Origin: Alteromonas naphthalenivorans
Lineage (GTDB): Bacteria > Pseudomonadota > Gammaproteobacteria > Enterobacterales > Alteromonadaceae
Assembly (NCBI RefSeq): GCF_000213655.1
Contig: NC_015554.1
Coordinates: forward strand, 3,596,001-3,660,000
Direction of reading: 5' to 3'
Length of the DNA stretch: 64,000 nt
This document shows, in pieces, positions 1 to 64,000 of this stretch. Under the pieces are notes generated by a model. That model saw only the letters and a program-made list of their open reading frames with translations, made no database searches and was not told where the DNA came from. A program made the position numbers and the translations under genes. Numbering within the stretch: the stretch's first letter is position 1; the number at the start of each line of letters is the position of its first letter.

Positions 1-336
1 CTTACCTGCGAATGTGTCGGCTAAGGTTTCGGTTTTTACTTTGTGCTCTAAACCAAACTGTTCGTCTTTAGGCGCTGGGGTTTTGCTTACCGGTGCTTCG
101 CGGCGACGTTCAGAGGCAACAGTCGGTGTATTGCTAGGTATTGCTGCGGGTATACCCGCCTGAGTACCTGAGAGGCGGTTTACTTGCTTTTCTACGCGGT
201 CATAACACACTAAACGTTGAAGGCTATTCTTAGTCTCGCTGCACTTAGCTAGTGCCTCGCCTACGGTTTCCGCTTGTGCTAAAAAGGCACTAAAAGGGAG
301 CACACTTACTAGTAGTAATAATGCACGTTTGTTCAT
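1..336 (-). CDS. Exported protein, C-terminal part outside the window
   Basis: The gene reads out of the window, so only the first 112 codons are seen. The start is the ATG at 336. Residues 1-22 form a signal peptide: a basic start, a Leu-rich core and a likely cleavage after AQA. Two cysteines in a C-x(7)-LQRLVCYDR pattern follow. This pattern is common in small periplasmic proteins with an N-terminal Cys pair. A Pro/Ser/Thr-rich linker comes next, then the start of a second domain that is cut off. It lies downstream of tatC on the same strand with a 26-base gap, but nothing ties it to Tat export, since the signal lacks twin arginines. I do not recognise a function. Confidence 0.7.
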   Translation of the reverse strand, partial: MNKRALLLLVSVLPFSAFLAQAETVGEALAKCSETKNSLQRLVCYDRVEKQVNRLSGTQAGIPAAIPSNTPTVASERRREAPVSKTPAPKDEQFGLEHKVKTETLADTFAGK

Positions 337-362
337 AGTAAATCCTTTGTTCTACTTAATTG

Positions 363-1118
363 TTATTCGATTTCAGTGCCAGTTTCTTCGTCGCTATTCC
401 GGCGGCCTTTACCCGCATACAAACTGCCTACCACGACACCTATTTCAAACAGTATCCACATAGGAATAGCTAAGAGCGTTTGAGAAATAATATCTGGTGG
501 CGTAAGTAACATGCCCACCACGAACGCACCAACTACCACATAGGGGCGTTTTGCTCGAAGTGACTTTGCATCGGTTACCCCTGTCCAGCACAGTAAGATA
601 ATGGCAATGGGAATTTCAAATGAGACCCCAAAAGCAAAGAAGAGTTTCAATACAAAATTAAGATAACTAGAGATGTCGGTACTGACCGTAACACCTTCTG
701 GTGCCACACTATTAAAGAACGCAAATGCGATAGGAAATACCACAAAATACGCAAATGCCATGCCCGCATAGAACAATAAAGTACTTGAGAGTAAAAGCGG
801 CGCAACAAGCTTTTTCTCGTTACGATAAAGCCCCGGCGCAACAAAGCCCCATACTTGGTAAAGTACATAGGGAATAGCGATAAAGAATGACAACACCAGC
901 GTAAGTTTAAACGGTGCGAAAAAAGGTGAGGCAACATCGGTAGCAATCATGCTAGCGTTTTCTGGCATAGAATCTAGCAACGGCAACGCGAGCCATTGAT
1001 AGAGGTCTTGCGAAAAGTACGCCAAACACAAAAATACCACCAGCACACTTAACAGTGCCTTTAGAATGCGGCTACGAAGCTCAATTAAATGAGATATTAA
1101 ATTGTTTGCGTCAGACAT
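363..1118 (-). CDS. tatC: Sec-independent protein translocase subunit TatC
   Basis: TatC is the polytopic core of the twin-arginine translocase. With TatB it binds the twin-arginine signal peptides of folded proteins in the inner membrane. The 251-residue protein has six hydrophobic segments, starts with the family's N-terminal [13 protein letters not shown] region and holds the conserved FFAPFKLTL and TPPDIISQ segments. Length matches the family (about 250-260). It is the last gene of a tatA-tatB-tatC run read on the minus strand; its start directly follows the tatB stop. No tatD-like gene follows within the window. Identification is secure. Confidence 0.97.
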
Positions 1119-1418
1119 TTACTGTTTTTTATATGGTTCCTGAACCGACTCAGCCGCTTTTTTAAGCTCATCAACACTTTGTTCAAGCTCTGGCGAGAGA
1201 TCTTTCAAGCCTTGCTGCTCAGCTTTCTTCAGGTTTTCGTGTAATTCGTGCACGCGCAACTGATGCTCAACTTCTTGCTTAAAGCCCGTTGCTGTATTTC
1301 GTACACTTCGAATAGTGTTAATGGTGGACCGCATGGCACCTGGCAAACGTTCTGGACCTAGTATCAACAAGGCCATCACACCAATTACCAATAGCTCCCA
1401 AAAGCCAATGTCAAACAT
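1119..1418 (-). CDS. tatB: Sec-independent protein translocase subunit TatB
   Basis: TatB partners TatC in the twin-arginine signal receptor complex. The 99-residue protein has the single N-terminal membrane helix with the [26 protein letters not shown] signature features (Glu at position 8, the GPERLP hinge), then an amphipathic helix and a charged cytoplasmic tail. It is shorter than E. coli TatB (171), as in many Alteromonadales. Its ATG overlaps the last base of the tatA stop codon (TGATG arrangement), so translation is probably coupled. Position between tatA and tatC supports the TatB rather than TatA call. Confidence 0.95.
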   Translation of the reverse strand: MFDIGFWELLVIGVMALLILGPERLPGAMRSTINTIRSVRNTATGFKQEVEHQLRVHELHENLKKAEQQGLKDLSPELEQSVDELKKAAESVQEPYKKQ

Positions 1419-1657
1419 CAGGATTTTTCTTTAACGTCGCTCTGCGTTTTCGTTGAAACAGTGTCAGCAGTATCATTGTCTTCTACCTGCTTCTTCTGCT
1501 CGAAATCGGCATCTTGTTCGTTTTCAGTTACTGCTTTTTTGAAGCCTTTGATTGCGCCACCTAAGTCGGTGCCAATCCCTTTCAAACGTTTTGTGCCAAA
1601 AAGTAAAACTACAATTACTAAGATAATGAGTAACTGCCAGATTCCAATACCGCCCAT
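1418..1657 (-). CDS. tatA: Sec-independent protein translocase subunit TatA
   Basis: TatA polymerises to form the membrane passage of the Tat system. The 79-residue protein begins [20 protein letters not shown], then the [20 protein letters not shown] amphipathic helix that marks TatA, then an acidic Gln/Asp/Thr-rich tail. It is first in the tatABC operon. The divergent gene at 1837 leaves about 180 bases for promoters in both directions. Secure by sequence and operon position. Confidence 0.96.
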
Positions 1658-1836
1658 AAAAATAATCTCCGATACAACAGTAAGGACAGTATGCCACCCA
1701 AAGCGCTAGCTTTCACGTGAATATTTACGTGGATGAATAATCGTTGACGTTTATTATCACAACAAGCATCCTGATGGTAATTAACTGATACGGATATCAT
1801 TTCACCGCGTAATCGTTAGAGGGAGTTTGGGTTGTT

Positions 1837-2796
1837 ATGTTGTGTTTAGCAGTCTCATTGTGTTTATTGCTTACTGACCAGAGTGATAACCAGCCTATTC
1901 CTACCCATGAGGTAGTGAATAATGCACAAAACAATGTTGAACCTCACCAGCCTATGCAATGGTTTGATGTGTGGCAACGCAGCTTCACCGACTCTATGGA
2001 CTTTACCGTAAGTAAGTTCGATGGTTTGTTCTCCGATGGTTCACACGCCAAAGGAAAGGCGAAAGCAGAAGGGAGAATTCAACTTAGCTGGGAACCTAGA
2101 ACCAGAGATATCGCAGAAACCGATCTTCGTTTTCGTATTCGTGTTTCACTCCCCCACCTCGAAAATCGCGTAGACTTGCTATTAAGTGACAACGAAGATG
2201 AAACCCAAAGCGATACGATAAAAGCGGCGCGTTCTCCCTCACTGGGAAGACAAGACAATACGACCATTTCGCTGCGGTTTCGCCCCGATATAAACTCTCA
2301 CTATTCATTTCGTGTTGGTGCAGGAAGACGGGATCAGCTCTATGTAAAAGCTCGTTACCGTGATGCCTATGCATTTAACTCCCATTGGGCCATGCTTTAC
2401 GACACTGAAATATATCAATACACGCGGGATCAATTTGGCGCAGAGTTAGGCACCTCTATCCAGCATGTTAGTAGTAACAACAACGTCACTCGGTTAAACA
2501 ACCGCTTTTATTTTCGAGACAATAGCAACGACTGGTTGTGGCGACACGAGATACAACACTTGTACCCTATCAACAACCACAATGCTTTGGTTTATAGCTT
2601 TATGGTGGAAGGCTTGAATAAACCTACCTATCAAGTAGAAGAGGTGTACACAGGTTTACGTTGGCGCAGCAATCCAATAAGAGAATGGCTTTATTTCGAG
2701 GTAGAACCATTTGTATTATGGCTTCGAAGTGAGGACTTCTCGCCGTCTTATGGTATGGCACTTCGCTTAGAAGCTTATTACGGAAAAGGCGAGTAA
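1837..2796 (+). CDS. Conserved exported protein of unknown function
   Basis: A 319-residue protein with a short hydrophobic start (residues 1-13) that could be a signal peptide. The body has many alternating polar/aromatic stretches (for example HYSFRVGAGRRDQLYVKARY) and ends in strand-like segments (EWLYFEVEPFVLWLR, GMALRLEAYYG). This resembles an outer-membrane beta barrel of roughly 12 strands, but the last residue is Glu rather than the usual terminal aromatic. An AGAGGGA ribosome site lies 12 bases before the ATG. The gene stands alone, divergent from tatA, and its stop codon lies inside the stem of a strong terminator. I cannot name a family or function; envelope location is an inference. 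Confidence 0.75.
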   Translation: MLCLAVSLCLLLTDQSDNQPIPTHEVVNNAQNNVEPHQPMQWFDVWQRSFTDSMDFTVSKFDGLFSDGSHAKGKAKAEGRIQLSWEPRTRDIAETDLRFRIRVSLPHLENRVDLLLSDNEDETQSDTIKAARSPSLGRQDNTTISLRFRPDINSHYSFRVGAGRRDQLYVKARYRDAYAFNSHWAMLYDTEIYQYTRDQFGAELGTSIQHVSSNNNVTRLNNRFYFRDNSNDWLWRHEIQHLYPINNHNALVYSFMVEGLNKPTYQVEEVYTGLRWRSNPIREWLYFEVEPFVLWLRSEDFSPSYGMALRLEAYYGKGE

Positions 2797-2817
2797 CTCT
2801 CGTTACTCGCCCTTTTT
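2788..2817. terminator. Bidirectional intrinsic terminator
   Basis: A perfect 10-bp stem (GGCGAGTAAC / GTTACTCGCC) with a TCTC loop is followed by CTTTTT on the plus strand and preceded by AAAA, which gives a T run for minus-strand transcripts. It serves the gene ending at 2796, whose stop codon is in the left arm, and probably also ilvH, which ends 50 bases away on the other strand. Confidence 0.9.
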
Positions 2818-2867
2818 CATTTCTTTGGCGCTTTATGTGCTTCGCTTTGCACGTTAATTTTCACCCG

Positions 2868-3365
2868 TTAAGGGCGTAACGCGCGCTCGCCTCTTGCTAA
2901 ACCACACACGCCTGTGCGTGATGATTCAATCACTTCCGCACATTGGGCCATGGTAGCCGCAAAAGCGTCTAGTTTGTCGGTAGTGCCCGTAATTTCAATG
3001 GTGTAGTTATTCGCATGAACATCTAAGATGCGCCCACGGAAAATATCACTATTGCGCTTTACTTCAGCACGTACTGATTCAGTGCGAGTCGCCACTTTAA
3101 TTAGCATCAACTCACGCTCAATATGAGTGCCTTCAGTTAAATCCACCACTTTAAGCACATCAATAAGCTTATTCACTTGCTTAGTAATCTGCTCAATGAC
3201 TTTATCATCACCATGGGTAATGATGGTAAGGCGAGATAAGCTGCCATCGTCAGTAGGGGCTACACAAAGAGAGTCTACGTTGTAACCACGCTGTGAAAAA
3301 ACACCTACGATACGAGATAACGCGCCAGGTGCGTTTTCCATTAATACAGAAATTATACGTTTCAT
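2868..3365 (-). CDS. ilvH: Acetolactate synthase small (regulatory) subunit
   Basis: Regulatory subunit of acetohydroxyacid synthase, the first shared step of valine, leucine and isoleucine synthesis; it confers feedback inhibition by valine. The 165 residues match E. coli IlvH (163). An ACT domain is visible at the N terminus (RIISVLMENAPGALSRIVGVF with the NAPGALSR effector-site motif and GYNVDSL), followed by the IlvH C-terminal domain ending near CGLARGERAL. Its start overlaps the ilvI stop by one base (TAATG), so the pair is translationally coupled. Confidence 0.97.
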   Translation of the reverse strand: MKRIISVLMENAPGALSRIVGVFSQRGYNVDSLCVAPTDDGSLSRLTIITHGDDKVIEQITKQVNKLIDVLKVVDLTEGTHIERELMLIKVATRTESVRAEVKRNSDIFRGRILDVHANNYTIEITGTTDKLDAFAATMAQCAEVIESSRTGVCGLARGERALRP

Positions 3366-5083
3366 TAGGTACGCTCCGTCTTACTTAAGCGCATATCATC
3401 CATAGCGCCAAACTTAATTTGCATTGGATATACGTGCTCGTTCTGATCTACCGCTATGTCCATAAACACAAGGCGGTCTTTAAGACTGAAACATTTCTCC
3501 ATCGCTGCATCTAATTCATCTAATTTATCTACTTTGATACCTACATGGCCATAAGACTCTGCAAGCTTCACAAAATCTGGCATTGAGTCCATATAGGAAT
3601 GCGAGTGACGACCTTTGTAAATCATATCTTGCCACTGACGAACCATGCCTAATGCGCGGTTGTTCAAGGTAATGATTTTAATCGGCAAGTTGTACTGCAA
3701 ACAGGTAGATAGTTCCTGAATATTCATTTGAATACTACCGTCACCCGTTACCACTACCGAGGTAGACTCAGGGTGTGCAAACTGTACGCCCATCGCTGCA
3801 GGTAAACCAAAGCCCATGGTGCCTAAGCCACCTGAGTTAATCCACTGGCGAGGTTTATCAAATGGATAATATAAGGCAGCGAACATTTGATGTTGACCAA
3901 CATCAGAACTTACATAAGCTTCACCATTGGTGTGCTTGTAAATGGACTGGATAACTTGCTGTGGCTTAATTACCGTATCGCCTTGCTCGTAGTTCAAACA
4001 TTCACGAGAGCGCCACTGGGTAATTTGTTGCCACCAATCCGCTAACTTCTCTTTTTGACCAGACAAGTCTTTATTAACAAGCTGTTCTAAAATTTGGTCG
4101 AGTACTTTATCGACTGAGCCAACTACCGGAATATGCGCGTTAATGGTTTTAGAGATAGACGCCGGGTCGATATCCACATGAATAATATCGGCATGCGGAC
4201 AGAATTTCGCTACGTTGTTAGTAACGCGATCATCGAAACGTGCACCCAAGGCAATAATGCAATCAGCATTATGCATGGTTTTGTTTGCTTCAAGTGTGCC
4301 GTGCATACCTAGCATACCCACGAACTGCTCGTGTGTGCCTGGCATGGCACCTAGCCCCATTAACGTACAGGTAACTGGTGCATTTAACTTTTCAGCTAAT
4401 TCGATAACTCGTGACGACGCTTCAGATGTAACCGCGCCACCACCAACATAAAGTACTGGACGTTCGGCTTTTACCAAAGAAGCGACGGCTTTCTTAATTT
4501 GCTTTGTATGCCCACGCTCGGTTGGGTTATACGAACGCATTGTCACATCGGTTGGGAACACGTAAGGGTGATCTTCAGCAACATTAACAATGTCTTTTGG
4601 TAAATCGACTACCACTGGGCCAGGGCGACCCGTATTTGCAATGTAATACGCTTTCGCAATGGCTTCTGGAATATCTACCGCGCGCTTTACTAGAAAGCTG
4701 TGTTTTACGATTGGACGAGAACACCCTACCATATCAGTTTCTTGGAAGGCATCTTCACCAATATGCATTGAAGGTACTTGCCCAGACAATACAACCATTG
4801 GAATTGAATCCATATAAGCGGTAGCAATACCGGTGATGGTATTGGTTGCGCCAGGGCCTGAAGTGACGAGGACTGTGCCGGTTTTGCCAGTTGAACGTGC
4901 ATAACCATCCGCCATATGAGCGGCTGCCTGTTCATGACGCACGAGGACATGTTCGACATCTTCTTGCGCATATAAAGCGTCATAAATGTCTAGTACGGCA
5001 CCACCTGGGTAGCCGAACACATGTGTTACTCCTACATCTTTTAGCGCTTCTACCACCATGGCAGCGCCCGACATCATTTTCAC
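3365..5083 (-). CDS. ilvI: Acetolactate synthase large (catalytic) subunit
   Basis: Catalytic subunit of acetohydroxyacid synthase, which joins two pyruvates, or pyruvate and 2-oxobutyrate, using thiamine diphosphate with FAD as structural cofactor. The 572 residues match IlvI (574). The N-terminal Pyr domain carries [15 protein letters not shown] and the catalytic Glu in [16 protein letters not shown]. The central domain carries the GGGAV and GMHGT segments. The C-terminal PP domain carries the [12 protein letters not shown] diphosphate-binding motif. The partner ilvH follows with a one-base overlap. I use ilvI because of the ilvIH arrangement; ilvB or ilvG would describe the same reaction. 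Upstream lies an 11-bp inverted repeat listed separately. Confidence 0.95.
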
Positions 5084-5100
5084 AGTTCTCTCTCCTGTAT

Positions 5101-5178
5101 CGGTTTGGTGTATTGTCAGCGAATGTTGACGATGAGCGGACTATAACGAAGGAAGTAGGAAGATAAAACACCAAACCG
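5101..5178. repeat. Widely spaced 11-bp inverted repeat upstream of ilvI
   Basis: CGGTTTGGTGT at 5101-5111 is exactly mirrored by ACACCAAACCG at 5168-5178, with 56 bases between. The repeat starts 18 bases before the ilvI ATG on its upstream side. A TATAGT that could be a minus-strand -10 box lies between the arms. It may be a pair of protein-binding half sites or a large RNA stem. No T run follows, so it is not a terminator. The rest of the 5084-5285 gap is AT-rich with no gene. Confidence 0.5.
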
Positions 5179-5285
5179 CACAAAAGTGAGATATATATCC
5201 CAATATTCAAGATAATTAGGATGAATCTTTTGATGCGATGAAATTAATAGCTAATATTAGGATAAGCTTCACAATAATTTAACAA

Positions 5286-5666
5286 TTAATCGTCATCTAT
5301 ATTTATTTCTAGGTCATTATCGTCATCTATTTCGACAGTATCGTCTGTATCTTCGGTAACTACTCGCTTTGAACCATAAATACTGGCTGCTTTGGGCCGG
5401 TTAATTCGGTTTTGATATTTTATCCATGCTTTTGCCTGAGGCGTTTGTGGCTCACATTGCCCTAACGCAGCATTAAGATAGTTAATTTCGACATCAGAAC
5501 TAGGTTCAATCTTGCCATCTACTAAGGCTGCAAACAAACTACCATGGGCTTGCAATAACTTACTTTCAGAAATTGAAAAATCACCGGAGCGAGCGAAGCC
5601 ATATGGGTAATGCTTTTTATCAGCAAACGGACGGTTGATCAGTTTCTCTCTGGATAATGTTGTCAT
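5286..5666 (-). CDS. maoP: MaoP (YifE, DUF413) macrodomain Ori organisation protein
   Basis: This 126-residue protein matches the DUF413 family of E. coli MaoP/YifE, which helps organise the Ori macrodomain through a nearby DNA site (maoS). The family core is plain: FADKKHYPYGFARSGDFS, KLLQAHG, then the AWIKYQNRINRPK block, followed by a highly acidic Asp-rich tail. I take the ATG at 5666, preceded by AAGGGG, instead of a longer upstream reading that would add 22 residues with no family counterpart. In E. coli MaoP is co-conserved with Dam, SeqA and MukBEF; a dam gene is present at 59132. No operon partner. Confidence 0.85.
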   Translation of the reverse strand: MTTLSREKLINRPFADKKHYPYGFARSGDFSISESKLLQAHGSLFAALVDGKIEPSSDVEINYLNAALGQCEPQTPQAKAWIKYQNRINRPKAASIYGSKRVVTEDTDDTVEIDDDNDLEINIDDD

Positions 5667-5926
5667 ATGACCCCTTATCTCAGCCTTTATAGCTATTATC
5701 ATACTCCCCATCGTGCGCCGATGAGGACCCATTAGCCGCGCATCTGTGTCGCTTGGCTCATTACACTGATAATTAGATAGTTGGGATTAAGAATGCTGTC
5801 AAACTGAAAAACGAGATAAGAGAAAACTTAATAAAACTGTAAAATGCTTAGATTGAACATGCGCGTTACATACGCAACGCACACATGGTAATCAGGCGTA
5901 CTCGGCCTATTTTTTAAATACAGGTA

Positions 5927-6421
5927 CTACTTCCTGCTTTTAGGCACCCAAGCCCAAATCATTTCACACAGAACAGGCTCGATACCTTGAGCATCGGTTA
6001 CTTTAACCGCTACCGTAACTTCACCTTTCTCTTGAGTTTGCATTAACGCTATTTGTTCATCGGTAAGGTGCGCTACTGCATGCATATCGCCCTGTGCGCG
6101 CTTCACATATTTAAAATTCATTTCTTTAATCAGCGGTAACTTGTCACCAGGAAGGTTAACTCCAACTACAAAGCCCGTAGAAGACTCCGCTAGCAATGCC
6201 ATTGCAGCCGCATGCACACTGCCAATATGATTTTGTGCTTTCTTGTAGTTTTTTTGACGAAACGTTACCGATTTCAAATCGGTTTCCAGAATATCGATAC
6301 TGACCGTGCCCGTTAGTTTCACTTTGTAGCGGAACATCCAAGTCAACATGCGTTGGCGAAGCCATGTTGGATAGGTATTGGCTTTTTTCGCAAAGTTGCG
6401 CAACGGGTTTGGTACGGACAT
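5927..6421 (-). CDS. DUF4442 hot-dog fold thioesterase-like protein
   Basis: A 164-residue protein that fits the DUF4442 group of hot-dog fold proteins related to acyl-CoA thioesterases (PaaI/YiiD type). Visible features are the central-helix region NHIGSVHAAAMALLAESSTG, where family members place the catalytic acidic residue, and the strand-rich C-terminal half ending PVLCEMIWAWVPK. The ATG at 6421 is preceded by AGAGAG; a GTG at 6442 would add seven residues. It probably hydrolyses an acyl thioester, but substrate and pathway are unknown. It shares a strand with the sulfotransferase upstream (76-base gap). Confidence 0.75.
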   Translation of the reverse strand: MSVPNPLRNFAKKANTYPTWLRQRMLTWMFRYKVKLTGTVSIDILETDLKSVTFRQKNYKKAQNHIGSVHAAAMALLAESSTGFVVGVNLPGDKLPLIKEMNFKYVKRAQGDMHAVAHLTDEQIALMQTQEKGEVTVAVKVTDAQGIEPVLCEMIWAWVPKSRK

Positions 6422-6497
6422 AATTTTCTCTCTGAAATACACTTCTTCTGGTTAGACCAGTGAGATTATGCTGCCACCGCAAAGGATGCAAGTAGTT

Positions 6498-8084
6498 TTA
6501 ACAATACCCTAACAATTTTTGGAGGGTAAGCGTGTGTGCTTCATAATGTTTCCAGCGACCAATCGAACGGGTATTAATCGCTTCTCGAACTTGAACTTTA
6601 CTCGCGGTAGATACTGGCAAGGTGTTCCGCTCTACATGCAGACACTGCTCTTCCCAGGCTAAATCACAAAACGAAAGTAATTTGGGGACTTCTTCACTAG
6701 GGTTTATCGCCAAGGCTTCGTAAGACTGAATATGTACGTTGCCAGGAAATTTCTGCGCCCACGCTTCCATTACCTTTTTAAATCGTAAGTAAAAACGTCC
6801 AACGACATTCAAATCATAAGCATAAGCGTAGTAAGGGCTATGAATAGAAAATAGTTGGCGATAATTGCCCACACAGGTATCCATAGGGTCACGCATCAAG
6901 CAAATGATTTTGGCATTCGGTAAAGCACGACGAATAAGATCAACATAAAAGAAATTAAACGGCAGCTTGTCGACTAAACGTTGCCCGTCTTGCTTAAGAT
7001 ACGCGGTTCGCGCTAGGTAGCACTCCCCAATTTCTTGCATATTAAGGTTTTCCGCTGCTTTTAGGGTGTCTAAATCAAGTACATGTTGTGAGGGCGTGTT
7101 GGCCAGCGATTTTACTGCCACCCCAAAATCTTGCAGTTCACCGCCTGAAGCCACTTGACTATGGTGGCTTAAAATACGCTCTACCAAGGTAGTGCCGGAA
7201 CGGGGCATACCTATTACAAAAATTGGCGAGCTGTCTTGGGCGCCATGTGCTTGAATACTTTTAATCAAGTTCTTATTAGCGCTTCCACACGGGCTATCCG
7301 CCTGCTGCTGTAGATAATCGAATAACATTTCATAATCAGCCAAGGCGTCTTGACTAGCCTGCTGCTTCGGCGCTTTGGCGTACTGTAGTGCTTCAAAAGC
7401 CTCATCGTATTGCCCTAATGCTTCATATTCTTTTGCTAGTGCATGGCCAATATGTAGTCGTCCTTCCACATGCTTGTCGCAAGTTCGTGATGCGTCCAGC
7501 AAACGATTGATATGATTTTTCTCAACTGTGATCCCCCCTAAATCAGACAGCGCAAAATGCGCCTGATAAAAATTGGGATTCAGTGAAATAGCTTGCTCGA
7601 AATGGTCTCTGGCTTGAGTAAAACTACCGGCGAACTTACTACTGACGCCATAGTTATAATGAAACTGTGGATTGTCATTATTAATAGATAAGGCGCGCTT
7701 GAAGTAAGAAAGTGCCCCTTCGTGATCGCCTACTCTACTTAGCGCTACCCCAACCGTATCTAAATCAAGCGCTCGGGTGAGTGACGTGGGTGGGGCGTGT
7801 TTAGCAGCGGCTTGAGCAAGATTAAGATCGCCAATTAATGCAAAGCATTTAGCGAGATAGGCATAGGTGAGCGGTCTGGCTTCTATACCATTCGATTTTT
7901 CTAACAACTTTACCGCTTTATTAATTTGCCCGATTTCAATGTGGATGATACCCAGAAGAAAATAAGCATGGGGTTCGTCGCCAAAAGCTTGTATAACCTC
8001 TACGCAAGCTTTGTGTGCTGACGTATAGTCTCTTTTGCTAATGGCTGTGGTAGCCACACTGAAATACTGCTGTTTATCTGTCAT
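6498..8084 (-). CDS. TPR-repeat sulfotransferase
   Basis: A 528-residue two-part protein. Residues 1-235 hold tetratricopeptide repeats (for example HAYFLLGIIHIEIGQINKA, GALSYFKRALSINNDNPQ and EQAISLNPNFYQAHFAL). Residues 285-500 are a sulfotransferase domain: the PAPS-binding loop VIGMPRSGTTLVERIL at 290-305, then VDKLPFNFFYVDLI and a PNAKIICLMRDPMDTCVGNY segment corresponding to the 3'-phosphate site. Such proteins transfer sulfate from PAPS to carbohydrate, protein or small-molecule acceptors; the acceptor here is unknown. There is no signal peptide, so it is cytoplasmic. It stands apart from polysaccharide genes, so context gives no substrate hint. Confidence 0.85.
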   Translation of the reverse strand: MTDKQQYFSVATTAISKRDYTSAHKACVEVIQAFGDEPHAYFLLGIIHIEIGQINKAVKLLEKSNGIEARPLTYAYLAKCFALIGDLNLAQAAAKHAPPTSLTRALDLDTVGVALSRVGDHEGALSYFKRALSINNDNPQFHYNYGVSSKFAGSFTQARDHFEQAISLNPNFYQAHFALSDLGGITVEKNHINRLLDASRTCDKHVEGRLHIGHALAKEYEALGQYDEAFEALQYAKAPKQQASQDALADYEMLFDYLQQQADSPCGSANKNLIKSIQAHGAQDSSPIFVIGMPRSGTTLVERILSHHSQVASGGELQDFGVAVKSLANTPSQHVLDLDTLKAAENLNMQEIGECYLARTAYLKQDGQRLVDKLPFNFFYVDLIRRALPNAKIICLMRDPMDTCVGNYRQLFSIHSPYYAYAYDLNVVGRFYLRFKKVMEAWAQKFPGNVHIQSYEALAINPSEEVPKLLSFCDLAWEEQCLHVERNTLPVSTASKVQVREAINTRSIGRWKHYEAHTLTLQKLLGYC

Positions 8085-8203
8085 TTTTATCTATCATTTT
8101 TGTTTGCAATTTTTATCTGTTCACGCAGTCTGTCATTTCTATTTCAGGCTAATGTCCAAGCTTGTGTTCGGGCTTATGATTATCACTGCAGTTAATAAGC
8201 CTG

Positions 8204-8231
8204 AAAAAAAGGCACTCCATGGAGTGCCTTT
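8204..8231 (-). terminator. Intrinsic terminator of the TonB receptor gene
   Basis: GGCACTC / GAGTGCC with a CATG loop at 8211-8228, flanked on the minus strand by AAA before and seven Ts after. It sits 24 bases past the receptor stop codon and ends that transcript. Confidence 0.88.
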
Positions 8232-8254
8232 AGTACGTACAGCTATTAATACTA

Positions 8255-10729
8255 CTACATATCAAACTTGTAGTTGAACTTAAGACCTACCGTACGCGGC
8301 GTAAGTATGTAATGACCATAGTTACGGCTTAATTCAGTGCCATTTGGTTGAAGCTCGCTATCATATAAACCTTCACCAATATCGCTTACGTTACGTCGTG
8401 TAGACACAAACGCGTACTTGTCGAATAGGTTATCGATGTACAAGGTTACCGACCACGTTTCAGATGAAATACGCGCATTCAAGTTACTGATAGCATAACC
8501 TGGTAACGCTTCACCGTCTTGGCGTAAACCCACCGTAGTATAGATATCACTTTGTGCAGTGATACCATAGTTCACGTCTAACATCTTATCGCCAAATACT
8601 TCTTGGCTGTATGTCATACCAAATGAAAATTGATGCTCGGCTGAACCAGGTAAACGATCACCGTCTTTACCATCGTAGAAATCTTGCAGTTCACTACCGG
8701 CTTCACCTTGGGCAGTAAATAAAAACGGCGCATCAGCGGTTAGCTCTGCTTTCGTATGAGCATACGTGGCATACATGGTTAAGTAGTCATTTGCGCGACC
8801 ACGTAACGACAACTCTAGCCCTTTAGATGCAGCCCCTTCAGCATTAACCGTAATGGTTTGCTGACCATTTACAGTTGCACCTGTAACTTGTGGATCTTCC
8901 CAATCAACATAGAATAAAGAGGTATTAACCTGAAGTTTGTTGTTGAAGAAGTTGGTTTTAACGCCAAGCTCGTAGTTAGTCGTGGTATCTGCACCGTAAG
9001 TCTGCTCATCAGGTAATGCGCACACTATTTGGTTATTTAAATCATCAACGTTATCTGGGCACGCTGGTGCACCATTAGCGCCACCAATACGAAAACCTTC
9101 GCTGATTGTCGCGTAGGCCATGGTATCGCTAGTGAATTTGTAACTCGTATTAAATTTAAATAACGTACCGCTGTCATCTTCAGTAGGTGCTTCGGTTAAT
9201 TCTAAATCGATAGAATCAGAAGCACGACCTTCAAATACAGAGTAATAAAGCGGCAAGTCTACGCCTGAGCGGGCTGACACTTCATAGTCATAAGCTCTTA
9301 AACCAATAGTGGCATCCCACTTATCGGTAATTTCATAAGTTAGCTCACCGAAAAGTGCTTTTTCAGTAATATCAATTTCGTCAGCAGAGAAGTATTAAAG
9401 GCTATCTGGGCGATAGTTACCTTCAACACCCCATACTTCAATGGCATACACGTCAAAGTTAGGAGTAAATTCTTTACTTGTGCCTTCGCTGTCTGTGTCG
9501 TAATAGAATCCACCCACAATCCACGATAATGGACCATCGTCTAGCGACACTAAGCGCACTTCTTGCGTCAGTGTTGAGCGCTCTGTTAGCTCTTCAGTGT
9601 AAGAAGAAAACGCCGGGAATTCTTCGTAACTGTAATCTAGGCGAATAAGCAGGTCAGTTTGGTCCCGTTGACCGTCTGATTCAAACTTCGAATAGCCAGT
9701 AGCAGACACCAATTCAGCAAAACCAAGATCAGCTTTAACTTCTAAGCTTAATAATGAATCTTCTTTCTCACGAGGCTCTTCATAGCGATAAGCCGACTCG
9801 TATTTACCGACTAACGCACTTAGACCATTCTCGTCAGACAACGCATTGTAGTGGCTGATTGAACGGCCTTCTACGTCTTGTGTTTGGAAGAAGTAAGTAA
9901 GCGTAGCGTCAATGGTGTCGGTGGGTAACCAACGCACTGCTACGCGACCGGTTAGCGTGTCTTCACCGTTAGCATCTTCTACTTGGCGTAAGTTTTCGCT
10001 AATAGCCGTGCTGTCGGTCCAATCAGGATCGGGTAGTGAAACACCACCTTCTTGCACAACGTAATTGTAATCAATAAACCCCGGGTTATTGAAGTAATTA
10101 AGTGATGCACGAACACCCAATTCACCTTCAATAATAGGCGCGTTGAATACGAAACTTCCTTCGCCACCTAATGAATCACTTTCTTCCATAGTGAACACGT
10201 CACCGGTAATTTCAGCAGTAGTAAAATCTAAATCTACTGCTTTTGGAATATAGCGAATGGCACCACCAAGCGTACCAGCACCATATAAGGTGCCTTGCGG
10301 CCCAATGAGTACTTCAACACGATCTACATCAAGTAAACGCATGTTAAGAAAAAGCGGAATTTCACCAAAATAAGTAGCTACCGTACCACCATCTGAACCT
10401 GGGCCAGATGAGTTTGTATTTAAGCCACGCACGATAATAGGAGAATCGTTTCGACCACCCTGATCGGTGACGGTCAAGCCTGGAACCCAGCGAGCTACTG
10501 AGTCAAGGTCTTCAATATTTTGTTGGGCCAACACGTCCGATGTTATGGCGGAGATATTAATTGGAACTTCCTGCAAAGTGCCGCTTCGGCGGGTTGCAGT
10601 AACTTCAATTGTTTCTACTTGTTTTTCATCTACAGTAACTTCTTGGGCGAGAACTGCACTGCTACTTAAAGCAGTAAATACAGCGCCGGCAACCAAAGAG
10701 TACCCGAAGGTGCTGCCTTTATAGTGCAT
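8255..10729 (-). pseudogene. TonB-dependent outer-membrane receptor with one in-frame stop
   Basis: The frame from the ATG at 10729 to the stop at 8255 is 825 codons and encodes one TonB-dependent receptor, but a TAA at 9395-9397 interrupts it after codon 444. On both sides the frame is open and reads as continuous receptor sequence (EKALFGELTYEITDKW follows the stop), so this is a single nonsense change, not a frameshift or deletion. Seen are a signal peptide ending SSAVLA, a TonB box (IEVTATR), a plug domain (PINISAI, IIVRGLNTNS) and a beta barrel closing in GLKFNYKFDM with terminal hydrophobics. Substrate cannot be told. It is either a recent pseudogene or a base-call error; readthrough of UAA is less likely. 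Confidence 0.85.
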
Positions 10730-11225
10730 GCTTGTGTTTTCTCCTGGCGGGGCTTCTATCTTTGTACCCGTTAATTTTATTGTTGGGTACGTGCATCAGT
10801 GTTTTCAGCATGATCCGTAGCAGAATCTATGCCGTAAAGGGCGCGCATTCTAAAGCAAAAACGCATTAATTTTTAATTATTTTTGAATAAATATGCTCTA
10901 TTACCGCGCATACATGCACTAAATATGAATTAAGAGTACTAAGCAGCGGATCTAATGCAGCATTAGAAGTTGATATATAAGGGCTTTTATAGATTATCAC
11001 CAAAACAGTGAGTACATGCTCACAAACGGTGCAAAGCTGCGGGAATAAAAACCCATTCAAAAAAAGGGGCCTTTTAAAGGGTGTAAAAAGAGAAAATTTA
11101 CACTCGCTTACGCTAAAAAGTGCATTATTGGCATGAATAAACATAGAAAGCTTAAATAAAGACAGCGGGTTTAAGCTGGGAGATGATTTAAAAATTAAGG
11201 CTGATTAAATTTAGATAAGAAAATT
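10730..11225. other. Gene-free region between the TonB receptor and the tRNA repeats
   Basis: About 500 bases upstream of the receptor and downstream of the tRNA-Gly operon. The open frames here have no ribosome site or recognisable protein. The DNA is AT-rich, with an A/G run near 11053 (AAAAAAAGGGGCC) that could be a weak end for minus-strand tRNA transcripts. Nothing further is supported. Confidence 0.5.
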
Positions 11226-11400
11226 TGGAGCGGGAAACGAGACTTGTGACTGGCCGACATTTGGTCGCGGCCCCACGGGGGTCGCATTATTCAGTCTGAA
11301 ATCGTGCTAGTTCAATTTGAAGTATAAAATTTGGAGCGGGAAACGAGATTTGTTACTCGCCGGGAACCGGTCGTGACCCGTGGGGTCGCATTAATCAAAC
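11226..11400 (-). repeat. Two tandem decayed copies of the tRNA-Gly 3' part (RtT-like)
   Basis: The tRNA-Gly 3' end reads TGGAGCGGGAAACGAGATT on the plus strand. It recurs at 11332-11350 (19 of 19) and at 11226-11242 (17 of 17). Each copy is followed by about 50 bases that resemble the other copy and loosely the tRNA (GGTCG...GGGGTCGCATTA), including a degenerate T-stem CGAG/CTCG in the 11332 copy. The starts are 106 and 104 bases apart, in register with the tRNA at 11436, so unit length is about 105. They lie downstream of both real tRNAs in transcription order. Anticodon and D-arm regions are lost, so these are not functional tRNAs. Confidence 0.8.
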
Positions 11401-11435
11401 TGAAGTAGGTTGATTTAATTTTATATATGAAAATT

Positions 11436-11511
<76 letters not shown>

Positions 11512-11576
11512 ATAGAGTCGATGCTGTTGCATCTGATGATACTCACTACCATTTGGATTGTGATAGGAGTTTTTTT

Positions 11577-11652
<76 letters not shown>

Positions 11653-11656
11653 ATGC

Positions 11657-11682
11657 AAAAAAAGGCACTTCGTTTTGAAGTG
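11657..11682 (-). terminator. orn terminator placed at the start of the tRNA transcript
   Basis: On the minus strand CACTTC-AAAAC-GAAGTG is followed by CC and seven Ts. It is about 75 bases past the orn stop and should end orn transcripts. The tRNA promoter's expected start (about 11682) coincides with the 5' end of the hairpin, so tRNA transcripts would barely contain the full stem. Confidence 0.7.
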
Positions 11683-11688
11683 GTGCGC

Positions 11689-11716
11689 ATTGTACAAAAA
11701 TATTTTTATTTGGCAA
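11689..11716 (-). promoter_or_regulatory. tRNA-Gly operon promoter
   Basis: Minus-strand TTGCCA (-35, 11711-11716) and TACAAT (-10, 11689-11694) are 16 bases apart. The next bases, GCGCACC, form the GC-rich discriminator expected of stable-RNA promoters under stringent control. It lies between orn and the first tRNA. Confidence 0.75.
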
Positions 11717-11756
11717 CCATTAATTGGATTTTTTTGTACAAACGCACCTTTCCCGC

Positions 11757-12302
11757 TTAAATCGTGAACACTTTCTCACGATAGTAGCGCATTTCTTCAA
11801 TAGACTCTCGAATATCATCAAGGGCTAGGTGAACACCCTTTTTATCAAATCCATCTAATACTTCTGGCTTCCATCGCTTAATCAGCTCTTTTACGCTGCT
11901 CACATCAATACTGCGGTAATGAAAGTAATCTTCTAGCTCTGGCATGTACTTCACCATAAAGCGTCTGTCTTGCCCTATAGTGTTTCCGCACAAGGGAGAT
12001 TTACCGGCATCAACATAGTCAGATAAAAACGCCATTGTTTGACGGGCGGCTTCAGCTTCATTCACCGAACTGGCTCGACAACGTGCAGTAAGCCCAGTTT
12101 CACCGTGTACACGGGTGCACCACTCATCCATATTATCAAGTACATCATCAGGCTGATGCACTGCAATAACGGGGCCTTCAGCAAGCACATTTAGCTGTGC
12201 ATCTGTCACTATGGTTGCAATTTCCATCACCACACAAGTCTCTGGATCGAGCCCTGTCATCTCCATATCAATCCACACTAAATTACTGTCGTGCTTTGTC
12301 AT
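11757..12302 (-). CDS. orn: Oligoribonuclease
   Basis: Orn is a 3'-5' exonuclease that degrades two- to five-base RNA fragments, including pGpG from cyclic-di-GMP breakdown. The 181 residues equal the E. coli length. DEDDh-family motifs are visible: [13 protein letters not shown] (first Asp and Glu), [11 protein letters not shown] (third acidic residue region) and [13 protein letters not shown] (His and Asp). A much longer frame is open upstream, but the ATG at 12302, with AAGAGGAAG before it, gives the family length. Divergent from rsgA, and tRNA-Gly genes follow, as in E. coli. Confidence 0.96.
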
Positions 12303-12322
12303 CGGCTTCCTCTTAGTACTGA

Positions 12323-12356
12323 GGCATGGCAACCATGCCCTACAAACGTTATTATA
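12323..12356 (-). promoter_or_regulatory. orn promoter -10 box and 5' hairpin
   Basis: Minus-strand TATAAT at 12351-12356 predicts a start near 12344. The perfect palindrome GGCATGG-CAA-CCATGCC at 12323-12339 would then form a hairpin at the very 5' end of orn mRNA, about 20 bases before the ATG. It could protect the RNA or bind a regulator between the divergent orn and rsgA genes. The -35 match is weak. Confidence 0.5.
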
Positions 12357-12386
12357 AGCGCAGTATACGTGAACTAGAAAAGAATC

Positions 12387-13433
12387 GTGGCGAAAAAACC
12401 AAAACTTACACACAGACAGAAACGCCAAGTCGCAGCTAACAGAAGCAAACGGCTGCAAGATAAGCATGGTGACAATAAGCAAACGTCGGTAGATGAAAGC
12501 CAACTGATGAGCGGCGTTGTGACGGGTCGCTTTGGTAAACATGCCGATGTTGAAGACGCCGAGGGCAATGTGTCACGATGTCATATCCGCCGTACAGTAG
12601 ACTCTGTGGTATGTGGTGATAAAGTACTATTCAGTAAAGGCGACGATGCCGACTCTGGCAGTGTACGTGGTGTTATCGAAATAGTTAACGATCGCCATTC
12701 AGTCCTCACCCGCCCCGACTTTTACGACGGCATAAAGCCCATTGCGGCCAATATCGATAAAATTATTGTGGTAAGCGCCACCCTTCCATCACTCTCTACG
12801 CACATTATCGACCGCTATTTAGTGGCCTGTGAAGACATTGGTATTACGCCGTTTATTGTTTTAAACAAAGTGGAGCTCCTTTCACAAAGCGAAAGAGAAA
12901 CCATTAACCAACAATTAAAGGTTTATAACGATTTAGGTTATGAAGTACTTTTCACCAGCTGCAAGACCGGTGAAGGTATTGATGAGCTTAATGCCTATCT
13001 TGATAACAATGTAAGTGTTTTCGTAGGTCAGTCGGGTGTAGGGAAATCTAGCTTAATTAATAAAGTATTACCTGGTGCCGACATACTTACCGGTGAAGTA
13101 TCAGATAACTCAGGCTTAGGCCAACACACCACTACCGCAGCCAAACTACTACACTTACCGGCTGGCGGTGATTTAATAGATTCTCCAGGCGTCCGTGAAT
13201 TTGGCTTATGGCACATTCCTACCGAGCGCATTACCTGGGGCTTTATTGAATTTAGAGATTACTTAGGTGGCTGTAAATTCCGTGACTGCAAACACCTTAA
13301 CGACCCTGGCTGCATACTTCGGGAAGCCGTAGAAGAAGGTAAAATTAATGCCGAGCGTTTTGCTAGCTACCACAAAATATTAACCACCATGGACGAGCAA
13401 CGTCCGAGCCACAGCCAACCACCTGGCGCATAA
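12387..13433 (+). CDS. rsgA: Ribosome small subunit-dependent GTPase RsgA
   Basis: RsgA (YjeQ) is a circularly permuted GTPase that checks late maturation of the 30S subunit. The 348-residue protein has a basic N-terminal tail, an OB-fold (about 40-105), then GTPase motifs in permuted order: NKVE (160-163, G4), the P-loop [10 protein letters not shown] (214-223, G1) and DSPG (G3), followed by the C-terminal zinc finger [16 protein letters not shown]. The start is the GTG at 12387. It is divergent from orn and followed by psd, as in E. coli. Confidence 0.96.
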
Positions 13434-13455
13434 GGCTTATATTTACGCTTTGTTT

Positions 13456-13495
13456 GGCTTGTTGAAACAGAATATAGACACGACTTCAACAAGCC
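13456..13495. repeat. Inverted repeat after rsgA
   Basis: GGCTTGTTGAA (13456-13466) pairs perfectly with TTCAACAAGCC (13485-13495) across an 18-base loop, 22 bases past the rsgA stop. No T run follows, so if it ends transcription it is a weak or Rho-aided site; it may instead protect the 3' end of rsgA mRNA. Confidence 0.45.
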
Positions 13496-13601
13496 CAACC
13501 TTTCTGGCTTATTCCAAGTTTGTAGCATACATAATCTTAAAGTTGCTTACGCGCTTATAAGTTAGGGTACAATTAACCTGTCTTTTTAATGGAGAGCTTT
13601 C

Positions 13602-14540
13602 GTGCTGGACTGGCTTAAAATAAACTTACAATACATTACCCCTAAACATTTGTTGTCTCGCCTAGTAGGCAAATTAGCGGCAGCAGAGCTTGGTGGTTTC
13701 ACTACGTTTCTTATCAAGCTTTTCATCAAGCAATATAATGTTGATATGAGCGAGGCATTGCATTCAGATCCTGCGCATTATCGCAGTTTTAATGCCTTCT
13801 TTACTCGCCCACTAAAACCTGAAGCGCGCACCGTTGACCCACGAGAAGACGTGTTAATTCAAGCGGTAGATGGGGCGGTAAGTCAATTTGGCGACATTGA
13901 AGCTGACAGTATATTTCAAGCCAAAGGCCATGATTACAGCCTAACCAGCTTATTAGGCGGTAAGCCAGATTTAGCGGCGCCGTTTAAAGACGGAAAATTT
14001 GCCACCATTTATTTAGCCCCTCGAGATTACCACCGCATTCATATGCCGGTAGAGGGCACACTTACCGACATGGTTTATGTGCCTGGTGAGTTGTTTTCTG
14101 TAAACCCGCTTACCGCACAGAATATTCCTGGCTTGTTTGCTCGTAACGAGCGCGTTGTGGCGTTATTCGATACGCCCGTAGGCAAAATGGCTATGGTATT
14201 AGTAGGCGCTACGATTGTTGCCAGTATAGAAACCGTTTGGGCAGGCACAGTGTCGCCGCCTACCGGTAAAAATGTTCAACACTGGACTTACGAGAAAGAT
14301 ACCGAAGCAAGCGTGCACCTTGCGAAGGGTGATGAGCTAGGCCGCTTTAAATTGGGCTCTACCATTGTGGTATGTTTCGAAAAAGACATGATTGATTTTG
14401 ATGCATTAGCACCTGGGCAAGTAACCCGTTTAGGTGAACCTATGGCCTTTGTTGCGAACGCGCCAGTAAACACTGATGCGAGCGCTGATTTAGGCGATGA
14501 CGCAAGCGCTGATTTAGGCACGCAAGCGACACCAAGCTAG
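13602..14540 (+). CDS. psd: Phosphatidylserine decarboxylase proenzyme
   Basis: Psd makes phosphatidylethanolamine from phosphatidylserine at the inner membrane. The proenzyme cleaves itself at LGST (residues 251-254), turning Ser253 into the pyruvoyl group. The sequence shows this LGST, the DGAVS segment with the catalytic Asp, and [10 protein letters not shown] with the catalytic His. The start is GTG with GGAGAG upstream. The tail after residue 290 is Asp/Ala-rich and carries a near-exact seven-residue duplication (DASADLG twice), which lengthens the alpha chain beyond the usual 285-290 residues. The DMT gene follows three bases later, suggesting an operon. Confidence 0.95.
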
Positions 14541-14543
14541 TTT

Positions 14544-15428
14544 ATGAATGCAGTAAAACGAAGTTTGATATCACTGCACTTTACCGTTGTCTTATTAGGC
14601 GGTACTGCGCTTTTTTCTCATCTAGTGCCTCTGAGTGCCAGTGATATCACGCTAATGCGATCGGTATTTGCCTGTATCGCATTATTTCTCTTCCTAAGAT
14701 TTTCTAGCGAAAGTTTGACGCTGGCAAGCCGCAAAGATTATCTAATAGCCATAGGGCTAGGTATCTTGATGGCCTTGCACTGGGTAACCTACTTTGCGGC
14801 AATGCAGTACTCTAGTGTGTCGGTAGGTATGATTGCCCTATTCACTTTCCCCGTAATTACCGTACTGATAGAGCCGTTCTTCGAAAAAGTAAGCTTGGTA
14901 TGGCAAGACATTGTATCTGCGCTTACCGTTATCGCAGGCGTGTATTTTATTGTGCCTGAAACGTCACTGGATAATGACATCACTTTAGGGGTGCTTATTG
15001 GTGTGGGCTCTGCGGTGCTTTACGCGTTCAGAAATCTGATCCACCGAAAACACTTCAAACAATACAGTGGCGCGAAAGCCATGGCGTGGCAAACCCTAGT
15101 GATTGCTATTTTCTTGCTACCTACCGGCAGCAATGAAATTACAGATGCCCCGATGAGTGCTTGGTTAATGCTTCTGCTGTTAGGTACTGTTTTTACCGCG
15201 TTACCACATGCATTAATTGCAGCAAGTTTACGTCATTTACGAGCAAAAACCTTTTCGCTGATTGCCTGCATGCAGCCTTTCTATGGGGTTATTCTTGCCG
15301 TATTGCTGTTGGATGAAAACCCCAGTGGAAACACGCTATTGGGCGGTATTCTTATTACTTCTGCATCTATCTATGAAACACTCAATACCCATAAGCTGCA
15401 CGGTAAGTCAGAAAAGGACAGCGACTAA
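14544..15428 (+). CDS. DMT-superfamily (EamA) transporter
   Basis: A 294-residue integral membrane protein with ten hydrophobic helices arranged as two EamA repeats (roughly 5-140 and 150-285), the layout of drug/metabolite exporters such as RhaT, YdcZ and RarD. The first repeat has ASRKDYLIAIGLGILMALHW and the second GTVFTALPHALIAASLRHL. The substrate cannot be predicted. It starts three bases after psd, and its stop codon directly touches the next ATG (TAAATG), so psd, this gene and the diesterase are likely one transcript. Confidence 0.85.
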   Translation: MNAVKRSLISLHFTVVLLGGTALFSHLVPLSASDITLMRSVFACIALFLFLRFSSESLTLASRKDYLIAIGLGILMALHWVTYFAAMQYSSVSVGMIALFTFPVITVLIEPFFEKVSLVWQDIVSALTVIAGVYFIVPETSLDNDITLGVLIGVGSAVLYAFRNLIHRKHFKQYSGAKAMAWQTLVIAIFLLPTGSNEITDAPMSAWLMLLLLGTVFTALPHALIAASLRHLRAKTFSLIACMQPFYGVILAVLLLDENPSGNTLLGGILITSASIYETLNTHKLHGKSEKDSD

Positions 15429-16118
15429 ATGCTTATTATTGCTCACAGAGGCGCGAGTACTCTTGCGCCTGAAAACACGCTTAAAGCATTTACACTAGCC
15501 TTCGAGCAGCAGTCTGATGGTATAGAATTCGACACCTACCAGCATGATGATGCCATTTTAGTATTTCACGATAAAACTCTTGGGCGCACCACAAACGGTT
15601 CAGGATTTTTATTACAAACTTCACTGGCGGATTTAAAGCAGCTAGATGCCGGGGACGGTGAGGTTATTCCTACCTTGGAAGAAGTGCTGGCTACCGTACC
15701 AAATGGTGCGCTGTGTAATATTGAAGTGAAGCACTTACGCAATGCTGAAACCTGGGTGCAAGACGTAAAGCGTGCAGTAGAAGATGCACAGATAAACCCA
15801 AATGCCTTACTTATTTCTTCGTTTAATCACCATTGGCTAGCCGAAATAAGCGCATTGTGGCCACAGGTGGCTGTTGGCGCATTAACCGCCACCTACGCAC
15901 TTGATGCAACGTACTGTGCCCGTCAGCTTAAAGCGAAATCTATTAATATTGCGTTAGATGTGGTGAACGCTGATTTTGTAAATGCGGCGAAACAAGAAGG
16001 GTTGGATGTGTATGTTTATACGGTAGACGAGCCAGAAGATATGCTTCAATTGAAATTATGGGGCGTGACAGGTATTTTTACCAACGTGCCCGATATTGCA
16101 AAGCAAGTTGTGGGTTAA
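15429..16118 (+). CDS. Glycerophosphodiester phosphodiesterase (UgpQ-like)
   Basis: A 229-residue protein of the GDPD family that hydrolyses glycerophosphodiesters to glycerol-3-phosphate and an alcohol. The family motifs are complete: AHRGAS with catalytic His6 and Arg7, GIEFDTY with metal-binding Glu33 and Asp35, and FHDKTLGRTT with catalytic His48. Later features are CNIEVK and the C-terminal YTVDEPEDMLQLKLWGVTGI. There is no signal peptide, so it resembles cytoplasmic UgpQ rather than periplasmic GlpQ. Its stop codon lies in the first unit of a GGGTTAA repeat. Being third in a psd operon suggests phospholipid head-group recycling (inference). Confidence 0.92.
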   Translation: MLIIAHRGASTLAPENTLKAFTLAFEQQSDGIEFDTYQHDDAILVFHDKTLGRTTNGSGFLLQTSLADLKQLDAGDGEVIPTLEEVLATVPNGALCNIEVKHLRNAETWVQDVKRAVEDAQINPNALLISSFNHHWLAEISALWPQVAVGALTATYALDATYCARQLKAKSINIALDVVNADFVNAAKQEGLDVYVYTVDEPEDMLQLKLWGVTGIFTNVPDIAKQVVG

Positions 16119-16155
16119 GGGCTAAGGTTAAGGGTTAAGGGTTAAGGGTTAAGGG
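16112..16155. repeat. GGGTTAA heptamer tandem repeat
   Basis: Six units of GGGTTAA plus GGG; unit 2 is GGGCTAA and unit 3 lacks one G. The run begins in the last codons of the diesterase gene, and the first unit holds the stop codon TAA (16116-16118). Changes in unit number would therefore not change the protein. Confidence 0.9.
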
Positions 16156-16162
16156 CAAAGAA

Positions 16163-16180
16163 GCTAAAACTTAGCGTTTT
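16163..16180 (+). terminator. Possible weak terminator after the psd operon
   Basis: GCTAA-AAC-TTAGC followed by GTTTTTG. The stem is only five pairs and the T run starts after a G, so the call is tentative. Confidence 0.4.
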
Positions 16181-16268
16181 TGTCTTAACGATAGCGCTTA
16201 GACTTGAAACTTGGGCTAACAATTTACGTCAGATAATTTACGCAATAAAAATTAACGTAAAGCCTAAG

Positions 16269-16697
16269 CTATTCTACTTCGGTAGATAAGTGACTAGAAA
16301 ATACCGTTTCTTTACAGCACTTACATTGACGGCACAAACGCATGTTAATCCAATGCCCTGCCACGATAAGTAGCGCACCCACCGCGATGGTGAACGGCTC
16401 ATAGGCTTCACCAAACATATTCTTGTTCCAATAAATGGCACCACCCGTAAACAGCAATGCCAACGGATAATAACGTCCGTGATAGCGAGTGGCCCCGCCG
16501 ATAAGTGCAACCGCACCAATAATTAACGATATAGTTAATATGGTTCGTTCAAACCAAACCTGTGCAAAAAATGAAGAACCGATAAGTGGCAATAATGGCA
16601 CAACAACAGGCAACGCTAGGCAATGCAACGCACACAAGCCCGACACCCAAATGCCAAGTCTGTCTAATTTTGTTGGATTGTCTTCTACCGGATTCAT
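16269..16697 (-). CDS. MerC-domain inner-membrane protein
   Basis: A 142-residue protein with four hydrophobic segments and the MerC signature at its start: DRLGIWVSGLCALHCLALP, in which the Cys and Cys-His pair in the first helix (GLCALHC) is typical. The C-terminal tail is Cys-rich (CRQCKCC) and could bind a metal. MerC proper imports mercuric ions in mer operons, but no merR, merA, merT or merP is near, and chromosomal MerC-domain proteins like this are common in marine gammaproteobacteria with unknown cargo. It stands alone on the minus strand. Confidence 0.8.
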   Translation of the reverse strand: MNPVEDNPTKLDRLGIWVSGLCALHCLALPVVVPLLPLIGSSFFAQVWFERTILTISLIIGAVALIGGATRYHGRYYPLALLFTGGAIYWNKNMFGEAYEPFTIAVGALLIVAGHWINMRLCRQCKCCKETVFSSHLSTEVE

Positions 16698-17010
16698 TTA
16701 CTGTACCTTTGCAACATCAAAAACTTCAAAACACGCCACTTTATACACGCTTTAGTAATATGACCAAAAGCCTCGCGCGCACTGTAGCCACAGATTAACT
16801 CTGCCAGAGACGTTATAATATAACATTTTAATGGGAATGCGAAACTTTCCCCTATGATATTTTCAATCTTTAACAGAACCAAATGCCATAAGTGAAGATT
16901 AGAGTCGGGAAATGGCTGATTATTAATAAGATTAAATGTAGACGTGCTGTTCACGGAAAAAGCAGAAAGGAAGAAACTAATGCTTACTGCATTAGTGGAA
17001 TTAACGAGGG
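16698..17010. other. Gene-free region between yibQ and the MerC-domain gene
   Basis: About 310 bases downstream of yibQ and upstream of the MerC-domain gene. It should hold the latter's promoter, but no convincing -35/-10 pair stands out. Short open frames lack ribosome sites. An imperfect palindrome GTTATAATATAAC is at 16812-16824. Confidence 0.4.
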
Positions 17011-17070
17011 CTATTCATTCGGCGCAGCCGCTATTCATTCGGTGCGGAGACTATTCATTCGGCGCGGCCG
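17011..17070 (-). repeat. Three 20-bp tandem repeats at the yibQ 3' end
   Basis: Three adjacent 20-base units begin CTATTCATTCGG at 17011, 17031 and 17051. Units 1 and 3 differ at one base; the middle unit differs at several. Unit 3 contains the last codons and the stop codon of yibQ, so units 1 and 2 are copies of the gene end (each again spells Pro-Asn-Glu-stop) lying in the 3' untranslated region. Confidence 0.9.
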
Positions 17071-17893
17071 CTTCAGTTTCTAACAGCGGCTTTCGATGAA
17101 CCTCTTTAACCAAAGCGTTATTGGGGAGGCTATTGGGAGTATTAGACACCTGTGTGAAATAATCGTTTACCGACGCTAAAGCAATTCCTTCGGTTGCCAA
17201 GCTAGGCAACGTGTGCGCCAAAAAAGTAATCGTTTCTGGGTAAGGGTGTGCAATTACCACAACGGTGCCATTTCGTTTAGCTAATCGTTTTGTGTATTCG
17301 AACTGCTTACTCAGTGATGCTTCGGAGCGATCGTTATCAAGGAACACCTGTCGACTCGCATTCGGCACACCCACTCTGTCCGCCACCTGTTGCGCTGTAG
17401 TATTTACGCTGGTTCTGCTATCTACGAAGAATAGCCCTTGGCGCTTTATCTCTTCCATAATAGTTTGCATGGCGGGCTCTTCAACCGTAAATGCACTGCC
17501 CATGTGATTATTCACTCCCACCGCGTTGGGCACACTTTTAAGTGCTGCTCTTAGCGTGTGAGTAATGGCAGCAGGATACATATCGGTAGATAAACCTAAG
17601 GGTCCCATGGCTTTGCCACTGGTTGACTGCATTGGCATGTGTAACATGACAGCGCGCCCTTGCTGCTCGGCTTTACGTGAAATTGTTTGTGCAAGAGGAG
17701 TTCGCGGTAAAATGGAAAAGGTCACTTCACTTGGAAGTGCAAAGGCCGCCATATCTGATTTTCTGTAACCCAGATCATCAAGAATAATAATAACACGAGG
17801 CTTTACCGGGATAGTCGCTGACGCCGCAGCATGACTCGTAAAACTCGTCATTATAATTAACGATAAAACACACAGACGCCAAAGCACCTTCAT
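17051..17893 (-). CDS. yibQ: Divergent polysaccharide deacetylase family protein (YibQ-like)
   Basis: A 280-residue exported protein of the DUF610/YibQ divergent polysaccharide deacetylase family. A signal peptide (residues 1-24, ending SHAAA) leads into a NodB-like barrel with IIILDDLGYRKSD (metal-site Asp pair), HMPMQ, GVNNHMGS, FFVDSRTS and VVIAHPYPET. These mark the family and keep potential metal ligands. It may act on peptidoglycan or another envelope sugar in the periplasm, but the activity of YibQ is not established. In E. coli yibQ follows envC directly; here the order envC then yibQ is kept but a small plus-strand gene lies between. Its 3' end is repeated (17011-17070). Confidence 0.85.
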   Translation of the reverse strand: MKVLWRLCVLSLIIMTSFTSHAAASATIPVKPRVIIILDDLGYRKSDMAAFALPSEVTFSILPRTPLAQTISRKAEQQGRAVMLHMPMQSTSGKAMGPLGLSTDMYPAAITHTLRAALKSVPNAVGVNNHMGSAFTVEEPAMQTIMEEIKRQGLFFVDSRTSVNTTAQQVADRVGVPNASRQVFLDNDRSEASLSKQFEYTKRLAKRNGTVVVIAHPYPETITFLAHTLPSLATEGIALASVNDYFTQVSNTPNSLPNNALVKEVHRKPLLETEAAAPNE

Positions 17894-18195
17894 CTACGTT
17901 TCTTCACTTCCATTATTGATTTTATTATTTCCACGCGCACTGCTGATATTAACAACGAGATACTAAACCGAATAAGAAATAAGTCTTATCAGAACTCAGC
18001 CAGACAACAATAATGTGGCTGCATCTCGGTTCAATTGAGCTAGCATTAATGCAGGATACCAATTTACAAAAAGGAAACAAGCACTGCTCAGCCGTTCTTA
18101 GTGTGTAAAGGTTGCGTAAAGAGTGACCGCCAAGCTCAATTTCAGCTTTAATTGTCGATAAGGTTACAACGTATACTATTTATTGTGGAGTAATT
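17894..18195. other. Divergent control region between yibQ and the small gene
   Basis: About 300 bases upstream of both yibQ and the gene at 18196. A TATACT at 18173 could be the -10 box for the plus-strand gene; its -35 is unclear. No gene or strong hairpin is seen. Confidence 0.4.
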
Positions 18196-18528
18196 ATGAT
18201 TTCTTCTGTTAACAGTTCAACCATGCAAGCTGGCATGCCGCCACGCCCTGAAGGCCAAGCCCTTAGCGATACACAAAAAGAATCTGTGAGCGCTATTTTG
18301 TCATCTTACGATCCAGAAAATTTATCAAGCGAAGATGCGGCTTCTATTGTAGAGCAATTCAAAGAGGCAGGTATTGAGCCAAGTAAGTCTTTGAATACGG
18401 CGTTAAGCAGTGCAGGTTTTGAAGGTAAAAATATTGCTGAATTAGCAGGAATAGGCAAACCACCGCCGCCTCCACAACAAGAAGCATCGAATTTACCAGA
18501 CAATTCCACATTTTCAATAACGGTATAA
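18196..18528 (+). CDS. Small protein of unknown function
   Basis: A 110-residue protein starting at an ATG with GTGGAG seven bases upstream. The first 25 residues are Ser/Pro/Met-rich. Residues 26-85 are predicted helical and acidic (SDTQKESVSAILSSYDPENL, SSEDAASIVEQFKEAGIEPS), with a spacing that faintly recalls EF-hand or helix-turn-helix scaffolds, but no calcium-loop consensus is complete. Then come PPPPPQQ and a short tail. There is no signal peptide or membrane helix. It sits antiparallel between envC and yibQ, which are normally adjacent, so it looks like a later insertion. I do not recognise the family. Confidence 0.65.
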   Translation: MISSVNSSTMQAGMPPRPEGQALSDTQKESVSAILSSYDPENLSSEDAASIVEQFKEAGIEPSKSLNTALSSAGFEGKNIAELAGIGKPPPPPQQEASNLPDNSTFSITV

Positions 18529-18598
18529 CCGTCAAAAATGTTTAACTCTTCACTGAGTCGTCTGCTTAAGTAGCCTGTTTATATAGCGTGCTTGACGA

Positions 18599-19753
18599 TT
18601 AGTTAAACCAAGCGGTGGGATTTAACGCTTTTCCCTTATGGCGTATTTCAAAATACAAATTAGGGTAATCTTGTCCGCCGCTTCTTCCTACCAAAGCAAT
18701 ACTTTCGCCTAAAAGAATATCGTCACCAGCTTGTTTCAACAACGCTTGGTTGTGCCCATAAACACTCATGTAACCATCGCCATGATCGACAATGGCCACT
18801 AAACCAAACCCGCGAAGCCAATCGGCATAAAGTACTTTGCCCGATGCCACACTCTTTACCGCTTCGCCTTCCGAACCATCAATAATAATACCTTTCCAGC
18901 GCACTTGTCCTTGTCTGCGATTGCCAAAGAGTTTACGAATGTGACCTTCAACAGGCACTGACAACTTACCCTTTAACTTGGCTAACCCATCCAGCGATAC
19001 CTTAGCTCTAGCCGCAGCGCGTTCAGCGGCAATACGTGCAGCTTCAATAGCGTCAAGCAACGCTTTTTCATTTGCCTGCAAAGTGGCAATTCGTCCGCTT
19101 TCACTGGCAATGGTTTTATTAAGCTTAGCTAAAGTTTGCTTTCTATCGTCTTGGCGAGTGAGTAACACCCCACGCTGACTTTCTTGTGTCTTGCGAAGGG
19201 CTAGCAAAGATTTTGCTTTTTCAGCAAGTTCTTCGGTAACGGCTTCAAGGCGAGCCACGTTATCTCTAAATCGGGTAATTTCTTGCTGACGAGCTTTTGC
19301 CAAGTACTGATAATACGTAATGACCCGTTCGAAGTTACGGGCGTCTTCTTGGTAGAATAACATTTTAGCGTAGTCGTAATGCCCTGCCATAAAGGCACTT
19401 TTCAACTGGCTTGATAGCAAGGACTGTTGCTGGCGAATAGCTTCTTTTAATCCTTCCTGCTCTTTTACAAGCACTTCTTCTTCCGCTAACACACTATTTA
19501 ATTGCTGTTTGTTTTGCGCCAAGGCTTTCGCTACTTTCGCTATTTCAAGTTCTGAGCGTTTGAGCACTTGCTCTAGTTCTTGTGCGCTAGCTTTGTTATT
19601 TTCTAAAACCTGCTGACGCGCTCTTAATTCAACTTGTAGTTCTGCCAGCTTCTCTTGGCTAACATCTTGCGCCTTTACGGTAGATGAGACTAAACCCATA
19701 CCGAATATGACAGCAAGTAAACAGACAATTGCGCAAAATCGTTGAATAAACAT
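18599..19753 (-). CDS. envC: Murein hydrolase activator EnvC
   Basis: EnvC is a periplasmic activator of the amidases AmiA and AmiB at the division septum, controlled by FtsEX. The 384-residue protein has a signal peptide (to about residue 28, STVKA), a long Gln/Glu/Lys/Ala-rich coiled coil (about 30-255) and a C-terminal LytM/M23 domain with DWLRGFGLVAIVDHGDGYMS and YGHN. The first zinc-site HxxxD of active M23 peptidases is replaced (WKGIIID), so it is degenerate, as expected of an activator. Length is close to the E. coli protein (419). In E. coli gpmM lies upstream; here it is absent and yibN follows directly in the other direction. Confidence 0.93.
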   Translation of the reverse strand: MFIQRFCAIVCLLAVIFGMGLVSSTVKAQDVSQEKLAELQVELRARQQVLENNKASAQELEQVLKRSELEIAKVAKALAQNKQQLNSVLAEEEVLVKEQEGLKEAIRQQQSLLSSQLKSAFMAGHYDYAKMLFYQEDARNFERVITYYQYLAKARQQEITRFRDNVARLEAVTEELAEKAKSLLALRKTQESQRGVLLTRQDDRKQTLAKLNKTIASESGRIATLQANEKALLDAIEAARIAAERAAARAKVSLDGLAKLKGKLSVPVEGHIRKLFGNRRQGQVRWKGIIIDGSEGEAVKSVASGKVLYADWLRGFGLVAIVDHGDGYMSVYGHNQALLKQAGDDILLGESIALVGRSGGQDYPNLYFEIRHKGKALNPTAWFN

Positions 19754-20010
19754 AAAAAGGTAATAGCGGCCTTTGGCGGTGTGTTGGTGGCAAAAACAGA
19801 TTGCAGAATTCGCCTACAATCATGATGATAGTTAGCGTATCAGTGTATCTGAGGGCTAGATTAAATCCCAGTGCAATTTGGTTGTAATATCAATCCGCTA
19901 TTGTACCGCACACAATTACAAGACACGCTTGACTATTGCAGGGTGGTTTCTCGCCCGTTTTTCTATATACTTTGCACTCTTTTTATGGTCTGTAGACAAG
20001 GTTAGAAGTA

Positions 20011-20436
20011 ATGGATCAGCTAATAGCGTTTGCCAGCGATAATATTGTACTTGCTGGTGTATGGGTTGCTTTGGTGGGCATGTTGGTGTTTAGCTACATT
20101 TCAACGTTTACCTCTTCAATCAAAGAAGTTAATACACACGAAGCCACTTTGTTAATGAATAAAGACGACGCGATTATCTTTGATACTCGCGCGGCTAAAG
20201 ACTTTAAAGCGGGGCACATTTTAGGTGCTAAGCAAATAAAACCAGAAGAATTGCGCGAGAAAAACTTCGCTAAGCTTGAAAACAGCAAAGATAAACCCAT
20301 TATCGTTGTATGCGCTATGGGCAATCAAGCTCGTGGTACAGCCGGTGCGATGTCAAAAGCGGGCTTCACTAATGTCAAAGTCCTTAAAGGCGGCATGAAC
20401 GCGTGGCAGAGTGCAAGTTTACCGATTTCAAAATAA
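20011..20436 (+). CDS. yibN: Rhodanese-like membrane protein YibN
   Basis: A 141-residue protein with one N-terminal membrane helix (about 12-32) and a single rhodanese domain (about 40-138). The active-site loop VVCAMGNQARGT carries the Cys. Matches YibN in length and place. Rhodaneses handle persulfide sulfur, but YibN's substrate is not known. It heads a yibN-grxC-secB-gpsA run conserved with E. coli, which suggests redox and export functions expressed together. Confidence 0.9.
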   Translation: MDQLIAFASDNIVLAGVWVALVGMLVFSYISTFTSSIKEVNTHEATLLMNKDDAIIFDTRAAKDFKAGHILGAKQIKPEELREKNFAKLENSKDKPIIVVCAMGNQARGTAGAMSKAGFTNVKVLKGGMNAWQSASLPISK

Positions 20437-20448
20437 TAGGTGATCATA

Positions 20449-20709
20449 GTGAGTAAAGTAGAAATTTACACCAAGGGCCATTGCCCATACTGCCATCGTG
20501 CTAAAGCACTTCTCGCACAGAAAGGTGTTGAGTTTCAAGAGTACCCTATTGATGTTCAACCAGAATTGCGTGACGTAATGATTGAGCGCGCGAATGGCGG
20601 TTGGACAGTGCCACAAATTTTCATCGACGATAAGCACGTAGGTGGCTGCGATGACATGATGGCACTAGAAGCACAGCAAAAACTAAATCCTATGCTTGGG
20701 TTAGCATAA
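20449..20709 (+). CDS. grxC: Glutaredoxin 3
   Basis: GrxC is a small cytoplasmic glutathione-dependent thiol-disulfide oxidoreductase. The 86-residue protein has the CPYC active site in YTKGHCPYCHRAKALL, the cis-Pro segment TVPQIFID and the glutathione-contacting GGCDDMMAL. I choose the GTG at 20449, which has AGGTGA five bases upstream and gives the family's start; a GTG at 20440 would add three residues and overlaps that ribosome site. It lies twelve bases after yibN. Confidence 0.95.
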   Translation: MSKVEIYTKGHCPYCHRAKALLAQKGVEFQEYPIDVQPELRDVMIERANGGWTVPQIFIDDKHVGGCDDMMALEAQQKLNPMLGLA

Positions 20710-20771
20710 CGCGTCAGCGCGTAAAGCAACGCAATACATTAAAGTAAAACGACAATTAAACAGGAAATATC

Positions 20772-21278
20772 ATGGCTGACGATAATCAGACTACTAACGG
20801 CGCCGCAGCAGGCGACCAAGCGCAAGCCCCTCAATTCAACATTCAGCGTATCTTCACTAAAGATATCTCTTTTGAGTCGCCAAATGCGCCAGCTATTTTC
20901 ACTAAAGAGTGGAAGCCAGAAATTAAGCTAGATATTGACACTAGCACCAACAAACTAGACGAAAACGTTTACGAAGTAGTGTTGTCAGTAACCGTTACCG
21001 CCACACTTGGCGAAGAAACTGCATTCTTATGTGAAGTGCAGCAAGCCGGTATTTTTGCCATTGGTGAAATGCCTGATCAGAACAAAGCGCATACGCTAGG
21101 TTCATTCTGCCCGAACATGCTTTTCCCGTATGCACGTGAAACGATTTCAAACCTTGTGAACCGTGGAACTTTCCCTCCACTAAATTTAGCGCCAGTTAAC
21201 TTCGACGCTATCTTCGCTGCTTACGTTCAAAAGCGTGCACAGCAAGCCCAAGGCGAAGCGCCTAAGATGGACGCGTAA
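20772..21278 (+). CDS. secB: Protein-export chaperone SecB
   Basis: SecB is a tetrameric cytoplasmic chaperone that holds preproteins unfolded and passes them to SecA. The 168 residues hold the family core: [19 protein letters not shown], the SecA-binding acidic strand region ([20 protein letters not shown]), [13 protein letters not shown] and [13 protein letters not shown]. An extra acidic/Ala-rich N-terminal stretch and a Gln/Ala-rich tail extend it slightly past E. coli (155). Position between grxC and gpsA is the conserved one. Confidence 0.97.
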
Positions 21279-21286
21279 GCACCATT

Positions 21287-22294
21287 ATGATGAACCCGAA
21301 TTCGGTTTCAGTACTAGGGGCGGGGTCTTATGGCACCGCCCTTGCTTTTTGTTTAGCCAGAAATGGTAACCCTACCTTGTTGTGGGGACGCGACGAAAAG
21401 CATATGGAAGCGCTGGCTTCAAGCAGAGAAAACGCGCGCTATTTGCCAGGTGCTACCTTTCCTGATGCGCTTAATGTAGATGCCAATTTAGAAACGGTCA
21501 TTGCCACTAGCCAAGATATTCTTGTGGTAGTGCCAAGCCACGGCTTTGCGGCAATGCTTCAAAGCATTAAGCCTTTGTTGCAGCCCAACCATAGAATTAT
21601 TTGGGCAACCAAAGGGCTTGAACCTAAAACCGGCAGGTTGCTTCGAGAAGTTGCAGAAGAAATTCTGGGTACTGCCTATCCGCTAGCCGTATTATCTGGC
21701 CCCACATTTGCCAAAGAAATGGTGGCAGGCTTGCCTACGGCTATTTCGTTATCGTCCACTGACGAAACCTTTGCTGACGAATTTGCCGCTAAGCTACATT
21801 GCGCGAAATCGTTTAGGGTATACAAAAACCCAGACTTCACCGGCGTACAATTAGGCGGTGCAGTGAAAAACGTGATTGCCATAGGCGCTGGTTTGGCAGA
21901 TGGGTTAGGTTTTGGTGCGAATGCCCGTACCGCCTTGATTACTCGTGGTCTTGCAGAGCTTACTCGTCTTGGCGTGAAGCTAGGTGCTCAGCCAGAAACT
22001 TTTATGGGCATGGCTGGCCTTGGCGACTTAGTGCTCACCTGCACCGATAACCAATCACGTAACCGTCGATTTGGCTTAGCCTTAGGCCAAGGTAAATCTG
22101 TCGACACGGCGATTGAAGAAATTGGGCAAGTGGTAGAAGGCTATCGCAACACGGAAGAAGTACATGTGTTATCGCATAAAGTCGGTGTTGAGATGCCAAT
22201 CTGCGAGCAGATTTACGCGGTACTTTATCACGGTAAATCGCCAAAAGAGGCCGCATTAACCTTACTGGGTCGCGATCTTAAAAACGAAGCCTGA
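21287..22294 (+). CDS. gpsA: Glycerol-3-phosphate dehydrogenase [NAD(P)+]
   Basis: GpsA reduces dihydroxyacetone phosphate to sn-glycerol-3-phosphate for phospholipid synthesis. The 335-residue protein has the Rossmann motif [13 protein letters not shown] at its start, the [10 protein letters not shown] segment, the catalytic Lys in [18 protein letters not shown], and the substrate-site [10 protein letters not shown] with RNRRFG. The start could be either of two adjacent ATGs. It is eight bases after secB and ends the run; E. coli has cysE next, missing here. A strong terminator follows. Confidence 0.97.
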
Positions 22295-22321
22295 TTAAAA
22301 AATTATACAAAACTGATAAAG

Positions 22322-22350
22322 CGCGCAGCATCAACACTGCGCGTTTTTTT
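22322..22350 (+). terminator. Terminator of the yibN-grxC-secB-gpsA operon
   Basis: CGCGCAG (22322-22328) pairs with CTGCGCG (22337-22343) over an eight-base loop and is followed by seven Ts. It lies between gpsA and the convergent trmL. Confidence 0.92.
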
Positions 22351-22354
22351 ATGT

Positions 22355-22819
22355 CTAGCGTGCGCCGTCGTAGCCTAGTTGACGCCAGCTTTCATAAACA
22401 AAAACCGATACCGCATTTGATAAATTCATACTTCTGCTGTCGGGTAGCATAGGAATACGTACTCGCTGTTCTGGCGGTAGCGCGTCAATAACATCGTCGG
22501 GCAAACCTCTGGTTTCTGGCCCAAACAATAAAGCATCGCCTTTTTTGTATTGTGCATCGCTGTGAAATGCTTTGCCTTTGGTAGTACAAGCAAAGATTCG
22601 GCTCGGTTTTTCACTTTCAATGTAAGCATCTAGCGAAGCATGGCGCTTAACATGGGCAAACTCGTGATAGTCCAGCCCTGCCCTACGTACACGCTTATCG
22701 TCCCACTCAAACCCAAGCGGCTCAATCAAATGCAGCATAAAGCCGCTATTGGCGCATAAGCGGATAATATTTCCCGTATTGGGGGGAATTTCTGGCTGGT
22801 AAAGTACGATGTCTAACAT
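22355..22819 (-). CDS. trmL: tRNA (cytidine/uridine-34 2'-O)-methyltransferase TrmL
   Basis: TrmL methylates the wobble ribose of tRNA-Leu(CAA and UAA). The 154-residue SPOUT-fold protein shows [18 protein letters not shown] at its start and the knotted AdoMet site [11 protein letters not shown] and [20 protein letters not shown]. Length equals the family (about 157). It is convergent with gpsA; in E. coli trmL lies in the same block after gpsA and cysE. Confidence 0.95.
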
Positions 22820-22903
22820 GCTGGCTCACTGTCGAAATGCTAAATTGCCACGCTTTCAAATGGCGATATGACGAACGGGCGCTCATCGCCCATTAGCGTT
22901 ATT

Positions 22904-23869
22904 TTACGCGCTTAAAAAATCAAATACAGTAGAAAGTGCAGCATCACGAATGTCGTCCGATTCGGTAAGCACCTCATGATACGCCACAGGAATAATTTCT
23001 ACCTGAGCATTGGGGAACTTAGCGGCTACGCGACGTTGGCGTTTGTTCTCTATAATACTGTCGCCATCTGCACTTAAAATTAACGAGCGCGTAGTAATAG
23101 CGGCCGCATTAAGTTCAATGGTATTCATGGCGGCTTGTGCTGCCCGCAACCATTCAGTGGTTACACCACCAAGTTGAATTTGGCGCTCTTCATCATAAAG
23201 CTGGCGAAATAAGCTGTAGCGATTCTTACTATGCGTAAGTTTATTTAAGGCATAAGGAAATGCAATGTAAGGCGTTTGCCCAAAGAAATAACCTGACTCA
23301 CGCTTTTTCATTTTATTAATACTAAGCCCTACTTTTATAAGGCTATTGGCCAACCAATTTGGTAGTGCAGGCTTAATACCGAACATCGGGGATGCAAGTA
23401 CTGCTTTGTCGAATAAGCTAGGGTCTCTTAATAGGGTTAGTGCGCCAATTGCGCCGCCCATAGAATGGCAAAGTAACTGCAACTCACCCTGTTGGCGCGG
23501 CTTCACAATATCGTTTACGAAGGTGATTAAATCATCCACGTAATCGGCGAAATCCGCCACGTATCCATGTTGAGGATCGTGAGTCATACGCCCCGATAAC
23601 CCTTGCCCTCGGTGATCAAGAATAAAAACTGCAAAGCCATTTTGATACAAATCGAAAATGAGTTCTTTGTATTTTAAGTAGGACTCGATACGCCCTGAAC
23701 TGATCACCACCGTGGATTTGGGGTTTTCTGGTATGCACCACGCGTAATGCACATCGATGTTATCTTTACCAACAAACTCGCCAAGGGTGACAGAAGTTTG
23801 CCAAAAAGGGTTTATTTCAGTGGCAAAGGTCGAAGCTAAGTCTTGCTCTGACGTAAACGTCCAGCTCAT
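22904..23869 (-). CDS. Alpha/beta hydrolase, PldB-like lysophospholipase
   Basis: A 321-residue alpha/beta hydrolase of the serine aminopeptidase S33/PldB type. The nucleophile elbow is CHSMGG with Ser136, the oxyanion region is LDHRGQGLSGRM, and a C-terminal His (VAYHEVL) completes the triad with an Asp near SADGDSI. The LDHRGQGLS segment and length match E. coli PldB (lysophospholipase L2, 340), which deacylates lysophosphatidylethanolamine at the inner membrane. No clear signal peptide. Monoglyceride lipase activity is an alternative. It lies 72 bases downstream of the cpxA-like gene on the same strand and could be a distal member of that operon. Confidence 0.82.
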   Translation of the reverse strand: MSWTFTSEQDLASTFATEINPFWQTSVTLGEFVGKDNIDVHYAWCIPENPKSTVVISSGRIESYLKYKELIFDLYQNGFAVFILDHRGQGLSGRMTHDPQHGYVADFADYVDDLITFVNDIVKPRQQGELQLLCHSMGGAIGALTLLRDPSLFDKAVLASPMFGIKPALPNWLANSLIKVGLSINKMKKRESGYFFGQTPYIAFPYALNKLTHSKNRYSLFRQLYDEERQIQLGGVTTEWLRAAQAAMNTIELNAAAITTRSLILSADGDSIIENKRQRRVAAKFPNAQVEIIPVAYHEVLTESDDIRDAALSTVFDFLSA

Positions 23870-23941
23870 ACAGGCATATCCTAATAGAATCGTGAGGCAG
23901 TGATAACTTGAACGCTACACGGCAATGCAAATTTATGCGCG

Positions 23942-25312
23942 TTAAGTGTTTTCTAACTTGCGAGGGAAGGACAGTGTGACGCTTAGGCCACCTTCTTCTC
24001 TTGTCACTGCTTTTATTGCGCCATGATGCAATTCTACGGCAGCTTTTGCAATGGATAAGCCCAAACCTACCCCACCAGAAGCTCTTTCTCTGGCTAAGGT
24101 TGCACGATAAAAAGGGGCAAATACCCGTTCGCACTCTTCACTTGATAAACCTTCACCGTCGTCGCAAACGGTCACCGACCATTCGGTGTCGGTGACGGTA
24201 AACTCGACCGTTGTTAAATAGGTGCTGTGGCGGATGGCGTTACGTAGAACATTCTCAACTGCACGGCAAAGTAAAACTTGGTCTACCAGCACGGTCAGCT
24301 TGGGTATTTCATTTATATCGAGGGCTTTATTGCTATTTGCGGCTTCAAACTGACCATCAGTAAAAATATCGCGAAACAACAGAGATAAAGAATAAGATGA
24401 GAAGGTGGTTACCCCATTTTCAGCGCGGCTTAACTCCAGCAATTGGCTCACTAGAGCTTCCATACGCTCAGCCTCTCGCTCAATACGGGCCAGCGATGCT
24501 GGGTCTACATTTTGCTGATGTGCTAAACCAAGTGCCATCTGCAGTCGAGCCAAGGGAGAACGAAGCTCGTGAGATATATCGGCCAGGAGCCGTTTTTGTC
24601 CGGTCCACATTTTCTCTAACTGACCTGCCATTGAATTGAAGTCGCGACCTAGTTGACCAAGCTCATCCTGTCGCTTCTCAGTATTATCAATTCTCGCTTC
24701 CCAGTTACCAGTAGATAATGAACGCGCAGACTTCTGCAGCCGAAGAATTGGTCGTGTGAGAGATTTCGCAAACAGCCAAGATAACAACGTCGTTGTCACT
24801 AAGGCGATACAAAGAAACAATACAAAGGGAGGAGCATTTTCACCAGGCAAATCCATTTTGGCAAAGAACAAAGCAAACCTTTTACCATCACGCTCAAAGA
24901 GCATTGGCCCAGTTATTTTTAGCGCGCCCCGATTTAGTGTGATTGGTACTTTTTGATCGACGATGCGCTCTATATCTCTTCGGTCGTCTTCACGTAAAGG
25001 CGGGCCGCCAGCAGCGATCATCCGGCCTGTGTCGACATCAACTGCGATTGCTCTTCCTCTAACGGCACGTCCATTTCTATCTAGCGCTACTCTTAGCGGC
25101 GCTTGCATGGCGCGCTCGCTAGTTATGCCGCCAAGCAAACGCTCTAAATGTTGAATTTCCTGTGGAGACGCTGTGTTTACCTGAAGTTCTTCAAAGAAGA
25201 ATCGACTTCCCCAAACAGCCAGTACAGCGGTAACAATGAAGGTAGCCCAGAACCACAAAAAAAGGCGCCCCATAATGTCGCGGGCAGGGTTTATTTTACG
25301 GAAAAACGTCAT
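23942..25312 (-). CDS. cpxA: Envelope-stress sensor histidine kinase, CpxA-like
   Basis: A 456-residue inner-membrane histidine kinase. Two membrane helices (about 16-37 and 162-182) bracket a periplasmic domain of about 125 residues. A HAMP segment (183-237), the phospho-acceptor box ADISHELRSPLARLQ with His248, and the ATPase motifs NVLRNAIRHS (N box), DDGEGL (G1) and GVGLGLSIAK (G2) follow. Length and layout match CpxA (457). Its start overlaps the regulator's stop by four bases (ATGA), so they are cotranslated, and a CpxP/Spy-like gene diverges upstream, which together supports the Cpx assignment. Confidence 0.85.
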   Translation of the reverse strand: MTFFRKINPARDIMGRLFLWFWATFIVTAVLAVWGSRFFFEELQVNTASPQEIQHLERLLGGITSERAMQAPLRVALDRNGRAVRGRAIAVDVDTGRMIAAGGPPLREDDRRDIERIVDQKVPITLNRGALKITGPMLFERDGKRFALFFAKMDLPGENAPPFVLFLCIALVTTTLLSWLFAKSLTRPILRLQKSARSLSTGNWEARIDNTEKRQDELGQLGRDFNSMAGQLEKMWTGQKRLLADISHELRSPLARLQMALGLAHQQNVDPASLARIEREAERMEALVSQLLELSRAENGVTTFSSYSLSLLFRDIFTDGQFEAANSNKALDINEIPKLTVLVDQVLLCRAVENVLRNAIRHSTYLTTVEFTVTDTEWSVTVCDDGEGLSSEECERVFAPFYRATLARERASGGVGLGLSIAKAAVELHHGAIKAVTREEGGLSVTLSFPRKLENT

Positions 25313-26019
25313 TGACCAGATAGCAACATATAACCCACGCCGCGGATGGTTTTAATTTTTTCGATATTACTAATAGCGGCTATTTTTTTGCGCAAGTTAC
25401 TTACGTGCATATCGATACTTCTATCAAACGCTTGAAGAGATTTACCTAATACCTTCAAACTGATTTCTTCTTTCGTCACTCGGCTTCCTGTGTTTAGCAT
25501 AAGCAACCGAAGTATAGAAAATTCTGTACTGGTCAAGGTCATTTCAACCTCACCGACTTTGGCGACTTGGCTACTACTACTTAAAAATAATTCATTCACA
25601 ATCAAGTCTTGTTCAATAGTACCACCGCTGTGAGTCAATGACAGTCTTCGGAATATGGCTTTTATTCGCGCTACCAACTCTCTATGATTGAACGGCTTTG
25701 GCAAGTAATCGTCTGCTCCAAGCTCTAACCCTAGAATGCGGTCGTAGTCATCACCGCGCGCCGTTAGCATAAGCACGGGTGTCGCATGACTCACTCTTAA
25801 CTTCTTAAGTACATCGAAACCGTCCATTTTAGGCATCATGACATCAAGCAGAATGAGGTCGTAATGACCACCTGCCGTTGCTTCTGCTAACCCTGCTTGG
25901 CCATCATTACTGACCTGAATTTGATACCCCATGCTTGATAGATAGGTGGCTAGCATGTCAGTTAGTTCATTATCATCATCGATAATAAGAATGGACTGTA
26001 AATGAAACTCTGAACTCAT
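25309..26019 (-). CDS. cpxR: Envelope-stress response regulator, CpxR-like
   Basis: A 236-residue OmpR-family regulator. The receiver domain has ILIIDDDNEL (acidic pocket), phospho-acceptor Asp59 in LILLDVMMPKMDG, the Thr in VLMLTARG and the Lys in YLPKPFN. The C-terminal winged helix has TSTEFSILRLLMLN, LQAFDRSIDMHVSNLRKKI and TIRGVGYML. I take the ATG at 26019; two more upstream starts in frame would add 10 or 23 residues with no family support. It likely activates the divergent cpxP-like gene through the GTAAA pair at 26216-26231. Confidence 0.87.
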   Translation of the reverse strand: MSSEFHLQSILIIDDDNELTDMLATYLSSMGYQIQVSNDGQAGLAEATAGGHYDLILLDVMMPKMDGFDVLKKLRVSHATPVLMLTARGDDYDRILGLELGADDYLPKPFNHRELVARIKAIFRRLSLTHSGGTIEQDLIVNELFLSSSSQVAKVGEVEMTLTSTEFSILRLLMLNTGSRVTKEEISLKVLGKSLQAFDRSIDMHVSNLRKKIAAISNIEKIKTIRGVGYMLLSGQ

Positions 26020-26215
26020 GTTTTTGAAACCTACGACGGCTTGATTCATCTTTCGGATACCCAAGTATAATGCATAGAGGAATGACAACGGTTAAATACT
26101 GCGCGTTGCGTTAAAAAAACTAGGAAACGCCACAAGCGACGACCTAGCCATTCCCACACACAAACGATGGAAATGATAAGCTTTGTGACCGATAGAATCT
26201 GCGCATGGTTCAAAC

Positions 26216-26243
26216 TTTACACAAGCTTTACAATGCGTTGACT
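26216..26243 (+). promoter_or_regulatory. CpxR-box-like site and -35 of the cpxP-like gene
   Basis: On the minus strand GTAAA-GCTTGT-GTAAA (26216-26231) fits the CpxR direct-repeat pattern GTAAA-N(about 5)-GTAAA, here with six bases between. A TTGACT at 26238-26243 just after it could be the -35 of the plus-strand gene, with TAGTAA 17 bases further on as a poor -10. A weak -10 is what an activator-dependent promoter would show. It lies between divergent cpxR and cpxP-like genes and may serve both. Confidence 0.65.
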
Positions 26244-26298
26244 GCTTTTGGCCGCAGAGCTAGTAAGATTCTGGGGTGCGAATACAAAGGAGACGCCC

Positions 26299-27111
26299 GT
26301 GAAATCAATTCTCATTGCTGGGTTATTAGCGACAACTTTTAGCCTAGCCCACAGCGCAAATGCGGCCCCTCAAGGCCCCAAAATGCGTGATCATGCTCCT
26401 GGGATGGAAATGATCAAAACCTTAAGCCGCCTTTCTCTTTCTTCAGAGCAAATGGATGAGGTGAAAAAGCTTGTTACCGCGTTTAAAGCCAATCATGAAC
26501 GCCCAGACGCCTCGTCGGAGCACCCAGATAAGCCCGACCTCGCTACCCTTTCAGAAAGTGAAATTCGTAGCCTTGTTGAAACCAGGATACTGAAACAACA
26601 ATCGCGTCATTTTGCTATTGCAGAACTTCGCAGTGAGATTTACAACCTGCTTTCAGCGTCGCAACGTAACATGCTAACCGAGTTTGAAGCTAAACGAGAA
26701 GCCAAACGAGAAGTCGCGCACGGTGGGAAAAGAAATACTGTCAGAAGCGCTATGCGAGGCCAGCCGCCAAGAGGACCTCGCCTGCCGTTTGAAGAACTGC
26801 AACTGACTGACGAGCAGCTAGTATCACTTGAAACCTTAAACGCCACTTTTCGTGAAACCCGCTTTCAACATAAAGTCACAATGGATGCACTCAGAAACGC
26901 TGAGCAAGCCCTTGTGCGAAGTGGCAATTTCTCCGAATCTGCATGGGATGCACTTTATGCTGAATATAAAGATGATCTCGTTAATGCAGCAATAGAAAAC
27001 ATGACTCATAAACAAGCCACGTTTGCAGTGCTTACCGACGCACAGCAAGCCGAGGTATTGGAGAAGCGCGAAAACGTAGACGCGCTTCGCCGTTTGTTTA
27101 GCGATAATTAA
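26299..27111 (+). CDS. Periplasmic CpxP/Spy-family protein, enlarged
   Basis: A 270-residue exported protein of the Spy/CpxP family, whose members bind unfolded proteins in the periplasm and, for CpxP, damp the CpxA sensor. The GTG at 26299 with AAAGGAGA upstream gives a signal peptide (about 1-22, ending ANAA). LTxxQ-type motifs recur: LSLSSEQMDEVKKLV, LQLTDEQLVSL and LTDAQQAEVLEKRE. At 270 residues it is well above CpxP (166) and Spy (161) and seems to carry two helical Spy-like modules joined by an Arg/Gly/Pro-rich linker. No Cys is present. Divergence from cpxRA and a CpxR-like box support the role. Confidence 0.8.
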   Translation: MKSILIAGLLATTFSLAHSANAAPQGPKMRDHAPGMEMIKTLSRLSLSSEQMDEVKKLVTAFKANHERPDASSEHPDKPDLATLSESEIRSLVETRILKQQSRHFAIAELRSEIYNLLSASQRNMLTEFEAKREAKREVAHGGKRNTVRSAMRGQPPRGPRLPFEELQLTDEQLVSLETLNATFRETRFQHKVTMDALRNAEQALVRSGNFSESAWDALYAEYKDDLVNAAIENMTHKQATFAVLTDAQQAEVLEKRENVDALRRLFSDN

Positions 27112-27151
27112 GACTACTCGCTAGAAAAAGATAACAACTTGGAACGTAAGC

Positions 27152-27184
27152 AAAGACGCAAACTTTAGTTTGCGTCTTTTTTTT
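27152..27184. terminator. Bidirectional terminator between cpxP-like gene and flgT
   Basis: A perfect 12-bp stem AAAGACGCAAAC / GTTTGCGTCTTT with a TTTA loop, then further Ts on the plus strand. The flgT stop codon (27165-27167) lies in the loop, so the right arm is flgT 3' untranslated sequence. Confidence 0.9.
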
Positions 27185-28364
27185 GTACTGGCGAAACGAT
27201 GTCATATAAGTGAACTGCCGATTCTGCGCCTTCAACCTTTAATACACTCACTTCATCACCTAAATGGGTAATAGCAAACTGCCCATTCTCTACCGGCAAC
27301 ATCACGCTCTTAGTTGGCGATAGAAGTACCGGCAACGACTGCTGTTTGTATAACTGAAAGCTATCGCCTTCGCGAATACCTTGGGCAATACCTAAATCGA
27401 CAATCAACTGCTGGTTACTGGTATTAACCACCCGCGCAAAGGTAGGCTCGCAGGTAATGGCGGCAGAAATATCGGTTACCGCAGCATTTACGGTGTTTAA
27501 TACCATTCGCCCGTACTCGCTACGCCAAAATAAGCTGTTATTGGTATCCACTTGGTAGCTGTTTTCAAACTCCCAATCTGCTTCACTGTGATAACTGTCG
27601 TTATAAATGATACGTTGCCTGAAGGTATCTAGCACGAACACTTGAAGGGTAAAGTTGCGCCTAACCGCCACCTCGTCGCTGTCGAAAAAGGACTCACTTT
27701 GTGCTATTTGCTCAAACAAGCTTACATCTTTAATGTAGCCGAATAGTGCGAACTGCTGACCATAGGTATCGCGTAAGTAAGTCGATTTTTGTTGTAACTC
27801 TACGCCTGAGAGTGCTTCGGCAGACCACATATCGGCGCTAGCCATGGCTTGTGATATCTGCATGACATTAGGTGTATCCGCGGTATTTTTCAGTTGCTGC
27901 GCAAATCGTTGTGTAATGTGTTTACCAATATTATAAATACCGCCTGTGGCCGCCTGTCGTGAGTCGAGTAGGGCAAAATGAGTCACCAGTAAGCGCTTTT
28001 GAAAGCGATTGGGTTCACAATCAAACAAGGGTGTTAAATTGACATTCACCACTACCGATAGCACATTATCTTGAACACTTTCGCTAATGATTTCGACTCG
28101 CTGTATTCGGCCTGCGGTACGAAGCTCTGCTTTGCTGCTGAGTATTAACCCATCGATTAGAACATCTTCGGCGGCAATAACACTTCCGCTCTTATAAGAC
28201 GCATCCGCGATAGCATTTTTAATCACCGTAGGGCGCACAGAATCTAAGTCGGCACCGGTAAAATTAAGACTTGCTTCACCTTGTACCCATATGGCCATGG
28301 CCGTGCCATGCCACATAGTTATTATTGCTATACCTAGACGAAGATAGCCTTTCATGCTTTTCAC
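27165..28364 (-). CDS. flgT: Flagellar H-ring protein FlgT
   Basis: A 399-residue exported protein matching FlgT of Vibrio and Shewanella, which forms the H ring around the LP ring and supports assembly of sodium-driven polar flagella. A signal peptide (about 1-24, ending TAMA) precedes the typical start IWVQGEASLNF and a domain with NAIADASYKSGSVIAAEDV. The middle domain has the conserved Cys (LFDCEPNRFQKRLLV) and the C-terminal beta-rich domain contains NQQLIVDLGIAQGIREGDSF. It follows flgH by three bases, and flgH's end supplies its AGGTG ribosome site. Confidence 0.85.
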   Translation of the reverse strand: MKSMKGYLRLGIAIITMWHGTAMAIWVQGEASLNFTGADLDSVRPTVIKNAIADASYKSGSVIAAEDVLIDGLILSSKAELRTAGRIQRVEIISESVQDNVLSVVVNVNLTPLFDCEPNRFQKRLLVTHFALLDSRQAATGGIYNIGKHITQRFAQQLKNTADTPNVMQISQAMASADMWSAEALSGVELQQKSTYLRDTYGQQFALFGYIKDVSLFEQIAQSESFFDSDEVAVRRNFTLQVFVLDTFRQRIIYNDSYHSEADWEFENSYQVDTNNSLFWRSEYGRMVLNTVNAAVTDISAAITCEPTFARVVNTSNQQLIVDLGIAQGIREGDSFQLYKQQSLPVLLSPTKSVMLPVENGQFAITHLGDEVSVLKVEGAESAVHLYDIVSPVQKKDAN

Positions 28365-28367
28365 CTA

Positions 28368-29117
28368 CTAACCGAATATTGCGAACAATTTATCTATCAC
28401 AGAGCGCTCTTGATTCTCTTGCAAATCCCCAGTGCCGCTATATTCAATGAGTGCATTACCCACTTTTGAAGACACCACGGTATTGCTTTCATCAACATCT
28501 TGCTTGCGTACTTCACCTGAAAAACGAATATATTCTTTTCCTTTATTCATGGTTATCCATTTTTCCCCTGTGACCAGCAAGTTTCCTGCTGGCGTAATAG
28601 CGGTGACATAAACGGTAATGCTGCCTTGCAATGAGTTTGACTGGCTTGATTGTGCCGAACTGGTAAATTCGCTGTCCTGTTCATGGTCTACTTCAAGGTC
28701 ATCGCCTTCAATTTGAATTCCCCCTACCCGCACAGTTAAAGGTTCTATATCAAAGGTGCTGTTTTTATCTTGGTTGTAATCAAGTGACTTCTCAGACTGG
28801 GTGGTCTCATCCAGCTTTATTAAAATCATATCGCCCACTTTGTACTGGCTGTGGCGCTGGTACAGCCCCATGGCAAGCTCCGGATTAAACAAAGAGCCGC
28901 TAGGAATACGAACTTGTTCAACAGAATACGCCCGCGGCGGCGCATAAGTAGGATCGCCCGGAGCAGGTTCATCAGAGGTGGGCGATATAGCGCGCTGCTC
29001 TACTTTTGGATTAGTTGGACTGCTTGCCACCACTTCTTCTTCATGTGAAACCGTTTGGGCACAGCCGGTCATTGTAAAGATTAGGGCAAGAAACACTTTC
29101 TGGCATCGAATTTTCAT
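28368..29117 (-). CDS. flgH: Flagellar L-ring protein FlgH
   Basis: FlgH is the outer-membrane lipoprotein of the flagellar L ring. The 249-residue protein starts at the ATG at 29117; the longer upstream reading has no family counterpart. The lipobox TMTGC places the lipid-bearing Cys at 19. A Pro/Ser/Glu-rich linker follows, then the FlgH core: SGSLFNPELAMGLYQRHSQY, KVGDMILIKLDE, SLQGSITVYV, GNLLVTGEKWI, and IEYSGTGDL at the end. Oddly it is paired with flgT rather than with the rod and P-ring genes; no flgG or flgI is within the window. It could be a relocated sole copy or a second copy. Confidence 0.9.
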   Translation of the reverse strand: MKIRCQKVFLALIFTMTGCAQTVSHEEEVVASSPTNPKVEQRAISPTSDEPAPGDPTYAPPRAYSVEQVRIPSGSLFNPELAMGLYQRHSQYKVGDMILIKLDETTQSEKSLDYNQDKNSTFDIEPLTVRVGGIQIEGDDLEVDHEQDSEFTSSAQSSQSNSLQGSITVYVTAITPAGNLLVTGEKWITMNKGKEYIRFSGEVRKQDVDESNTVVSSKVGNALIEYSGTGDLQENQERSVIDKLFAIFG

Positions 29118-29276
29118 AATGTGCTCTGAAGGAAATAAAAAATAACGTTGATTAAGTGCCATCCATGACCCGAACAGGAGCAAGTTTAAACGAATAATTT
29201 CAACACGAAATACGTTCTTTAGTAACTTTGCAAAACCTTTACAAAACAATGATATGCCTGCGGGTATGGGGAAGTT

Positions 29277-30116
29277 ATGGCCATTGAAACATCTACACAA
29301 GGCACAATAAATTCGTTGCTTTCAGCAGTGCCATTAGCGGGGGAAAATTCCACCTCGAATACGGCAGAGGAAGCGGCAACTACTAGCCAGTCTTTGCCGT
29401 CTATGTTTGCCGCTTTGTTGTCAAATGAAGAAGCCAGCAATGACGACACGTCAGAAACGACAGATTCACAAAGCAGCACTACCACAAGTCAATTTGATAC
29501 CAGCTTGTTGTCGAACCTTGTCACCGATGACGCTATTAGTCTAATGCAAAACCAATTGCTTGGTGCGCTACAAAATAATGTCTTCGCGGCACTTACTGCG
29601 GCAGCATCAACGTCTTCTACCGACACTGCAACACAAGCATCAAGCAGCGCTGCCACTTCAACTACCACTTCAACTTCTGTTGAAGCAGCAACGACTGCAA
29701 CCGAAACAACCTCGATGTTCGATAACATGATGACATCGGCATTCGGTGAGGACGGACTGGGGCTGCAAGACGGATTCGACGCGCTCAACATTGTGAACCA
29801 TTTGCCGGTAGTGTCTGATATTTATGAGGCGACGACATCAAGCCATATTGCAGCGGCATCCAGTATGGCAGGCAGCTTCTTATATGGCGGACTCGGTGGT
29901 TTGCTTTATAACGCCGTCGACCTAACCGTAGAGGGGCTTACCGGTAAGAGTATCTCAAATAATTTATGGGATGCGGGCAAACAAATAATTAATGGCAATG
30001 CCACCACTGAAAGCACAGGTGAAAATAGCCTAATGATAGATGCGGCCGATGGCGAGACATCATCAACACCTGCTAGTGACGTTTATGAATTTGTACGTCG
30101 ACAAGCTGGGGGCTAA
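29277..30116 (+). CDS. Low-complexity Ser/Thr/Ala-rich protein with glycine-rich end
   Basis: A 279-residue protein with no signal peptide. Residues 1-150 are Ser/Thr/Ala/Glu-rich with runs such as TTSTSVEAATTATETTS and few large residues, so they are probably disordered. Residues 185-225 form a hydrophobic stretch with small-residue spacing (ASSMAGSFLYGGLGGLLYNA) that could enter a membrane or pack as a glycine zipper; a short polar tail ends FVRRQAGG. It diverges from flgH with 159 bases between. I do not recognise a family; a surface, motility or export-substrate role is only a guess from the neighbour and composition. Confidence 0.7.
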   Translation: MAIETSTQGTINSLLSAVPLAGENSTSNTAEEAATTSQSLPSMFAALLSNEEASNDDTSETTDSQSSTTTSQFDTSLLSNLVTDDAISLMQNQLLGALQNNVFAALTAAASTSSTDTATQASSSAATSTTTSTSVEAATTATETTSMFDNMMTSAFGEDGLGLQDGFDALNIVNHLPVVSDIYEATTSSHIAAASSMAGSFLYGGLGGLLYNAVDLTVEGLTGKSISNNLWDAGKQIINGNATTESTGENSLMIDAADGETSSTPASDVYEFVRRQAGG

Positions 30117-30157
30117 GGGGTTACGCAAACTTTGGGGAGGTAACGTACGAGAGCTAT

Positions 30158-30184
30158 AAGCGGCGGTTAGCGCCGCCACGCTTA
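30158..30184. terminator. GC-rich hairpin between convergent genes
   Basis: AAGCGGCGG and CCGCC-A-CGCTT form a stem with one bulged base at the junction of the gene ending at 30116 and the convergent mgsA. No good T run is present on either strand, so termination is only likely. Confidence 0.4.
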
Positions 30185-30592
30185 AAAATTGGGTTTGATT
30201 GGTTTGTATTCAGACGATAAGAAAAGCGGAGATGTTACCATTAAATCGGCGGTGGCTGGTGTACATGCCACTGGCACATTCCACACTGAACATAATCGCA
30301 ATAGTGCGCGAACATCAGGATCGTGAGGCGCTGCATTTAATGGATCCCAAAAGAAAAACAGCGCATCAAGCCTGTTTTCAGCGATTAATGCACCAATTTG
30401 CTGATCGCCGCCAAGTGGTCCACTTTTAAACCGTTTTACTTCTAATCCAGTTTCGTCACTGATGAGCCCGCCCGTAGTGCCAGTTGCCACTAGGTCACAT
30501 TGCTTCATTATTTCGATGTGATTATGTACCCATGCAAGTAATTCGGGCTTTTTATGATCGTGAGCCACCAGCGCAACGGTAAGTTTACTCAT
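30182..30592 (-). CDS. mgsA: Methylglyoxal synthase
   Basis: MgsA converts dihydroxyacetone phosphate to methylglyoxal, a bypass that frees phosphate when sugar phosphates build up. The 136-residue protein has the start [18 protein letters not shown], the phosphate-binding TGTTGGLI and the catalytic Asp63 in [14 protein letters not shown], then [16 protein letters not shown]. The ATG at 30592 gives the family start; a GTG at 30607 would add five residues. It is divergent from the arg operon and ends in a GC-rich hairpin. Confidence 0.95.
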
Positions 30593-30607
30593 ACTTAGAA
30601 ATTCCAC

Positions 30608-30779
30608 CTGTCGATTGTTTAACCATGCTTAATCTGTATCATCGCCGATTTATGCGATAATTAGTATAAATATTCAGTTTTATACACTCAATTGTCAACA
30701 TTATGTCATATCTCAGTGGCTACTATAGGTAAAACTCTTACCCATCTGTTTATTGGTATATCTGTAGCGCTCAAGACCA
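30608..30779. other. Upstream part of the mgsA-argC intergenic region
   Basis: AT-rich sequence between mgsA and the arg control region. A lone ARG-box-like palindrome (AGTAT-AAAT-ATTCA, 30663-30676) is present without a partner at 21 bases. No gene is seen. Confidence 0.4.
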
Positions 30780-30814
30780 AAAATATTTATACATTTTTAT
30801 TGCATAAATATTCC
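30780..30814 (+). promoter_or_regulatory. Pair of ARG-box-like operators
   Basis: Two sites resemble the ArgR half-site pattern TGAAT-N4-ATTCA: AAAAT-ATTT-ATACA (30780-30793) and TGCAT-AAAT-ATTCC (30801-30814). Their centres are exactly 21 bases apart, the standard spacing of ArgR box pairs. A TATAAG at 30816 may be the -10 box, so bound ArgR would cover the promoter. Each site has mismatches, so this is a good but not certain call. Confidence 0.6.
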
Positions 30815-30886
30815 ATATAAGTAAACTAGTCGACGGTTAAGGCATCCATCCCATTTTTAGGGTTGATACAGACACAGGAAGCACTG

Positions 30887-31012
30887 ATGACACAACCAAC
30901 TCTCGTTCGTGGTAGTAATACTGGGAACGTCAATGAGTTAACCACTCCCCTGGATAGCTGCACATTGCATTGCTTGCGACGACGAATGTCTGCGATTATG
31001 CTTTTTCGGTAG
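30887..31012 (+). CDS. Putative arginine-rich leader peptide of the arg operon
   Basis: An ATG with AGGAAG five bases upstream opens a 41-codon frame in the argC leader. Arg is at residues 8, 31, 32, 33 and 41; residues 31-33 are three consecutive CGA codons and residue 41 (CGG) is the last before TAG. The C-terminal part reads TLHCLRRRMSAIMLFR. The stop codon ends two bases before the left arm of a long hairpin with a T run. This layout suggests that ribosome position on the leader decides whether the arg genes are transcribed. The ending recalls E. coli MgtL (RRRLKLFR) and loosely SpeFL (HIRR...IM.F), but homology is not shown. No conservation test was possible. Confidence 0.6.
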   Translation: MTQPTLVRGSNTGNVNELTTPLDSCTLHCLRRRMSAIMLFR

Positions 31013-31014
31013 CA

Positions 31015-31096
31015 CACTTTTTACCTTTGTAATGTGGTAGCGGTTAGGCAATGCATTTCGCCAAATCAGTTTACAAAGGTAAAAAGTGATTTTTTT
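31015..31096 (+). terminator. Leader terminator (putative attenuator) before argC
   Basis: CACTTTTTACCTTTGTAA (31015-31032) pairs perfectly over 18 bases with 31071-31088 across a 38-base loop, and a run of seven Ts follows (31090-31096). GGTTAGGC / GCCAAATC can partly pair inside the loop. The T run ends 23 bases before the argC ATG. A terminator here, right after a leader ORF, fits an attenuator. I did not find a clear competing antiterminator by eye. A terminal-inverted-repeat element is an alternative reading. Confidence 0.7.
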
Positions 31097-31119
31097 CTCC
31101 ATTTATTGAATTTCTCATT

Positions 31120-32133
31120 ATGTATAACGTATCGATTATTGGTGCCAGTGGTTACACCGGCGCACAGCTAGTTCAATTAGTTCATCAACATCCTGCTTTG
31201 TCGCTTGAGGGTACTTATGTTTCAGAAAACAGTGCCGATGCGGGAAAAAACATTGCGGCTCTTCATGGCAACCTAGCACACCTCAACTATACGTTGACGC
31301 CTATTAGTAATGACATATTAGTAGAGTTGGCGACGGAGATGGACTTCGTATTACTGGCCACGCCACATGAAGCCAGCCACGATTGGATGGAAACCTTGTC
31401 TGCGGGCAAAGCAAAAATACTCGACTTATCTGGTGCGTTTAGAATTAAAGATACCCAAGTCTTTGAGCAGTTTTATGGTTTCCCTCATACCGCAACAACA
31501 AGTTTGAAAAAAGCGATATACGGGCTGGCTGAATGGTACGAAGACGATATTGCACAAGCCGATATTATTGCCGTACCTGGCTGCTACCCAACTGCGAGTT
31601 TGTCAGCGCTAAAACCTTTGGCTGCGAGTGGCCTATTAGATGATGCGGTTCGCCCTGTGATCAATGCGGTATCGGGTGTATCCGGTGCCGGCCGAAAAGC
31701 CAGCCTAACGTCAAGCTTCTATGAAGTGAGCTTGCAAGCTTATGGTGTGCTCGGTCATCGCCATACGCCAGAAATTGAAGCTTATTTAGCGACACCGGTT
31801 ATATTTACACCTCATTTAGGCAACTTTAAACGGGGCATACTTGCCACTGTTACCGTTAAGCTTAATCAAGGAGTGACTAGCGCTCAACTAGATGCTGCAT
31901 TTACCGAAGCTTATGCTAATGCGCCAATAGTAAGGTTACGTGCTAGCTTCCCCAAAATTGACGATGTGGCGCATACGCCTTTTGTTGATTTACACTGGAA
32001 GTTTGATGAAGCATCTGGTTATGCAGTTATTACGGCTGCTATCGACAACGTCATGAAGGGGGCAGCATCGCAGGCAATTCAATGCCTTAATATTATGACT
32101 GCCCAACCGGTTGAAACAGGACTCGTGCAATAA
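31120..32133 (+). CDS. argC: N-acetyl-gamma-glutamyl-phosphate reductase
   Basis: ArgC reduces N-acetylglutamyl phosphate to the semialdehyde, the third step of arginine synthesis. The 337-residue protein has the NADP motif [12 protein letters not shown] at its start, the catalytic Cys155 in [10 protein letters not shown], and [11 protein letters not shown] with the conserved His pair. It lacks a strong ribosome site, which may matter for control by the leader upstream. It is the first gene of argC-B-F-G-H-A; argB overlaps its stop by one base. Confidence 0.96.
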
Positions 32134-32939
32134 TGAACAGTTCACCTGTAGTAATTAAAGTAGGTGGCGCGTTGCTAGACGACGCAGCCGCAATGCAAAA
32201 GCTATTTTTAAGCATTAAACAAGTTAGCGAATCGCGCCCTGTTGCCGTGGTTCACGGTGGCGGCCCTTTGGTTGAAACCCTGATGGCAAGTTTAGGTTTA
32301 GCAAGCACCAAAATTGATGGTCTTCGGGTAACGCCTGATGAACATATGCCTTATATCTGTGGTGCGTTGGCGGGAGCGGCAAACAAACAACTATGTGCTG
32401 CGGCGATTGCCTCAGGATTAACGCCCGTCGGCCTTTCTTTACTTGATGGCAATATGGTAGTGTGCCAACCGATGGCACAGAAGTATGGCGCTGTAGGTAT
32501 TCCTTCAACTGCCGATGCTTCTTTCCTTAAGAGTGCGCTAGCGCAAGCCACATTACCGATAATAAGCTCAATTGGCAGCAGCCCTGAAGGGCGTTTGTTA
32601 AATATAAACGCAGATCAAGCCGCCACTGTCGTTGCCGAGTTGCTTGATGCTGAATTGCTGTTGTTATCGAACGTTGATGGCGTACTTGATGCTGATAAGC
32701 AGCTTATTGAAGTGCTTGAGCAAGACTCAATTGCCGAGCTTGCAAAAGCTGGGGTAATTACTGATGGTATGAAAGTTAAGGTAGATGCCGCGTTGCAGTC
32801 TGCCAATACCCTTGGACTCCCTGTTTATATTGCTAGCTGGACAGCGGACATTACTGACATTTTAAATAAGATTACGGGCACGCAGATATTACCTAAATCG
32901 CAAGCACCGGAACATGGCGTACTAGGAGACGCATTATGA
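32133..32939 (+). CDS. argB: Acetylglutamate kinase
   Basis: ArgB phosphorylates N-acetylglutamate, the second step of arginine synthesis. The 268-residue amino-acid-kinase fold protein has [11 protein letters not shown] at its start, [12 protein letters not shown], and [17 protein letters not shown] with LSNVDGVLD. Its length matches the short, arginine-insensitive E. coli type (258) rather than the long feedback-inhibited form, as expected with a separate ArgA. It starts in the argC stop codon (TAATG) and its own end overlaps argF by four bases. Confidence 0.96.
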
Positions 32940-33847
32940 AACAAGACCTACTGACTTTTTCCAATTGGACACCCGAAGCAATGCATAAGTTGTTGAATTT
33001 GGCTGTTGAAATTAAACAATCACCTTCAAGCTACAGCAATGTATTAGCCGGAAAATCGGTAGTCGCCTTGTTCGAAAAGCCTTCTTTGCGTACCCGTGTC
33101 AGCTTCGATATTGGTATTAACCGCTTAGGCGGCCACATGGTTTATTTAGATAGCCAAGGTGGCAAGCTTGCTGGCCGTGAGGACGCGGTTGATATGGCAG
33201 CTAATCTAGCATGCTGGGCTGATGCTATTGTTGCTCGTGTATTTTCTCACAGCACACTAGAGCAGTTTTCTGCTGCCTCTAAAGTACCTGTAGTCAACGC
33301 ACTGTGCGATAAGTATCACCCATGCCAAGCATTGGCCGATTACCTTACCGTATTTGAACGTTTTGGTAAGACCCAAGGCATTACCATGGCCTACATTGGT
33401 GATGGCAATAATGTGACTCACTCTTTGTTAATTGCAGGCGCGTTATTAGGATGCAATCAAGTAGTGGTTACCCCTGAAGGTCACGAATGTGATGCCGAGA
33501 TTGTCGCGCATGCTAAAAAGCTTGCCGAGCAAACTGGCGCAACTATTGTTGAAAGCTATGATGTTAGCGCAGCCGACGGTTCTGACGTTATTTACGCTGA
33601 TACCTGGTTGTCGATGGGTGACGAAACACCGCTGGCTGATATCAAAGCGAAGTTTATGCCTTACCAGGTGAATGAAGCGTTGATGGAATCTACCGGTGCA
33701 AGCTATGTAATGCACTGCCAACCGGCACACCGCGACCTAGAAATTACAGGCTCGTTGATTGATAGCGACAAGTCGTTATTGATGCAACAAGCCGAAAATA
33801 GAATGCATGGCCAAAACGCCATTCTCACTCAATTATTAAGTGCCTAA
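32936..33847 (+). CDS. argF: Ornithine carbamoyltransferase
   Basis: ArgF joins ornithine and carbamoyl phosphate to give citrulline. The 303-residue protein has the carbamoyl-phosphate motif [11 protein letters not shown] (family SxRTR), [28 protein letters not shown], and [12 protein letters not shown] carrying the ornithine-domain Cys. The order argF after argB and before argG is typical of Alteromonadales and Vibrionales arg operons. Overlap with argB is ATGA, so translation is coupled. Confidence 0.96.
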
Positions 33848-33861
33848 GAGGACTCTTTTAG

Positions 33862-35067
33862 ATGCAAAACGTAAAGAAAATCGTACTCGCCTATTCAGGT
33901 GGTCTTGACACTTCAGCCATCATTCCATGGCTTAAAGAAAACTATAACTGCGAAGTCGTTGCCTTTGCGGCCGATGTCGGCCAAGGCGACGAAGAGCTTG
34001 AAGGCTTACACGAGAAAGCGATTGCTTCTGGTGCTAGCGAATGTCACATCGTTGACTTGAAAGAAGAGTTCGTACGCGAATACATCTATCCAACGATTAA
34101 AACCGGTGCGGTATACGAAGGTGAATATCTACTAGGTACGTCTATGGCGCGCCCTGTTATTGCAAAAGCTCAGGTAGAAATTGCCCTTAAAGTAGGTGCA
34201 GATGCACTTTGCCACGGTTGTACGGGTAAAGGTAACGACCAAGTACGTTTTGAAAGTACGTTTGCAGCCCTTGCACCACAGCTTACGGTAATTGCGCCAT
34301 GGCGTGAGTGGGACATGGTATCTCGTGAAGACCTATTAGCTTACTTAGCTGAACGTAATATCGAAACCACAGCGTCTGCTACCAAAATTTACAGCCGCGA
34401 TGCAAACGCATGGCATATTTCTCACGAAGGTGGGGAATTAGAAGATCCATGGCAAGAGCCTACTAAGCAAATATGGACGATGACGGTTGACCCAGAAGAT
34501 GCACCAGATGCGCCAGAACGCGTCACGCTTTCTTTCAACGAAGGTGAACTTACTCACGTTGACGGTGAAGCTTTATCGCCTTACCAAGCGTTGGTTAAGC
34601 TAAACACAGTGGCAGCTGCACATGGCGTTGGCCGTATCGACATTGTTGAAAACCGTTTGGTTGGCATGAAGTCTCGTGGTTGTTATGAAACACCAGGGGG
34701 CACGGTAATGCTTAAAGCATACAAAGCCCTTGAAACGATGGTGCTTGATAAAGCCGCGCTTAAATACCGTGAGCAAATTGGCCTTGAGTTCTCGCACGTA
34801 ATGTACGACGGCCGTTGGTTCACTGCCTTAAATGATGCCTTACTAGCGGGCGCAGAATCTTTCGCTAAGAAAGTGACTGGCGACATTGTAGTGAAGCTTT
34901 ATAAAGGTCAGGCTACTGTTACTCAACGCCGTTCACCGAACAGCCTTTACTCTGAAGATTTTGCTACCTTTGGTGCAGATGATGTTTACGACCAAAAACA
35001 CGCTGAGGGCTTTATTCGCCTATTCAGTCTTTCAAGTCGTATTGCTGCATTGAAAAATCAAGGTTAA
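33862..35067 (+). CDS. argG: Argininosuccinate synthase
   Basis: ArgG condenses citrulline and aspartate using ATP. The 401-residue protein is the short bacterial type, with the P-loop-like [16 protein letters not shown] at its start, [13 protein letters not shown], and [17 protein letters not shown]. It is 14 bases after argF. Codon use looks highly adapted (few rare codons), consistent with strong expression. Confidence 0.97.
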
Positions 35068-35077
35068 GGAGTAACAC

Positions 35078-36460
35078 ATGGCATTGTGGGGTGGTCGATT
35101 CGAATCAGGCGCTAGTAGCATGTTCAAGCAGGTTAACGATTCGTTGCCGTTTGACCAAGTGATGGCAAGCCAAGATATTCAAGGCTCTATTAGTTGGTCT
35201 CGTGCGCTGCAAAAAGCAGGCGTACTGACCACAGACGAACAAGCACAACTTGAAGGTGCACTGAACGATTTAAAAGCAAAAGCTGACGCGGGTGAACTAG
35301 ACTTTAACGCTTCTAGCGAAGAAGACATTCATAGCTTTGTTGAGTCTGCACTTATTGAGCAGCTTGGTGACATTGGTCGTAAATTACATACGGGCCGAAG
35401 CCGTAACGATCAGGTAGCTACAGATTTTCGCTTGTGGGTACGTGAACATATTGCGTCACTTCGTAGCGATGTAGTGGCAGTTATTCGCTCACTCCTTAAT
35501 GCCGCAAGTCGTCACCAGGAAGCCATTATTCCTGGTTACACGCACTTACAACGTGCTCAGCCTTTACACTTCGCCCACTGGTGCTTAGCGTATGTTGAAA
35601 TGTTCAAGCGCGATTTAAGCCGCTTAGACGATTTAAAAGTACGTATGAACCAGTGCCCATTAGGCTCTGGTGCATTAGCGGGTACGACTTATCCTGTGGA
35701 TCGCCACGCGATTGCAACCGAGTTAGGCTTTGACTCGCCATGCTTAAACAGCCTTGATGCTGTTTCAGATAGAGATTTCGTACTAGAGCTATTGTTTGTC
35801 GCGAGCACCAGCATGATGCACTTGTCTCGCGTGGCTGAAGACATGATTTTCTATAACTCTGGTGAAGCGGGCTTCTTGCAGCTTGGCGATAGCGTAACCT
35901 CTGGTTCTTCACTAATGCCTCAGAAGAAAAACCCTGACGCATTAGAGCTTATGCGCGGCAAATGTGGCCGTGTATTCGGTTCACTACAAGCCTTGCTTGT
36001 GACTATGAAGGGCTTACCTCTTGCGTACAATAAAGATATGCAAGAAGACAAAGAAGGCGCGATCGACACGGTAAACCAATGGCACATTTGTTTGTGTATT
36101 GCTACCGAGGTGCTCGATTCATTACAACTTAATGAAGACCGCTGCCGTGAAGCTGCCACACAAGGCTTCGCTAACGCGACTGAGCTTGCCGACTACTTAG
36201 TAGGCAAGGGTATTCCGTTTAGAACGGGTCATGATATTGCCGGTAAAGTGGTACTAGAAGCCATTGAAGCAGGTTGCGCGATTGAAGACTTACCTTTAGC
36301 TAGCCTACAAGCGGTATGCGATAAAATTGAAGATGATGTTTATACCGTATTGCAATTAGAGTACGGCGTAAATCAGCGCAATATATTAGGTGGCACTAGC
36401 AAAGAAACAGTGACTAAAGCACTGTATCAAGAGCTAGAAAACCTAGATAAGCAAGGGTAA
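35078..36460 (+). CDS. argH: Argininosuccinate lyase
   Basis: ArgH splits argininosuccinate to arginine and fumarate. The 460-residue fumarase-superfamily protein has ALWGGRFESGASSMF at its start, the DIHSFVE and TGRSRNDQVATDFRLW segments, GYTHLQRAQP and the signature loop GSSLMPQKKNPD with the catalytic Ser. Unlike the argHA fusion of Moritella and Vibrio relatives, it ends here, and the acetyltransferase is a separate gene four bases downstream. Confidence 0.97.
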   Translation: MALWGGRFESGASSMFKQVNDSLPFDQVMASQDIQGSISWSRALQKAGVLTTDEQAQLEGALNDLKAKADAGELDFNASSEEDIHSFVESALIEQLGDIGRKLHTGRSRNDQVATDFRLWVREHIASLRSDVVAVIRSLLNAASRHQEAIIPGYTHLQRAQPLHFAHWCLAYVEMFKRDLSRLDDLKVRMNQCPLGSGALAGTTYPVDRHAIATELGFDSPCLNSLDAVSDRDFVLELLFVASTSMMHLSRVAEDMIFYNSGEAGFLQLGDSVTSGSSLMPQKKNPDALELMRGKCGRVFGSLQALLVTMKGLPLAYNKDMQEDKEGAIDTVNQWHICLCIATEVLDSLQLNEDRCREAATQGFANATELADYLVGKGIPFRTGHDIAGKVVLEAIEAGCAIEDLPLASLQAVCDKIEDDVYTVLQLEYGVNQRNILGGTSKETVTKALYQELENLDKQG

Positions 36461-36464
36461 TCAC

Positions 36465-37775
36465 ATGGTGCTTGCCCATCATGACGGCGTTAAACTTTTC
36501 AGAAGTTCACTGCCGTATATCAATGCTCATCAAGGGAAAACCTTTGTTTTGATGTTCGGTGGCGAAGCCATTGAACATCCTAACTTCCCCAATATTATTC
36601 ATGACATTGCCCTGCTGAATACCTTGGGTGTTCGCGTGGTAGTGGTCCATGGTGCACGCCCTCAGATTGATCAACGTGTTGCGCTTCGCAATATTGAAGG
36701 TCGATTTGAACATGGCGTGCGTATTACCGATAAGCAAACCCTAGAGTGCGTTAAAGATGCCGCAGGCTCTGTGCGCTCACAGGTAGAAGCCCTACTTACC
36801 ATGGGACTGCCTAATTCACCGATGCATGGCGCACAAATTCGCGTGTGCTCAGGTAACTTGGTCGTTGCTAAGCCTATGGGTGTAAGAAACGGTATTGATT
36901 TTGAGAATACCGGCATGGTTCGTCGTATTGATACCACGGGTATAAATGACCACCTGAACGATGGCTCTATTGTGCTGCTCTCCCCTATGGGGTATTCCGC
37001 TACAGGGGAAGTATTTAATCTTTCCCATGAAGATGTAGCAACCCAAGCGGCCATTGCCCTTAAAGCTGACAAGCTTATTGTATTTTCTAACTTAGACGGT
37101 ATATACAATAGTGAAGAAAAGTTACTTCGCACTATTGAACGCCCTCAGTTAGAGCAGCTTATCTTAAGCGGCAATATTACTACCGAAGATACGGTGTTAA
37201 AGGCGTTAACCACCAGCGTAGCAGCTGGTATACCTCGTGCGCACTGCATTAGTTACGAGAAAGACGGCGCGTTGCTGCAAGAGCTATTCACCCGCGATGG
37301 TACAGGCTCGCTGGTAATGGAGCATCACTACGAACAACTTCGTGCCGCGACTATTGACGATGTGGGCGGCATTTTAAAGCTCATTAAACCGCTAGAAGAA
37401 AGCGGTGTGTTGGTAAAACGCTCACGTGAACGGCTGGAAAGTGAAATCAATCAGTTTATTGTGATTGTTCGCGATGGCATGATCATCGCGTGCGCGGCCC
37501 TTTACCTCTACACCGAAGATGGCTGCGCTGAGTTAGCCTGTGTGGCTACCCACCCTGATTATCGTGGTAAAAATCGTGGTGAGCGAATTTTAGATGAAGT
37601 TAAAATACGCGCCCGCGAAGCGGATATCAATCGTGTATTCGTACTTACCACAGTGACTGCACACTGGTTCTTAGAGCAAGGTTTTGAACACGCAGATATT
37701 AGTGCTCTGCCTGAAGTGAAAAAAGAGCTTTATAACTTTCAGCGAAACTCTAAAGTGTTCACCCTAAACATTTAG
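36465..37775 (+). CDS. argA: Amino-acid N-acetyltransferase (N-acetylglutamate synthase)
   Basis: ArgA makes N-acetylglutamate, the first step of arginine synthesis, and is normally feedback inhibited by arginine. The 436-residue protein has an N-terminal amino-acid-kinase-like regulatory domain (about 1-285: VVVVHGARPQIDQRV, SNLDGIYNSEE) and a C-terminal GNAT domain (about 295-436: LACVATHPDYRGKNRGERIL with the acetyl-CoA loop). Length fits E. coli (443). It closes the arg operon, so the operon holds the first, second, third and the last three steps; argD and argE are elsewhere. Confidence 0.96.
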   Translation: MVLAHHDGVKLFRSSLPYINAHQGKTFVLMFGGEAIEHPNFPNIIHDIALLNTLGVRVVVVHGARPQIDQRVALRNIEGRFEHGVRITDKQTLECVKDAAGSVRSQVEALLTMGLPNSPMHGAQIRVCSGNLVVAKPMGVRNGIDFENTGMVRRIDTTGINDHLNDGSIVLLSPMGYSATGEVFNLSHEDVATQAAIALKADKLIVFSNLDGIYNSEEKLLRTIERPQLEQLILSGNITTEDTVLKALTTSVAAGIPRAHCISYEKDGALLQELFTRDGTGSLVMEHHYEQLRAATIDDVGGILKLIKPLEESGVLVKRSRERLESEINQFIVIVRDGMIIACAALYLYTEDGCAELACVATHPDYRGKNRGERILDEVKIRAREADINRVFVLTTVTAHWFLEQGFEHADISALPEVKKELYNFQRNSKVFTLNI

Positions 37776-37785
37776 TAACGTTATA

Positions 37786-37814
37786 GCGCGCTAAAGTGTT
37801 AGCGCGCCGTTTTT
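37786..37814 (+). terminator. arg operon terminator
   Basis: A perfect nine-base stem GCGCGCTAA / TTAGCGCGC with an AGTG loop, then CGTTTTT. It begins ten bases after the argA stop. Confidence 0.92.
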
Positions 37815-37920
37815 CTGCGCAGAAATTATTAATAACTATCAATAATTTACAACAATACTCTCGACAAACAGCCTAGGCTGAGATAACGTTGATGACAGAA
37901 TAATTACTCGGTTATATGTA

Positions 37921-40176
37921 GTGTTTAATCGTTGCAGTACTTTACTCAAACGTTATCTTCTTCTTGATGCAGAGCATGTTCGCGCCCCAGACGCTGATAC
38001 ATGGAAGCTTAGCGTGCTGCGAATCATTCTTCTTATCGGTGTTACCCTAACCTCAGCCATCGTATTGCACTCTTCTTATGCGGCCTATCAAAAGGGCATG
38101 TATTACGTGTTGTATCTTACCATCGGCTTTTCAGCGTTACTTTACGCCACACTGGGGCTTCGTAAAGGTCAAATAAAACTCGCGTCAGCCAGCCTTACCC
38201 TCACTATTGTATTAGCAGGGCTGTGCATACTTTTCTTCACGATAGATATTGCCTCGGCTCGTTACGGCTTACTATTTTTCTTCACGCTTCCCATTATTTT
38301 ACGGCTATTTTATGGCAATAAAGCTGCCATAATCGGCATGTTTTTAAACCTCATTCCTTTTGCGGTTCTAATAAACAACCAGCCAATTGCTCCACTTTTC
38401 GGCATCGACATCACGTTACCCGACACTCACACCTATCTAAGTTCGCTAATATTCATGTTTTTTAATTTTTGCCTTCCCATGGCCGTGATTCGCGTGATGA
38501 CATCATTGGAAAGTCAGTCATCGTTAAACTTGAAGCAAACGAAAAAGATGGAAAAACTGGTAAGTCGCTATCAAGAAATTTTTAACAACGGCGGCACCCC
38601 TTCCCTCTTTTGTGATCAACAAGGGAAGATATTACAAGCGAATAGAAGCGCTCGAAAACTGATTAATCAATTACCAGAACCCTGCCATTATATTCATCAA
38701 CTTTTTGAATTAAATGAGCCACTAAGTGCAGGCCATCGGCAAAAAACACATATATCGGGCAATCCACAGGCCACCTTTGAGCTTCAATCAGCTAGCCTTC
38801 AGCATCACAAAAAGCAATTAATTCATTGCTTCGACGTATCTGAAGCAACGGAACATGACCGTAAGTTCGACGCATTTAGACGCCAGCATTTTGAAAAGCA
38901 TTATTACGATGAGCTCACCGGTTTGCGAAACCATCATTATTGGAACAGCAGTGTCAATCAACCTGTACCGGCAAACACGCAAGCGGTCATGCTAAAACTT
39001 GCAAACTTACGTGACATTAATTTGCAGTATGGTTACACCCAAGGTGATAAAGCCATGGCCCGATGTGCAGCGCAGATACAAAGTGTGCTGCCCGCATCGG
39101 TGAACGTATATCGATTACCTGGCGCTAGATTTCTGGTTTCATGTCAACACGACTCACACAAGTCAGAAGACTTTAATGCTTGGCTACGAGAAATGCTTCC
39201 TGGCACCATTCAGATTGATGACAATCTCGTAAAGCTGTCTCAACCATTAAACTGGCTGGGCGGTTTTGTACATGTGAGCACCCCCCAGTCTCCCTCTCAG
39301 GTTACTGAGTCTTGTGCCATTGCCTTAAGCCAAGCCAGTCGCGACAAAGATTTCAGTCAGTTCGATAGCAACGTAGTAAAGCTTATTCGTAAAGACACGC
39401 AACACAGAGACAAGGTAAAGCGGTTACTCGACAACCGCTGTTTAGCGTTATGGCTACAACCTCAGGTTTCAATTGATAACACAATTGTAGGTTTTGAAGT
39501 GCTTGCTAGGCTCAAAGATGATGAAGAAAATAAGATACTTCACCCATATCAATTTCTTCCTGTTATTGAAAAGAACAACTGGCACATTCTCTTTACCCAA
39601 AAAGTGCTTGATAACACTATTGAGCTTATTGAAAACTGGCCAAGCAGTATTCCGCCAGTTCCTGTGGCTATAAATTTGTCAGGCCCTGAACTCCTCAGTG
39701 ATTTGTTCTACGAAAAATTACTGCGCCGCTATTCAGAAAGCGCATTTTTACGAGATCGCCTGAAGCTGGAATTGACAGAAACGTCGGTATTGGCGAGCCA
39801 CCAAGAAACAAAACGCAGGCTAACTTCATTGGCCAACGTGGGTGCGACTATTATTATTGATGATTTTGGAACTGGCCATGCATCACTGTCGCAACTTATC
39901 GATATGTCTGCATCGGTGTTGAAAGTAGATAGAGAATTCATAGACCGGATAGATAGCTCAGAACGTCACCGTAAGATTGTTCAAATGACAATAGAGTTGG
40001 CAAAAAGCCTAGATATGCAAACCATTGCTGAAGGAGTAGAAACTCAAGCTCAGCTAAACCTACTTGTCGATATGGGCTTCACTCTTTTCCAAGGATATTT
40101 GTACGGCAAACCAGCCCCAATTGAAGCATGGCAGGGAATGGACAAGGCTATTACTGTTGGAAAACCTGCCGTTTAA
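37921..40176 (+). CDS. Membrane GGDEF/EAL protein, probable cyclic-di-GMP phosphodiesterase
   Basis: A 751-residue protein starting at GTG. Residues 25-200 carry six or seven membrane helices. A PAS-like segment (about 215-300) precedes a GGDEF domain that is degenerate: the signature position reads PGARF, so diguanylate cyclase activity is unlikely. The C-terminal EAL domain (about 500-740) keeps key residues: EVLARL in place of EALLRW, the Glu of ELTETSVL, the metal-site DDFGTGHASL, KVDREFID and AEGVET with FQGYLYGKP. It therefore probably hydrolyses cyclic-di-GMP in response to a membrane cue. It stands alone; target process unknown. Confidence 0.88.
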   Translation: MFNRCSTLLKRYLLLDAEHVRAPDADTWKLSVLRIILLIGVTLTSAIVLHSSYAAYQKGMYYVLYLTIGFSALLYATLGLRKGQIKLASASLTLTIVLAGLCILFFTIDIASARYGLLFFFTLPIILRLFYGNKAAIIGMFLNLIPFAVLINNQPIAPLFGIDITLPDTHTYLSSLIFMFFNFCLPMAVIRVMTSLESQSSLNLKQTKKMEKLVSRYQEIFNNGGTPSLFCDQQGKILQANRSARKLINQLPEPCHYIHQLFELNEPLSAGHRQKTHISGNPQATFELQSASLQHHKKQLIHCFDVSEATEHDRKFDAFRRQHFEKHYYDELTGLRNHHYWNSSVNQPVPANTQAVMLKLANLRDINLQYGYTQGDKAMARCAAQIQSVLPASVNVYRLPGARFLVSCQHDSHKSEDFNAWLREMLPGTIQIDDNLVKLSQPLNWLGGFVHVSTPQSPSQVTESCAIALSQASRDKDFSQFDSNVVKLIRKDTQHRDKVKRLLDNRCLALWLQPQVSIDNTIVGFEVLARLKDDEENKILHPYQFLPVIEKNNWHILFTQKVLDNTIELIENWPSSIPPVPVAINLSGPELLSDLFYEKLLRRYSESAFLRDRLKLELTETSVLASHQETKRRLTSLANVGATIIIDDFGTGHASLSQLIDMSASVLKVDREFIDRIDSSERHRKIVQMTIELAKSLDMQTIAEGVETQAQLNLLVDMGFTLFQGYLYGKPAPIEAWQGMDKAITVGKPAV

Positions 40177-40267
40177 TAACGGTCTATAACAAATTTAAAT
40201 ACCTATTCTCTTGCATTTTCAAGCACTCCTCGCTTTACTGGTAAGACCAGAAGAGCGAGAACGATAG

Positions 40268-41158
40268 ATGATTAAAGATATCAGCGTTACCTGTGAAGAC
40301 AGTACTCACTTAACCGCAACCCTTTACACACCTGAACGCGCCATTAAAGGCGCAGTAATGATAGCGCCCGCCACGGGAATTAAGCGTCAGTTTTACGCAG
40401 CGTTTGCTAACTATCTTTGTGAGCAGGGTTTTGGTGTGATTACATTTGATAACCGAGGTATTGCTGAATCGTTAAAAGGGAAGATTGAACACAGTAAAGC
40501 GTCGCTAGTCACCTGGGGGCAACAAGATATGCCCGCCGTTTTAGAAACCCTAAAAATGCACTTCCCTAAGACCCAATACTTCTTAGTTGGCCATAGCGCA
40601 GGTGGGCAACTTTTAGGGCTAATGCCAAACGTAAACGACCTTACTGCATTTTGTAACTTCGGTAGCTCTTCGGGCAGCTTACGTAACATGCGAGCAGGTT
40701 ACTTGCTAAAAGCGCATTTTTTCATGAATTTCTATATCCCTTTGAACAACTTACTTTTCGGGCACACTAAGTCTCACTTAGTCGGCATGGGTGAGCCCTT
40801 GCCTAAAGGCGTAAGCAGGCAGTGGCAAAAGTGGTGTAATGGTCAAGGGTATGTGAAGGAAGCCTTTGGTAAAGAAGTACTCAGGCACTGGTATGATGAT
40901 ATACGTCTGCCATCTAAATGGATATTGGCCACCGATGATGACATAGCAAACTTGTCGAATGTGAAAGACATGATTAGTGTTTTTCCAGAGCTCGAAGCGG
41001 ATATTCGTCTGCTCACCCCCGATGACTATAACCTTGCAGAGATAGGCCACATGAAGTTTTTCTCAAGAAAATGTCAGGCATTGTGGCCTGAGGTTAGTGA
41101 TTTTCTATCATCACATAGTGTATTGTCCGCGCCCGAGACTCAATCCCCTGTAATGTGA
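40268..41158 (+). CDS. Alpha/beta hydrolase of unknown substrate
   Basis: A 296-residue alpha/beta hydrolase of the COG4757 type. The nucleophile elbow is VGHSAGGQ with Ser110, the oxyanion segment FDNRGIAES, and a C-terminal His in IGHMKFFS. An Asp in the LATDDDIANL stretch likely completes the triad. No signal peptide. Members are annotated as predicted hydrolases without assigned substrate. It stands alone, 91 bases after the GGDEF/EAL gene. Confidence 0.8.
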   Translation: MIKDISVTCEDSTHLTATLYTPERAIKGAVMIAPATGIKRQFYAAFANYLCEQGFGVITFDNRGIAESLKGKIEHSKASLVTWGQQDMPAVLETLKMHFPKTQYFLVGHSAGGQLLGLMPNVNDLTAFCNFGSSSGSLRNMRAGYLLKAHFFMNFYIPLNNLLFGHTKSHLVGMGEPLPKGVSRQWQKWCNGQGYVKEAFGKEVLRHWYDDIRLPSKWILATDDDIANLSNVKDMISVFPELEADIRLLTPDDYNLAEIGHMKFFSRKCQALWPEVSDFLSSHSVLSAPETQSPVM

Positions 41159-41159
41159 A

Positions 41160-41195
41160 CCCAGTCTCTGCAGTATAATTTCCACAGAGACTGGG
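41160..41195. repeat. Hairpin between convergent genes
   Basis: CCCAGTCTCTG (41160-41170) and CAGAGACTGGG (41185-41195) are perfect 11-base arms with a 14-base loop, starting just after the hydrolase stop codon and before the convergent DUF2855 gene. There is no T run on either strand, so it may be a weak bidirectional terminator or an mRNA 3' stabiliser. Confidence 0.6.
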
Positions 41196-41271
41196 ATTAA
41201 GCTTATCTAGTCGCAACTAGCTGGGCTGGTGTGATTACCAAGGGACTAGGCTTGATCTCACAAAAATAGAA

Positions 41272-42387
41272 CTATTCGGGGCTATAAACTAGCCCCTCGC
41301 TGGCAGGTACAAGCCCATTGCAAATCGACTCAAAATCGCTCGCTAGGCTGTCAATACTACGTTGGTTTTTGACCGATAGCCACGATGCTGTCCATAGCAT
41401 AGCTTCTTTAACAAAAGCCCCGCTCTTAGCGTGAAACACACTCGCACCCAACTCAGCCATTCTGGTTTGAATGTGTGCAGGTGCAAAGAAGAATTCATCA
41501 CTTACGCCAGAGGCGTCTTTTGTATTTTCAACGCCATCAACTGTGCTTACATCTTGCCAATGGGTTAATCCCACTTGCACATAGCGCATTAGATCATCGC
41601 CAAGCCTATTCTTAAGCCGCAGCTTTATCTTATTGTTGCCTGACATATCTACTACAATGCTGGCTTTGCTGGCGATGTCATCTAGGTTGTTGTAACAAAC
41701 CACTTGATGGTAAACATCTAGTCCTTCAACAAACTTTTGGCTTTTACCTGAAGTCACACCTACTACGTGATAGTCATCTTTTCTAAGGGCATAAGCCAAC
41801 CCTAAACTGGTTTTGCTTGATGCGCTTAATACAATCACTTGTTTAGGTTTAGGCATATTGCACTGGTCAATTACATCCCACAGACAGTAAGACGTAATAT
41901 ATAAAGGCCAAAGCAACATTTGCAGGTTTTCACGGTGTGACTGTGTTTGATCTCCACTACACTCTAACGGGCGATACAAGTTATATCCCTGTGGTAACGG
42001 CCTTCTATGCGCGCTGGTATCAATCAAGTTGTTTTGAGCAAAGGTGACAGAGTCCATATGAAGGTGTGTTGCAGGCGGGAAATACCCAAAATAGCGACTG
42101 CCTATGTCCACACCTTCTACACTAGATGCTGTTACCTTCCCTATTCCCCATACCGGAATAACGCCCCAATTTTCTTCGTTATTGTTTTTAGTTGAATGAC
42201 TATTGATAGGTGGGAAAAACTGCCAATAGCCAAGCTTATCGCCCATCATAAAGTAGGTGAGATTATTAGCAGTAAACGCAAAGCGCTCAACCTCAAAGGC
42301 CACCCCTGCTTGGGTTAAGGGTAAGTCTTCACTCTGCACTACACGGTATTTACTTAACTCTTTTTTATTAACTTGAAACTGTTTCAC
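41272..42387 (-). CDS. DUF2855 family protein
   Basis: A 371-residue protein of the DUF2855 family, seen from FEVERFAFTANNLTYFMMGDKLGYWQFFP near the start and WGIGKV after it. The middle contains a Rossmann-like segment (QVIVLSASSKTSLGLAYAL with DYHVVGVTSG), so it resembles medium-chain reductases of the quinone oxidoreductase type but lacks the zinc ligands. NAD(P)H-linked reduction of an acyl or carbonyl compound is a reasonable inference. It follows the flavoprotein gene by 18 bases and is very likely cotranscribed, under the TetR operators at 43909-43954. Confidence 0.82.
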   Translation of the reverse strand: MKQFQVNKKELSKYRVVQSEDLPLTQAGVAFEVERFAFTANNLTYFMMGDKLGYWQFFPPINSHSTKNNNEENWGVIPVWGIGKVTASSVEGVDIGSRYFGYFPPATHLHMDSVTFAQNNLIDTSAHRRPLPQGYNLYRPLECSGDQTQSHRENLQMLLWPLYITSYCLWDVIDQCNMPKPKQVIVLSASSKTSLGLAYALRKDDYHVVGVTSGKSQKFVEGLDVYHQVVCYNNLDDIASKASIVVDMSGNNKIKLRLKNRLGDDLMRYVQVGLTHWQDVSTVDGVENTKDASGVSDEFFFAPAHIQTRMAELGASVFHAKSGAFVKEAMLWTASWLSVKNQRSIDSLASDFESICNGLVPASEGLVYSPE

Positions 42388-42405
42388 AGCCTTCTCCCTT
42401 ATTAG

Positions 42406-43827
42406 CTAAGACGCTAGTTTTCCACTTGCTTTTAACCCATGCATGTATTCCATTAGTTTTCCCATAGCAGGTTGCGACGCAGCTTTTAGACGCCCTAGCA
42501 CTTGTAGTTTCGACATATCGTCTTTGGCCACACCATGAACAATTTTTGAAAAACCATCGAGCCTGCAATTGTGGATCCATGCACGAAGCTCAGGCTGCTC
42601 CCCCCAAATATGCATATTTCGCAGCATTGCTGCTGTCATAGGTACCCAATCAATATCACGATTAGGCAACGGGACAACTTGCGTCAGTTTCTGCTTTGTA
42701 GCTTCATCATCGTAGGCCGCCTCAACGTGCGCAATTAACGCTGCACTGAACACCGGCTGGTAAGCTCGCACGGTTTGCGGCGTAATAGTATTGCCTTCAA
42801 AAACAGGCTTTATCTCTAAATTGGTGAGTGCTGACGCCGAACAGTCCACCACCAATGCATCTTCTGGCATTGCCCACTGAGCATCCTTAAATGTAAGCGC
42901 CTCTTTTCCCACATGCGTTACTCTGCCATGGCGAATTATATTAGGTAAGGTTTGCAGCGCTGCCAGCTCGGCTTCACTTACCGTTGCACCATGGAACATT
43001 GCGGGCCTAACGTCTTTATCTATGCGCAGCATGACACCTGCTTCCTCTAATTTATCGAACATGTCATCGATAGAGGTCGACTGTGCAATGGCTTCCATTT
43101 GGTTAGCTTGTGCGCCAATGGTATCGAAGAAAAAATCACTGAGTGGCTGGGTGTTTTTTCTATTTAGCAGCCATGCGTCACGAGATACTACCCAATGAAT
43201 GTTTTCAGGGTTTACAAAATTGCTAAGCAACCATAAACACGTGTCGATCCCCGTTTTACCGCCGCCTATGACCACATAGTTTTTATGGCCTCGTACTCGT
43301 TGGGTTAAGGTATTTACTGGCGTAAAATCAACCTCGTCGTCAAGGGTAAAACTGGGCTTGTGGGTAATAGGAATACTGGTTTTTAAGTAGGTCGCATCCA
43401 CGATTTTTTTGTTGACAGTAACGTCGTAAGTTTTACCGCCAGTGATATTGGTAAATTTGCCGTCGCCTTCGTATTGGCTGAGGGGAAAGTATTGAACGCG
43501 CCCCGAAGGCAAAAAGGTTTCTTGCATGACTGAATCGAAGTAAGCACTCACCTCAGCACCAGAAGCTAAGCCCATCAAGCCCTCATTCATTCCTGTTTTA
43601 TCAATCACTCCGCGATTTAGCTCTCGTGAACAAACACCATAGAAAGCAGAAGGCTGATGTAAGGTGACAAAAGGGTAAGCTAAGTTCCAATGGCCGCCAG
43701 GCTTGGCATATTTATCGACTATGATAATGCTGGCATCGGTTTCCCTGAGTAGTACATCGGCAAACGCCATACCTACCGCCCCACTTCCCACAATCAAATA
43801 ATCGCAAGTTAATTGTTCTGCTTTCAT
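42406..43827 (-). CDS. FAD-dependent monooxygenase-like flavoprotein
   Basis: A 473-residue protein with two dinucleotide-binding motifs: DYLIVGSGAVGMAFADVLL at residue 9 (FAD) and YVVIGGGKTGIDTCLWLL near 190 (NADPH). The layout is that of flavin-containing or Baeyer-Villiger-type monooxygenases, and PGGHWNLAYPFVTLHQPSA fits the flavin-binding region. The family fingerprint FxGxxxHxxxW is not obvious, so the reaction is unsure. It is the first gene of a two-gene minus-strand operon with DUF2855, opposite a TetR regulator. This resembles inducible detoxification or degradation modules. Confidence 0.75.
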   Translation of the reverse strand: MKAEQLTCDYLIVGSGAVGMAFADVLLRETDASIIIVDKYAKPGGHWNLAYPFVTLHQPSAFYGVCSRELNRGVIDKTGMNEGLMGLASGAEVSAYFDSVMQETFLPSGRVQYFPLSQYEGDGKFTNITGGKTYDVTVNKKIVDATYLKTSIPITHKPSFTLDDEVDFTPVNTLTQRVRGHKNYVVIGGGKTGIDTCLWLLSNFVNPENIHWVVSRDAWLLNRKNTQPLSDFFFDTIGAQANQMEAIAQSTSIDDMFDKLEEAGVMLRIDKDVRPAMFHGATVSEAELAALQTLPNIIRHGRVTHVGKEALTFKDAQWAMPEDALVVDCSASALTNLEIKPVFEGNTITPQTVRAYQPVFSAALIAHVEAAYDDEATKQKLTQVVPLPNRDIDWVPMTAAMLRNMHIWGEQPELRAWIHNCRLDGFSKIVHGVAKDDMSKLQVLGRLKAASQPAMGKLMEYMHGLKASGKLAS

Positions 43828-43908
43828 ATACTATGTCCTTTATGTATAAACCTGCCTGCTCGCGGGTTTAATAAATGTAGTCACGCTAATCGACAATCTA
43901 ATGGAACG

Positions 43909-43954
43909 ATTGAATATAACAGTGTTATATTCAATATATATAACGCCGTTATAT
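43909..43954. promoter_or_regulatory. Two tandem palindromic operators for the TetR regulator
   Basis: The core ATATAAC-N3-GTTATAT occurs twice: centred at 43922 (where it extends to a perfect 12-base arm pair ATTGAATATAAC-AGT-GTTATATTCAAT) and at 43946 (ATATAAC-GCC-GTTATAT). The centres are 24 bases apart, and both lie in the gap between the divergent flavoprotein and tetR genes. This is what a self-repressing TetR regulator that also controls its neighbours would bind. Confidence 0.75.
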
Positions 43955-43979
43955 TGCGCAACATGTAAATTCAATGTAA

Positions 43980-44570
43980 ATGAAAAAAGATACTCGTCAG
44001 AAAATTTTAGAAGCTGCTTCAACCTTGTTTTTAAAGGGCGGAACTCACGCTCTTAGCGTTCGCGCTATTGCTGAAGGTGCAAGCATGTCTACAATTGGCA
44101 TTTACAGCCATTTCAAAGGGAAGCAAGGAATTCTTGATGCCTTGTATATTGAAGGCTTTACGCTTGTCGATGAGATGATGAAGCAGTCTGAGGGTAATAC
44201 CCCGGCAGATAGGTTGCTTAATGCCTGTGAACACGTACTTCAATTCTCAGAAGCACATGCAGCACATTACAATTTGATTTTTGGCTCTAACTTAAAAGAC
44301 TACGCCCCGAGTGAAGACGCACTTGCTGCTGGAGAAAAGGCATTTATCACCTTAACTAAAGTAGTATCAGCGATAATTAAAAAAGAGATTGCTGTAGAAG
44401 AGCGTCAAGATATAGCCATGCAAATTTGGGCGCTGTGTCATGGTTATATCAGTTTAAACCAACATGAAATTCGCAATAGAATTAATTGGGTAGACTGGAA
44501 AGCGCGGGCGTTAAATGCTATTCGCCTTCATGTTTACGCGTTGGCTGCTGCGCACAACAGTCATTCATAA
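43980..44570 (+). CDS. TetR/AcrR family transcriptional regulator
   Basis: A 196-residue regulator. The N-terminal helix-turn-helix (about 8-55) reads RQKILEAASTLFLKGGTHAL and VRAIAEGASMSTIGIYSHFK, the classic TetR form. The C-terminal ligand domain (60-196) is all-helical and resembles the WHG domain of some TetR regulators (MQIWALCHGYISLNQHEI). It probably represses itself and the divergent flavoprotein-DUF2855 operon via the palindromes upstream. The ligand is unknown. Confidence 0.9.
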   Translation: MKKDTRQKILEAASTLFLKGGTHALSVRAIAEGASMSTIGIYSHFKGKQGILDALYIEGFTLVDEMMKQSEGNTPADRLLNACEHVLQFSEAHAAHYNLIFGSNLKDYAPSEDALAAGEKAFITLTKVVSAIIKKEIAVEERQDIAMQIWALCHGYISLNQHEIRNRINWVDWKARALNAIRLHVYALAAAHNSHS

Positions 44571-44667
44571 AAAGAGCACAAAGCAGCAACACATTAACCG
44601 GCCTATCACGCGTAGGTACGAAATAGGCGGCGGTTTATATGTTGCTAACTTATGCAGTGATCGAGGC

Positions 44668-45525
44668 TTATTTCGCTTCGTTTAGCGCATCATCGATGTC
44701 TTTCGCGCTGTGCCTATCTTTAAGCTGTGCATCGCCCCACGTACGATTAACAATCACCCCGCGCTGAACTGCAGGGCGGGCTCCAACCTCAGTAGCCCAG
44801 CGTAGAACATGCTTGTAGTCATTAACTTGCAAGAAAGTGGCTGCGTCATAAAGATTACCGAGTACCAGATTGCCATACCATGGCCAAATAGCCATATCAG
44901 CAATACTGTATTCCTCACCGGCAAAATAGGTATTTTTGGCGAGATGTTTATCTAGCACGTCCAGCTCTCGCTTCACTTCCATGGTAAAACGGTTAATAGG
45001 ATATTCCATTGGGTACGGCGCATAACTGTAAAAGTGCCCAAACCCGCCGCCCAAATAAGGCGCTGAACCTACTTGCCAAAATAACCAATTGAAACATTCT
45101 ACTTTTGCAGCAGGATCGTTAGGAATAAACACATTAAACTTATCCGCTAGGTAATGAAGTATTGACCCCGATTCAAATAACTTTGTTTCCGGTGTAGTTG
45201 ATGTATCTACCATGGCAGGAATTTTTGAATTTGGGTTTACATCAACGAAGCCAGACGAAAATTGATCACCTTCGCCGATATTCACCAACCACGCATCGTA
45301 ATCAGCGTCAGCAATACCTGCAGCCAAGAGCTCTTCCAACATGATCGTGACTTTTTGTCCATTGGGCGTTGCTAAAGAATATAGTTGAAGTGGATGCTGG
45401 CCTACGGAGCGTTCTTGCTCATGAGTGGCTCCCGACACTGGTCGATTGATGCTAGCCCACTTGTTACCGTCATCTTCATTTTGGCTCCATACTTTGGGCG
45501 GCGTATAGGTATTACTGTCAGACAT
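44668..45525 (-). CDS. yghU: Glutathione S-transferase family disulfide oxidoreductase YghU
   Basis: A 285-residue protein close to E. coli YghU (288), a Nu-class glutathione transferase with disulfide-bond reductase activity that binds two glutathione molecules. Matching segments are NRPVSGATHE, LQLYSLATPNGQKVTIMLEE, GDQFSSGFVDVNPNSKIPA, FESGSILHYLADKF, GGGFGHFYSYAP and YSIADMAIWPWYGN. The TPNGQK loop holds the Thr/Asn that takes the place of a catalytic Cys or Ser. It stands alone on the minus strand, convergent with tetR. Role in oxidative or electrophile stress is inferred. Confidence 0.94.
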   Translation of the reverse strand: MSDSNTYTPPKVWSQNEDDGNKWASINRPVSGATHEQERSVGQHPLQLYSLATPNGQKVTIMLEELLAAGIADADYDAWLVNIGEGDQFSSGFVDVNPNSKIPAMVDTSTTPETKLFESGSILHYLADKFNVFIPNDPAAKVECFNWLFWQVGSAPYLGGGFGHFYSYAPYPMEYPINRFTMEVKRELDVLDKHLAKNTYFAGEEYSIADMAIWPWYGNLVLGNLYDAATFLQVNDYKHVLRWATEVGARPAVQRGVIVNRTWGDAQLKDRHSAKDIDDALNEAK

Positions 45526-45847
45526 ATCAGATCCTTTTCTATTGCATTAGCATGATTATAAATTTGATGTGTGTGCTGAATAGGGAATTACAAGGGATAG
45601 GCTAAATGATATACGACCAAGCGCTTCTCGCTGGGATAATTCGCAAAGAAGGCAGAGTAAAATCGTTTTAAAGCGTATTTTAAACTGCCCCTGCGTTAAT
45701 AAAAGGCGCGCAATCCATTGCCCGCAAACTGTGTGGTTATTCGGTGCGTGCTGTTAAATAGCGTATTCGCTATAACTAGCATCACCAATAACCGAAATCT
45801 CTAATAAGTACTATTCCTAGCAAGTACTAGTAGCCGTTTGAAAAAAC

Positions 45848-45976
45848 CTAGTCTTGTTCCAAGGAGGACAGTGCATCAAGCAACATGCACGTATTGAAAT
45901 CGTTCGTCATGAGCTCGTTTGACACAAGCTCATTAGCAAAAATGGTTTTGGTAAAGTTCCTTACTATTGCAAACAT
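45848..45976 (-). CDS. Candidate small protein (42 residues)
   Basis: The ATG at 45976 has GGGAGGAAG directly upstream (the best ribosome site in this region). The product starts MFAIVRNFTKTIFANELVSN, followed by an acidic end (LLDALSSLEQD). A perfect eight-base hairpin, GGTATTGC / GCAATACC, lies at 45993-46016 just before the ribosome site. The frame stays open upstream to 46147, so a longer protein is possible. A plus-strand frame also covers this DNA, and a plus-strand terminator lies beyond it, so the strand is uncertain. No family recognised. Confidence 0.35.
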   Translation of the reverse strand: MFAIVRNFTKTIFANELVSNELMTNDFNTCMLLDALSSLEQD

Positions 45977-46139
45977 ACGCTTCCTCCCTGTGGGTATTGC
46001 TTTGAGGCGCAATACCGATGCTGCCATTGCTTCACGCTTAACCTTGATTAAGCAGAATTTGTACCACCACAACAAGTGCTCAAATATCAATAACTTACCC
46101 AAAATCATGGAGCAGGTGGAATAAGAGACGCTGAGAAAA

Positions 46140-46164
46140 TGTTGCACTCTCGCAACACTTTTTT
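46140..46164 (+). terminator. Terminator-like hairpin with T run
   Basis: TGTTGC-ACTCTC-GCAACA followed by C and six Ts. It implies a plus-strand transcript entering from the gene-poor region, though no plus-strand gene is convincing there. Confidence 0.5.
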
Positions 46165-46252
46165 ACTGACTAAGCAAATAGAGGGAATGTGGGGCTAAAG
46201 CATGGAGTGAATAAAAGAATGCGTCAGAGCGAGTAAACCTAACAGCAGGGAT

Positions 46253-46278
46253 AAAAAAAGCAGCCTTAGGGCTGCTTT
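46253..46278 (-). terminator. maeA terminator
   Basis: AAAGCAGCC / GGCTGCTTT with a four-base loop at 46257-46278; on the minus strand it runs into seven Ts. It lies 38 bases past the maeA stop. Confidence 0.88.
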
Positions 46279-46315
46279 TATAGACTTTTATTAACGCTTA
46301 CATAAACGCGCAGGT

Positions 46316-48007
46316 TTAAATGCTAACGCGCTTGTATGGTCTGTATTCAGCTTTCCAGAAATTACGCTCAATATGATCATTCAACGCATCGTCTGACAAC
46401 TCAAGGGCAAGCCCTTGCGCCATTGCAACCTTACCTACTTCAAACGCTATTTTACGGCTAAGCTCAGCAATAGCACCGAGTGGTGGCAATAAGGAACCCT
46501 CGCCGGTGTTTACCAAAGGCGACGCATCTGCAAGTGCGTTACTTGCAGCCATCAGCATTTCATCACTGATTAATTTTGCTTTTGCAGCCACCACACCCAG
46601 GCCTATGCCAGGGAAAATATACGAGTTGTTACACTGGGCAATGGTAAATACTTTACCTTTGTATTCAACTGGCTTGAACGGGCTTCCCGTTGCAATAACC
46701 ACTTCGCCATCGGTCCATTCAATAACCTGCTCTGGTCGTGCTTCAACCTGACGAGACGGGTTACTTAATGGAAAGATAATCGGTAGCTCACAGTTTTGCT
46801 TCATGGCGCGAACCACCTGCTCAGTGAACAAACCAGGTTGCCCCGATACGCCAATAAGGATATCTGGCTTGGCACAGTGCATAACATCAAGTAGCGATGC
46901 GTAATCGCCGCTAAAAGTCCAAGTTTCAAGGTCGACTAACTGTTGATTAAGCTTTTGCTGAAAATCACGTAGGCCTTCCATACCTTCGGTCACTAAGCCA
47001 AAGCGGTCTACCATGAAGACTTGCTTACGCGCCTGCGCATCGCTAATACCTTCATGCACCATTTGCTGAATAAGCATCTCAGCAATACCACAACCGGCTG
47101 AACCTGCTCCAACAAACACCACTTTCATGTCAGATAGCTTTTGTTGCTTCATGCGGCATGCCGCTAAAATAGTGCCTAATGTAACCGCAGCTGTACCTTG
47201 AATATCGTCGTTAAAGCAACACACTTGGTTGCGATAGCGGTTTAGCAATGGCATAGCGTTCGGCTGTGCGAAATCTTCAAACTGAATCATGACTTCAGGC
47301 CAGCGGCGTTTCACAGCCTGAATGAACATATCGACAAATTCATCGTAGTCTTCTTGCCCAATACGAGGGTGACGTGCCCCCATGTACATTGGGTCGTTAA
47401 GCAACTTCTCGTTGTTCGTTCCTACATCAAGCATAACCGGCAAGGTGTACGCAGGGCTAATGCCACCACAAGCGGTATATAAAGATAGCTTGCCGATTGG
47501 AATACCCATTCCACCAATACCTTGGTCACCAAGACCAAGAATGCGTTCGCCGTCAGTCACTACAATCACTTTGACTTTACGCTTCGTGGCGTTACGAACA
47601 ATGTCATCTATTTGGTGGCGCTCTTCCCACGATACAAACAATCCGCGCGAACTACGATAAATGTCCGAGAACTGCTCACAAGCATCACCCACTGTTGGGG
47701 TGTATATAATTGGCATCATCTCATCAATATGCTTTTGAATAAGACGATAAAACAAGGTTTCGTTGTTATCTTGAATAGCGCGTAAATAGATATGCTTATT
47801 CAGTACTTCGTCGAAACTGCTGTATTGCATGTACGCACGCTCTACTTGCTCTTCAATACTTTCGTAACGAGGCGGTACTAAGCCTGTTAAGTTAAACGCA
47901 GCGCGCTCTCTCGAGGTAAATGCACTGCCCTTATTTAACAGGGGCGTTTCCAGCAGCGAGGGGCCAGCATGAGGAATATAAAGATATCGATTTGAATCTT
48001 CTGACAT
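46316..48007 (-). CDS. maeA: NAD-dependent malic enzyme
   Basis: MaeA oxidatively decarboxylates malate to pyruvate with NAD. The 563 residues match E. coli MaeA (565). Seen are [17 protein letters not shown], the substrate/NAD motifs [20 protein letters not shown], the metal site FEDFAQPNA, the Rossmann motif [16 protein letters not shown], and ALSNPS-type [16 protein letters not shown]. The C-terminal FPGIGLG segment is also typical. Single gene with its own terminator. Confidence 0.96.
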
Positions 48008-48078
48008 GGGTTATCCGGTTATATTTTCAGGCAATCACTTAGCAGCAACCTGATGAGCGCGCTTTTGCACGCTCTTTA

Positions 48079-50757
48079 TTAAAATATTTCTTCAGGCTCA
48101 GGCGTCGTTGTTTTATCTTGCGAGGCAGGGTCGACCACTTCATCATCAAGAACATATGAGGTGGGTTCGGTGCCTTGCAAGAAATATTCAAACAGTGTCG
48201 TATGGTCTGTCCTTCGTGTCAACTTCCCACTGGTACGATCAATGCGAACACGGACTATTTTTTCAGGCACAGGAATCGGTGAATGCGGTTTCTCTGCCAA
48301 TGCATACTCCATAAATCTTATCCAAGCCGGACCTGCTGCTTTTGCACCGTCTTCAGTGCCAATTAATGCATTACCAATCCAATTAAACTTTTCAGGGTTA
48401 CGATTAATGAGATTTTGGTTACGAGTAGCACGGCCTAGTTGTCTGCCCATGTTGTCAAAACCCACCCACGCAGTCGCAACGATATCTTTTTGGAAACCAC
48501 TGAACCACGTATCTCTTGAATCATTTGTGGTACCTGTTTTGCCGGCAATATCGGTGCGCTGAAGAATATTTCGCGCACGCCAACCTGTACCAAGCCAATA
48601 AGTCTTCTTACTCCAATTCCCATTTGCTCGTACACCCGTACGCATCATCTCACCTACCAAGAAAGCATTTTGCGCGGTAATAACTTGCGGTGCACTTTGT
48701 TTCTCAGTTACTTCGCTTTCGGCTAGCAATACATCTTTATTAAGCTGGGCTTCAAGTAAGGCTTCGACATCAACCTCGTCATTGTCTATATCGCTTTGTG
48801 AGTCACTTTCTGGATAGCTTTCAGGCGCATGTGCTTTAGTGCAGTTGTCGCATGCCCAAACAGGATTGGCTTGCCATAACACTTGATTATGTTCATCCAG
48901 CACTTTAGCGATAAAGTGAGGATTTACTAGATAACCGCCATTAGCAATAACTGACATACCACGAACCACTTCTAGCGGTGTATGAGAGCTAGACCCTAAC
49001 GATACGGTTTCGTCTAATGGTATATCGTCTGGATCAAAACCAAAGCGAGTCAGATAGTCTGCCGCTTTGCGAAGCCCAACCCCGCGCAGTAGACGAACTG
49101 ACACTACGTTCTTCGATTTACCCAATGCTTTACGCATACGAATAGGGCCATCGTACTCTGCCGGTGAGTTTTGAGGGCGCCACGCCACACCGGTCGCCGC
49201 ATTCCATTGATTGATAGGGGCATCATTAATAATTGAAGCAAGGGTATAGCCGCTGTCTATCGCCGCAGAATAAATAAAGGGCTTAATGTTAGAGCCTACT
49301 TGTCGTTTTGCTTGCGTGGCACGATTAAACTGGCTTTGATAAAAGCTGTAACCGCCGACTACCGCTTCAACCGCACCGTTTTTTGGGTTAAGCGCAATAA
49401 ACGCCCCACTCACTTCAGGGAGTTGTGCAATTCGCCATGCGCCGTCCTGTTCACGAACGTAAATTACCGCACCAGGCTGGGTTACATCCGATGCCGTTTC
49501 AGGCTCGCTGCCTTGTCTAAAGTCAGTGATATAACGTCTTGCCCAATCTAAGCCTTCCCACGTAATCGTGCGCTTCTCGCCGTTTACATCAAGCACATCA
49601 ATCGATTGTTCAGCAGCTGAAAGCACAACTGCAGGCACGAGAGGCTTTATGTACGCCACTTGTGACAGCGCAGAAAGCATCTCGCGCTCACTCCAATCAC
49701 TGGCAAGTAACTTGTCACTGATATCGGTATTTAAAGACAGCTGAGGCACTGGCTCATCTTGGCTGTCTGGCGAAGGGGCGCCCCACAAATAGCCAAGTGG
49801 TCCTTTGTAACCATGGCGCTCATCATAATCGTGTAGATTTCTTACCACCGCGCGCTGAGCAGCAAGTTGCAAGTCAGAACCTGCGGTCGCATAAACTTGA
49901 TAACCACCAGTTTCCGCTTCATCTTTACCGTAAATATCGACCATTTCGTTATAGATGATGTCGGCCAAATACGGGGCATCTACTTCAATTTCAGCGCCAT
50001 GTTTACGTGCCGTAATAGCTGCGGTTGATGCCGAATCGAATTCCGCTCGCGTAATGTATTCTTCATCAAGCATACGCAGCAACACGACGCGGCGGCGACC
50101 TGCTGATGCTTCAGGGTCAGTAATAGGATTTAGTGCTGAAGGCGCTTTAGGCAGGCCAGCAATTGTGGCAAGTTGTGCCAGCGTGAGTTCATTAAGCGAT
50201 TTGCCGTAATACACCTGGGCAGCGGCACCAAAACCAAAAGAACGATGGCCTAGCTCAACTTTATTTAAATAGAGTTCAAGGATCTCTTCTTTGCTAAGTT
50301 CCTGCTCCATGTGCCAAGCGATAAATATCTCTTTTACCTTACGAATATACGTTTTTTCTCGACTTAAAAAGAAGCCTCGGGCAAGCTGCATTGTTAATGT
50401 ACTAGCGCCTTGCCTTTTTTCACCCGTTATAATTAAACTTAAAGCAGCACGAGCGATTCCGATGGGGTCAATACCGTGATGTTCAAAGAAGCGACTGTCT
50501 TCGGTTGCCAATATCGCGTGGATTAATTGTTCAGGTACTTCCTCAAGTTTTACGGGGATCCGCCGTTTAACGCCATATTGGGAAATTAATTTTCCATCAT
50601 GGGTGTATATCTGCATGGGCGTTTGAAGTCTAACATCCTTAAGTACAGTAACGCTTGGTAGGTTAGGTTTGATATAAAAGTAAATACCAACAAGCGCGAC
50701 AAAACCAATAAGGCCTGAGATGACAAAGAATAATAATAACGGTTTAATGTACTTCAC
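48079..50757 (-). CDS. mrcA: Penicillin-binding protein 1A
   Basis: A bifunctional class A penicillin-binding protein that polymerises and crosslinks peptidoglycan in the periplasm. The 892-residue protein has one N-terminal membrane helix (about 8-30), the glycosyltransferase domain (catalytic Glu in ATEDSRFFEHHGID, then KRQGASTLTMQLARGFFLS), an inserted OB-like domain, and the transpeptidase domain with the active Ser in GSNIKPFIYS (SxxK), a SKN triad in GKSKNVVSVR, and KTGTTN. Length is slightly above E. coli (850) owing to an acidic insert near residues 645-680. It diverges from pilM, the arrangement also found for mrcA and hofM in E. coli. Confidence 0.96.
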   Translation of the reverse strand: MKYIKPLLLFFVISGLIGFVALVGIYFYIKPNLPSVTVLKDVRLQTPMQIYTHDGKLISQYGVKRRIPVKLEEVPEQLIHAILATEDSRFFEHHGIDPIGIARAALSLIITGEKRQGASTLTMQLARGFFLSREKTYIRKVKEIFIAWHMEQELSKEEILELYLNKVELGHRSFGFGAAAQVYYGKSLNELTLAQLATIAGLPKAPSALNPITDPEASAGRRRVVLLRMLDEEYITRAEFDSASTAAITARKHGAEIEVDAPYLADIIYNEMVDIYGKDEAETGGYQVYATAGSDLQLAAQRAVVRNLHDYDERHGYKGPLGYLWGAPSPDSQDEPVPQLSLNTDISDKLLASDWSEREMLSALSQVAYIKPLVPAVVLSAAEQSIDVLDVNGEKRTITWEGLDWARRYITDFRQGSEPETASDVTQPGAVIYVREQDGAWRIAQLPEVSGAFIALNPKNGAVEAVVGGYSFYQSQFNRATQAKRQVGSNIKPFIYSAAIDSGYTLASIINDAPINQWNAATGVAWRPQNSPAEYDGPIRMRKALGKSKNVVSVRLLRGVGLRKAADYLTRFGFDPDDIPLDETVSLGSSSHTPLEVVRGMSVIANGGYLVNPHFIAKVLDEHNQVLWQANPVWACDNCTKAHAPESYPESDSQSDIDNDEVDVEALLEAQLNKDVLLAESEVTEKQSAPQVITAQNAFLVGEMMRTGVRANGNWSKKTYWLGTGWRARNILQRTDIAGKTGTTNDSRDTWFSGFQKDIVATAWVGFDNMGRQLGRATRNQNLINRNPEKFNWIGNALIGTEDGAKAAGPAWIRFMEYALAEKPHSPIPVPEKIVRVRIDRTSGKLTRRTDHTTLFEYFLQGTEPTSYVLDDEVVDPASQDKTTTPEPEEIF

Positions 50758-50896
50758 AATTTAAGGATACCAAGGCATTTTTGCGAAAATGACGTATATT
50801 TTCATACGTATGTGTTATCAATAGAACCATACGCACAATAAAAACTGAGTAATATTGTACTTTAGAGCAATTACCATTGAAACCGGACACTTGTAA

Positions 50897-51964
50897 ATGA
50901 AATCGCTGTTCAAGAAAAAGATGCCTCCCATTGTGGGTTTAGACATAGGCACACGTCAAATAAAAGCGGTATGGCTAGAACATTCAGTCAATGGCTACAT
51001 GCTTCAAGGCTATGCTTGTGAATCTATCAATAAAGTGGCTTTTTCAGAGCGCGATATTAAAGATTACGAGGCGGTAAGTTTAGCACTTAAAAAAGTGCGT
51101 AACAGCTTAAAAACTAAAATAAAGCAAGCTAATGTCGCGGTAGCGGGTACATCGGTAATCAGTAAAATCGTTTATATGGAGCCCGACCAAAACGATTATG
51201 AACTTGAAAGCCAGATAGAAATTGAAGCTGACAGTCTTATTCCTTTTCCCCTTGAAGAGGTTTACTTAGACTTTGAAGAGCTTGGCCCAAGTGAAACACA
51301 TTCTGGTAAGGTCAATGTTCTGTTAACGGCTGCACATAAAGATTTAGTCGATAGCAGACTACTATTGTCTAGAGAAGCCGATTTCGAACCTAAAATTGTT
51401 GATGTGGAAAATTACGCGATTGGGAATGCTATCGACTTTTTCTATAATGGAAAAGTAGAAGATGAAGCCATTTGTGCCATTAATGTGGGCGCCTCATTAC
51501 TCCAAGTTAGCGTGCTACGTAACGGTAATGTTATCTACACAAAAGAGCATGCATTCGGTCTAAATAACTTAATCAACGACATCAGCGCTATTCAAATGAT
51601 TGAGCGTGAGGAAGCCGAGCGTCTATTAATGGATGAGTCATCATCAAACAGTTGGGTAGACGAAGTTTTACCTATCTTTGCCGCTAACTTACAGCAAAAC
51701 ATAAATCGTGCGTTACAAATGTATATGACGACATTTCACGTTGACCGCCCTGCAAAAATTTTACTTTGCGGCGGCGCTGCCACTATTCAACCTTTAGTCG
51801 ACATATTACGCCAAGACTTAGGCTTAGAAGTTGATGTATTCGACCCCTTCTTAGGCATGACCATGAACCCTAAGTTAGATTCGCAGCGGTTACGTCGTAT
51901 CGCCCCACAGCTAACTATTGCTGCGGGCCTTGCTAGCCGGGGTTTCACATCATGGCACATGTAA
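50897..51964 (+). CDS. pilM: Type IV pilus assembly ATPase-fold protein PilM
   Basis: PilM is the actin-like cytoplasmic protein that binds the N terminus of PilN and links the pilus alignment complex to the motor. The 355-residue protein has the FtsA-like nucleotide site VGLDIGTRQIKAVWLE at its start, AINVGASLLQVSVLRNG in the middle and ILLCGGAATIQPLVDIL near the end. It opens pilM-N-O-P-Q; its end overlaps pilN by 13 bases. Confidence 0.95.
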   Translation: MKSLFKKKMPPIVGLDIGTRQIKAVWLEHSVNGYMLQGYACESINKVAFSERDIKDYEAVSLALKKVRNSLKTKIKQANVAVAGTSVISKIVYMEPDQNDYELESQIEIEADSLIPFPLEEVYLDFEELGPSETHSGKVNVLLTAAHKDLVDSRLLLSREADFEPKIVDVENYAIGNAIDFFYNGKVEDEAICAINVGASLLQVSVLRNGNVIYTKEHAFGLNNLINDISAIQMIEREEAERLLMDESSSNSWVDEVLPIFAANLQQNINRALQMYMTTFHVDRPAKILLCGGAATIQPLVDILRQDLGLEVDVFDPFLGMTMNPKLDSQRLRRIAPQLTIAAGLASRGFTSWHM

Positions 51965-52536
51965 ACTTACTTCCTTGGCGAGAACAACAGCGCCAACATC
52001 AAAAGCAACAGTATCTAATGGGGCTAGTCGCCGTTGCCGCTATCGTGGGGTTAATTTTTTGGTTTATCGGTCAAGCCATCGACCAACAAATTAATCATCA
52101 GAATTCAAGAAACCAGTTTCTTGAACGAGAGATTGGCTTACTAGATGCACAAATAGCAGATATAAAAAATATAAAAGAAAGCAAAAATGCGATTGAACAG
52201 CGCATGGCCTTAATTGAGCAATTACAGGCTAGCCGAAATGTAGCGGCCATTATTTTTGATGAGCTGGCTAAAATCGTACCTGTTGGTGTGACCTTCCAAT
52301 CCATGAAGCGCATAGGCAATAAGTTAGAAATTGAAGGCATCAGTGATTCAAATAACCGTCTTTCTGATTTTATGCGTTCATTAGACAACTCTGATGTTTT
52401 TGTTGGAGCTGAATTATCCTCTATAAAAGCTGACACCAATGCTTCTCGCGCAATAAGCACCTTTACGCTTACCTTTATGGTTAGCCCTTCGGTAGCACCG
52501 TTGGAGCAAGACGCTGAAGGGGAGACTAAACAATGA
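51952..52536 (+). CDS. pilN: Type IV pilus inner-membrane protein PilN
   Basis: PilN is a single-pass inner-membrane protein; its cytoplasmic tail binds PilM and its periplasmic part pairs with PilO. The 194-residue protein begins with the PilM-binding motif VNLLPWRE, has a membrane helix at 22-41, a coiled coil (about 45-95) and a ferredoxin-like periplasmic domain with GVTFQSMKRIGNKLEIEG. It overlaps pilM at the front and pilO by four bases at the end. Confidence 0.94.
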   Translation: MAHVNLLPWREQQRQHQKQQYLMGLVAVAAIVGLIFWFIGQAIDQQINHQNSRNQFLEREIGLLDAQIADIKNIKESKNAIEQRMALIEQLQASRNVAAIIFDELAKIVPVGVTFQSMKRIGNKLEIEGISDSNNRLSDFMRSLDNSDVFVGAELSSIKADTNASRAISTFTLTFMVSPSVAPLEQDAEGETKQ

Positions 52537-53144
52537 AGTTTGATGTAGAAAAGCTCAAAGAACTTAATGAACTAGACTTTGAGCAAATCGCAATTTGGCC
52601 CAACGAAGTACGCATCGTGGTTGCTGCTTTTGTGGCAATCTTAATTGGTGCGCTTAGCTATTATCTGCTTATAAGCCCTAAATTACCTATTCTTGAGGCG
52701 GCAGAATTAAAGGAACAAGAGCTTAAACTGCAATACGAAGCTAAGTACCGCATAGCGGTAAACAAAGAAGCGTACCGGGAACAGCTCGCGCAGCTAGAAG
52801 ACGACTTTTCCTCCATGCTGAAAAGCTTACCGACTAGCAATGAAACGCCAGGTTTACTGGACGATATCACCTATGTAGGCACATCATCTGGCCTTACTTT
52901 TAAGTTATTGAACTGGCAACAAGAGGTACCTAAAGAGTTCTACACCGAACTGCCTATTGAAATTGAAGTCAGTGGCGGCTATCACCAATTTGGAGAGTTC
53001 GTCTCCAAAGTGGCTGGACTACCTCGTATTGTCACCTTGCATGACTTCGATATTTTACGGCAAAGCAACGGGCTCACCTTGCAATTGCAAGCGAAAACCT
53101 ACCGTTCAGAAAATAGTACCGGTATAGGCGGAGGCTCTGACTGA
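52533..53144 (+). CDS. pilO: Type IV pilus inner-membrane protein PilO
   Basis: PilO pairs with PilN in the periplasm and contacts PilP. The 203-residue protein has a cytoplasmic start, a membrane helix at about 27-48, a coiled coil (55-95) and the periplasmic domain with PIEIEVSGGYHQFGEFVSKVAGLPRIVTL, which is the family signature. Its start overlaps pilN by four bases (ATGA) and its stop overlaps the pilP start by one base. Confidence 0.95.
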   Translation: MKFDVEKLKELNELDFEQIAIWPNEVRIVVAAFVAILIGALSYYLLISPKLPILEAAELKEQELKLQYEAKYRIAVNKEAYREQLAQLEDDFSSMLKSLPTSNETPGLLDDITYVGTSSGLTFKLLNWQQEVPKEFYTELPIEIEVSGGYHQFGEFVSKVAGLPRIVTLHDFDILRQSNGLTLQLQAKTYRSENSTGIGGGSD

Positions 53145-53674
53145 TGCGCTATTTCTTAGTTCTTGCCGCGGTTGTTATGATAACCGCTTGCTCACCAAAA
53201 CTTGATGACTTGCAGGCGTACACTCAGAGCGTGAGCGATAGTGCGGTTCATAATATTGAACCCTACCCTGAGTTTGCCACCCCTAAAACCTTTATATATT
53301 CGGCGGGCGAATTGCCTAGCCCTTTTGATTCGCCCAAAGAAAATACGCCACCACTAACACAAACTCGACAACAAAACTGTGTTCAACCTGACTTTGAACG
53401 CACAAAGCAGAAATTGGAAAGATATGGCTTAGACTCATTAGGGTTGACTGGAAACTTTAAAAGCCAAGGCGTTGAATGGGCGCTAGTCACTAGTAATGAC
53501 GGTATTCTACATAAAGCCAAAATTGGCAGCCGCATCGGTTTATTTTACGGTAAAATCACTGGAATTAATCCAAACTCACTAACAATAGAACAGCTTATAC
53601 CTGATGGCGCAGGTTGCTGGCAGAAAAAAGAGATAACGTTGAGCAAAACCTCAACGTCAGGAGAGAAAAAATAA
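53144..53674 (+). CDS. pilP: Type IV pilus lipoprotein PilP
   Basis: PilP is an inner-membrane lipoprotein that links PilNO to the secretin PilQ. The 176-residue protein has a lipobox MITAC with Cys16, a flexible Pro-rich region containing the PilNO-binding segment (FIYSAGELPSPFDSP), and a C-terminal beta domain (GLTGNFKSQGVEWALVTSND, KIGSRIGLFYGKITGI). The stop codon overlaps the pilQ ATG by one base. Confidence 0.94.
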   Translation: MRYFLVLAAVVMITACSPKLDDLQAYTQSVSDSAVHNIEPYPEFATPKTFIYSAGELPSPFDSPKENTPPLTQTRQQNCVQPDFERTKQKLERYGLDSLGLTGNFKSQGVEWALVTSNDGILHKAKIGSRIGLFYGKITGINPNSLTIEQLIPDGAGCWQKKEITLSKTSTSGEKK

Positions 53675-55434
53675 TGGCTGAGCGTTACTTATTTAACAAA
53701 TCTTTAAATCGTAGAAGCTCTCGCTGGCCTTGGTTGCTGAGCTTTGCTGCTATTTGTACGGTATTGATGGTTTATGTTTCGCCTGCCAACGCGTTAGAAC
53801 CCGTATTGTACGACCCAAATGACGATACCCCGTCAACGCGAATTACCGGCATAGACTTTACCCGAGAAGCCAATAATACCGGCGTTGCGTTAGTCACCTT
53901 TGAAGGTGCTTCGCCTACACCACAACTCGTTGAATCTCAGGGAAAGGTTACCATTACCCTCGCTGATAGCGTGTTGGATGAAAGTCAGCTCGTTGAATTA
54001 AACGTGACAGAGTTTTCCACGCCAGTATCAATCATTGAAACCTTTCAAGACGAAAAGAGTACGCGCATAGAAATTCTCTACAGCGATACCGTGACCGCTC
54101 GCCACGCGATAGACGATAACGTCATTCGTATCAAAATTGAGCCGATGAGCTTGTCGCAACAAGAAGAGTTAGAAAACAAGAAAACCTATACAGGCGACCC
54201 TATCTCGCTAGATTTTCAAGACGTTCCTGTACGTCAGGTATTACAAATAATCGCGCAAGTTAACGGCTTTAACTTAGTGACCACAGACACGGTGACCGGA
54301 AATGTCACCATCAGCCTATCTGGTGTACCTTGGGATCAAGCCCTTGATATGATTTTGCGCGTTAAAGGCTTAGATAAACGCTTAGAGGGCAACATCTTGT
54401 TGATTGCGCCAACCGAAGAGCTTACCGCCAGAGAGACCCAAGCACTGCAGTCGAAAAAGCAGGTATCTGATTTAGCCCCGCTTAGCACAGTAAATATCTC
54501 GGTAAATTATGCCAAGGCAGCTAACCTCGCAACTATCTTAAAATCTTCAGAGGGCGGCATTTTATCTGAGCGCGGGACAGTCACTGTAGATGAGCGCACC
54601 AACACGATGCTTATTCGAGATACTTTGCCGTCAATTGATGAAGCAAGAAAAATGATTGATGCGCTGGACATTCCCGTCAAACAAGTATTAATCGAAAGCA
54701 GAATGGTTACCGTACTTGATAACGTGGATGAAGAGCTAGGCGTTCGCTGGGGCTTGAGCGATAGAGAAAGCGACAGTGGTGTTTCCGGGAGTATTGAAGG
54801 CGCCGAAACAATTGCAGGCGGCTCTATTCCGAGTATTGACGACAGACTAAACGTAAACCTTCCGGTTTCTAGTGCAGCCGGTACTATCGGCTTTCAAATC
54901 GCGAGCTTGGTTGATGGGACCATATTAGATTTAGAGCTGTCAGCACTTGAATCTGAAAACAAAGGTGAGATTATCGCCAGCCCACGTATTACCGTGGCGA
55001 ACCAACAAGAAGCCTATATTGAACAAGGAACCGAAATTCCTTACGTTCAAGCAACCTCAAGTGGTGCAACGTCGGTTGAATTCAAAAAAGCGGTATTATC
55101 ACTTCGTGTAACACCGCAAATTACACCCGATAACCGCATTATTTTGGATTTAGTCGTTACCCAAGATACCCGTGGCGAAACCGTTTCAACTTCAACCGGT
55201 GATGCAGTGGCTATTGATACTCAAGAAATCAAAACTCAAGTCTTGGTAGAAAATGGCGAAACCATCGTATTAGGCGGTATTTTCCAGCAAACAAGTACCG
55301 ATAGCGTGTCAAAAGTGCCATTATTTGGTGACCTGCCGTTTTTAGGTGTGCTGTTTCGGAATACTTCGGAGTTTCAAGAGAAACGTGAGCTACTTATATT
55401 TGTAACACCGAAAATAATTACAGAAAAACCGTAA
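53674..55434 (+). CDS. pilQ: Type IV pilus secretin PilQ
   Basis: PilQ is the outer-membrane secretin through which the pilus passes. I take the ATG at 53674, with GGAGAG upstream and one-base overlap with pilP, giving 586 residues; a longer frame inside pilP has no support. Domains in order: a signal sequence (about 22-45, ending ANA), one AMIN domain (about 55-160), an STN/N0 region (DPISLDFQDVPVRQVLQIIA), a secretin N1 domain and the secretin barrel with VLIESRMVTVLDNVDEELG, QQEAYIEQGTEIPYV and VLGGIFQQ. Only one AMIN domain is seen, against two in Pseudomonas. Confidence 0.95.
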   Translation: MAERYLFNKSLNRRSSRWPWLLSFAAICTVLMVYVSPANALEPVLYDPNDDTPSTRITGIDFTREANNTGVALVTFEGASPTPQLVESQGKVTITLADSVLDESQLVELNVTEFSTPVSIIETFQDEKSTRIEILYSDTVTARHAIDDNVIRIKIEPMSLSQQEELENKKTYTGDPISLDFQDVPVRQVLQIIAQVNGFNLVTTDTVTGNVTISLSGVPWDQALDMILRVKGLDKRLEGNILLIAPTEELTARETQALQSKKQVSDLAPLSTVNISVNYAKAANLATILKSSEGGILSERGTVTVDERTNTMLIRDTLPSIDEARKMIDALDIPVKQVLIESRMVTVLDNVDEELGVRWGLSDRESDSGVSGSIEGAETIAGGSIPSIDDRLNVNLPVSSAAGTIGFQIASLVDGTILDLELSALESENKGEIIASPRITVANQQEAYIEQGTEIPYVQATSSGATSVEFKKAVLSLRVTPQITPDNRIILDLVVTQDTRGETVSTSTGDAVAIDTQEIKTQVLVENGETIVLGGIFQQTSTDSVSKVPLFGDLPFLGVLFRNTSEFQEKRELLIFVTPKIITEKP

Positions 55435-55457
55435 CAACCTATAATTCAAGGTAAAAT

Positions 55458-55482
55458 GCGGGCTGAGAGCAGTCCGCTTTTT
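55458..55482 (+). terminator. pilMNOPQ terminator
   Basis: GCGGGCTG / CAGTCCGC (one G-T pair) with an AGAG loop and five Ts, 24 bases after the pilQ stop. It separates the pilus genes from aroK. Confidence 0.85.
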
Positions 55483-55706
55483 GCGTTTTCTCGTACTGCA
55501 ATGCCCCTGTATTTACATTATAGTGCTAATTGTTTTCAACAATACTTGCAAGGGCTTGTTAGAAACTGAGATAATCGCGGTCTCGAAATTTTAGCGAGGT
55601 TAAAGGAGTAGTGCTTATTGGACATTAAATAAGCACGAGTCAATGGGTAGGCTGGTAAGGCAACAGTGCATGCCCCTAACATGATAAAGTTGTGATATAA
55701 GCAAAT

Positions 55707-56222
55707 ATGGCTGAAAAACGTAATATCTTTTTGGTTGGCCCAATGGGTGCTGGCAAAAGCACCATCGGTAGACACCTGGCAGACGAACTTCACCTGGATT
55801 TTTATGACTCCGATCAGGAAATTGAGCGCCGTTCTGGTGCTGATATCGCCTGGATCTTCGACCTTGAAGGCGAAGATGGATTCCGTGCGCGTGAAGAAAA
55901 CATCATCAATGATTTAACAGACAAGCAGGGTATCGTGCTTGCCACTGGTGGCGGTTCAATTGTAACCAAAGCAGTTCGTAATCGTTTGTCTGCACGAGGC
56001 ATTGTTGTTTACTTGCAAACTACGATTGATAAGCAAGTTGCTCGAACACAGCGCGATAAGCGTCGCCCTTTGCTTCAAAACAACGATCCGGAGCAAGTAC
56101 TTCGCGATCTTGCAGATTTGCGTAATCCTCTTTACGAAGAAGTTGCAGATTATGTAGTTGATACTGATGACCAATCTGCTCGCGCAGTGGCAAATCAGAT
56201 CATTAGTAAAATCGGTTTATAA
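55707..56222 (+). CDS. aroK: Shikimate kinase I
   Basis: AroK phosphorylates shikimate in aromatic amino acid synthesis. The 171-residue protein has the P-loop [13 protein letters not shown] (Gly11-Ser18 region), the shikimate-binding [11 protein letters not shown] and [12 protein letters not shown], the ATGGGSIV turn, and the lid region RDKRRPLL. Length equals AroK of E. coli (173). It precedes aroB as in E. coli; a terminator and about 270 bases separate it from pilQ, so it may have its own promoter. Confidence 0.97.
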
Positions 56223-56249
56223 ATAAAATAATTAGGAGGTGCTACGCCC

Positions 56250-57317
56250 ATGTCAACCTTAACTGTGGAACTTGGCGAACGTAGCTATCCTATACATATT
56301 GAGGCCGGGTTGCTTAAGCAGCCTGGCCTTTTTGTGCCTTATATAAAAGGTCCGTTAGCGGTTATTGTTACCAACGAAACCGTTGCACCTTTGTACCTTG
56401 ATACCGTGAAAGCGGCATGTGCTAGTAAGCAAATTGAAACCATTGTATTACCTGACGGTGAACAATATAAAAACCTTGAGCAATTCGAGGTAGTCATGAC
56501 CCGCTTACTTGAGCTCAACGCGGCTCGAGATACCACCCTAATAGCATTAGGTGGCGGGGTTATTGGCGACTTGTGTGGTTTCGTAGCTGCAACATATCAA
56601 CGTGGCGTACCCTTTATTCAAGTGCCCACTACCCTACTTTCACAAGTAGATTCTTCTGTGGGTGGTAAAACGGCGGTTAATCACCCTCTAGGCAAAAACA
56701 TGATTGGCGCATTTTATCAGCCAATCTTGGTCGCTATTGATACGCAATCACTGTCTACGCTACCTCCTCGTGAATTCTCTGCTGGTATGGCGGAAGTCAT
56801 AAAATACGGCATTATCTATGATGAAGCCTTTTTCTCTTGGCTTGAAGCGAATGAGCAAGCATTAAAACAGCTAGATGAATCAACCCTTAATGTTGCCATT
56901 AAACGCTGCTGTGAAATTAAAGCAGAAGTGGTCGCTAAAGATGAACGTGAAGGCGGCCTAAGAGCTATTTTGAACTTGGGTCACACGTTTGGTCACGCAA
57001 TTGAAGCTGAACAAGGCTACGGCAACTGGTTACATGGCGAAGCAGTGTCAGCTGGTACTATAATTGCTTGTGTAGCTGCAGAGCAGTTAGGTTGGTTTAC
57101 AGCGTCAGAAACTCGTCGCGTACGATCACTCTTTGAGGCATTTTCACTTCCAGTGGAAGGGCCTAGCACAATGAGTAAAGCAGATTATGTTAAGCATATG
57201 AAGCGCGACAAAAAAGTAGAAGCCGGTAATATTCGTTTTGTGCTTCCTAAGAATATGGGCAATGCTGTCGTCACTAAAGATGTGACTGACGATATGCTTA
57301 CTGAAATTCTACGCTAG
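56250..57317 (+). CDS. aroB: 3-dehydroquinate synthase
   Basis: AroB makes 3-dehydroquinate from DAHP, the second step of the shikimate pathway, with NAD and a divalent metal. The 355-residue protein has [21 protein letters not shown], the NAD-site [38 protein letters not shown] and the metal ligands in [11 protein letters not shown] and [11 protein letters not shown] strong AGGAGGTG ribosome site lies ahead of the start. It is 27 bases after aroK. Confidence 0.97.
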
Positions 57318-57390
57318 CCATTTACTGGCACACCTAACTAACACCAACATTCGTTTTCTTTGCTAGCCCTTTACACATGTATCGGGCTTT

Positions 57391-58920
57391 ATGGGGTTAT
57401 TGCGCATGCACAGTGAATTGCATGAACGTCTTGAGTATTTAGTTAATTATTCCTCTCAACTGGTTTTTGTCAGCGGCGACTCTATTGCAGAGCAACAGCA
57501 AACCCTTGAAGCCTTCGTCTACCAGCAGCATGACGATACTGAGATAGCGTATTTAACCGCTGAATCCAATATGGAAATTTCTGACTACCGTGGTCAGTTG
57601 TGCCGTCAGTTGTTAGGTCAAGTAGTCGGCAGTTTCGTACGCCCTCTTAACGAACTTTTATCCGCGCTAAATAACCATGAGGGTCCAGTCCTCATTGCTA
57701 TCACGCAAGCCGAGCACATGCCCGACAAACTGCTTCAAGAATTATGGGATTTGGTGTTACAAAGCCGCTTTGCAGGTAACAAGCAGCATTTGAACGTATT
57801 ACTATTTGCCACAACCAAGTGGGCTGAAAATGCTAAAAAATGGCTTCCAGCCAAAAATACCGATACGCCATTGCTTATTAGTAGCCAGTCCATTTCTTCA
57901 AACCTTCAAGGTTCAAAGCCCCAAGGCTCTGAATTAGATAGGATGATTTCCCAGCGCAGAGAAGCGTTTCAAGCTCATCTTGATAAACGAAACCTTCCTA
58001 TGGAAACTGCCCCGTCTAATCCACTTACTTCTACGGGGTTTTATATTGCGATTGCTTTAGTTTTTTTATTAACCTTTGGCGGGTTGGTTACCTGGCAGTA
58101 TGGCGATTCAATATCCTCATTATTTTCACCAATTGCACAACAACCTAAGCCTTCTGAGGCTGAAAGTGTGGTACCAGGCTCTGCTTTTAGCAAAGTCGCA
58201 GACAGCCAAGTTGAGCAGCCTATTGCGCCAAATTCAGATAATGAGAGCAACGTAGAACTGGTGACTGACTGGACAGGGGCCGTTTCTTCGCTTGATGGCG
58301 ATGTAACAAATAGTACCTTAGTAGACAGCGCCGACTCCGCTGATGGCTTTGTTACAGGTAACGCAGTTGAGCCTGCATCGCCAGTAGTGGGTACAACAAT
58401 GCAAAGCAGCAATCAAGAGCCTCCACAATCAGTAGTCGCCCGTGAAGTGGCCGATAGCGTACCTTCTTCGAACACGCCTGATAGCAGTGCATCAACACCC
58501 GCAGCAAATCAAGCCCCGCCGCAAGGCACCTCGGTTCAACAAGGTAGCGTAAAGGTGCAAGAGCAACCACTAAGCGATGATGGGACAACCCGTGAAGGTG
58601 TTACTGCCGCTAGCGCAGAAATCTTACGCCCTGACATGGTTTTACCCAACGACTTTGTGATTCAAATGGTAGGCATTAAAGATAAAAACGTGGTTCGCCA
58701 ATTTATTGCTCAACATAACTTGTATGCCGTGACCCGACAGTATGTGACTACGCGGTATGGCGGTGATTGGCATGTAGTTGTTTTTCATCAACCATTCCGA
58801 TCATTAACAGAAGCTCGAGCAGCGCTGTCCGCGTTGCCCGATTACCCGACTAAGAACGAAGCGTTCATCAAACGTGGGCAGCAAATTCTAGACGAAATGG
58901 CGCTGGTAGCTGGCGAATAA
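57391..58920 (+). CDS. damX: Cell-division SPOR protein DamX
   Basis: DamX is a single-pass inner-membrane protein that gathers at the septum by binding denuded glycan strands with its SPOR domain. The 509-residue protein has an N-terminal ATPase-like domain (about 1-170) that lacks a Walker A motif, a membrane helix at about 212-232 (GFYIAIALVFLLTFGGLVTW), a long Ser/Pro/Gln/Val-rich periplasmic linker (235-415) and a C-terminal SPOR domain (about 420-495: NDFVIQMVGIKDKNVVRQF). Position between aroB and dam is the conserved one. Confidence 0.93.
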   Translation: MGLLRMHSELHERLEYLVNYSSQLVFVSGDSIAEQQQTLEAFVYQQHDDTEIAYLTAESNMEISDYRGQLCRQLLGQVVGSFVRPLNELLSALNNHEGPVLIAITQAEHMPDKLLQELWDLVLQSRFAGNKQHLNVLLFATTKWAENAKKWLPAKNTDTPLLISSQSISSNLQGSKPQGSELDRMISQRREAFQAHLDKRNLPMETAPSNPLTSTGFYIAIALVFLLTFGGLVTWQYGDSISSLFSPIAQQPKPSEAESVVPGSAFSKVADSQVEQPIAPNSDNESNVELVTDWTGAVSSLDGDVTNSTLVDSADSADGFVTGNAVEPASPVVGTTMQSSNQEPPQSVVAREVADSVPSSNTPDSSASTPAANQAPPQGTSVQQGSVKVQEQPLSDDGTTREGVTAASAEILRPDMVLPNDFVIQMVGIKDKNVVRQFIAQHNLYAVTRQYVTTRYGGDWHVVVFHQPFRSLTEARAALSALPDYPTKNEAFIKRGQQILDEMALVAGE

Positions 58921-59131
58921 TAGTACGTTGTGCCCATTGTACTGACTTCAAACAAAAGAAAAGCCGTATGCTTTACGTTTCATGGTTGTTCCAACGTATG
59001 AGGAAAGATACAATCTATCTTTAGCGTGGTATTGCGAGGTAATTGCAACGCCACTCCCCAGAATTACGCCAAACTCGGCGAGTACCGGATTGACAACCGT
59101 CTTTATTCCGTGCAGGTAGTAACGTTTACGC

Positions 59132-60010
59132 ATGATGCAGAAGAAAAACCGGGCCTTTTTAAAATGGGCCGGTGGCAAGTACAGCCTAGTAGAGCATATT
59201 CAGGCAAGGTTACCTCAAGCAAACAAACTTATTGAACCGTTTGTAGGCGCGGGGTCAGTGTTTCTGAACACTCAGTATAAGCGGTATTTGCTGAACGACA
59301 TCAACCCTGACCTAATAAACCTGTACAACTTCTTAAAAGTTCAGCCCGATGCCATCATCCACGACGCACGCAGTTTCTTTAACGGCGAACGTAACGATGA
59401 GAAAATGTACTATGCATTGCGAGAAGAATTTAATGCAACCGAAGACGAGTACTATCGAGCTATTTTGTTTCTATACCTTAATAGGCATGGGTACAATGGA
59501 TTATGTCGCTATAGTTTAGCGGGCAGGTTCAACGTCCCTTTTGGCCGCTATAAGAAGCCTTATTTTCCTGAGCATGAAATGTTTGTGTTTGCAGAAAAAG
59601 CGCAAAAAGCCACGTTCACTTGTTTACCCTTTGAGAAAGTATTTACTCGTGCTCGCCGTGGAAATGTCATTTATTGTGACCCACCCTACGCGCCTATCAG
59701 TAAAACAGCTGCGTTTACGAGTTATGCGGCACGCAGTTTTGGGCAAGACGCGCAAGAAAAGTTAGCAGAACTCGCAATGCGATCAGCAAAAAAGCGGGGG
59801 ATCCCCGTATTGGTGTCTAATCACGACTTGCCACTTACCCGCTCCTTGTATAAGGGCGCAGACTTCAGCATGTTGTCGGTAAAGCGCTCCATTAGTCAAA
59901 ATGGTGCAACGAGGAAACCTGTAGATGAAATTTTGGCGTATTTCCCACCTAGTGCAGTAGTAAAAAAGCCAAAACGAAATCAACGCAAAACTATTGTAGC
60001 GAAAAAATAA
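59132..60010 (+). CDS. dam: DNA adenine methylase Dam
   Basis: Dam methylates adenine in GATC and guides mismatch repair, replication timing and gene expression. The 292-residue protein has the AdoMet motif FLKWAGGKYSLV at residue 10, FVGAGSVFLN, and the catalytic DPPY at 183-186. Also seen is the FNVPFGRYKKPYF segment of the family. It ends in a basic tail (KKPKRNQRKTIVAKK) longer than the E. coli protein (278). Its stop codon abuts the stop codon of the convergent DUF2970 gene with no base between. It follows damX by 211 bases, so it may have a promoter of its own. Confidence 0.96.
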   Translation: MMQKKNRAFLKWAGGKYSLVEHIQARLPQANKLIEPFVGAGSVFLNTQYKRYLLNDINPDLINLYNFLKVQPDAIIHDARSFFNGERNDEKMYYALREEFNATEDEYYRAILFLYLNRHGYNGLCRYSLAGRFNVPFGRYKKPYFPEHEMFVFAEKAQKATFTCLPFEKVFTRARRGNVIYCDPPYAPISKTAAFTSYAARSFGQDAQEKLAELAMRSAKKRGIPVLVSNHDLPLTRSLYKGADFSMLSVKRSISQNGATRKPVDEILAYFPPSAVVKKPKRNQRKTIVAKK

Positions 60011-60211
60011 TTAGTAACCGGTTAGCCACTTCACAAACATCATTAAAGAGACCACCATCATGGCAACTAAAATTATGCCAATGATCAGAAAACTAACAAA
60101 AGTTCCTTTCGTGAAATCACGCTCGTAGTTTTTATGGCTTTGTACACCGAACACACCCGCTACAACACTCATAAGCACTGACCAGAAGCCGGTACCCGGT
60201 TGTTGACTCAT
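60011..60211 (-). CDS. DUF2970 small membrane protein
   Basis: A 66-residue protein of the DUF2970 family: FWSVLMSVVAGVFGVQSHKNYERDF, then one membrane helix (about 36-60). Function of the family is unknown; it occurs in many proteobacteria as a lone small gene. It is convergent with dam, and the two stop codons touch, so the 3' ends of the two mRNAs must overlap. Confidence 0.85.
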   Translation of the reverse strand: MSQQPGTGFWSVLMSVVAGVFGVQSHKNYERDFTKGTFVSFLIIGIILVAMMVVSLMMFVKWLTGY

Positions 60212-60256
60212 TACTGATAAGTCTCTTGTAGGGGAATTGTCATGCTACTTACTGTC

Positions 60257-60535
60257 TTACTTACTGTCATCATCATGAAGTAGCTCAAGCAAGTCGAGAA
60301 AATGGAACTGAAATGAAGGCGATTTTCCCGCTATCCAAGACAGCCAACTGACTTCAATAACGCCGTCTCTGTCTCTGGCACACTGATTCTGTACATGGCT
60401 AGCAGGTAACTTAGGGTTAAAACGAGAAGAGGGTTGAAACTCGCACACTGAGGCTTCCGAGCCCGAACGTGGATAGACCGCTACGCTAACTAGCGCAACC
60501 ATGCCGCATACTGCATAAAATGGAAGTACTTTCAT
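60257..60535 (-). CDS. Small exported protein of unknown function
   Basis: A 92-residue protein. The ATG at 60535 has AAGGAG eight bases upstream; the GTG nine bases earlier overlaps that site. A signal peptide (about 1-21) is followed by a short mature part with two Cys (ASVCEFQPSS and QNQCARDRDG), which may form a disulfide, and ends with a Leu- and Asp-rich segment. Family not recognised. It is 45 bases upstream of the DUF2970 gene on the same strand, so they may be cotranscribed. Confidence 0.65.
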   Translation of the reverse strand: MKVLPFYAVCGMVALVSVAVYPRSGSEASVCEFQPSSRFNPKLPASHVQNQCARDRDGVIEVSWLSWIAGKSPSFQFHFLDLLELLHDDDSK

Positions 60536-60643
60536 CCTGAACACTCCTTACGCTATTTTGCTTTGAACTTCATTATAAATAAAACCTTATTAGTCACAAG
60601 ATAATATTCAATAATGATGAATATTAATACTAACTTCATCAGT

Positions 60644-60676
60644 AAAAAAAGCCTGACACATAAGTATCAGGCTTTT
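60644..60676 (-). terminator. Terminator of the TIGR02001 porin gene
   Basis: On the minus strand AAAAGCCTGATAC and GTGTCAGGCTTTT pair with one mismatch around a four-base loop and run into Ts. It lies just past the porin stop codon at 60729. Confidence 0.85.
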
Positions 60677-60728
60677 AGATTCAGACATTCGAAACAACTA
60701 ATCTATTGTTTTCGAGGTCATTTTAAAC

Positions 60729-61451
60729 TTACAGTTCGAAGTCCATGCTGTAACCAACACTAAACTTCACTGAATCGTTATCGTAAGCGTCGGCACCGTC
60801 ATCATCTAAGTCAGTACCCGTCACTGCGAAGCTAAATCCATCTTTCGCAATCGACACACCCCAATCTGCGTAACCGCCAACTACACCGTTGAAGTCTTCC
60901 GCGAAATCACCTTGGTGGTAGCCTACATGGAAACCTAGTTCCGAGCCATTTAGCACTTCTAAACCATAATCTAGAGAAACATAAGTCGCTTCACCAAAAC
61001 CGTAATCACGGTTGTCAGCTTCATCCGCTTCGGTATGAGCTAGAACAGAAAGAGTCAGGCTTAATCCACCCATACCCACAGAGCCATATACTTCAGCGAA
61101 ATCGAAGTTGGCTTCAGCATCATAGTTGTAGTAGAGGTAACCGAAGTCGTAGGAAATATCGTTTGATTCACCTGAGAACCCAAAATACATATCGTGCTCG
61201 TACGAATAAACATCATCAGCACCGTAGTTTACATTTGATGCCCAGGTACCTGCGTAAAAGCCACTTTCGTGTGCATAGTCAATACCACCCTGAACCGCCG
61301 CATCATTTGTTGTTTGTGTTAGACCACGCCAAATGTAGTTGCTTGTTACACCTGCGTTAGCTGTAACTTCTGCGTAACTAGGTAGCGCAGTAAATAGGCA
61401 TGCAGACGATACTGCAGCAGCAAGCAAAGTGCTTTTAGTAGATAATTTCAT
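60729..61451 (-). CDS. TIGR02001 (TorF-type) outer-membrane beta-barrel protein
   Basis: A 240-residue protein of the TIGR02001 family of putative porins. The ATG at 61451 with GGAGAA upstream gives a signal peptide (1-23, ending SYA); a longer frame upstream has no family support. The mature start EVTANAGVTSNYIWRGLTQT, with the SNYIWRGLTQT motif, is the family hallmark. Alternating aromatic strands follow, to the terminal FSVGYSMDFEL. Substrate unknown. A sigma-54 promoter and NtrC-like sites lie upstream, suggesting expression under nitrogen limitation. Confidence 0.88.
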   Translation of the reverse strand: MKLSTKSTLLAAAVSSACLFTALPSYAEVTANAGVTSNYIWRGLTQTTNDAAVQGGIDYAHESGFYAGTWASNVNYGADDVYSYEHDMYFGFSGESNDISYDFGYLYYNYDAEANFDFAEVYGSVGMGGLSLTLSVLAHTEADEADNRDYGFGEATYVSLDYGLEVLNGSELGFHVGYHQGDFAEDFNGVVGGYADWGVSIAKDGFSFAVTGTDLDDDGADAYDNDSVKFSVGYSMDFEL

Positions 61452-61553
61452 GTGTGTGTTCTCCGTGAAGTTCCAAAACTTGTTGTAATTAATTTTTCTG
61501 TCTTGATTTTTCTTATATTTGAGTTGGATTACGCAAGAGTGATGCCCACTTAT

Positions 61554-61569
61554 TGCACATATAGCACCA
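61554..61569 (-). promoter_or_regulatory. Sigma-54 promoter of the porin gene
   Basis: The minus strand reads TGGTGCTATATGTGCA. It has the invariant GG and GC with ten bases between and fits TGGYRY-N5-TTGCW at all but two positions. Transcription would start near 61543, about 90 bases before the porin ATG. Confidence 0.65.
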
Positions 61570-61651
61570 CTTACAAAAAACACATAAGCCAATGATTTAT
61601 AGACATTTAAAATAAAAGCACTTAAACGAAAAGAATTTAACGGCTAAGATG

Positions 61652-61680
61652 GGTGCACAGAAATGCACCAAAAAAATGCA
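61652..61680. promoter_or_regulatory. NtrC-like enhancer site cluster
   Basis: TGCACCAAAAAAATGCA (61664-61680) has the 17-base NtrC layout TGCAC-N7-GTGCA with one mismatch in the right half. It is joined on the left by an everted GGTGCA (61652-61657). The centre is about 130 bases upstream of the predicted sigma-54 start, a usual enhancer distance. Confidence 0.55.
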
Positions 61681-61838
61681 ACCTCACCAATAGCGTGCAA
61701 TTAATTTAATCTTTTACCCCCCTAATATTTACTTATCTGTAACACGTCATCGAATGCAATCAGCGCTGTTTTCAACTGCTAACTTTCGGTAAACTTCACC
61801 TTTTAGCACGTGCATTGCCTCGTAAATAGGGAAAACCG

Positions 61839-62516
61839 ATGAAACCATTTTTGATTGCCCCCTCCATTCTGTCTGCCGATTTTGCCCGGCTAGGAGAAGA
61901 GGTAGAGAACGTATTGAGCGCAGGTGCCGATGTGGTTCATTTTGATGTAATGGATAATCACTATGTGCCCAACCTCACATTTGGCCCTATGATATGCGAG
62001 GCTTTAAGAAAATATGGCATTACTGCACCTATTGATGTGCATCTAATGGTGAAACCGGTTGATGACTTAATCGAAAAATTTGCCGATGCCGGTGCCAGTT
62101 ATATTAGTTTTCACCCTGAAGCATCAGAGCATATCGACCGCTCACTACAGCTTATTATTGATGCAGGGTGTAAACCTGGCTTAGTCTTTAACCCTGCAAC
62201 ACCTCTGCATTATCTGGATCATGTCATGGACAAGTTACACCATATCCTTATTATGTCGGTCAATCCGGGCTTTGGTGGACAAAAGTTTATTCCTAGCACT
62301 TTAGATAAGGTGCGCGCCGTTAAGCAACGAGTGTTAGAAAGTGGTCACGATATAAGAATAGAAATTGACGGTGGCGTAAAAGTCGATAACATTCGCGCCA
62401 TTGCTGAAGCTGGCGCTGATATGTTCGTAGCCGGTTCTGCTATTTTTTCCGAGCCAGATTATCGCGCAGTTATTGATGACATGCGCACTGAATTATCTCG
62501 TCTTTCTAAGGCGTAA
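61839..62516 (+). CDS. rpe: Ribulose-phosphate 3-epimerase
   Basis: Rpe interconverts ribulose-5-phosphate and xylulose-5-phosphate in the pentose phosphate pathway. The 225-residue TIM barrel shows [16 protein letters not shown], the metal/catalytic segments [16 protein letters not shown] and [19 protein letters not shown] and the phosphate site EIDGGV. Length equals E. coli (225). It sits downstream of dam as in E. coli, but a three-gene minus-strand block separates them, and gph, which normally follows, is missing; trpS comes next. Confidence 0.97.
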
Positions 62517-62546
62517 CTAAACAACGTTAACGTACAGGTACACATT

Positions 62547-63554
62547 ATGAGTAACAAGCCTATTGTATTAAGTGGCTGTCAGCCTTCTGGACAACTTACC
62601 CTTGGTAATTACATGGGTGCGCTTAAGCAGTGGGTTTCCATGCAAGACGATCATGACTGCCTATATATGTTGGTCGATTTACATGCCATAACGGTTAGGC
62701 AAGATCCTAAGCAGTTATTCGAAGCCTGTCTTGATGGCTTGGCATTATACCTAGCTTGCGGTATCGACCCAGAAAAAAGCACTTTATTCGTGCAGTCTCA
62801 TGTACCTCAACATGCCCAGCTTTCATGGGTACTCAATTGCTACACGCAAATGGGTGAACTAAATCGCATGACGCAATTTAAAGATAAGTCAGCGAAAAAC
62901 GAAAACAATATTAATGTTGGCCTCTATGGCTATCCGGTATTGATGGCAGCAGATATCTTAATGTACCAAGCTGACAAAGTACCCGTTGGCGACGACCAAA
63001 AACAGCATCTTGAGCTTACCCGTGATATCGCCAACCGAATGAACAACTTATACGGCGACATTTTGCGTGTACCAGAACCTCATATCCCAGAGTTCGGTGC
63101 CCGCATCATGAGCCTACAAGAGCCAGAAAAGAAGATGTCGAAGTCTGATGTTAACCCAAACAACTTCATTGGCTTGCTTGAAGATCCTAAAAAAATCACC
63201 AAGAAAATTAAGCGTGCGGTAACCGATTCAGACGAACAAGCGAACATTTACTTTAACCCTCAAGAAAAGCCCGGGGTATCAAACCTGCTTACCTTATTAT
63301 CACTATCAACAGGTAAGTCGATAGATGAATTAGTACCGGCCTACGAAGATAAAATGTATGGCCACTTAAAGGGTGACGTAGCAGAAGCGGTAGTGGGACT
63401 ACTAGAGCCAATTCAGCAACGCTATGCCGATATTCGTACGAATCGTGATTACTTAAACGATGTTATGCGAAATGGCGCCGAAAAAGCATCAGCCCGCGCA
63501 GAAGAAACCCTTAAAAAGGTGTATGAAGCTGTTGGTTTTATTCCAAAGCCTTAA
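62547..63554 (+). CDS. trpS: Tryptophanyl-tRNA synthetase
   Basis: TrpS charges tRNA-Trp. The 335-residue class I synthetase has the HIGH-type signature as TLGNYMGAL after SGCQPSGQL, the MVDLHAIT region as [25 protein letters not shown], and the KMSKS loop as [10 protein letters not shown]. Length equals E. coli (334). It lies 30 bases after rpe, so cotranscription is likely. Confidence 0.97.
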
Positions 63555-63584
63555 TTAGTGTTGCATTGAACAGGTTAGATTGCC

Positions 63585-64000
63585 GTGTTGCTGTTAATTG
63601 ATAATTTCGATTCATTTACTCACAATCTAGCCCGTTACCTTACTGAATTAGGTGCTTGCGTTAAAGTGGTGAGAAATAATGCCCTTAGCATTGCCGATAT
63701 AGAAGCCTTATCGCCAAGTCATTTAGTGATTTCACCCGGCCCCTGCACACCTAATGAGTCAGGAATTAGCGTAGAGGCAATTAAGCACTTCGCTGGGAAA
63801 ATTCCATTACTTGGTGTGTGCTTAGGCCATCAAGCCATCGGCCAGGTTTTTGGTGCTTCTGTTATCGGTGCAAAAGAAATTAAGCACGGCAAAACCTCTG
63901 CGCTCTTTCATAAAAACCGAGGCCTGTTTAATGGGTTTGAACAAGGTTACGCGGTAACTCGCTATCACTCATTGGTGCTTGATGAAAACCACTTCCCTAA
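63585..64000 (+). CDS. pabA: Glutamine amidotransferase component II (PabA/TrpG type), cut at window end
   Basis: The first 138 codons of a class I glutamine amidotransferase that supplies ammonia to aminodeoxychorismate or anthranilate synthase. Seen are LLLIDNFDSFTHNLARYL at the start, ISPGPCTPNESGIS, and the nucleophile Cys79 in GVCLGHQAIGQVFG. The start is the GTG at 63585, with AGGTT upstream. PabA and TrpG cannot be fully told apart; the SPGPCTPNESGIS form and a stand-alone place after trpS favour PabA, which may also serve both pathways. Rest of the gene lies outside the window. Confidence 0.85.
   Translation, partial: MLLLIDNFDSFTHNLARYLTELGACVKVVRNNALSIADIEALSPSHLVISPGPCTPNESGISVEAIKHFAGKIPLLGVCLGHQAIGQVFGASVIGAKEIKHGKTSALFHKNRGLFNGFEQGYAVTRYHSLVLDENHFP

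Follow-up and report, generated by a model that had tools for sequence, protein, structure and literature searches.

Tandem CGA codons in a leader ORF before argC suggest ribosome-mediated attenuation of an arginine operon in Alteromonas and related families

Textbooks present arginine synthesis in enteric bacteria as controlled solely through repression by ArgR. In Alteromonas naphthalenivorans, a short ORF with consecutive arginine codons and a long hairpin lie directly before argC, which raises the question of whether translation of this leader controls entry into the operon. The window analyzed here is a stretch of 64,000 nt of this genome, and all coordinates refer to it. The leader ORF (30887..31012, plus strand) comprises 41 codons encoding MTQPTLVRGSNTGNVNELTTPLDSCTLHCLRRRMSAIMLFR, with the ATG at 30887 and the stop codon TAG at 31010-31012, and is preceded by the Shine-Dalgarno (SD) sequence AGGA (30876..30879, plus strand). 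Three CGA codons (Arg31-33; 30977..30985, plus strand) are presumed to be the regulatory codons, and the last codon is CGG. The terminator hairpin (31015..31088, plus strand) is built from two arms, 31015-31032 and 31071-31088, which form 18 perfect pairs, and is followed by a U-tract of seven T (31090..31096, plus strand). The ATG of argC lies 23 bases further on, at 31120 (31120..32133, plus strand; TIGR01850, 361 bits). The original prediction had described all of these elements, from the ribosome site to the start of argC, and each of them is present where it was placed. Downstream, argB, argF, argG, argH and argA (32133..37775, plus strand) are recognized by NCBIfam matches, and the leader heads argCBFGHA, which covers most of the arginine pathway. 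By eye, the 23 bases past the U-tract (31097-31119) contain no recognizable SD for argC.

ArgR is encoded in the same genome. An ARG-box-like site that matches 8 of 10 positions of TGAATNNNNATTCA is located upstream of the leader at 30801..30814 (no strand assigned), and a second lies at 30663-30676, both by string match alone. Given the ArgR gene and these sites, the leader would be a second layer of control and not a substitute for ArgR. Upstream of carA in the same genome, the stretch inspected contains no CGACGA.

We propose that the leader is likely to be a ribosome-mediated transcription attenuator of the arginine operon, a reading drawn from comparison of sequences. The regulatory codons match the end product of the operon, with tandem CGA codons standing before arginine genes, and the sensor is most likely the slow CGA codon pair, which would report charged tRNA-Arg, and not an arrest peptide. 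When arginine is plentiful, the ribosome would pass the CGA codons and transcription would end at the terminator. Under a shortage of charged tRNA-Arg, the ribosome would wait on the CGA codons and transcription would enter argCBFGHA. Sensing of charged tRNA-Arg by an Arg-codon leader with a terminator before argC had been offered as one possibility in the original prediction, and it appears to be the best reading of the locus.

Conservation within the clade of the window was determined from a scan with ArgC that yielded 64 loci. We used 62 of these (L031-L092, nearly all Alteromonadaceae) and dropped L093 and L094, which belong to other phyla; together with 30 loci from another search, many on the same contigs, they give 72 distinct upstreams. 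An ATG-initiated upstream ORF (uORF) with an in-frame CGACGA is present at 53 of the 62 named argC loci. One locus (L074) contains CGACGA but lacks an ATG in frame with it, and eight (L070, L073, L076-L079, L083 and L089) have no CGACGA. In 48 of 58 clade sequences, AGGA precedes an in-frame ATG. A pyrimidine-rich element inside the ORF (motif A) contains a conserved TCCC, and its spacing from CGACGA falls into two classes, one with 31 or 34 nt and one with 30 or 12 nt (L034 left out); the frame is always kept. Loss of the ORF with the hairpin retained in close relatives had been named as evidence against an attenuator; such loss is found, in more distant relatives, at seven loci (L070, L073, L076-L079 and L083), and these clade members that keep the hairpin without a CGACGA uORF do count against the attenuator reading. 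In L050, the first half of the leader (1753-1881) encodes residues of the Alteromonas macleodii-like type (L037) and the second half those of L051 (Marisediminitalea), a mixture that reflects either recombination or a chimeric MAG assembly.

Substitutions were counted in 19 hand-picked sister pairs. The RR codons show zero changes at about 51 synonymous sites, and CGA is never swapped for another Arg codon. The N-terminal part of the ORF has a pN/pS of 0.52, with 17, 35 and 52 changes at codon positions 1, 2 and 3; this third-position excess fits a peptide that is translated under loose constraint. The segment past RR has a pN/pS of 0.81 and is nearly free to change, and the leaders of relatives end in LIR, PKK, LLQ or just RR, which argues against the likeness of this segment to MgtL or SpeFL that had been pointed out earlier. 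Membership in the MgtL group is not supported, as the gene is argC and not mgtA and the C-terminal segment is not conserved. Neither of two leaders matches Pfam at E values up to 1, including the DUF2618 core (PF10940), and the leader has no match in NCBIfam at E up to 0.001. In the sister pairs, the peptide itself is thus hardly constrained, and CGACGA and motif A are kept as nucleotides.

These data bear on the possibility that the nascent chain stalls the ribosome in the presence of free arginine or ornithine, as happens with SpeFL and with the arginine attenuator peptide of fungi, and acts in this way on the terminator. Alteromonadaceae leaders do show a recurring S/P-x-x-x-Y/F-(5 or 6)-RR pattern, and most Alteromonas leaders have 28-31 codons, of varying amino acid content, between the SD-bearing ATG and RR. 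However, the S/P-x-x-x-Y/F pattern has 0 synonymous and 4 nonsynonymous changes in the sister pairs, Pfam gives no match for the two leaders, and the leaders of other families share only RR, as in MNRFSWFRRDSI, MHTLKLRR, MSHFISLSKHTFNRRR and MKTNFSHNSRRRSHL, with 4-36 codons ahead of it. Since the peptides differ outside RR, the signal would lie in the codons and not in the nascent chain, and we regard an arrest peptide as very unlikely.

Such leaders also occur outside the clade. In a first sample of other families (families carry number labels, f1, f2 and so on), 5 of 15 argC upstreams have a short ORF with CGACGA (L156, L159, L164, L165 and L170), as do all four same-genus leaders beside this sample; L175 is a weak model match that looks coding. 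We then assembled a survey set of 82 argC upstreams (L176-L257), hand-chosen to span 14 families of the order. At positions -180 to -60, CGACGA outnumbers every other hexamer: it occurs in 33 of the 82, in comparison with a mean of 0.27 and a maximum of 2 in 100 shuffles. The next hexamers, each in at most 30 of the 82, are A/T-rich, and several are ARG-box-like. Counted by family, CGACGA does not rank first (6 families vs 11 for ATAAAA). All 33 occurrences are in frame in ATG uORFs, with a shuffled expectation of 0.24 per sequence, and the other two frames of the same sequences give 3 and 4. The other 35 Arg-Arg codon pairs together account for 7 cases vs 33 for CGACGA. The 33 sequences, drawn from about 12 genera, are not independent of one another.

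By family, the leaders are found in f2 (5/5), f6 (10/11), f12 (3/3), f16 (6/7), f25 (4/6) and other members of f1 (5/7); f10 has one CGACGA at -346, outside the counting range. Four further stretches outside the count include a CGACGA uORF in L258, L259 and L261 and none in L260. Outside the order, none of 40 argC upstreams, taken from the better matches of a search, contains a CGACGA uORF (L272 offered only 257 bases). Two features of this distribution weigh against the attenuator reading: the spread is patchy, the leader being absent from 7 of the 14 sampled families (f3, f8, f9, f11, f18, f20 and f21), and the SDs outside the clade are weak, with at least 3 nt in 11 of the 33 uORFs.

The recurrence also narrows the alternatives. 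If the hairpin were an ordinary terminator accompanied by a chance ORF, expression of argC would depend on read-through or on a promoter that has not been seen. Such an arrangement could account for the presence of only 2-3 Arg codons, but recurrent in-frame CGACGA makes chance very unlikely, and the U-tract is just 23 bases from the ATG of argC; this explanation is hardly credible. Alternatively, the terminated leader could be a small regulatory RNA, with motif A as the seed and the terminator as the 3' end. A conserved pyrimidine-rich motif followed by a U-tract terminator is what such an RNA would display, but it leaves the in-frame CGACGA of other families unexplained, and we consider it highly improbable.

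Why CGA is used was considered in the light of codon usage and of work on other leaders. Among 792 Arg codons in 51 long ORFs of the window, the fractions of CGT, CGC and CGA are 0.33, 0.32 and 0.14, CGU, CGC and CGA together make up 80%, and CGACGA is absent from these 51 ORFs. CGA would be read by an inosine-34 tRNA-Arg. According to a study of the Salmonella his leader, CGA is read worse than CGU or CGC, and CGA-containing Arg pairs de-attenuate strongly; AGA and AGG pairs are also slow and de-attenuate too (PMC4046918). A theoretical treatment predicts that the first isoacceptors to lose their charge are those present at low concentration whose codons are heavily used (PMC1183508). By analogy with this E. 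coli and Salmonella work, CGA is probably used as the slowest codon within the most used Arg decoding set (CGU/CGC/CGA). The strict choice of CGA is not fully explained in this way, because the his leader is slowed by AGA and AGG pairs too and because the tandem Arg codons of Salmonella orf34, which sense arginine, work as well with frequent Arg codons as with CGACGA (PMC6386406).

The terminator is the second element that the proposed attenuator requires. In the window, the hairpin has a folding energy of -32.4 kcal/mol vs -13.0 (sd 2.65) in 200 shuffles (z -7.3). A simple terminator scan gives no match in the window; its loop limit is 8, and the loop here is 38. An automatic arm search covered 69 distinct argC upstreams of the clade, with L089 (no match), L091 and L092 left out. 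An arm pair scoring at least 24.5 is found in 62 of the 69, and the remaining seven (L065, L068, L074, L080, L081, L082 and L086) score below 20. An intrinsic terminator before the first structural gene is present in the window, in these 62 clade upstreams and in f16; by eye it is not evident in f6, f12 and f25 leaders.

In f16 and in L091, the CGA run lies in the 5' arm of a hairpin that is followed by a U-rich tail. The terminator scan flags a terminator-like hairpin containing CGACGA in L226 (f16); the L091 hairpin is not flagged, its loop being longer than the scan allows. GTCG followed by a T-rich tail is present in 5 of 6 f16 leaders. In these leaders the CGA codons would themselves be the 5' arm of the terminator-like hairpin, and from this geometry a ribosome waiting on them would block the hairpin directly. 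GTCG with a T-rich tail was also considered as a general rule and rejected: it occurs in 7 of the 33 leaders vs 0.6 expected, but 5 of the 7 belong to f16, which makes it a family trait. Several f6 leaders have a hairpin that starts within the second CGA and the stop codon and has no clear U-tract.

In the clade of the window, the terminator starts 22-48 nt 3' of CGACGA. The original prediction had proposed that a ribosome at the leader stop covers the left arm. Among 58 clade sequences (five without a trusted arm left out), 31 have the end of the stop codon 1 nt ahead of the arm, as this proposal would have it; in the remaining 27 the distance is 14-33 nt, and the proposal does not hold. The constant feature is the tandem CGA pair and not the position of the stop.

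The original prediction had also found no clear antiterminator by eye. In the clade, none of four antiterminator tests beats shuffles. For several Alteromonas species, predicted pairing of the terminator loop with the A..B segment looked strong, at about -21 to -30 kcal/mol, and shuffled loops do equally well; against motif A, 5 of 65 loops tested give p <=0.05. The 3' arm pairs with motif A no better than shuffles, and neither does the 5' arm with the middle segment, where p <0.05 is found in L045, L072 and L077 only. With a ribosome modelled as stalled at RR, pairing of the 5' arm is no better than in shuffles (mean z -0.03 over 22 clade groups). In the A. lipolytica-like group, the modelled stall raises the paired 5'-arm bases from 1.3 to 11.2, a clean switch (with a high z in L088), and in the group of the window it lowers them from 8.3 to 0.5, the opposite direction. 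Pairing of motif A with the leader SD was rejected as well. On the sequence evidence, sensing by the CGA codons appears well supported, but its coupling to the terminator of the window is not.

A further candidate for control of the terminator is the RNA structure around motif A (30945..30961, plus strand; CTCCCCTGGATAGCTGC), which lies inside the ORF and is conserved as nucleotides rather than as peptide. It has 0 synonymous and 4 nonsynonymous changes in the 19 sister pairs, and over wider distances it varies, third positions included (e.g. L062, L074 and L076). RNAalifold, run with 14 and with 26 sequences, predicts a helix, P1, in which GCTAC pairs with GTAGC and which bridges motif A and the terminator base. 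In the window, its 5' strand is GCTGC (30957..30961, plus strand) and its 3' strand GTAGC (31009..31013, plus strand), which overlaps the stop codon. The seven pairs of P1 are standard in 79.7% of cells vs 76.0 shuffled, and six cells are changed on both sides vs a shuffled mean of 1.9; 0 of 500 shuffles reach either value. The true register exceeds all six slid registers on cells paired and on covariation score. By two other measures there is no excess over shuffles (2 vs 1.5 pairs with both-side change and 5 vs 4.7 further pair types), and the two innermost pairs hold in only part of the clade. P1 accounts for the last five bases of motif A only.

Between the strands of P1, a hairpin that contains the CGA codons, P2 (30967..31001, plus strand), is stable in much of Alteromonas, and in Alteromonas proper CGACGA lies in or beside its loop. 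In 31 of 56 sequences, the stretch enclosed by the two P1 strands is more stable than its shuffles (p <=0.05); the window, where P2 is weak (z -0.47), its three closest relatives, Aliiglaciecola and Paraglaciecola are not part of this set. A ribosome waiting at CGA would keep P1 and P2 open in the clade of the window. L073, L076-L079 (Glaciecola and some HTCC2999-like) and L083 keep the hairpin and a motif-A-like stretch with no CGACGA uORF; by eye, their loop GAGTG is complementary to an upstream ACACTC, with which it may form a pseudoknot.

These structures could mean that motif A, P1 and P2 form a ligand- or protein-binding RNA that controls the terminator, with the ORF secondary in this clade. 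The retention of motif A as nucleotides, the prediction of P1 with compensatory changes, and the five loci L073 and L076-L079, where A, P1 and the hairpin persist without the uORF, would all be accommodated. Against it stand the two P1 covariation measures that do not exceed shuffles, the spread of the CGACGA uORF, which is wider than that of A/P1, and searches of Rfam, in which 13 leaders of other families or genera have 0 matches at the gathering threshold and the matches of the window are all below the gathering score. A model of A/P1 (R1) matches 53 of 395 genomes of the family, one match per genome, the weakest not all verified as argC, and 9 of 295 genomes of the order, one of these being outside the family, in ccm genes; the matches include sequences used to build the model. 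We judge control by such an RNA unlikely, and retain attenuation through the CGA codons.

The proposed attenuator resembles trp/his/leu-type attenuation in its leader ORF with cognate codons and its intrinsic terminator before the first structural gene, and differs from it in that the amino acid is arginine, the codons number 2-3 and are always CGA, and no antiterminator is found in the clade of the window. uORFC-8-2, the cysS leader of Rhodobacterales (PMC8632094), likewise has a conserved uORF with a tandem cognate pair in a stem, followed by a U run, but it concerns cysteine and cysS in alphaproteobacteria, and UGC is dominant there while UGU occurs, in contrast to the strict CGA here. orf34/SpeFL of speF (DUF2618; PMC6386406) shares a uORF with two consecutive Arg codons that sense arginine and an extra Arg codon by the stop. 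It has a conserved peptide core, precedes a polyamine gene, acts through Rho and RNase G, and uses rare and frequent Arg codons alike, whereas the peptide of the argC leader is not conserved, its operon is biosynthetic and its terminator is intrinsic. The fungal arginine attenuator peptide (PMC11550727) is also encoded by a uORF before an arginine biosynthesis gene, but there a conserved nascent peptide acts with arginine on translation, in eukaryotes.

Among the literature matches listed, mainly from non-subscription literature, there is no report of an arginine-biosynthesis leader of this type. Leader attenuation, tandem-codon leaders (cysS) and arginine-sensing tandem Arg codons (speF) are already known; what would be new is the combination of arginine and the argC operon, the strict CGA pair, and codons that double as terminator stem in some lineages. 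The presence of related leaders in several families points to a second switch for arginine synthesis that has been overlooked. We give even odds to a broader proposal, in which arginine control in gammaproteobacteria has a major unrecognised layer: within one order, at least six families (f1, f2, f6, f12, f16 and f25, with few cases in f10 and f15) would govern their argC operons through leaders of two to three CGA codons, with the slow CGA pair itself as the sensing element. The CGA codons would double as terminator stem in some lineages, giving a two-state attenuator that has no antiterminator, and in the Alteromonas clade the frozen RNA motif within the ORF would add a further input.

If true, a second translation-linked switch before argC in several families would change how the pathway is modelled, and leaders whose sensing codons are the terminator stem would represent a minimal attenuator. 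With an ArgR gene and ARG-box-like sites present, both control layers can be tested in one organism, and changing CGACGACGA to CGTCGTCGT, AGAAGAAGA or AAGAAGAAG would bear on the reading of CGA. The use of nearly only CGA among 36 possible Arg pairs would likewise be a natural experiment on codon choice. A natural nonsense variant also exists: in L161 (f2), TGA takes the place of the first tandem CGA codon, and five relatives (L176-L180) keep CGA.
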